A stretch of DNA of 23,351 nt from positions 1-23,351 of IMG/VR virus record IMGVR_UViG_3300025132_000312; one strand, given 5' to 3'. The position numbers and the translations under genes were made by a program. This DNA is from a virus. Below are positions 1-23,351 of this stretch, piece by piece (the stretch's first letter is position 1; every line of letters begins with the position of its first letter). The notes below the pieces were generated by a model. It saw nothing but the letters and a program-made list of their open reading frames with translations. It was not told where the DNA came from and did not search any database.

Positions 1-13
1 TTTGTTTTTGTGT

Positions 14-1795
14 TTACAATGTTGCTCCTTCAATAATATTCCTTTCAAGACTTTGTGCAGTAGTTACATCGTTTGCAACCACAAATGCTTTAACAGGTTT
101 TTGAGATGCTACAACATCTGCAATCTGTTCGATCCCACTCATACCTACTACATTAAACGCAGGGGCTTGTGATTCTGTTGTTGATCCTCCTGTAGATGCT
201 CTGATTGTACTAGGTGAAACTTCTGATGCAACTGATCCTCCTTTCCCAATTGCTGATAATGCTTTTTGAGAAGATGCTATTGTTGCTGCTATTCCTATTG
301 CAGCATTTGCAGTATTAATTGCCACCCAAGGCAACCCTCCAGTAAGTGGAGAGGCTGCAATAGATTTTGCATTTGCTATTTGAGTACTCATTATTATTTG
401 TCCAATACTTGCTGCTGATTCTGCTACAATTATAGCTTTTTGAAGTTTTAAATTTCCTTCAGCCATTCCTTTTAATGCTCCCAATCCATTTTGTAATACA
501 CCTACTTTTGCCATTTCTGACTCCATAACACTCATATTAGCAGCTATTTCTGCATCTTTTAATTCATTGGTTAATCCTATTCTTTCTTGATAGTTACCTT
601 CTAGAAATTCATTTAAAGCAATCTCTGCATCAACCCTTGCTTGTGTACCTAAATTAGCCTCATTAACTACTGCTTGTAATCTTTCTTCTTCACTTGCTCT
701 TTCTTCTGCATTTATTTCTTGTAATTTTAAAAGTCTAAGTTCATCATTCTCTATTTGTTCAGCATCAATTTTTTTCCTTTCAAAAGATAAAGCAGATTCT
801 GCTTCCAGTTTAGAATTAGTTAATTCTATTTTTTCTCTATCAAGTGCAAGATCATTTGCTTTTTGTTCTGATCTAAAACCTTCAACAGTAGCCTCTACTG
901 CCATCACTTCATTTTTTGCTTGTATTAGTGCAACTTCATTTTCTGTTGATTTATTTTTTTCAAAAGCCACCTGTGCTGCTTTTAATGAAATGTTTGCATT
1001 TTCAAGCATCACCTTATTCTGTTCTTCTAATAATCTGCCTAGTTCTTCATTGGCTTTTATTCTATCTTCTATTGAATTTCTTTCTTCATCTCTAATCTGT
1101 CTTTGTTGCTCTGCTTGTCTGTCATACTTTTCAAGCAATCCTGCATTTGTAGCTTCTGCAACTTCTGCTGACTTAGAAAGTTGTACATTTGCAACTGCTG
1201 CCTCTTTTATGTCAACAGTATATTTAGCAATGTCACTACCTGCTTCAACAAAACCATCTCCTGTTTCTAAAATAGCATCACCTAAACCACTAAATCCTTC
1301 TTGTACAGAATCTAATGCACCACTAAAATCACCACCGAATATCTTACTAAATGCATCACCAAATTTTTCAAATGCTTGTGTTGCAGTTTGAATAGGTTTA
1401 CCGAAATACTTATCGAATGCATCTCCTAATTTCTTAACAGAATCTAACCCTCCTGTAATAAATCCAAAAACATCATTAAAAACTAAAGCCAATCCTTCAA
1501 ATGCACTACTAACTGAATCAGCAATGACTTGATTTTGCATGAATAGTTCTTTCATTGACTCTAAAGCAATTAAAAACAATCCTACCCCTGCTGCCTTAAT
1601 AGCATTACCTATTCCTCTAACACCTTCACCTGTGGATTTAGATGTTTCTTTAATGTCATCTAAACCTTCTTTGATTTGTTTATTGCCTTGATCAACCGAT
1701 TTGGTTAAATCTTTGATTCCATCGGTTAGATTGTCAACATTCTTTTCCGCTTTTTTACTGTCAACTTCTAAACCTACTGTTATTTTTTCTGCCAT
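14..1795 (-). CDS. tail tape measure protein
   Basis: 593 residues, the last gene of the tail module in this window. The tape measure fixes tail length and is packed inside the tail tube. Seen: a helical N-terminus rich in Lys/Glu/Asp, a hydrophobic segment around residues 62-80 (AIKAAGVGLFLIALESM), a long Glu/Gln/Ala-rich coiled-coil region at about 215-430, and a second hydrophobic Ala/Ile-rich region at about 450-515 before a Ser/Thr-rich end. This is the usual tape-measure pattern. It lies downstream of the chaperone pair that would coat it. At roughly 1.5 angstrom per residue the tail would be short, about 90 nm (inference). Its start overlaps the end of the small gene at 1780-1926 by 16 bases, suggesting coupled translation. 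The stop is 13 bases from the window edge, so the gene is complete. I see no peptidase or lysozyme domain in it. Confidence 0.85.
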   Translation of the reverse strand: MAEKITVGLEVDSKKAEKNVDNLTDGIKDLTKSVDQGNKQIKEGLDDIKETSKSTGEGVRGIGNAIKAAGVGLFLIALESMKELFMQNQVIADSVSSAFEGLALVFNDVFGFITGGLDSVKKLGDAFDKYFGKPIQTATQAFEKFGDAFSKIFGGDFSGALDSVQEGFSGLGDAILETGDGFVEAGSDIAKYTVDIKEAAVANVQLSKSAEVAEATNAGLLEKYDRQAEQQRQIRDEERNSIEDRIKANEELGRLLEEQNKVMLENANISLKAAQVAFEKNKSTENEVALIQAKNEVMAVEATVEGFRSEQKANDLALDREKIELTNSKLEAESALSFERKKIDAEQIENDELRLLKLQEINAEERASEEERLQAVVNEANLGTQARVDAEIALNEFLEGNYQERIGLTNELKDAEIAANMSVMESEMAKVGVLQNGLGALKGMAEGNLKLQKAIIVAESAASIGQIIMSTQIANAKSIAASPLTGGLPWVAINTANAAIGIAATIASSQKALSAIGKGGSVASEVSPSTIRASTGGSTTESQAPAFNVVGMSGIEQIADVVASQKPVKAFVVANDVTTAQSLERNIIEGATL

Positions 1796-1926
1796 CTTAC
1801 TTCGTTTTTAAATCCTTTCCAAGCACCTTTAAATGTTTTAGGAAATAGATATTTGCCTTGTGCTATTCTAATGTTTTCTGTTTCACCATCTGCTATTTCT
1901 AGCATTTTTAAAATCATTTTTATCAT
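1780..1926 (-). CDS. small hypothetical protein between tail protein and tape measure
   Basis: 48 residues, beginning MIKMILKMLEIADGETENIR and ending KNEVRWQKK. Unrecognised. It fills the only gap between the 714-residue tail protein and the tape measure. Its ATG forms an ATGA overlap with the upstream stop, and its stop lies inside the first codons of the tape measure, so both junctions look translationally coupled. That fit is the main evidence that it is real. A second in-frame ATG at 1917 is a possible alternative start. It is charged and has no membrane segment or Cys motif. Its place suggests a tail assembly role, but nothing in the sequence proves one. Confidence 0.6.
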   Translation of the reverse strand: MIKMILKMLEIADGETENIRIAQGKYLFPKTFKGAWKGFKNEVRWQKK

Positions 1927-4067
1927 ACTATATTGATTAATTCAATATTGCTTTTACCATTTGTTAAATCTGTTTGTATTGAATTGATTCTATAATTTTC
2001 ATAATTAATTTCTATAGTGTCATTTAATTTTAAATTATAAATCATGTTTAAAGGTAGATATGCGGTCACTCTAATAAGCCTTCTCTTTGTATTAAATATT
2101 TCAGCAATATAATTTTTATAATATGTTGCAAACAAAGTACCAGTAAACCCTGTTGTTAAAGTGTATTCATTAATTTCATCATAAAAATTAATGTTTGATG
2201 TGTCAGTAGATGAAGAAAGTGAGACACTATTTGAAGGTATTATAAAAGTATCTAATGATGTGTTATTTGTTGAACTTGTTCTATATGATATAGGGGTAGA
2301 TGATCCCTGTTGCAAAATAGGATAAAAAAGTAAAGGCTTACCAAAATAAGATTGTAAATTTTGATCTACAAAAAACCCATATTGTATTTCTGTATTTGAA
2401 TCATCTGAAATATTTATCAATCTTTCATTTTGAATATGTTCAAAAGGTAATTTAACTGTATAAACTTCATTGGGTGCATCGTATGTTTGACCATCTAAAG
2501 TATATCTTTCAGTTCCCCATCCTTTATTGTTTAACTGATTATACTGTTGTGCCAATAAAGTTCCTAATCCTTCGTATTCAAAATTTACTTGTTTAAAAGG
2601 AAGTGCAACATTTACTTGACTAGAATTAACATCTATAAATTCATCTAAAGAATAAGTAGTAGAACCTGTTGTTCCTGCTTCGTTCCACAAACTATCATCA
2701 TTATTCCATAAAGTATCTGTAGTGTTCCAAGTACTTGCTAATTGATAAAATTCATCTAGTGTTTTTACAATAATTACACCATCTTCAACATAAGCAGTTA
2801 GATTAAACATATTAAACAAACCTGTAAGAAAATCAATTACTTTCATTTCGGGTATTTGTTCAACAATATTAAAATCAAATGCAGTTGATGTTATAAACTG
2901 AGATGATGTAAAGGTTAAATTCCATGTAGTAGTATTTGACACACCTGCAACTTGCCATTCTACACTATCAAATGTAATTGGATTATTTCCTTTTTGAACA
3001 ATTGTTACAGTATAAAATGCTGATCCTCCACCTGTCATTAAACCCATGTCTGTTTGGGTAAAAGTTCTATCACCTGCATCAAAAGAAGATTCAAAAAAAA
3101 CACTTTGATTATTATGAATTATAACTTGATATTGTTCTGATAATGTTGCTGAATTTACATCTAAAACAAGGTTGTTATGAGTAGTTGCATCATCATACAA
3201 AGCCAACATTGATGTGGTTAGCATTCTGGCATAAGTTCCTGCACCTGTTGACCAAGTATTAACTAAACTGTTATATTGTGTCACTTGTGTGGGTGCATCT
3301 ACACTTCCTTTTTTTCTGTGTAACCACATAAACAAATTATAATAATTTGCATTTGATGTGTTAAAAAAATCATCAGAAAAAACAATATTAGAAGAAAATA
3401 AATTTGCAGTTGTGTAATAACTTTGAATTGCTTGAATAATAGTATCTACTCTAATTGCATATTTTAAATCACTATATAAAAGTCCTCTTTTTGGGTAATT
3501 TGTAGTGGTATTATAAGCTAAATTTTTCCCTTCAGTATCAGTTGAACCACTTTCATAAGTTAACCTTGATGTATGTGTAATTAGTGGTGCAATAATTTTT
3601 GTGCTTGTATTTGTGGGATCAGCTTGTAATTTTGCTTGTACAGTAGAAGAATCATAAAGTAAATTTTCACTAGCTAAAGGGGCTAAATTTGATAACATGT
3701 CATCACCTAAAATATCCTTTAAATTAACAGTCTCACCATAAAAAGTAATCTTGTATGTGTGTGCTATATTGTTTTTTAAATCGACTCCATTTAAAGCTAT
3801 GAATCCACTTTTCCAAGTAAGATAATTTAATTCAATTGATGCTGAAACTTTTTGTCTTGCATCAAAACCCCCTACAATATTATAATTGTAATAATGTTTA
3901 AATATTTTGTTATTATTTGGGGATGCAGGTACAGAAAAAGTCTGTGTAAACTCTGTGAAAATCTTTGCAATATCTCTGATATTTTGTATGCTCTGATTTA
4001 TAGATAAAGTTTCATCTTTAAAAAGTTCTAATCTTTCACTTCCTATATATACCTGTACCTTTTGCAT
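1923..4067 (-). CDS. large tail / baseplate structural protein
   Basis: 714 residues. The N-terminus reads VYIGSERLELFKDETLSINQ followed by a segment on initial conditions of the tail (FTQTFSVPASPNN), a pattern I associate with Bacteroidota phage tail proteins. The middle is Thr/Ser/Asn-rich beta-type sequence. At about 405-435 comes IPEMKVIDFLTGLFNMFNLT and then VKTLDEF, like baseplate hub or tail-tip proteins. The C-terminus (LIRVTAYLPLNMIYNLKLND) looks like a beta-rich hub domain. A short Trp-Asn repeat (TWNTTDTLWNNDDSLWNEAG) sits at about 445-465. It abuts the preceding tail gene with no gap and is followed by an ATGA-coupled small gene. The tail role is confident from context and sequence style; the exact part (hub, distal tail, adhesin carrier) is inference. 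Confidence 0.7.
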   Translation of the reverse strand: MQKVQVYIGSERLELFKDETLSINQSIQNIRDIAKIFTEFTQTFSVPASPNNNKIFKHYYNYNIVGGFDARQKVSASIELNYLTWKSGFIALNGVDLKNNIAHTYKITFYGETVNLKDILGDDMLSNLAPLASENLLYDSSTVQAKLQADPTNTSTKIIAPLITHTSRLTYESGSTDTEGKNLAYNTTTNYPKRGLLYSDLKYAIRVDTIIQAIQSYYTTANLFSSNIVFSDDFFNTSNANYYNLFMWLHRKKGSVDAPTQVTQYNSLVNTWSTGAGTYARMLTTSMLALYDDATTHNNLVLDVNSATLSEQYQVIIHNNQSVFFESSFDAGDRTFTQTDMGLMTGGGSAFYTVTIVQKGNNPITFDSVEWQVAGVSNTTTWNLTFTSSQFITSTAFDFNIVEQIPEMKVIDFLTGLFNMFNLTAYVEDGVIIVKTLDEFYQLASTWNTTDTLWNNDDSLWNEAGTTGSTTYSLDEFIDVNSSQVNVALPFKQVNFEYEGLGTLLAQQYNQLNNKGWGTERYTLDGQTYDAPNEVYTVKLPFEHIQNERLINISDDSNTEIQYGFFVDQNLQSYFGKPLLFYPILQQGSSTPISYRTSSTNNTSLDTFIIPSNSVSLSSSTDTSNINFYDEINEYTLTTGFTGTLFATYYKNYIAEIFNTKRRLIRVTAYLPLNMIYNLKLNDTIEINYENYRINSIQTDLTNGKSNIELINIV

Positions 4068-5087
4068 TTATCTTACGTTATTTATGTAACTAAATGCCAT
4101 TTCAAATTCCATCACATAATCAATCAAGCGATCATTTAAGCTAGTTTTATATGTAAATGTTGAACTTTTAACAATTACAGGAACTACCTGTTCTGAAGAT
4201 GGATTAAAAGGATCGGGTTGTGTCAACCATATATTATTACTTAATAACAATTCTTCAAAAAAAGGATTAGCACCTTCGGGATAATATCCACTACTTAAAA
4301 CAATTCTTTGATTGGCAGTTTTATTAAATACATTTTTAGTTGGGGCATTTACTGAATAGGTAGCTGATCCACTAGAAATATCAATAGTATTTGCATTGTA
4401 AGTTTCTTTTGTGGATTCTGTGGTTTTTACACTTTTTAGAGAAAACCATAAATCTTGCATTGCACCAAATTTATTTACAAATGTTATCTTATGCCCATTT
4501 CCGTATTTTGTACAGTCTATTCTAACAATAGTCAAATCAGTTGTTCCCGATAATGACAACGAAGTATAAGCGGGATTTGAAGGATCAGCACTAAATCCAG
4601 CTTGAGTAGGTGTGCCACTTGGAGATATTTGCGAAACCCAACCTGCAGTATTCTCGGGATAATAAACGTAATACCCATTTTTAATTACATCTTTAGATAT
4701 TAACCAAATAGAATTGGCTGCTAGTGTTGGATTTATTCCTTCCATAAAAGTTCCATATCCATCAAATGCAGTATGAGTAATGGCAGTGGGTGAACCTTCA
4801 GTACCTGTTGCATCTTCTCCTGTGTATTGTTTCACATTAGAATTTTCTGTAGATACTGTTATGGGTTGTGTTTGTCCCCCTGTAAATGCTTGTGCAATAT
4901 AGTCTCTAATTAATTCAGAAATTTCAAAAGTAACCTTAGTACCACTTGCTGCATTTTTTACAATCGTATATCTTAGAACACTAGAACCACCAATTATTTT
5001 TATATATAATTCTAATTTTATACTATTTTGTGATCCACCCATTGTATAGGTTTCATATCTAGGTGACCTTACTAATATATTTGCCAT
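4068..5087 (-). CDS. tail structural protein
   Basis: 339 residues, Ser/Thr/Asn/Gly-rich and predicted mostly beta. Seen: N-terminal SPRYETYTMGGSQNSIKLEL; the phrase ITFVNKFGAMQDLWFSLK at about 202-219; and a C-terminal TYKTSLNDRLIDYVMEFEMA. These phrases recur, in my recollection, in a Bacteroidota phage tail protein family of unknown fine function. It sits between the HK97 gp10-like protein and the large baseplate-like protein, with its stop directly abutting the next start. The position could suit a tail tube or tail tip protein; I cannot tell which. There are no Cys motifs, signal peptide or membrane segment. Confidence 0.65.
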   Translation of the reverse strand: MANILVRSPRYETYTMGGSQNSIKLELYIKIIGGSSVLRYTIVKNAASGTKVTFEISELIRDYIAQAFTGGQTQPITVSTENSNVKQYTGEDATGTEGSPTAITHTAFDGYGTFMEGINPTLAANSIWLISKDVIKNGYYVYYPENTAGWVSQISPSGTPTQAGFSADPSNPAYTSLSLSGTTDLTIVRIDCTKYGNGHKITFVNKFGAMQDLWFSLKSVKTTESTKETYNANTIDISSGSATYSVNAPTKNVFNKTANQRIVLSSGYYPEGANPFFEELLLSNNIWLTQPDPFNPSSEQVVPVIVKSSTFTYKTSLNDRLIDYVMEFEMAFSYINNVR

Positions 5088-5089
5088 AA

Positions 5090-5635
5090 TTATCTTTTTG
5101 TGCCTAACACAATTGCTTTTTCAATATCTAACTTAAATCCTTTTAATAAATCTTGTGGTAGCCTTCTAAATGCTTGGTAGAATGGTTTGGTAAAAAACAT
5201 AGATGGTTTGATACCTTTGTTGTAAATACTACGAACAATTAAAAACTTCATTGATTCATAAGATAAAAATCTACCTGTTTTTTTACTTTTCCATTGTTTG
5301 ATGGGTTTTTGTTTAATCCATTTTTCAATGCCTTGTGTTAATCCTCCTTTTTTACCTTTACCACTTCCAAACTTAAAAGGTGATGTTCTATTATTTGTAG
5401 ATGTGGTTGCCCCTCTTACACCTTGATCTACAAAATCACCATAATCTTCCATGATAAAATCAATTAAAAAATTAGCATTCTCTTGAGATATTTTAAAATC
5501 TAATGATCTGTACAATTCACCAGTTGAATTTTTATTTCCATAAGGGGGTTTACCCTTTGTTAAATTTGTTCTACTTTGTTGAATTACATATTTACCAAAT
5601 GCATTTAATGCTTTATCTATTTCTTCAAATTTCAT
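5090..5635 (-). CDS. HK97 gp10-like tail completion protein
   Basis: 181 residues from the ATG at 5635; an upstream TTG at 5647 would add four residues but is less likely. The start forms TGATG with the stop of the preceding gene. The protein is basic, with an N-terminal helix (KFEEIDKALNAFGKYVIQQS), a Gly/Lys-rich loop near residues 85-105 (KFGSGKGKKGGL), the phrase KQWKSKKTGRFLSYESMKFL, and a C-terminal FFTKPFYQAFRRL helix. This layout is like the HK97 gp10 / neck-type proteins that complete the head-tail junction or tail terminus. Its place just after the chaperone pair and a tail-terminator-like protein fits. The assignment is from overall pattern only. Confidence 0.6.
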   Translation of the reverse strand: MKFEEIDKALNAFGKYVIQQSRTNLTKGKPPYGNKNSTGELYRSLDFKISQENANFLIDFIMEDYGDFVDQGVRGATTSTNNRTSPFKFGSGKGKKGGLTQGIEKWIKQKPIKQWKSKKTGRFLSYESMKFLIVRSIYNKGIKPSMFFTKPFYQAFRRLPQDLLKGFKLDIEKAIVLGTKR

Positions 5636-6117
5636 CAGCAATTCCAAATATCATTCCAAATAGTTATGTTAAAGGTAGCAGTAACACCTGCTATTTGATT
5701 TTCAAATCTATCTTCAAAAAATTCAAAATTTGCATCTCCTGTTACTTGATACATATTCTGAAATAAAGTGCCACCCCTCATCAACTGAATTACCTTATTA
5801 CTTACACTCATTTGTGTATTTAAAATATCTTGGACATTGTTATTGCCTACAAATAAATCTGTTGTAGGTTCTTTACTTTGGTTGACAATATCCATAGATA
5901 AAATAGATACGTTGAATGTGTATGTGCTACTTCCATTGTCATCACTTTGTGTCACACTATTTATCAAGATATGCGACAAGGGGAAAATATCCTGCTTGTT
6001 TAAATTTACATTTGATATGTCACCTGTGGTAACTGTCTTACAATTTACATCAGCAAGTAGTTGCGTTTTTAATGTGTCAGTAACTTGATAAAATCCTCTT
6101 ACCCCTTGATTACTCAT
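5635..6117 (-). CDS. neck / tail terminator-like protein
   Basis: 160 residues. N-terminus MSNQGVRGFYQVTDTLKTQL, beta-rich centre with TYTFNVSILSMDIVNQS, and C-terminus ATFNITIWNDIWNC. The N-terminal helix followed by beta strands and the 'FNVSILSMDIVN..' strand resemble the small minor tail proteins that cap tails or form the neck. Its ATG forms an ATGA overlap with the stop of the -1 reading frame of the preceding gene (6114-6116), which ties it to the frameshifted product. The next gene begins at TGATG on its stop codon. Function is inferred from position; the exact capsid or tail contact is unknown. Confidence 0.55.
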   Translation of the reverse strand: MSNQGVRGFYQVTDTLKTQLLADVNCKTVTTGDISNVNLNKQDIFPLSHILINSVTQSDDNGSSTYTFNVSILSMDIVNQSKEPTTDLFVGNNNVQDILNTQMSVSNKVIQLMRGGTLFQNMYQVTGDANFEFFEDRFENQIAGVTATFNITIWNDIWNC

Positions 6118-6850
6118 TTCCTTTTATTTTTTATTTGTTGTGCCTCTGCTTCGTTTTTTTCTTTCATAAATGATAACATTGTTAAACATTCGTTTAATTC
6201 AAGGGAAGTGATATTTTCAAATCGTTCAATATTTCCTTGAGCGAGAGCATAGATGCTTGAATACCATCCCCATTTTTTCCCAAACCCTGCTGAGATACTT
6301 GTTGTTTCTTCACTTCGTCTTGTAAATAATTGCTCGTAACGCTCAACAATTCCATCCCTAAATTTTGCAAAAAAAAAGCAGCACTTAACATTACTGATAA
6401 AGGCATTTGTTTCATTCTCTCCTTTGCATTTATATCATAATCTTCAATAGAATATTTACCTGCTTTCTTATTTTTAACAGGTCTGTAAAGGACATTCATA
6501 GCTAAATGCATTTGATCTTCTTGTGGAAGATATGTATCTATATCTATGTATTCACCAAAAGAAATATCTTGTAAATTTGGAATAAAACCATACTCTACCC
6601 CATTCATTTTAAAAGTTCTAATAAGATCAGTTTTCTCTTGAAATGTTTCTGTTAACTTTTCAATGATCCGTTCCACATCTTTAAACTTAATATTCCTTGC
6701 ATCTTTAAAATCTACGTTGCAGAATATTTCAATCATTTTTAACTGAAGAATATATTCATCTTCTTTGTTAATTTGCTGAACCTTTAAAAATCTTTGATAC
6801 TGTTCAAGGGTAATTTCTGATAAATTTGGTACAGTTACAGTTGCATTCAT
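6114..6850 (-). CDS. tail assembly chaperone, frameshifted long form (gpGT-like)
   Basis: Predicted fusion of about 245 residues made when ribosomes slip -1 at A AAA AAT (6278-6272). It reads the zero frame to residue 192 and then about 53 codons in the -1 frame to TGA at 6116-6114. The -1 segment begins KWGWYSSIYALAQGNIERFE and continues with LTMLSFMKEKNEAEAQQIKN. That is coding-like, and I recall the same pattern (KWGWY..IY.LA..DI..F) as the C-terminal domain of tail chaperones in related phages. No ATG precedes it that would give the domain separately. The stop overlaps the next start as ATGA, exactly as other junctions here. By analogy with lambda gpG/gpGT, this T domain would recruit tail tube subunits to the tape measure. 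Confidence 0.8.
6194..6850 (-). CDS. tail assembly chaperone, zero-frame short form (gpG-like)
   Basis: 218 residues from the ATG at 6850. A longer reading from 6904 would start inside the terminator hairpin and give an odd hydrophobic leader, so I reject it. N-terminus MNATVTVPNLSEITLEQYQR, then helical, charged sequence with EIFCNVDFKDARNIKFKDVE, ending ...EILNDLKISLPLN. The family is recognisable as the Bacteroidota phage chaperone that precedes tail genes. In lambda the short form coats the tape measure, and the ratio of short to long form matters. The zero-frame tail after the slip site (about 26 residues) is expected to be dispensable. A strong terminator ends the previous unit only about 35 bases upstream, so this gene may have its own promoter in the gap; TATAAT lies just before the ATG. 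Confidence 0.75.
   Translation of the reverse strand: MNATVTVPNLSEITLEQYQRFLKVQQINKEDEYILQLKMIEIFCNVDFKDARNIKFKDVERIIEKLTETFQEKTDLIRTFKMNGVEYGFIPNLQDISFGEYIDIDTYLPQEDQMHLAMNVLYRPVKNKKAGKYSIEDYDINAKERMKQMPLSVMLSAAFFLQNLGMELLSVTSNYLQDEVKKQQVSQQGLGKNGDGIQASMLSLKEILNDLKISLPLN
6272..6278 (-). promoter_or_regulatory. -1 programmed frameshift slippery heptamer
   Basis: Minus-strand heptamer A AAA AAT placed in the zero frame as gga-aaa-aat, so both tRNAs can re-pair after slipping one base back. Immediately before the slip are codons for GLGK, and after it the -1 frame gives KWGWY. A small stem AGCAT/ATGCT lies about 20 bases downstream; it is too weak to be sure it stimulates slipping. Confidence 0.8.
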
Positions 6851-6885
6851 AATTATATAACGCAAAAACCAAGTGATTTTTAAAC

Positions 6886-6916
6886 AAAAAAAAAGGGCAG
6901 CCATTTCTGACTACCC
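6886..6916 (-). terminator. rho-independent terminator
   Basis: Minus-strand stem GGGTAGTC / GGCTGCCC (8 pairs including two G-T) with loop AGAAAT, followed at once by nine T. It lies 19 bases after the stop of the 6935-7219 gene and before the tail chaperone, so it should end or attenuate transcription from the unit that starts near 7590. Confidence 0.8.
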
Positions 6917-6934
6917 TCCAACCAAACAAAAGAT

Positions 6935-7219
6935 TTAAATATCTACTAGCTTTTCAGCGTTGCGAACTTTTCGCTCTGCCTCTTGCGCTCTCATGCACCA
7001 TTTTGTTCTATCATTTCTTAACTGTTTAATAATTTCATTCCTTGCTTGTGCGTCATCTTTTAACCTTGCTACATAGAATGTCATTTCTCTTAAAGCAGTC
7101 ATTACTTCTTTTATATCTTCGTTTTCGGGTTTTATTTTATGCCATTTCCGCATAAGAGTAGAACAAAGGTGTGCATTGTTCCAGTATTTCGCATCGTGTA
7201 TATTTTGTATCTTATCCAT
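6935..7219 (-). CDS. small helical hypothetical protein
   Basis: 94 residues, unrecognised. Highly charged and helical: N-terminal DAKYWNNAHLCSTLMRKWHK, then a coiled-coil-like second half (about residues 40-90) rich in Arg, Lys, Glu and Ala (RLKDDAQARNEIIKQLRNDR). It overlaps the upstream gene by 8 bases and ends just before a strong terminator, so it is the last gene of a two-gene unit between terminase and the tail module. There is no membrane segment. The function cannot be told; a small regulator or assembly factor is possible. Confidence 0.6.
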   Translation of the reverse strand: MDKIQNIHDAKYWNNAHLCSTLMRKWHKIKPENEDIKEVMTALREMTFYVARLKDDAQARNEIIKQLRNDRTKWCMRAQEAERKVRNAEKLVDI

Positions 7220-7550
7220 CTACATCTATTTTATTTTCTAAAATTGGTATTATTACATTTTCTATCTGATGTTTAGATATGCATTCTTCATTATCAAAGT
7301 AAGCACATACATCATCAATATCAAAAGTATATCTATATACACCATCCTCTTTGTGGTCGTAACTTTCATAAGGTTCACGAAGTGTTTCCCTCATACATAG
7401 TACATTAGCAAATATTTCAAAATCATGGAAATACCAATCTACTTCCTGTCTATGAACTTCACTACCATCCATATCAACATAAGCAATGTCTAAATCACAA
7501 AGTATCTTTTTTAGTTCTTCATCTGTAAATAATGTTTTCATTGTTTCCAT
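7212..7550 (-). CDS. acidic hypothetical protein, first gene of a promoter-led unit
   Basis: 112 residues, METMKTLFTDEELKKILCDL at the N-terminus. I choose the ATG at 7550: it follows the CAAACAAACAAACAA leader shared with two other unit-leading genes. The longer reading from 7604 would put the promoter region inside the gene. The protein is acidic, with a TFDIDDVCAYFDNEECISKH stretch at about 73-92. I do not recognise it. All three genes behind this leader type are small and unknown, so they may be early regulators (inference). Confidence 0.6.
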   Translation of the reverse strand: METMKTLFTDEELKKILCDLDIAYVDMDGSEVHRQEVDWYFHDFEIFANVLCMRETLREPYESYDHKEDGVYRYTFDIDDVCAYFDNEECISKHQIENVIIPILENKIDVDG

Positions 7551-7606
7551 TTGTTTGTTTGTTTGATTATAATGTAAAGATAATACAATAAAGTTATAAA
7601 ACAAAA
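7551..7606 (-). promoter_or_regulatory. promoter-like element and leader, copy 1
   Basis: Minus strand shows TTTG at 7605-7602, a 19-base spacer, TATCTTTA at 7582-7575, then CATTATAATC and the A/C-rich leader CAAACAAACAAACAA up to the ATG at 7550. This is close to the Bacteroidota promoter consensus TTTG-N~19-TAnnTTTG. The block from TTTACATTATAATC to the ATG is shared with the elements at 16384 and, in part, 12695. Confidence 0.55.
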
Positions 7607-7623
7607 ATTTTATAATATTATTT

Positions 7624-8832
7624 TTATCTTACATGATATGTACCCCTATTTGGATTGTTTAATTGATAGGTAACGGAATATCTGAGAGCGTCTAAAAGGT
7701 GATTGTGGGAATCCTGTGGCGTTTTTGACTTTTTTTGTAACCAACAATAGTTATTCAATTCTTTAATTAGATTAACGGAATCTTCAGATACAATTAAATC
7801 ATAATCTTGAATCAATGAAATGCCGTAGGTAATAGAACCTTGTCCTTTTACACTAGGAACTATATTAGAACCCTTAGATTTAAGTTCATTGATCAATCTA
7901 GGTTCTGCACTATCTCCAACTATTAAAGCCTTTCCTGCATGTTTTAAATTAAGTTCTCCAATTTCTGATGTGGTTAAGTGTTTAATATAAAAACATTCTC
8001 TTAAATAGATAATTTTATTTGTTGTGTCAATGTTGGTTTCTATAAGAGTAGATTCATCAGATGCAAATCCATAATCTTGACCAAATACTGACACACCTAC
8101 TTTCTTAAATTCTCCTATCTTCCAGTTGTCGAAAATTACACCTTCGGCTTTATCCAACCATCCTCCAAGTATCTGATGTTTATATTTATTTGGTCTCCTT
8201 TTCTTAATGCTCTCAATTTGTGATAAATAGCTTTCTGACAGATTTTTAATATTGTCTTTAAATGTTGTATGAATATAGGTCACATCATCTTTAGTTGCAT
8301 TTAAACCTTCTTGCATTCCTTTGTCTTGGAAGAACCTTTGATAAAGCCAATGTTCTTTTGTAGTTGGGTTTAGAATTAAGATAATCCTATTGGTTTGCGT
8401 TTGGGATCGTACAGATAAATCTATCTTGTCGAATGTATCCTCATTAGTAAGTTCTTCAGCCTCATCTAATACAAATGTAGTGACACCTTGTAGTGATTTA
8501 AGATTTGCGGTTTGATCACCCGAAGAAGTTTTTATTCCTTTGAAGATAATCTTTGAACCCGATATTCTGTTTTGTATTTCATCCTTTGTGATTTGGAAAT
8601 GATCAAAGATATTAAGCAGTTCTAGCTTTTCGATAAATTCGGGAATGATAGACACATAAGCAGATGTTAAGGTATATCTACTAAAAAGTATTACATGACC
8701 TTTCTCATAGGTTAAAAGACACAACATTAAATTAATGGAAAAGGATTTACCACTTCCTCTCCCACCTGTTACAATAAAATATCTAGAATCTGATTTTGAT
8801 ATTGGTGAATATTTTGGATTTACCTTAATCAC
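7624..8832 (-). CDS. terL: terminase large subunit (PBSX/T4-like fold)
   Basis: 402 residues. It is the packaging motor ATPase and nuclease that docks on the portal. Seen: Walker A TGGRGSGKS at 22-30; Walker B TTFVLDEAEE at 118-127 with D123/E124; coupling motif ILNP at 153-156; and a C-terminal RNase H-like nuclease with Asp in GQDYG (D253), VGDSAE (D307) and HLLDALRY (D381). The length is normal for the family. The start overlaps the small subunit by 8 bases. It is followed by a promoter-like element rather than a portal gene; portal and capsid must lie to the right of this window or beyond its left end, so packaging and head genes are separated. Confidence 0.95.
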   Translation of the reverse strand: MIKVNPKYSPISKSDSRYFIVTGGRGSGKSFSINLMLCLLTYEKGHVILFSRYTLTSAYVSIIPEFIEKLELLNIFDHFQITKDEIQNRISGSKIIFKGIKTSSGDQTANLKSLQGVTTFVLDEAEELTNEDTFDKIDLSVRSQTQTNRIILILNPTTKEHWLYQRFFQDKGMQEGLNATKDDVTYIHTTFKDNIKNLSESYLSQIESIKKRRPNKYKHQILGGWLDKAEGVIFDNWKIGEFKKVGVSVFGQDYGFASDESTLIETNIDTTNKIIYLRECFYIKHLTTSEIGELNLKHAGKALIVGDSAEPRLINELKSKGSNIVPSVKGQGSITYGISLIQDYDLIVSEDSVNLIKELNNYCWLQKKSKTPQDSHNHLLDALRYSVTYQLNNPNRGTYHVR

Positions 8833-9094
8833 TAAATTGAATCAAATCCTTAAAGTTAACATTTAAACCTTCACTTGATGATATGTCAATCTTTTCTTTT
8901 GGCTTTCCATATCTGTAATTAAAATAAAGTGTCAATGCTCTTGAATCCCCATTTAGACACATCTTTCCCAATTGCTTAATAACTTCATTAGAATCAATTA
9001 ATGCATCTAGTTTTTCAATTAACTTTTCTTCATCAGCTTTCTTTGGTCTACCTGCACCTTCTCTTACCCCTCCATTTTTTTGTCTGCCATCCAT
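8825..9094 (-). CDS. terS: terminase small subunit-like protein
   Basis: 89 residues. The N-terminus GGVREGAGRPKKADEEK is the classic basic start of many small terminase subunits in phages of low-GC hosts, followed by a helical region (KLIEKLDALIDSNEVIKQLG) and a GDSRALTLYFNYRYGKPKEK segment like the C-terminal part of such proteins. It overlaps the large subunit by 8 bases, the usual pair arrangement. It recognises the packaging start site and regulates the motor. It is short for the family (often 130-180), so the oligomerisation domain is reduced. Confidence 0.75.
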   Translation of the reverse strand: MDGRQKNGGVREGAGRPKKADEEKLIEKLDALIDSNEVIKQLGKMCLNGDSRALTLYFNYRYGKPKEKIDISSSEGLNVNFKDLIQFSD

Positions 9095-9113
9095 TTGATT
9101 TATTTTTGTTTAT

Positions 9114-9287
9114 TCAATTACCTACTTCTGTATTCTCTATTATAAAATCCTTTGTTCTTCTGATAAAGAAATTCTGTTCCTTTTTTGTTTTGTAATGTTT
9201 AGGAATTGTAATCTGTATTTGTGTTGGATCATCATCTGTAAAATATTCCATTAAATATGTCCATACATTATTAACTAGCTTTTTCAT
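9114..9287 (-). CDS. small basic hypothetical protein
   Basis: 57 residues from ATG 9287, MKKLVNNVWTYLMEYFTDDD at the N-terminus, with IQITIPKHYKTKKEQNFFIR later. It begins inside the last codons of the DnaA-like gene (17-base overlap) and ends 19 bases before the terminase small subunit, filling an otherwise empty 176-base gap. A shorter start at ATG 9251 is possible. Unrecognised. The packing and the amphipathic, coding-like sequence support it. Confidence 0.55.
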   Translation of the reverse strand: MKKLVNNVWTYLMEYFTDDDPTQIQITIPKHYKTKKEQNFFIRRTKDFIIENTEVGN

Positions 9288-9642
9288 ATTTCTCTATTTT
9301 CTTTTTTAAGTTTTTAACCTTTCTTTCTAAAAAATCTATTTTATCAATAGTATCAATATCAACTGGTGCAAAGTTAAATTGTTTTTCTAAATCATCAAGT
9401 TTAGGATTTTCATCTTTGTAAAACTTATAGTAATGATGAGAATGAATAATAGTTGCATGTGTTATATCCTTATTATTTGCTTTAAAAAATAAAGAAATAT
9501 TTATCCATCTTAAATTCATTTTTTCTCTAAGCAGGTAGATAAGCAATGATCTGTAATGTATTACTTCTTTTCTCCTACTATCTTCAAAAACATTTACTTT
9601 AGTTTTTTTTATTATTTTATCACTTATTTCTTGTGCAGTCAT
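9271..9642 (-). CDS. DnaA domain IV-like DNA-binding protein
   Basis: 123 residues. The segment RRKEVIHYRSLLIYLLREKM (about 23-42) followed by WINISLFFKANNKDITHATI (46-65) matches the layout of the DnaA C-terminal domain: an 'R..A.YL.RE' helix, then an 'IG..FG.RDHTTV' helix-turn-helix with D-x-T-H here. Residues 95-123 form a Lys-rich coiled coil (FLERKVKNLKKKIEKYEK). There is no AAA+ ATPase domain. It could bind DnaA-box-like sites at the phage origin and recruit or compete with the host initiator. It lies at the end of the small-gene cluster, just before the terminase genes, with ATGA-type coupling to its upstream neighbour. I saw no clear cluster of DnaA boxes. Confidence 0.65.
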   Translation of the reverse strand: MTAQEISDKIIKKTKVNVFEDSRRKEVIHYRSLLIYLLREKMNLRWINISLFFKANNKDITHATIIHSHHYYKFYKDENPKLDDLEKQFNFAPVDIDTIDKIDFLERKVKNLKKKIEKYEKAS

Positions 9643-9827
9643 TTTACATGTATGTTTGTGATGTAATTTTTTATTTCAAAAAGTTCTTTAATTTCTATTA
9701 ATAGTTTGTTAATTTCTATATTAATTACTGCCATTGAATTATCATGAGCCTCTAATATATCGGGGTTTTCCCTATTTAAAAAAGTACTATAAATTTTAAG
9801 TGCTTGATCTTTTGTTTCCTTTTTCAT
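9639..9827 (-). CDS. small helical hypothetical protein
   Basis: 62 residues, MKKETKDQALKIYSTFLNRE at the N-terminus and a helical, Glu/Lys/Ile-rich body (INKLLIEIKELFEI). Unrecognised by name. It resembles its upstream neighbour (9824-10015) in plan: short, with an N-terminal 'A.K....F' helix and a C-terminal helix. The two may be paralogues or just similar small phage helix proteins. It has 4-base overlaps (ATGA type) with the genes on both sides. Confidence 0.6.
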   Translation of the reverse strand: MKKETKDQALKIYSTFLNRENPDILEAHDNSMAVINIEINKLLIEIKELFEIKNYITNIHVK

Positions 9828-10015
9828 TTTAAATATCTTTTTACTTCAGTCCAAAATTCTATCTGATACTTATAAGGCAATCCCCATTTAAATAGTTCAT
9901 CTATAAGAATCAATGATGCCTTCTTTGCAGAATCTTCATCAACATTACATTCACTAATAAATCTACTAATTAATTTCTGTGCTTGGTCACTTGCATTTTT
10001 TTCTCTATCTGTCAT
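9824..10015 (-). CDS. conserved small phage protein
   Basis: 63 residues, MTDREKNASDQAQKLISRFI at the N-terminus, then DEDSAKKASLILIDELFKWG and a WTEVKRYL end. The pattern 'A..L...F......AK..A....DE.......YW.EVK..L' is one I recall from many small Bacteroidota phage proteins of unknown function. It overlaps the small membrane protein gene upstream by 11 bases and the next gene by 4. It is soluble and helical. No role can be assigned. Confidence 0.65.
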   Translation of the reverse strand: MTDREKNASDQAQKLISRFISECNVDEDSAKKASLILIDELFKWGLPYKYQIEFWTEVKRYLK

Positions 10016-10118
10016 TTGGATGTGTTTTATGTAAGTTTATAAAGTTTCCAATAATTAATATTAAAGCACTTGCCATAAGTATTGTTATAGTTCCTATTAT
10101 CCTTTTAATTTTCTTCAT
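10005..10118 (-). CDS. 37-residue single-span membrane protein
   Basis: Begins MKKIKRIIGTITILMASALI and continues LIIGNFINLHKTHPNDR: a basic start, one hydrophobic span (about residues 8-25) and a polar tail, so N-in topology is likely. It overlaps the gene before by 14 bases and the gene after by 11, which fills a 90-base gap. Unrecognised. Small single-span phage proteins can be superinfection-exclusion or lysis-timing factors, but nothing here shows that. Confidence 0.5.
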   Translation of the reverse strand: MKKIKRIIGTITILMASALILIIGNFINLHKTHPNDR

Positions 10119-10278
10119 TTTCTATTTCTTTAATTAATTTACTTATTTCTCTATCTATTATTCTTAATCCTTTGCTTATTCCTACTATTGTTAATTGATC
10201 AATGTTTGGATCAAGGATTAATTTTCTTCTCTCATCTCTTGTTTTTATCTTTTCTTTTAATTGTTCTTTTAAATTCAT
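10105..10278 (-). CDS. small coiled-coil hypothetical protein
   Basis: 57 residues from the ATG at 10278 (MNLKEQLKEKIKTRDERRKL). The open frame extends to 10320 but the 10278 ATG makes an ATGA overlap with the methyltransferase stop, so I take that. It is almost entirely helical and charged, with a GISKGLRIIDREISKLIKEI segment. Unknown function. It ends overlapping the small membrane protein gene. Confidence 0.6.
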   Translation of the reverse strand: MNLKEQLKEKIKTRDERRKLILDPNIDQLTIVGISKGLRIIDREISKLIKEIENEEN

Positions 10279-11201
10279 TTCATGTAGTTTAAAATATGTG
10301 ATATTACATCTACTGTCCAACCATTGCCTAGCATCTTGTGTCTTTGTGTGTCAGAAACGCAATTAGTGTAGTTTTCTTTTACCGTTTGTAATCGTTCGCA
10401 TTCTACTGGGGTTAATCTTCTAATTTTTGAGTTATTAATTAAATCATTACATCCACTACCCCCAATTGTTAAACAATTAGATTTTTCATTTACTTTTGGT
10501 ATTCTTGGAGTAAATGGATGATCATTTTTTATCCTATCAAAAACAAATGAATCATCTTTTAAGTAATACTTATCATCAACATCTTCTTCAATAACATCTT
10601 TAAGTAAAATACCTTTATCTTTAGGTTGTTGTATTATGCTTTGTAAATCACCAAACAATCCTCCGGTAATCATTCCAATATTTGTCCAATACAATCTTCT
10701 TCTGTTTTGTGCTGATACTAATGATGAATTTATTTCTATTGGATTTACTCCTATTGCTTTAGATAAAATCTTTTCCCATTTATTTCCCATCATTACATTC
10801 TCAAGTAGAAAATACTTTGGCTTTAACTCTTTAAGTAATCTCATGTATTCCCAAAACAAATAAGATTCTCCTTCAAATTCAAAGCCTTCTAATTTTAATT
10901 CTAAGTAATACTCTAGTGTTAAAATCTCTTGTTCATCTTTGGTTGACATTCCTTTGCGTTTACCTGCAAAAGAAAACGATTGGCAAGGTGAACCACCTAA
11001 AAGTAAATCTATATTAGGCAATAAATATCCATCTACATCAATAACGCTACCCAGTTGTTTTGTCTTTGGGTAGTTGGCTTGTGTTACTTTTATAGCATAC
11101 TTGTCTATTTCAGATGCAAAGTAATTATTTACCCGGACACCGTTTCTTTCTAGTGCTTGTTGTCCACAACTCATTCCATCAAACAGGCTTAATACATTCA
11201 T
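10275..11201 (-). CDS. orphan DNA cytosine-5 methyltransferase
   Basis: 308 residues from ATG 11201, which forms ATGA with the exonuclease stop (a longer frame to 11231 is less likely). It adds a methyl group from AdoMet to C5 of cytosine. Seen in order: motif I LSLFDGMSCG (4-13), AdoMet-binding SEID (30-33), motif IV GGSPCQSFSFAG with catalytic Cys73 (69-80), motif VI LLENV (132-136), motif VIII QNRRRLYW (165-172), a short variable target-recognition stretch (about 175-258), motif IX RRLTPVECERLQ (261-272) and motif X MLGNGWTVDVISHIL (290-304). All catalytic motifs are intact. No cognate restriction enzyme adjoins it, so self-protection against host restriction is the likely role. The target sequence cannot be read from this. 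Confidence 0.95.
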   Translation of the reverse strand: MNVLSLFDGMSCGQQALERNGVRVNNYFASEIDKYAIKVTQANYPKTKQLGSVIDVDGYLLPNIDLLLGGSPCQSFSFAGKRKGMSTKDEQEILTLEYYLELKLEGFEFEGESYLFWEYMRLLKELKPKYFLLENVMMGNKWEKILSKAIGVNPIEINSSLVSAQNRRRLYWTNIGMITGGLFGDLQSIIQQPKDKGILLKDVIEEDVDDKYYLKDDSFVFDRIKNDHPFTPRIPKVNEKSNCLTIGGSGCNDLINNSKIRRLTPVECERLQTVKENYTNCVSDTQRHKMLGNGWTVDVISHILNYMK

Positions 11202-11899
11202 TGTGTTCTTAGTTTTAATAGGTTGTAGCACTCTATGTACTTTTCCCTTGCTTTACTCTTATAACGATCCTTAAATAAAAGGTATAACTGTTTAGTGAAC
11301 TGATATGGTGTGTCACAGTCCTTGTAATATTTCTGTGCAAACTTTATTCCTTTTCCTTTAAAGTAGTTAACATTATCTGCTGAATCACCAATTATCATTT
11401 GTGTGTAGAAATTAAGTAAAGAATCATATTTAGACACATCTAAAATTTCTTTTCGGTTATACTTATAAATTAATGCAGGGAATTGAAGATAATCTTTGTC
11501 AATGCTTACAATCATCACATGATCCCTACCAAATTTATCTGATAGAGTATGCCAATAAGCAGCAACCATATCATCAGTTTCTACACCATAGCCACAAATA
11601 CCATTATAAGTTTCAGTAACATAATCATGTATCTCAGATAGTAGTGGAGGCTTTACTTGGTCTATTCTATTTGCTTTGTATTTGGGAGTAATCATCTTTC
11701 TGAAGTTACCTTTAGAATTATTAAATACAAATAATTCATTCACATTATACAAGTCAGTAAGATCATTTACTATTTTTTGAAATGATTCATCAAACTTATA
11801 AATAATATCATCTAGGTTGTCATAGAATGTGTCAACATCCTCTTTTGGTCTGTAACAACTAGCAAAAACTAAACTATCAGCATCAACTAATAAAATCAT
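11198..11899 (-). CDS. 5'-3' exonuclease / flap endonuclease (PIN-like)
   Basis: 233 residues. Metal-binding acidic residues typical of the T4 RNase H / T5 FEN / Pol I exonuclease family are visible: VDADSL (D6, D8), NSKGNFRKMI with YKANR (61-78), ETDDMVA (E107, D109, D110), SIDKDYLQF (D134, D136), and GDSADNV (D172, D175) followed by KGKGIKFA, the start of the helix-hairpin-helix. The protein is a little shorter than T4 RNase H. It would remove RNA primers and process 5' flaps during replication, or make recessed ends for recombination. Its start is ATGA-coupled to the small zinc-knuckle gene and its end to the methyltransferase. Confidence 0.9.
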   Translation of the reverse strand: MILLVDADSLVFASCYRPKEDVDTFYDNLDDIIYKFDESFQKIVNDLTDLYNVNELFVFNNSKGNFRKMITPKYKANRIDQVKPPLLSEIHDYVTETYNGICGYGVETDDMVAAYWHTLSDKFGRDHVMIVSIDKDYLQFPALIYKYNRKEILDVSKYDSLLNFYTQMIIGDSADNVNYFKGKGIKFAQKYYKDCDTPYQFTKQLYLLFKDRYKSKAREKYIECYNLLKLRTQ

Positions 11900-12018
11900 T
11901 CCTCATCAATTACTACACAATTCTCTTTACAAGCATCGCATCTTTGCGAATGTTCAATAACTTTTGCTCCGCAACAATTACTTACTCCTTGCTCATATTC
12001 TATTAATTGATCTTTCAT
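11896..12018 (-). CDS. 40-residue zinc-knuckle protein
   Basis: Begins MKDQLIEYEQGVSNCCGAKV and contains CDACKENC near the end. The pair CCGA ... CDACKEHC-like is a compact zinc ribbon that I recall in many tiny phage proteins. Four of the Cys residues (14-15, 27, 30, 34) are in positions to bind one zinc. It overlaps the upstream gene by 26 bases and the exonuclease by 4 (ATGA). Function unknown; host protein binding is a common guess for such proteins. Confidence 0.7.
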   Translation of the reverse strand: MKDQLIEYEQGVSNCCGAKVIEHSQRCDACKENCVVIDEE

Positions 12019-12175
12019 TATGCTTATGTTTTTTTTGTAAATAATCTAACCAGTATTCAAACCAATTTTTTCGCTCTAAACTATCTGTGGATTTTCTTGC
12101 TTTTAAATATTTGTTATAGGCTTGATTTACTTCCCATTTTGCAAAATCTCTTTCTATAATCCATTCGTATAACAT
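11993..12175 (-). CDS. small Trp/Lys-rich helical protein
   Basis: 60 residues, MLYEWIIERDFAKWEVNQAY at the N-terminus, then ERKNWFEYWLDYLQKKHKH. Rich in aromatic and charged residues and predicted helical. It starts 62 bases inside the zinc-ribbon gene 12114-12347, in another frame, and ends inside the next gene. An overlap this long is unusual, but both reading frames look protein-like. Unrecognised. Confidence 0.5.
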   Translation of the reverse strand: MLYEWIIERDFAKWEVNQAYNKYLKARKSTDSLERKNWFEYWLDYLQKKHKHNERSINRI

Positions 12176-12347
12176 CGTTTAGCAATTTAGTTGGATAACA
12201 TTCCTTACATACCACCCAATCGGGTAAATGTCTAGGTTCATCAGCAGATGCTGCATAATTACCACATGTCGGACATTCGATAACATAAGAAAAACTATCT
12301 AATCTTGTTACCTTGTTTATTAGTTTTGAATTTTTTGGTCTTATCAT
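12114..12347 (-). CDS. zinc-ribbon hypothetical protein
   Basis: 77 residues. Motif IECPTCGNYA at about 23-32 and VVCKECYP at about 45-52 give CxxC...CxxC, a treble-clef or zinc-ribbon site (C25, C28, C47, C50). The N-terminus is basic. Its last 20 or so residues share DNA with the start of the next gene in another frame, and its first 17 codons overlap the end of the 12295-12435 gene. It may bind nucleic acid or a host factor. Not recognised by name. Confidence 0.6.
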   Translation of the reverse strand: MIRPKNSKLINKVTRLDSFSYVIECPTCGNYAASADEPRHLPDWVVCKECYPTKLLNDVIRMDYRKRFCKMGSKSSL

Positions 12348-12435
12348 TTTCTATTATTTTATCTGATAATTTTTTAAGATCATCTAAATCATCCATAAGG
12401 TTTCCAAATAGGTGATCTAAGTTGTAATTTTGCAT
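12295..12435 (-). CDS. 46-residue acidic-then-basic hypothetical protein
   Basis: Begins MQNYNLDHLFGNLMDDLDDL, followed by KKLSDKIIENDK and a Lys-rich end. The acidic helix then basic tail is coding-like. It starts just after the terminator at 12453-12475 and overlaps the next gene by 53 bases in another frame. If the terminator is efficient, this gene needs its own promoter in the 20-base gap or depends on read-through. Unrecognised. Confidence 0.45.
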   Translation of the reverse strand: MQNYNLDHLFGNLMDDLDDLKKLSDKIIENDKTKKFKTNKQGNKIR

Positions 12436-12452
12436 ATCTGTTCTATTTAAGT

Positions 12453-12475
12453 AAAAAAGGGGAAGTTATCCCCTT
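12453..12475 (-). terminator. rho-independent terminator
   Basis: Minus strand AAGGGG-ATAACTT-CCCCTT followed by TTTT: a six-pair stem with a T tract, four bases after the stop of the 12479-12694 gene. The stem is short, so it may only attenuate. Confidence 0.65.
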
Positions 12476-12478
12476 ATT

Positions 12479-12694
12479 CTATTTTGTTTTATTTTGAAAT
12501 ATTTTTGCGACAGAATATAAATCGTGTTGAATATTAATAAGTTTTGTAGATACTTTTATTTTCTCTGGTATTTCTAAATCTAATTCATTATCAGTTGTTT
12601 TGTCGGGTCTCCCAAACAACCTTGTCTGCAACAATATAACAAGTGTTTCTAATGCTAAAACTTCACTAGCTAATTCTAAATTATTATGTTTCAT
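12479..12694 (-). CDS. hypothetical protein, first gene of a promoter-led unit
   Basis: 71 residues, MKHNNLELASEVLALETLVI at the N-terminus, then LLQTRLFGRPDKTTDNEL and a helical C-terminus (NIQHDLYSVAKIFQNKTK). Unrecognised. It stands alone between the shared promoter-like leader (12695-12748) and the terminator at 12453-12475, so it may be a one-gene transcription unit. Such isolated early units in phages often encode small regulators or host-takeover proteins; that is an inference. Confidence 0.6.
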   Translation of the reverse strand: MKHNNLELASEVLALETLVILLQTRLFGRPDKTTDNELDLEIPEKIKVSTKLINIQHDLYSVAKIFQNKTK

Positions 12695-12748
12695 ATCTGT
12701 TTTGTTTGATTATAATACGAATATAAACAAAAAATTTAATAAATCAAA
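12695..12748 (-). promoter_or_regulatory. promoter-like element and leader, copy 2
   Basis: Minus strand: TTTG at 12748-12745, 21-base spacer, TATTCGTA at 12723-12716, then TTATAATCAAACAAAACAGAT to the ATG at 12694. ATTATAATCAAACAAA is identical to copy 1. The -7-like box is less good than in copies 1 and 3. TATTCGTA is repeated at 12759-12752. Confidence 0.5.
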
Positions 12749-12754
12749 TATTAC

Positions 12755-12771
12755 GAATAAAATATTTATTC
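12755..12771. promoter_or_regulatory. perfect inverted repeat, possible operator or weak terminator
   Basis: GAATAAAATATTTATTC is a perfect 7-base inverted repeat with a 3-base centre. It covers the stop codon of the 12766-12999 gene and lies just upstream of promoter copy 2. No T tract follows on the minus strand, so it looks more like a protein-binding site than a terminator. It contains one of the two copies of the TACGAATA direct repeat (partly). Confidence 0.35.
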
Positions 12772-12999
12772 TTTTTTCTTTCTAGGTTTCCTTTTGGAAT
12801 GTTCCAAAATAACATCTAAATCATCTATCATTTGATTTATTCTTTTAGGATTACATTTACAAGGTTCTTCTAAGCGATGATTAAAATACTCTGCATGAAA
12901 TTTACATATCATCACATACTCTTGATGCTCTATAACCGATTTAGGAATTTTTCTAAATTCTGACCATTTTTTAAAATCATCTTTTTTGAATTTTATCAT
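12766..12999 (-). CDS. Cys/His-containing small basic protein
   Basis: 77 residues from the ATG at 12999 (MIKFKKDDFKKWSEFRKIPK), one base after the upstream stop. A longer frame to 13044 would overlap the previous gene fully, so I reject it. Centre: YVMICKFHAEYFNHRLEEPC followed by KCNPKRINQMIDDLDVIL. C, H, H, C, C (CKFH...H...CKC) could form a zinc site. The plan 'C.LH..YFNH...PC.C.P..I..WI.DL' is one I recall in small flavophage proteins. It ends in a basic RKPRKKKE tail. Function unknown. Confidence 0.6.
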   Translation of the reverse strand: MIKFKKDDFKKWSEFRKIPKSVIEHQEYVMICKFHAEYFNHRLEEPCKCNPKRINQMIDDLDVILEHSKRKPRKKKE

Positions 13000-13000
13000 C

Positions 13001-13141
13001 TTAATACAATTTAATTTTATTCCAATCTTCTCTACGTTCATCACACTTACAATCCTTTCCAGTTTTTTTACTAAAAAAATCTACAACTGCCTTAATTCCT
13101 GTGTACTTAGTAATGTAATAAACAAAATTTCCTAGTTTCAT
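13001..13141 (-). CDS. 46-residue conserved small phage protein
   Basis: Begins MKLGNFVYYITKYTGIKAVV and ends with TGKDCKCDERREDWNKIKLY. The end 'CxC..R...LN' is a typical signature of a tiny phage protein family (basic N-terminal helix then a CGC/CKC-R motif). The ATG makes an ATGA overlap with the nuclease-like gene, and the next gene starts one base after its stop. Unknown function. Confidence 0.65.
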   Translation of the reverse strand: MKLGNFVYYITKYTGIKAVVDFFSKKTGKDCKCDERREDWNKIKLY

Positions 13142-13623
13142 TTCTTTAAGTTTTTAGGTTGTATTCCAAATGCATTAGTGTATTTAAAATTTTTGCATTC
13201 CCATTTACTTACATCATCATAATCAACAAAATAAAATTCACAAGTTTCATCATCTAAGATGTATATGAACCAATACATATCAATTATGTTTAAATTTTTA
13301 TGATGTTGTCTTTCATTAACAAGCAAATGTGCAGTAGGAAAATGTTTTGTTGATTTAACATCAAATCTTTTATTGTTTACCACAAAATCAGCACTTTTTA
13401 TAGGATATAAATCTAACAAATTAACCATCTCAAAATCCTTGTCATTTTTAATTAAATAATCCAATGCAATTAATTCCCCTAAAACACCTACAGTTTCAAT
13501 GTGTTCTCTTTTATCCCCTCTTTCATAATATGGATCGTTTTCCCTTATGTGCGTATCTATAACATGCCTAGCATTTCCTATTTCTTCTGCTATCCTCCAA
13601 AAAGATTTTGGGAATTTAATCAT
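13138..13623 (-). CDS. PD-(D/E)XK nuclease-like protein
   Basis: 161 residues. VGVLGELIALDYLI at about 45-58 supplies the helix with E50, and SADFVVNNKRFDVKST at 77-92 gives D79-x8-D88-V-K90, the D...D-x-K arrangement of the restriction endonuclease-like fold. His/Lys-rich segments follow, then a beta-rich C-terminus (FYFVDYDDVSKWEC). It lies between the sigma factor and small genes, within the replication/recombination block, with 4-base overlaps on both sides. It could be a Holliday junction resolvase-like, exonuclease or host-DNA degrading enzyme; specific substrate unknown. The catalytic triad is read by eye, so the family call is likely but not proved. Confidence 0.6.
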   Translation of the reverse strand: MIKFPKSFWRIAEEIGNARHVIDTHIRENDPYYERGDKREHIETVGVLGELIALDYLIKNDKDFEMVNLLDLYPIKSADFVVNNKRFDVKSTKHFPTAHLLVNERQHHKNLNIIDMYWFIYILDDETCEFYFVDYDDVSKWECKNFKYTNAFGIQPKNLKK

Positions 13624-14099
13624 ATTAAATCTTTTAATTTTGTTTTGACTCTTTTATAAGTATTATAAAGCGAATAATAACTAATTTTTGTTTGCCTACT
13701 CAATTCAGAAATTGACAAACCACCATCTATTATTTCATATACCTTTTTATCGTACCAAAATAAATCATTCATTTCATCTACTACTAATGCATAAGCGTTG
13801 TCATAATTAATATCTTCATCAGAATTTTCTACAACATCCAGTTCTACAATTTTTACCTTTGATTCTTTTCTTTTTAAGTCTAAAAAAAGCGTTCTAAGGA
13901 CTTTAAATATGTAGTAATAGTTTATGTCATCATCACCATAATTAATGTCTGTACCCTTTTCTAAACGCATCTGAACCTTTATATACATTTCTTGAACAAT
14001 GTCTTGTGATGTGTCACGATTACAACCAAAACTTTTTACAATTTCTATCCATTGCTTATTTTTTTCAAATATTTTTTCAAGTGTCTTTGAGTGGATCAT
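13620..14099 (-). CDS. small RNA polymerase sigma-70-family factor
   Basis: 159 residues from ATG 14099; the frame extends to a TTG at 14111. Region 2-like: the phrase DTSQDIVQEMYIKVQMRL at about 29-46 matches 'D..D..Q..F......', and INYYYIFKVLRTLFLDLKRK at about 59-78 is the helix that would bind the -10 element. An acidic linker follows (about 86-105). Region 4-like: LSISELSRQTKISYYSLYNT at about 126-145, a helix-turn-helix. It is shorter than host housekeeping sigma and close to ECF size. It overlaps the RepA-like gene by 23 bases. It may direct host polymerase to phage promoters; the repeated element in this window is a natural candidate target (inference). Confidence 0.75.
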   Translation of the reverse strand: MIHSKTLEKIFEKNKQWIEIVKSFGCNRDTSQDIVQEMYIKVQMRLEKGTDINYGDDDINYYYIFKVLRTLFLDLKRKESKVKIVELDVVENSDEDINYDNAYALVVDEMNDLFWYDKKVYEIIDGGLSISELSRQTKISYYSLYNTYKRVKTKLKDLI

Positions 14100-14886
14100 A
14101 AATAGTATCAACTAATTGAGGATACCCAAAGTTATTAATTTTAAATGAAAATGTATTAAAAGGGAAACCCCTTGATCTTTTGCAAGTAACTATAACTTCA
14201 TCTTCATGTACTGTATTTTTTTCAAGTGAAATTTGCGTTTCAGCTTTCTTTTCTAAAAATGATCCCAAATGACCAGTAGGTTTTTCTGTTCCAAAGTTGG
14301 AATGAATAACGGTTATAATGTGACAATTAAAATCACTACTCCATTTCATTAGTTTCTGAACACAATTATTACTTTGTTCTATATCGTTTACATCAGCTAC
14401 TAAATCAGCTAATCCATCTATTACAACTAAACCTGTTTTCTTGTGATTTTTTAATGAATGCTCTATAAATTCTATTCTTTGATCATACTTCAAAGTTCTA
14501 AGGAAATAAGGATGGTATCCAAAAGTACCACCACACATTTCTGTGATTCTTTGAAAACATAAAGATGCATGATATTTTCCTTGCTCTGTATCAAAATGTA
14601 AAACCTGTTCACCATTTCTATGTGATTTTATTTTACCTACATATTCATTACTTTTTAAATATGCTGAAACTAGCAATGAAACAAAAAAAGTTTTTTTGCT
14701 TTTGGGGGGTGCTTGAATAAAAGAAAAATTACCTAAACTTCCGATCGGAATATCAACAACATTATTTCCTTTTTTACTTTTAATATTCTTGCTACCAAAA
14801 GACAATGCTAATGGAGGATAAGTAACTTTTTCTGCCGTATCTATTTTACACAACTTTTCAATAAGTTGTAATTGTTCTTCTGTCAT
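14077..14886 (-). CDS. RepA-like / RecA-fold ATPase (AAA_25 type)
   Basis: 269 residues. The RecA-fold core is visible: Walker A-like QAPPKSKKTFF at 58-68 with K65-T66; the strand QVLHFDTEQGKYH at 95-106 with the conserved D/E; Walker B GLVVIDGLADL at 152-162 with D157; the sensor strand ITVIHSN at 191-197; and GHLGSFLEKKAETQISL at 205-221. These are the steps of the RepA/DnaB-type AAA_25 helicases of phages. The Walker A departs from GxxxxGK(T/S): both glycines are replaced (A59, K64), as in related 'P-K-S-x-K-T' phage proteins. It would act as a replicative helicase or a helicase loader. It lies between the SSB-like and sigma genes and begins just after an intrinsic terminator. Confidence 0.75.
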   Translation of the reverse strand: MTEEQLQLIEKLCKIDTAEKVTYPPLALSFGSKNIKSKKGNNVVDIPIGSLGNFSFIQAPPKSKKTFFVSLLVSAYLKSNEYVGKIKSHRNGEQVLHFDTEQGKYHASLCFQRITEMCGGTFGYHPYFLRTLKYDQRIEFIEHSLKNHKKTGLVVIDGLADLVADVNDIEQSNNCVQKLMKWSSDFNCHIITVIHSNFGTEKPTGHLGSFLEKKAETQISLEKNTVHEDEVIVTCKRSRGFPFNTFSFKINNFGYPQLVDTIYDPLKDT

Positions 14887-14896
14887 CTGTGGTAAT

Positions 14897-14918
14897 AAAA
14901 AAGGGGAAATTAATCCCC
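14897..14918 (-). terminator. rho-independent terminator / attenuator
   Basis: Minus strand GGGGA-TTAAT-TTCCCC followed by six T, located between the SSB-like gene (stop 14925) and the ATPase start (14886). The four- to five-pair stem is weak, so partial termination is more likely, setting ATPase and sigma levels below those of SSB and ERF. Confidence 0.6.
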
Positions 14919-14924
14919 TATAAA

Positions 14925-15233
14925 TTAAAATGGTAACCCTTCATCTTTAATTAAACTATCTTGGGGTTTTTCTTCTTTCTCAGCAACAGTAATAGTTCCT
15001 GTTGTCCAAAAAACCCTTCCATTTCCAATATATTCCTTTTTCTTTTTTACTGCTACTTCTTCTTTAGTTTGAGGAATGTATAAACCAATGTTATTATTAT
15101 ATCTTGTTTCATCTGAAATAGATATAGTTATGTCACAATATACTTCTCCAGTTTTATCAAAGTTTTTACCCTTTTTAAAATTTTCCTTTGGTAGCTTGTC
15201 TACTCTAATACTTAAATTTCCTAATGATCCCAT
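14925..15233 (-). CDS. single-stranded DNA-binding protein-like
   Basis: 102 residues, beta-rich with N-terminal GSLGNLSIRVDKLPKENFKK, then TGEVYCDITISISDETRYNN and NGRVFWTTGTITVAEKEEK, ending in an acidic linker and SLIKDEGLPF. The last residues (D-E-G-L-P-F) look like the acidic -PF tip of bacterial SSB, through which partner enzymes are recruited. The strand pattern suits an OB fold. It sits directly after the ERF annealing protein, the usual pairing. No OB-fold alignment could be run, so this remains a strong guess. Confidence 0.6.
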   Translation of the reverse strand: MGSLGNLSIRVDKLPKENFKKGKNFDKTGEVYCDITISISDETRYNNNIGLYIPQTKEEVAVKKKKEYIGNGRVFWTTGTITVAEKEEKPQDSLIKDEGLPF

Positions 15234-15235
15234 AT

Positions 15236-15748
15236 TTATAATTGTTTTAGTTCTAATTCTAATCCTTCAGATATTATAAAACTTTCTTTTATTTTATCTA
15301 AAGTTCTTTTGCCATCTTTTAAAGCCTTTACTACTTCATTATGCATAGGTGTATTTTTAATCAATGGTTTTTTTTGTGCATCTGCATCTTGTGTGTCATC
15401 AATTAAAAAAAGATTACCAAGAGCATATTTTTTACCATAAGAACTAGCTGCTCCAAATCTTTGTGGCATTGACATTCCTTTTTGTTCTGTGTCAACACCT
15501 ACAATGGCAGTTGCTTTTATTCTTTGCACTCCATCTGAAATAATAGCAGTAGATTTTATTATGTAATTCCCTAGATACTTTTCCTTGATTCGAATAGTAA
15601 CATCATGCTCTAAAAGATAAGGTTTTAAAGCCTCTAAAATATCTTCTGCACTTCTAAAATAGTATTTTCCAAAGGCATTAAATCTACTCTTCTTCGATTT
15701 AAATAACGCTTGAATTTTTGATAACTTGTGGTTTAATGATATATCCAT
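15236..15748 (-). CDS. erf: ERF-family single-strand annealing recombinase
   Basis: 170 residues. It pairs complementary single strands in phage recombination. Seen: N-terminal FNAFGKYYFRSAEDILEALK (23-42), the 'y.r.eDil.a..P.l' of ERF proteins; LLEHDVTIRIK (45-55); and the hallmark MPQRFGAASSYGKKYALGNL (94-113) with FLIDDTQDADA after it. The length is a little short: the C-terminal part (about 125-170) is a small helical region, and the long Gln-rich tail of P22 Erf is absent. It is followed 2 bases later by the SSB-like gene and preceded by a coiled-coil gene. With NinG, the 5'-3' exonuclease and SSB, it makes a full annealing-type recombination set. Confidence 0.85.
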   Translation of the reverse strand: MDISLNHKLSKIQALFKSKKSRFNAFGKYYFRSAEDILEALKPYLLEHDVTIRIKEKYLGNYIIKSTAIISDGVQRIKATAIVGVDTEQKGMSMPQRFGAASSYGKKYALGNLFLIDDTQDADAQKKPLIKNTPMHNEVVKALKDGKRTLDKIKESFIISEGLELELKQL

Positions 15749-15757
15749 TTTTCTGTT

Positions 15758-15910
15758 TTAAAATTTAACCTGTTCGGGATTTTCCCTAGTTGATATTAAT
15801 GCTTGTAGCATTTCAACTTTTTGTTCCAATTTATAAATAATCAATTGAAATTCTTGTACCTGCACCTTGTGCTGATATTTTAATTCTTCTATGTTTACGA
15901 TTTGTTCCAT
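15758..15910 (-). CDS. 50-residue coiled-coil protein
   Basis: Begins MEQIVNIEELKYQHKVQVQE and continues FQLIIYKLEQKVEMLQALIS with heptad-like hydrophobics (I, L, V, L), then a short polar end. It is a plausible two-helix or single coiled coil. It ends 9 bases before the ERF start and begins 30 bases after the previous small gene. Unrecognised; the position suggests a link to recombination, but nothing else does. Confidence 0.5.
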   Translation of the reverse strand: MEQIVNIEELKYQHKVQVQEFQLIIYKLEQKVEMLQALISTRENPEQVKF

Positions 15911-15940
15911 CGTTTTTTTAACAAATATAAACATTTTATT

Positions 15941-16108
15941 TTATTTTTTTTTATTAATCCTTATGCTATAACCTTTTTTGTCATATTTTCTTTGCCTTGA
16001 ATAAATCCAGTCATTTATATCTGAAGAAAAAACAAATGAATAAGAACATCTGTCAACATGAACTTTATCATAAAATACTTGTAAAGGTTTTGGATTTTTT
16101 TCTTGCAT
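15941..16108 (-). CDS. 55-residue hypothetical protein
   Basis: Begins MQEKNPKPLQVFYDKVHVDR, followed by SFVFSSDINDWIYSRQRKYD and a basic KINKKK-like end. Its sequence is coding-like (aromatics, mixed charge). Its ATG directly abuts the T tract of the hairpin 16109-16130, so the hairpin would sit over the ribosome landing site in any read-through transcript. Unrecognised. Confidence 0.5.
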   Translation of the reverse strand: MQEKNPKPLQVFYDKVHVDRCSYSFVFSSDINDWIYSRQRKYDKKGYSIRINKKK

Positions 16109-16130
16109 AAAAAAAGGGGTTTTACCCCCC
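16109..16130 (-). terminator. rho-independent terminator touching a start codon
   Basis: Minus strand CCCCCC-complement run: GGGGGG-TAAAA-CCCC followed by seven T and then immediately ATG of the 55-residue gene. The stem is four GC pairs with extra G that allow slippage. It lies 7 bases after the stop of 16138-16383. Confidence 0.7.
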
Positions 16131-16137
16131 TGTAAAT

Positions 16138-16383
16138 TTATTGTATTATTATTGAGTTAATCATTTTATCATAACTAGCGTCTGATAACCTACTAATTTC
16201 AGTCTTAGATTTTTTTACTGTTTCTTCATGATGGCTATACCCAACCCTAATAACTTCTGATGCTCGTTTATATCTACATACATTTTCCCATAAATTTGAA
16301 AGTTGTTTTTCTGTATCAGCATCTGTTCCTCCTTTTTTAATTTCAGAAATACTAACTGCTATTTTTTGAATAAAATTTTCCAT
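16138..16383 (-). CDS. hypothetical protein, first gene of a promoter-led unit
   Basis: 81 residues, MENFIQKIAVSISEIKKGGT at the N-terminus, then LSNLWENVCRYKRASEVIRV and SKTEISRLSDASYDKMINSI. Helical and charged; unrecognised. It is bounded by promoter-like copy 3 upstream and a strong terminator downstream, so it is probably a single-gene transcript plus read-through into the recombination genes. Placement matches that of the 12479-12694 gene. Confidence 0.6.
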   Translation of the reverse strand: MENFIQKIAVSISEIKKGGTDADTEKQLSNLWENVCRYKRASEVIRVGYSHHEETVKKSKTEISRLSDASYDKMINSIIIQ

Positions 16384-16422
16384 TTTGTTTTTGTTTGTTT
16401 GATTAATAATAATGTAAAAATA
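16384..16422 (-). promoter_or_regulatory. promoter-like element and leader, copy 3
   Basis: Minus strand TATTTTTAC at 16422-16414, then ATTATTATTAATC and CAAACAAACAAAAACAAA to the ATG at 16383. It shares TTTACATTAT and TAATCAAACAAA with copy 1. No good TTTG is seen at the usual spacing upstream, so the -33 element is uncertain. Confidence 0.5.
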
Positions 16423-16455
16423 TAAAACTTTTATTTAATAAAAAACTATTTAAAC

Positions 16456-16484
16456 AAAAAAAGAGGAAAAAATTAATTTTCCCC
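16456..16484 (-). terminator. rho-independent terminator
   Basis: Minus strand GGGGAAAA-TTAATT-TTTTCCTC (one G-T pair) followed by seven T. It lies 72 bases after the NinG stop and just upstream of promoter-like copy 3, so it separates the lysis/NinG unit from the early unit. The 16384-16555 gap holds only this and the promoter. Confidence 0.75.
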
Positions 16485-16555
16485 TTTGAACAGATACGAG
16501 TAATAAAATACTCTTAAAATATACCACCACAGTTTATTTACAATTCAAATATAAT

Positions 16556-16945
16556 TTAACCTAACTGATCTAGCAAATTTTTATATTTTTTTATCAGTTC
16601 TTCAATTTCATTTGTGGTAAATTTTGCTAATTCTTGAGATTTTAAAAATAATTCATTTGATGTGCCTTCACCATAGGTTTTATCTAAGTATCTGCTAAAA
16701 AGGTATTGTTGACCATTCTTAAATATATTACAGGAAATACATTGTACACCTACATTCAATTCATTCCATCTTGTGGAGTAATGTGTTCTGCTTTGAAAAT
16801 GCCCACATTGAAGTTCTTTCCAATCCCTTTCCACACCACAAGTAACACATTTTGCTATATCATTTATTGAATCTTTTTTTCTGATATATTTACTAAATAT
16901 GCTATCTAGTTTTTTAATTAATCTACCCCTACTTAATTTTTTCAT
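16556..16945 (-). CDS. ninG: NinG-like recombination protein
   Basis: 129 residues. Family hallmark: KCVTCGVERDWKELQCGHFQ at 32-51 (C33, C36, C47, H49), SRTHYSTRWNELNVGVQCIS at 52-71 and C-x-x-C-N (C69, C72, N73). This is the HNH-type zinc domain of lambda NinG/Rap. A basic N-terminus (LSRGRLIKKLD) precedes and a helical tail follows. NinG-type proteins act in phage recombination, with a proposed junction-processing role. It is shorter than lambda NinG (about 200), lacking the N-terminal extension. The start lies seven bases after a GC-rich hairpin, and TATAAT directly precedes the ATG. Confidence 0.85.
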   Translation of the reverse strand: MKKLSRGRLIKKLDSIFSKYIRKKDSINDIAKCVTCGVERDWKELQCGHFQSRTHYSTRWNELNVGVQCISCNIFKNGQQYLFSRYLDKTYGEGTSNELFLKSQELAKFTTNEIEELIKKYKNLLDQLG

Positions 16946-16952
16946 ATTATAC

Positions 16953-16973
16953 GCACCCCTTTTAAGGGGGTGC
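16953..16973. other. GC-rich hairpin upstream of ninG
   Basis: Minus strand GCACCCCCTTAAAAGGGGTGC: nine pairs with one bulged base (GCA / CCCCTT with AAGGGG / TGC). It is seven bases from the ninG ATG and has no T tract on the minus strand, so it could block translation of ninG in transcripts from upstream or be a weak terminator of the lysis operon. Confidence 0.5.
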
Positions 16974-16987
16974 TTATCTAGTTATTA

Positions 16988-17004
16988 CCCCCCCTTACCC
17001 CCCC
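16988..17004 (-). other. paired G7 homopolymer tracts
   Basis: Minus strand reads G7-TAA-G7 (plus strand C7 at 16988-16994 and 16998-17004). In a sequence of about 30% GC this is striking. It lies between the lysis cassette and ninG, 43 bases or more upstream of the ninG start. Such tracts can slip in replication or pair with the nearby C runs. Confidence 0.85.
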
Positions 17005-17005
17005 A

Positions 17006-17101
17006 TTAGGGGAATTGTTTTGCCTGTTCCAAACACTTTCCGACTTTTTTAGGTAGTGCAAGTTTAGCCTTTATGGCAAATGCAATAATAATAAAAAAAA
17101 T
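17006..17101 (-). CDS. possible 31-residue membrane peptide without ATG start
   Basis: Directly after the stop of the 17102-17314 gene, in the same frame, 31 sense codons run to TAA. The translation starts IFFIIIAFAIKAKLALPKKV and ends with GKCLEQAKQFP: a hydrophobic start followed by a basic, helical tail, like a tiny membrane protein. It has no ATG, GTG or TTG near the start; the first codon is ATT. It could be translated from ATT, by stop read-through, or not at all. Kept with low confidence because the sequence looks coding and the gap is otherwise empty. Confidence 0.25.
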   Translation of the reverse strand: MFFIIIAFAIKAKLALPKKVGKCLEQAKQFP

Positions 17102-17314
17102 TTACTTTACAACTTCTTGAACTTCTTCAATAGATATTTTGCCAGTAATAAATGCATAAACTGCACCTGCTGCCACTAATAATCTTACCATCTGCTTAAT
17201 AAATCTTGGAGCAAAAAATCTTCCTACTCCACCTTCTTTGGCTTTGATGTTTTCAACTAATTCTCCACCTATGGGAACTACTGTTTCTACTAAATTTAAA
17301 AATATCTTTAACAT
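17102..17314 (-). CDS. small membrane protein, holin candidate
   Basis: 70 residues. The first half is amphipathic (KIFLNLVETVVPIGGELVEN, then a Gly/Arg loop), followed by one hydrophobic span at about 42-58 (MVRLLVAAGAVYAFITG) and an acidic end (ISIEEVQEVV). It sits with the endolysin and another single-span protein, as expected of a holin or its partner. With only one clear span it would be a class III type or an accessory protein. It is close behind its neighbour (5 bases). Confidence 0.5.
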   Translation of the reverse strand: MLKIFLNLVETVVPIGGELVENIKAKEGGVGRFFAPRFIKQMVRLLVAAGAVYAFITGKISIEEVQEVVK

Positions 17315-17319
17315 AATTT

Positions 17320-17595
17320 CTATTTTTTATATACTCTTTTTTCTAAATCTTTAATTCGATCTTCGTTTTTTTCCATCTCCTTAATAAGATACTCTAATTT
17401 TTGGTTAACTACTCTTGTATCATCTTGTTGAATTATAGGTTTTGGTAGCGTTTTTGCTATTTCAATTTCACTTTGTAGCATAAAATAAGATGATGCAACA
17501 GAAAAAATCATTCCACCTACTAATATTAGCGTTTTAAAATCTAAATGAAAATCGGGTTTTTTGTCTCCATCAATGTCTATTCCTACGTTACTCAT
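17320..17595 (-). CDS. single-span membrane protein with coiled coil (lysis cassette)
   Basis: 91 residues. N-terminus polar (GIDIDGDKKPDFHLDF), one membrane span at about 21-41 (KTLILVGGMIFSVASSYFML), then a Pro-rich link and a coiled coil to the end (NQKLEYLIKEMEKNEDRIKD). The shape is similar to i-spanins or to accessory holins of Bacteroidota phages. It overlaps the small gene upstream as ATGA. No lipobox is seen for an outer-membrane partner. Role inferred from shape and neighbours. Confidence 0.55.
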   Translation of the reverse strand: MSNVGIDIDGDKKPDFHLDFKTLILVGGMIFSVASSYFMLQSEIEIAKTLPKPIIQQDDTRVVNQKLEYLIKEMEKNEDRIKDLEKRVYKK

Positions 17596-17726
17596 TTTTT
17601 ATCTTTATATTTTTTATAACAAATTGCAATTGCTTGATCTTTTTTGTATTCCTTCATTAATTGAGGAACACATCGAATCATAAAATCCTTTTGATTTTCT
17701 TTTGGTTTTGGGTTTGGGATCGGCAT
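17592..17726 (-). CDS. 44-residue conserved phage miniprotein
   Basis: Begins MPIPNPKPKENQKDFMIRCV and ends AIAICYKKYKDKK. The pattern 'MPxPxPxxxExxxxFxxRCxxxxxxEYxxxQAxAICYxxW' is one I recall from many phages, often fused to or beside the prohead protease gene. Two Cys (19 and 36) are conserved in that pattern. Here it sits in the lysis cassette, with TAATG and ATGA junctions to both neighbours, which supports translation. Function unknown. Confidence 0.75.
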   Translation of the reverse strand: MPIPNPKPKENQKDFMIRCVPQLMKEYKKDQAIAICYKKYKDKK

Positions 17727-18208
17727 TATATTATTGAATATCTTGTTTTGCCTCTATGATTAGTTGCTTTTAATTTCTGGTTTCTATTTTTCTTTTCACT
17801 TAAATAAGAAATATGAATCCAATCGGGTTCTTTGTCTGTTCCAAATTCCCATATCAACTGGTCAAAATCTAAATTTTCAGATGCCCAATGAAATAAATCT
17901 GCATTTGATTTTTTCCCTAATGTGTCTAAATCTAATGCTTGTCCAAACCTGTGTTGGCTTGTTTGAGAGCCTCCTATGGCTTTATTTAATTCGGATGATC
18001 TATACATACTATTTACTCTAATTGGATGCCCACACCAATCCCTAAGTGGCTGAAATAGCTTCTCAGCAGTAACCAACATATTCTCATAATGTTCATCGGT
18101 TGGTTCATTGCTAATTCTTAATTTTTCAGCAGTTTCAGAATGTATTCCTTCAGAGTAACTTATATTTTTACTTAGTTTGCTCTTCCTCGATTTTTTCGTA
18201 CTCTCCAT
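17726..18208 (-). CDS. peptidase M15 endolysin (D-Ala-D-Ala carboxypeptidase-like)
   Basis: 160 residues. It cuts peptidoglycan peptides at host lysis. Zinc site: SQHRFGQALDLD at 84-95 gives H86 and D93, catalytic E121 in LIWEFG (118-123), and H132 in DWIHIS (129-134). The N-terminal ISYSEGIHSETAEKLRI (16-32) is the usual M15_3 start. There is no cell-wall-binding domain or signal peptide, so export needs a holin. A basic tail of the first 12 residues is unusual. The start overlaps the preceding coiled-coil gene by 41 bases, which is long; no better start is visible. The next gene starts at TAATG on its stop. Confidence 0.9.
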   Translation of the reverse strand: MESTKKSRKSKLSKNISYSEGIHSETAEKLRISNEPTDEHYENMLVTAEKLFQPLRDWCGHPIRVNSMYRSSELNKAIGGSQTSQHRFGQALDLDTLGKKSNADLFHWASENLDFDQLIWEFGTDKEPDWIHISYLSEKKNRNQKLKATNHRGKTRYSII

Positions 18209-18419
18209 TTTCTAAATTTATGTTAATTTTACCGTAATTTTCTTCTATTTCTTCAAACGTCATTTCTTGATGCTCTAACACATCATCTAATAAATGTAGC
18301 AATTTATGCTTCCTTGATTCTAACACCCCTAAATCGTGAGCAATAGAATTTTTATCTGCTTCTTGTTTTTTTAGTGTTTCTAATTCTTCCTCTGTAATTT
18401 TCATAGTTTTTTTCTTCAA
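18168..18419 (-). CDS. small coiled-coil protein of the fibre/lysis region
   Basis: 83 residues, KITEEELETLKKQEADKNSI at the N-terminus, then LESRKHKLLHLLDDVLEHQE and a hydrophilic end with KININLENGEYEKI. The plan (coiled coil, then 'YG.ININLE.G.Y') is one I recall as a common flavophage small protein near the endolysin. Function unknown; chaperone-like or virion-associated roles have no evidence here. Its end overlaps the endolysin start. Confidence 0.7.
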   Translation of the reverse strand: MKKKTMKITEEELETLKKQEADKNSIAHDLGVLESRKHKLLHLLDDVLEHQEMTFEEIEENYGKININLENGEYEKIEEEQTK

Positions 18420-18425
18420 AGATAA

Positions 18426-18683
18426 CTATTCAGAAACTAAAGTCAAATTTAAGTCACTAGCTACAAGTTCGTAAATGTAATTATCATCAGCACCCCACGC
18501 AGTATATTCTTCACCGCTAATTCCAAGATTACCTTGTGATACTTGATGCCCTTCTTCGGTTAGCAATTGCCAATAAAAAGATGCACTTTGTCCTAAAGTT
18601 ACACTTGTACCTTGTACTTGTAACTGATTAGCAATTTTGGTTGTACCATTCTGCCAAATTTGTATTGGTTCTATTTGTTTCAT
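18426..18683 (-). CDS. conserved small protein following the tail fibre
   Basis: 85 residues: IEPIQIWQNGTTKIANQLQV, then SVTLGQSASFYWQLLTEEGH and GISGEEYTAWGADDNYIYEL. The pattern 'I.IW.NG...A......L..SA.FYW.L....G..LA.GNL...GE.Y..W' is recognisable as a Bacteroidota phage protein, usually near fibre genes. Its ATG overlaps the fibre stop (ATGA), so it is translated with the fibre. A fibre chaperone or virion accessory is plausible, not shown. Confidence 0.7.
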   Translation of the reverse strand: MKQIEPIQIWQNGTTKIANQLQVQGTSVTLGQSASFYWQLLTEEGHQVSQGNLGISGEEYTAWGADDNYIYELVASDLNLTLVSE

Positions 18684-21049
18684 TTTTCTAATTTTTCAAT
18701 TCTTAATTTTAAATCTTCTATTATAGTTTGTTGTTCTTGGATGGCTTTTGTTAAAACCGCAGTTAATTGCGAATAGTTTACTGCTTCTTTTTGGATTCCT
18801 TTTGATTCATCTTTAGTATCAACTTGGGAATAACTTACAAATCTTTCATCGGGAAAATCTTCTGCAATAAAACCAACTTGTTTTTGATCATTAGATTTTA
18901 AATTATATTTTACGGGATTTAAAGAAAGAATAAAATCTAACCCAATATCAATCTTTTCTACATCTTTTTTATATCTTATAGAACTGCTTTTTTTACAAAT
19001 AAAACCCGAAGAATTTAACACTAAATCTGTTCCGCTATCTGTTGCGATTAATCCCGCATATACCGCACCATCGTTACGAGCGTGAAGAACACCATAGCCA
19101 TCGCTATTAAGAGTTACAAAAATATATTTTGCACTTGTTGTGGAATCCCCCATCATATATACCTTATAATCTGAGTGTGGGTCACGATTAATGCCGATAT
19201 TTCCTGTTGTATAGCCTATTTTAAAAACATCTCCTTTATTTCTGCTATTAATTACATAAGCATCATCACTAGCATTATTATAAGTTTGCCATCTGTAATT
19301 TGTGCTAACTCCATCAGTTGTAAGTAATGTAGATTGTGAATATATATGATTGCTAAAATTAGCATCACCCCCCGATGAGATGGTGAGTTTTGTTGAAGGA
19401 GCAGCATTGTTAGATGTTTGAAATTGTAAATCTGCATAATTTCCCGCAGTTGATTGAGTAGATATAATTCTTGCACATCTATCATTATCTCCTGCGTTTA
19501 CATAAAAATCAAGTGATATTCCTGTTCCTGATGCAGTGTGTGCGTTATTATATAATCCTAATCCTCTAGTTATGCTTCCACTACTATCATTTTTTACATT
19601 TAATTTAGATAAAACTTGAGTAGTTCCAATACCTACACTACCATCCGATGATTTAATAGTCATCCTCCTAATATTTGCCGTTGAAAAAACTAAATTTGAT
19701 ACTTCGGCTCTGATTACTAATTCTCCTAAACTTGCATCACTTAATATACTACTTCCTGTTCCGCCCATTCTTCCGTAAAGCGTACTATCTGAATGGTATA
19801 GCATAATACCATAATTAGCATCTGTTCGGCTAGTTTTTAATTCTAAAAGTTCAGAAGATGTGCCATTTGTGAAAGTAGAAACACCCACTGAGGAGATGTT
19901 AAGTCTAGATGTACCAACAGTAGTTAAGTGTAATTTATCATTAGCGTGATCATAATAAATTCCTCCTCTATAAGGTTCATTGCCTGTTGTCCCTTGAGCA
20001 AAATACAATGCACCATTAGTATTATCTGCAGTTACTATTGTTATTCCTCCTTCACCACTTGCTTGTTTTACAACAAGATTATCTGCTCCACTGTAATAAT
20101 CTGTTGGAGTTGCTCCAATACCCACATTACCACTACTATCAACTTGTAATCTAACATTCCCATCACCATCCGAAATGATAATGTTGTTAGATGATCCGCT
20201 TATATCTATTCCTCCAAAATTTCCTGTAAATGATCCAATTATTACATTTTTTGATCCTGTTGAAATTGCAGAACCCGAACTATTACCCAAAAAAGTGTTA
20301 TTGCTTCCTGTAGTTATCCTTCCCGAATCTGTTCCTATAAAAGTATTTGACGAACCGCTTGATAAAGTAATTCCCGATTCCTGACCAATAGCAGTATTCT
20401 TATCTCCTGTTGTAACATTTTTTAAACTATCAAAACCAATAGCAGTATTATCCTCTCCTTCAGTTAATTCAAATAAAGCACTTTGACCTACACCCACATT
20501 ACTTTGTCCAATAGTTAATTTGTCAAGAACATTATTTCCAAAAGCAACATTATTTGCGCCTGTAGTAACTCTTTGCATATTGCCGAATCCAAAACCGCAA
20601 TTACTTGATCCTGTTACATTAACAATATTTCCTCCACCTATATTATAAGAAGTTGTGTCAGTACCTGCATTATTTTTTTGTAATAATGATATAGCATTAC
20701 TGACTATTGACATTGCGGGATCACTCCTTAATTGATCAGATGTATTATTCCATACTGCAATAGTATTTAAAGTAATCGTTCCTGTTTTTATAACATCTCC
20801 ACTTGCATCAGCTACCCAAGATAATGTACCACTCCCATCAGTTTTTAAAATTTGGTTTGCAGAACCATCAGTTGTTGGAAATTCGTATTCATTATAAAAG
20901 TTTATTTTGCTAGTGCTTAAATATAACTTAGACCCATTTCCACTCCCATCTGTTATTTGAGCAAGTGATGATGTTAATACACCATTGCCTGTTGTTTTTA
21001 ACAAGCCTTGATAAGTTTGTGAAATTTGTTGATTAAATAAACTAGCCAT
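18680..21049 (-). CDS. tail fibre with YadA-like repeats and S74 autochaperone
   Basis: 789 residues, the receptor-binding fibre. An N-terminal virion-binding part (about 1-100) is followed by about six repeats of 21-26 residues at 149-295 with the theme 'T.G..N..IG..S' (NTAIGFDSL, NTAIGQESG, NTFIGTDSG, NTFLGNSSG), as in YadA-head beta rolls. Then comes a long Ser/Thr/Gly/Asn beta region. The C-terminal 102 residues are a Peptidase_S74 intramolecular chaperone: SSSIRYKKDVEKI with predicted cut before S689 and K694 as its partner, ILSLNPVKYNL, QVGFIAEDFPD, and a final coiled coil (IIEDLKLRIEKLEK). The chaperone drives trimer folding and then cuts itself off. Its place between head connector and lysis genes is unusual. 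Confidence 0.9.
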   Translation of the reverse strand: MASLFNQQISQTYQGLLKTTGNGVLTSSLAQITDGSGNGSKLYLSTSKINFYNEYEFPTTDGSANQILKTDGSGTLSWVADASGDVIKTGTITLNTIAVWNNTSDQLRSDPAMSIVSNAISLLQKNNAGTDTTSYNIGGGNIVNVTGSSNCGFGFGNMQRVTTGANNVAFGNNVLDKLTIGQSNVGVGQSALFELTEGEDNTAIGFDSLKNVTTGDKNTAIGQESGITLSSGSSNTFIGTDSGRITTGSNNTFLGNSSGSAISTGSKNVIIGSFTGNFGGIDISGSSNNIIISDGDGNVRLQVDSSGNVGIGATPTDYYSGADNLVVKQASGEGGITIVTADNTNGALYFAQGTTGNEPYRGGIYYDHANDKLHLTTVGTSRLNISSVGVSTFTNGTSSELLELKTSRTDANYGIMLYHSDSTLYGRMGGTGSSILSDASLGELVIRAEVSNLVFSTANIRRMTIKSSDGSVGIGTTQVLSKLNVKNDSSGSITRGLGLYNNAHTASGTGISLDFYVNAGDNDRCARIISTQSTAGNYADLQFQTSNNAAPSTKLTISSGGDANFSNHIYSQSTLLTTDGVSTNYRWQTYNNASDDAYVINSRNKGDVFKIGYTTGNIGINRDPHSDYKVYMMGDSTTSAKYIFVTLNSDGYGVLHARNDGAVYAGLIATDSGTDLVLNSSGFICKKSSSIRYKKDVEKIDIGLDFILSLNPVKYNLKSNDQKQVGFIAEDFPDERFVSYSQVDTKDESKGIQKEAVNYSQLTAVLTKAIQEQQTIIEDLKLRIEKLEK

Positions 21050-21112
21050 TCTTTTTTAGTTTTAATAAAAACTTTTTTAATTTCTTAATATTCTCTGCTT
21101 TTGGTTTATAGC

Positions 21113-21622
21113 TTATAGTACCCATCCGTTGAAAGTTGCGTCATAACTTGGATAAATATCATCATTTGTATTTGTGGTGTATTCTGGAAATTTAGACTGA
21201 TTAAAACACATATAATCTATGAATCTTCTTGTGTACCATTCAGCATGTGTTCTTTCTTTTTCTACTAAAAAATCAATTTCATTTTTACTAACTGATTCTG
21301 AATTTTCAGCAGTATGTTTATACACCCCTCCGTTACGCAATTGATAGGCAGCATAGGGATAATAATCAACCTGTGCCCAATGTATTAACATAGGTTGTAT
21401 ATACTCGTTTAAAAGTGTCTTATAATCAGCATTAGCAGGTAAATCAATATCTGTTGGAATAAGAGCAGTAATTTTATCGTACAACTTAGTTCCTAGATAA
21501 TTTTGAATAGTTATCTCTTGAGCAATCTTAATAAATTGTATGAATTTATCTGTGTCAACATTTCCATCCATTATTGAATTTCTGACTAAATCTGTACGAT
21601 TAATAAATAGTTTTGTAGCCAT
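21113..21622 (-). CDS. DUF6712-like head-tail connector protein
   Basis: 169 residues, helical and acidic. N-terminus LFINRTDLVRNSIMDGNVD, a helix-rich centre with IQNYLGTKLYDKIT (about 37-50) and LLNEYIQPMLIHWAQVDYYP, and C-terminal TRRFIDYMCFNQSKFPEYT. The pattern 'Q...LG..L...I..........Y..L....I.P.L....' is that of gp6-like adaptors under the portal, and the 'C.N...FPEY' end is one I know from DUF6712. It starts on the last base of the previous gene's stop. It would form the first ring below the portal. Confidence 0.75.
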   Translation of the reverse strand: MATKLFINRTDLVRNSIMDGNVDTDKFIQFIKIAQEITIQNYLGTKLYDKITALIPTDIDLPANADYKTLLNEYIQPMLIHWAQVDYYPYAAYQLRNGGVYKHTAENSESVSKNEIDFLVEKERTHAEWYTRRFIDYMCFNQSKFPEYTTNTNDDIYPSYDATFNGWVL

Positions 21623-22650
21623 TAGTATTTATATTTTAGTGATCCATGATTAGGTAAATCAAATGTTGCTCTTTTTGCATCTTTACTTCCAAAAGGATTC
21701 CTTATGTAACTTTTAGGAATTGTTCCTGTTTTCCTGTAATTTTTTAAGTTTTCACTTACATCAGCACCTTTTTTTCTTCTATACAATACTTGTTTCCAAG
21801 CGTGACGACAATAACAACCACCCTTGTATTTAAATAAATCATAAGAATCTTTTCCTTTAGGGCTAAATTGACCATTTACTTCATCTCTACTTGCTCTATC
21901 AATATCTTCAATAGTATAAACAATTCCTTTTTTAGACAAATCCATCATTTTTTTACAAAAATCTCTTGTTTTGTAACTGCTTTTACGTTTCATTTTACCT
22001 GTGGCTTTGTCATACACTTTTTGAATAGACTTTGCTTTAGATTTTTTATAATATTGATAGCGTATTTTATAATTATTACTATCTATATAACTATAAGAAC
22101 TTCCATCATTTTTGGATTTTATAGGTTCAGATAATCCTACTATTTTTCTTATTTTATTTAAAGTTGTTTCCTTATTTACAAGACAAGCATTTACCCATTC
22201 TTCATTAGACAAATTCTCATCTGAAACATCTCTAACATCTGTAATAATCCACTCATCATTTACAACTTCACCTTTTAAGTTTTCTAAAATTAAATGTCCT
22301 TGCTCATCACTTAATTCGGGTGCTTCTTCTTTTGCTTTTATAGGTACACAATTAGGAACTTTCTTTCCGTTCTTAGTTTTCATACCAATCATTTCATACC
22401 CATCATAACAAGGTGCTTTTAAGTTTATAGCTTCATTATGATCTTTACATGGCATGTGCCAAATCTTTCCATCTTCTTCGTGTTCGTGCGAACCCTTGCA
22501 TCCTAATACTTCAGATACTTCTTCAGCCTCTTCTTTAGTTTCATATACAGTTTGACCATCAATTTGTTTTAAACTAATCTTGGACATTTGTATTCCAGTC
22601 TCTTCTTCTATTTCTAATGGAAAAGCCGGTGCTATTTTGTTAACAGGCAT
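21622..22650 (-). CDS. head structural protein with capsid-maturation-type motifs
   Basis: 342 residues. Seen: LGCKGSHEHEEDGKIWHMPC at 49-68 with C51, H55, C68, H71 (possible metal site), then PCYDGYEMIGMKTKNGKKVP at 80-99 and NCVP. The 'CYxGYExIGxKxKNGxxVPNCVP' theme is familiar from phage head proteins linked to XkdF-type prohead proteases. A C-terminal segment DFCKKMMDLSKKGIVYTIED (about 229-248) with a Cys-rich basic GGCYCRHAWKQVLYRRKK (281-298) is another known flavophage head theme. No protease triad is visible, so it looks like the C-terminal half of such a protein acting alone. It starts one base after the upstream stop. Confidence 0.6.
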   Translation of the reverse strand: MPVNKIAPAFPLEIEEETGIQMSKISLKQIDGQTVYETKEEAEEVSEVLGCKGSHEHEEDGKIWHMPCKDHNEAINLKAPCYDGYEMIGMKTKNGKKVPNCVPIKAKEEAPELSDEQGHLILENLKGEVVNDEWIITDVRDVSDENLSNEEWVNACLVNKETTLNKIRKIVGLSEPIKSKNDGSSYSYIDSNNYKIRYQYYKKSKAKSIQKVYDKATGKMKRKSSYKTRDFCKKMMDLSKKGIVYTIEDIDRASRDEVNGQFSPKGKDSYDLFKYKGGCYCRHAWKQVLYRRKKGADVSENLKNYRKTGTIPKSYIRNPFGSKDAKRATFDLPNHGSLKYKY

Positions 22651-22651
22651 T

Positions 22652-23351
22652 TTAAGTCCCCCCTACCTTAAATAACTTACCAAAATTATTTTGACACTCA
22701 TTTCCATCTTTATCATGTGGTGAATCTGTTCTCAATCTTCTTCTTATATCATATGAGTATTCGCCAAGATTTGAAAACTTCAGCCCATCAAGGATTTTTC
22801 TTTGCGCATGCTTTACAATATCTTCGTTGTTTTCTTCCTCATTGGGGGGATCTCGATCATTATTCTTGTAAAATGAAACAAATAGTTTTCTTGCTTCACT
22901 CTTTGAGTCATTAAACACCTTATCAAGTTGATTTGGAGACAATGGATTCTCATCATCTCCGGAATCTCTTTCGGCATCTGAGCCTAAAGCGAACAAAAAA
23001 TTGTTGTATGAGTAGATCATAATGATAGAAGGTAGTTTTTTAATCTGCAATACATTGTCTACAAGGTGTTTAAAGTTTTTAGTCTCAACCAATTTATCTA
23101 TATAGCACTTCAAGTCTTGATTCAAGTTATTATCAGAATTCAGTAATTCTTCCATTTTTACGTCTAAAATATCTTGTTCATAAGAGCATATAGGGAAAGA
23201 GTATTTGGTTGCTTGAAGCGTTCTCTGACGTGAATCTGTTTGGAATGTTGCGGGGCTTTGCACAAAGCTGCGTTGTCTCCGAGAAGACTGGTTTATGGAT
23301 AGGTTTAATTCTGTTCCTTCTGGTGGTATGTAACACAGACGAACACCATAT
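22652..23351 (-). CDS. partial virion protein cut by the window edge
   Basis: An open frame runs off the right edge; 232 residues are visible and there is no stop to the window end. The upstream part reads YGVRLCYIPPEGTELNLSIN, so the GTG at 23263 is not needed as a start. Remaining text: SYEQDILDVKMEELLNSD at about 54-71, a hydrophobic LPSIIMIYSYNNFLFALGS at about 104-122, acidic linkers, and RRRLRTDSPHDKDGNE near the end. It is unlike the other genes in residue use (Arg- and Asp-rich) and DNA is more GC-rich near the edge. I do not recognise it. Its place directly before head genes suggests a capsid or portal-region protein. Confidence 0.6.
   Translation of the reverse strand, partial: YGVRLCYIPPEGTELNLSINQSSRRQRSFVQSPATFQTDSRQRTLQATKYSFPICSYEQDILDVKMEELLNSDNNLNQDLKCYIDKLVETKNFKHLVDNVLQIKKLPSIIMIYSYNNFLFALGSDAERDSGDDENPLSPNQLDKVFNDSKSEARKLFVSFYKNNDRDPPNEEENNEDIVKHAQRKILDGLKFSNLGEYSYDIRRRLRTDSPHDKDGNECQNNFGKLFKVGGT

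Follow-up and report, generated by a model that had tools for sequence, protein, structure and literature searches.

A conserved run of T's as the predicted site of a programmed frame switch in a tail-module gene of marine flavobacterial phages

The phage genome fragment IMGVR_UViG_3300025132_000312, whose full stretch of 23,351 bases forms the window analyzed here, contains a gene that closes 76 bases ahead of its downstream neighbor, with a second coding-like frame running across this gap. The locus raises the question of whether one gene is read into two proteins through a change of frame and, if so, where the frame changes and whether the ribosome or the RNA polymerase changes it. An earlier note on this DNA proposed a −1 ribosomal slip at an A AAA AAT heptamer, as in lambda, yielding two tail assembly chaperones. 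Comparison with related phages indicates that marine flavobacterial phages obtain two proteins from this tail gene via a programmed frame switch at a run of T's; the preferred reading, with a probability of roughly two in three, has the RNA polymerase stuttering on the run. By comparative evidence, the switch is real and strictly conserved, with its site corrected and its mechanism probably differing from the one proposed earlier. The gene and its immediate surroundings are composed of the following features:

6194 to 6850, minus strand: short form, the zero-frame product of 218 aa, starting with ATG at 6850 to 6848
6369 to 6377, minus strand: frame-shift site by comparison, an uninterrupted T9 read as the zero-frame codons gcT TTT TTT TTg
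6114 to 6377, minus strand: −1-frame extension of 87 codons plus TGA, which the long form carries behind the N domain
6197 to 6368, minus strand: double-coding stretch with both frames constrained, from the codon-position pattern
6272 to 6278, minus strand: an in-phase A AAA AAT heptamer, distinct from the conserved shift site
5635 to 6117, minus strand: next gene, 160 aa, its ATG overlapping the −1 stop (ATGA)

Most of what had been read from the letters of the window holds. The zero frame ends with a stop at 6194, the 76-base gap ahead of the next gene is real, and the −1 frame is coding-like, reading KKWGWYSSIYALAQGN...KNKRK up to a TGA stop at 6114 to 6116. This frame shows no start of its own, as no ATG, GTG or TTG is located near the run in the window. 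Its stop overlaps the ATG of the next gene (6117 to 6115) in the arrangement ATGA, which recurs in 30 of 48 representatives, with a 1-base overlap in 7 more. The short form is comprised of the common N domain and a zero-frame tail of 58 codons beyond the T9 run; the long form is comprised of the N domain and the −1 extension, 245 aa in all. The extension measures 87 codons rather than 54 because the T9 site lies ∼95 nt earlier than the heptamer.

The T-run is a constant feature of the relatives. Among 80 close relatives taken from IMG/VR, all 79 with a complete gene contain a run of 9 to 11 T's ∼180 nt ahead of the zero-frame stop and the same layout of zero and −1 frames; A AAA AAT is absent from most of them. 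Wider scans covering other branches yielded at least 311 loci in 248 distinct neighborhoods, a sample of a larger family. All 248 distinct relatives among the loci listed, the cultured Nonlabens phages P12024S and P12024L included, have an uninterrupted run of 9 to 12 T's (T9 in 138, T10 in 100, T11 in 8 and T12 in 2). The homopolymer is thus conserved at the length of about 9 or more A's or T's at which slippage can occur. In the same 248 listed relatives, the extension always occupies the −1 frame, with an offset that is never 0 or +1, and none joins both frames into a single open reading frame (ORF). The N domains fall into 44 groups at 60% identity, with the farthest pair 21% identical; owing to shared ancestry, the 248 relatives do not amount to 248 independent events. 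With the amino acids and the codon usage of each locus held fixed, a run of at least nine T's would be expected in 18.3 of 48 representatives and is observed in all 48, a difference well past what chance would give but to be taken as a guide and not as a probability owing to the relatedness of the members. Downstream of the run, the extension is conserved in the 48 aligned members, with invariant F2, F3, F32, W38 and L68 and the pattern FFxxFR...Y..LF in its N-terminal part. The zero-frame tail past the run spans 15 to 87 codons across the relatives, with a median of 55.

Substitution rates in 90 disjoint sister pairs, determined for each codon position of the long form's frame, point to constraint on both readings. 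Upstream of the run, where this frame is the zero frame, positions 1, 2 and 3 change at rates of 0.109, 0.057 and 0.309. From the run to the KWGW motif, the rates for the −1-frame positions are 0.157, 0.077 and 0.125, and from the motif to the zero-frame stop, they are 0.084, 0.039 and 0.102. Past the zero-frame stop, the changes are biased toward the third position, with 0.083, 0.037 and 0.206. This pattern indicates that the −1 frame is coding past the zero-frame stop and that both frames are constrained between the run and that stop; both the short and the long products are, by this measure, under selection. At the level of comparative sequence evidence, it is established that the site is the T-run, that the direction is −1 and that both products are under selection. 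The idea of one gene with a short and a long product related by a −1 change of frame therefore stands, and the site originally named for it does not.

A −1 ribosomal slip at the heptamer itself is extremely improbable. A AAA AAT is indeed in correct phase at 6278 to 6272 and adjoins an overlapping G GGA AAA, but just 7 of 97 representatives contain it, and 11 of the 97 have an XXXYYYZ motif of any kind near its position. Aligning relatives, the check proposed in the earlier note, thus supports a conserved −1 frame and speaks against a conserved heptamer. Moreover, the −1 frame is under selection and contains the conserved FFxxFR...Y..LF already upstream of the heptamer, continuing as coding sequence up to the T9 run, which excludes A AAA AAT as the conserved site. 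With the slip at T9, the predicted junction peptide is AFF[F/L]AKFRD instead of GLGK-KWGWY. Very improbable, too, is an independent gene that starts within the −1 frame. This is the annotation of phages P12024S and P12024L in GenBank, with two coding sequences (genes 38/39 and 40/41), and PHROGs likewise holds two families. However, a start codon near the run is absent from the −1 frame in most representatives, this frame is closed 1 to 26 codons upstream of the run in the representatives checked, and the start annotated in the Nonlabens phages would remove the conserved FxxFRxR..Y..LF part. The remaining reading of this kind holds that one gene is split by phase variation of the T-tract, genomic slippage or a homopolymer sequencing error. 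Long homopolymers are, as is generally known, easily mutated and mis-sequenced, but the N domain and the extension are offset by −1 in 248 of the 248 relatives listed although the length and register of the run vary, and both frames are constrained downstream of it. An accident of the genome or of its sequencing is thus an extremely remote prospect.

The mechanism of the switch is addressed by the exact extent of the run. It is found in three codon registers, and its lower edge is nine T's in each, even though a ribosomal heptamer would require 9 T's in register 0, 8 in register 1 and 7 in register 2. In register 1 (xTT TTT TTT Nnn), the next codon begins with T in all 82 representatives while encoding six different amino acids (Y in 44, L in 18, W in 10, F in 8, and C and S in 1 each). 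In register 0, the run reaches nine T's ahead of the next codon and leaves the following base free, and that codon begins with C in 8 of 14 representatives. Leucine codons in this place are TTR in 18 of 18 cases in register 1 and CTN in 8 of 8 cases in register 0. Nine T's match the RNA-DNA hybrid of RNA polymerase, which is 9 to 10 bp long. A search for pseudoknot-free RNA structure in the 70 nt downstream of the run gave a mean folding z of −0.12 and a median of +0.12 in 24 representatives. In bacterial transcripts, insertions at A/T runs are mostly of a single nucleotide and become exponentially more frequent as the run lengthens (PMC5574713), and slippage on nine A's or T's is documented (PMC5009743).

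Slippage of the RNA polymerase on the T-run is probably the mechanism of the frame switch and the likeliest of those considered, to judge from the retention of at least nine T's where a ribosomal heptamer needs fewer, the lack of a downstream structure in the representatives folded, and the literature on single-nucleotide insertions and nine-base runs. Most transcripts would be read in the zero frame to give the 218-aa short form. In a minority, the polymerase would slip back on the T-run, where the U:A hybrid can re-pair without a mismatch, and the addition of one U (U9 to U10) would put the −1 frame in phase. The ribosome would then need only to translate the longer mRNA, continuing in the −1 frame after T9 to the 245-aa long form, presumably the minority product. 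This form would gain a C-terminal domain with the conserved KWGWY region, and its stop codon would be coupled to the next gene via ATGA. The competing reading is −1 ribosomal frameshifting at U UUU UUU within the same run, with tandem slippage of tRNA-Phe in the P and A sites. Every run type seen contains an in-phase T TTT TTT, so that the same protein would result, and the tail chaperone genes of many phages do use −1 ribosomal slippage (PMC5009743). The choice of hydrophobic amino acids (F, Y, L and W) could also account for part of the T constraint, and this is what keeps the polymerase at no more than probable and leaves the ribosome a real though lesser chance. The ribosomal slip nevertheless leaves unexplained why the run is never shorter than nine where 7 or 8 T's suffice, and no downstream stem was found in the 24 representatives. 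Of the lambda-like proposal, the −1 change of frame persists; its ribosomal nature is doubtful, given the constraint on at least nine T's in place of a heptamer and the failure to find a stimulator structure.

A search of the open-access literature turned up no account of transcriptional slippage for the tail chaperone genes of phages. The role of the two products is suggested by their genomic surroundings, which include the following features:

7624 to 8832, minus strand: terminase large subunit gene, the upstream context (phrog_2, E = 8.7e-44)
6892 to 6919, minus strand: intrinsic-terminator-like hairpin plus T-tract, directly upstream of the gene
1923 to 5647, minus strand: three genes (185, 339 and 714 aa) whose order is conserved, placed after the 160-aa gene and before the tape-measure-like gene
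14 to 1795, minus strand: tape-measure-like gene of 593 aa (phrog_1538, tail length tape measure protein, E = 4.8e-7; synteny)

The frameshift gene heads a tail module and is followed by the genes of 160, 185, 339 and 714 aa and then by the tape-measure-like gene. This order is retained in 12 of 12 loci tested, within the limits of their contigs; the upstream terminase varies in relatedness among these loci. The region contains four terminator-like sites, compared to 0.6 expected from shuffles, and transcription of the tail module probably begins anew beyond the hairpin, as a separate unit. The tail of this hairpin is the window's other T9 run (6886 to 6894).

The AlphaFold2 model of the short form has a mean pLDDT of 83.9, with values of ∼90 to 97 for residues 11 to 160 and below 50 at the C terminus; the extension alone is modeled poorly (pLDDT of 56). 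The short form matches phrog_32199 (E = 1.6e-20). The extension family phrog_38404 is matched by 8 of 48 members (best E = 4.8e-44), and phrog_166, a "tail protein," is matched by 13 of 48 (best E = 1.8e-4). A fold search with the N domain returned many viral relatives, nearly all of them unnamed; one, matched weakly, bears the name tail assembly chaperone (E = 5.6e-3; TM of about 0.4). No fold relative of the N domain was found in the PDB (best E = 0.24), a PDB sequence search with the fused alignment gave a chance match only, and Pfam and NCBIfam contain nothing convincing for the gene. A profile comparison detected no homology to lambda gpG (hhalign probability of 0.8%). As a gene with short and long forms heads the tail module, the two proteins may well act like gpG and gpGT in tail assembly, an analogy somewhat favored over a different role. 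The earlier identification of both products as tail assembly chaperones is thus plausible: the tail module, the phrog_166 matches and the weak fold match speak for it, whereas the absence of detectable gpG homology and of a PDB fold match, the poor model of the extension and the separation from the tape-measure gene speak against it.

The resemblance to lambda gpG/gpGT consists of a common N part, a −1 frame, a long form with a unique C-terminal domain and a location among the tail genes, ahead of the tape-measure gene. In contrast to lambda, the site is a run of 9 to 12 T's, the zero-frame tail is a long double-coding one of 15 to 87 codons, and four genes of the same strand and module intervene before the tape-measure-like gene in the loci checked. 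With the genes of programmed transcriptional slippage in bacteria (Shigella mxiE, spa13 and spa33, Citrobacter tssM and several IS transposases), the locus shares an A/T homopolymer of ∼9 or more and the lack of a nearby RNA stimulator. In the bacterial examples, a machine component is likewise made in two lengths (PMC4256274, PMC5009743), a likeness that the short and long forms would share. Unlike these genes, the present one belongs to a phage tail module, uses a T-run and is kept across a large virus family, and slippage is predicted in it from the sequence.

The cultured Nonlabens (Persicivirga) phages P12024S and P12024L, which are about 30% identical, have the same gene with T9 at the same place, the −1 extension and the same gene order. 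They differ in a zero-frame tail of only 25 codons and in their annotation as two unrelated hypothetical proteins; the gene model of their copies (L082:8995-9689 and L083:8995-9689) should be joined across PHROGs 32199 and 38404. A more distant likeness is seen in a 293-aa protein of the Flavobacterium phages 2A and FPSV-F7 (Unahavirus), which scores 28.9 against the N domain profile, compared to at most 19.6 in 60 shuffles, and is related in fold through the copy of phage 6H (E = 2.6e-5). Here the protein is encoded by one unbroken ORF without a T-run, and its C-terminal part shows no significant relation to the extension, its score lying within those of shuffles. At most, this ORF is a hint that an uninterrupted long form may be enough in a different group of phages. 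In Flavobacterium phage 6H, the copy (L156:9500-10940) is split over frames, and the ORF of 2A and FPSV-F7 (L318 and L319) has 2 nt fewer. The split is a sequence difference or error in 6H, which was left out of the shift evidence because its frames disagree with those of 2A and FPSV-F7.

There is about an even chance that a very abundant group of marine flavobacterial tailed phages sets the ratio of two tail-assembly proteins by polymerase slippage on a selected T9 to T12 run, as the transcriptional counterpart of lambda gpG/gpGT. If true, the two-chaperone trick of tail assembly would have been reached by the RNA polymerase instead of the ribosome, with a signal that is very simple and strictly maintained. 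The gene model would then be corrected in hundreds of phage genomes from the environment, two PHROGs families of unknown function would become one gene, and the cultured P12024S and P12024L would allow direct testing. For frameshift-finding tools, homopolymers would be worth looking for beside heptamers.

Three further ORFs on the minus strand of the window lie apart from this module. An ORF of 232 aa (22652 to 23350), open at the window edge, is without significant matches, and one of 342 aa (21622 to 22650) matches DUF3721 (E = 3.7e-9). The third (18680 to 21049) encodes a tail-fibre-like protein that carries a Peptidase_S74 (endosialidase chaperone) domain at its C terminus.
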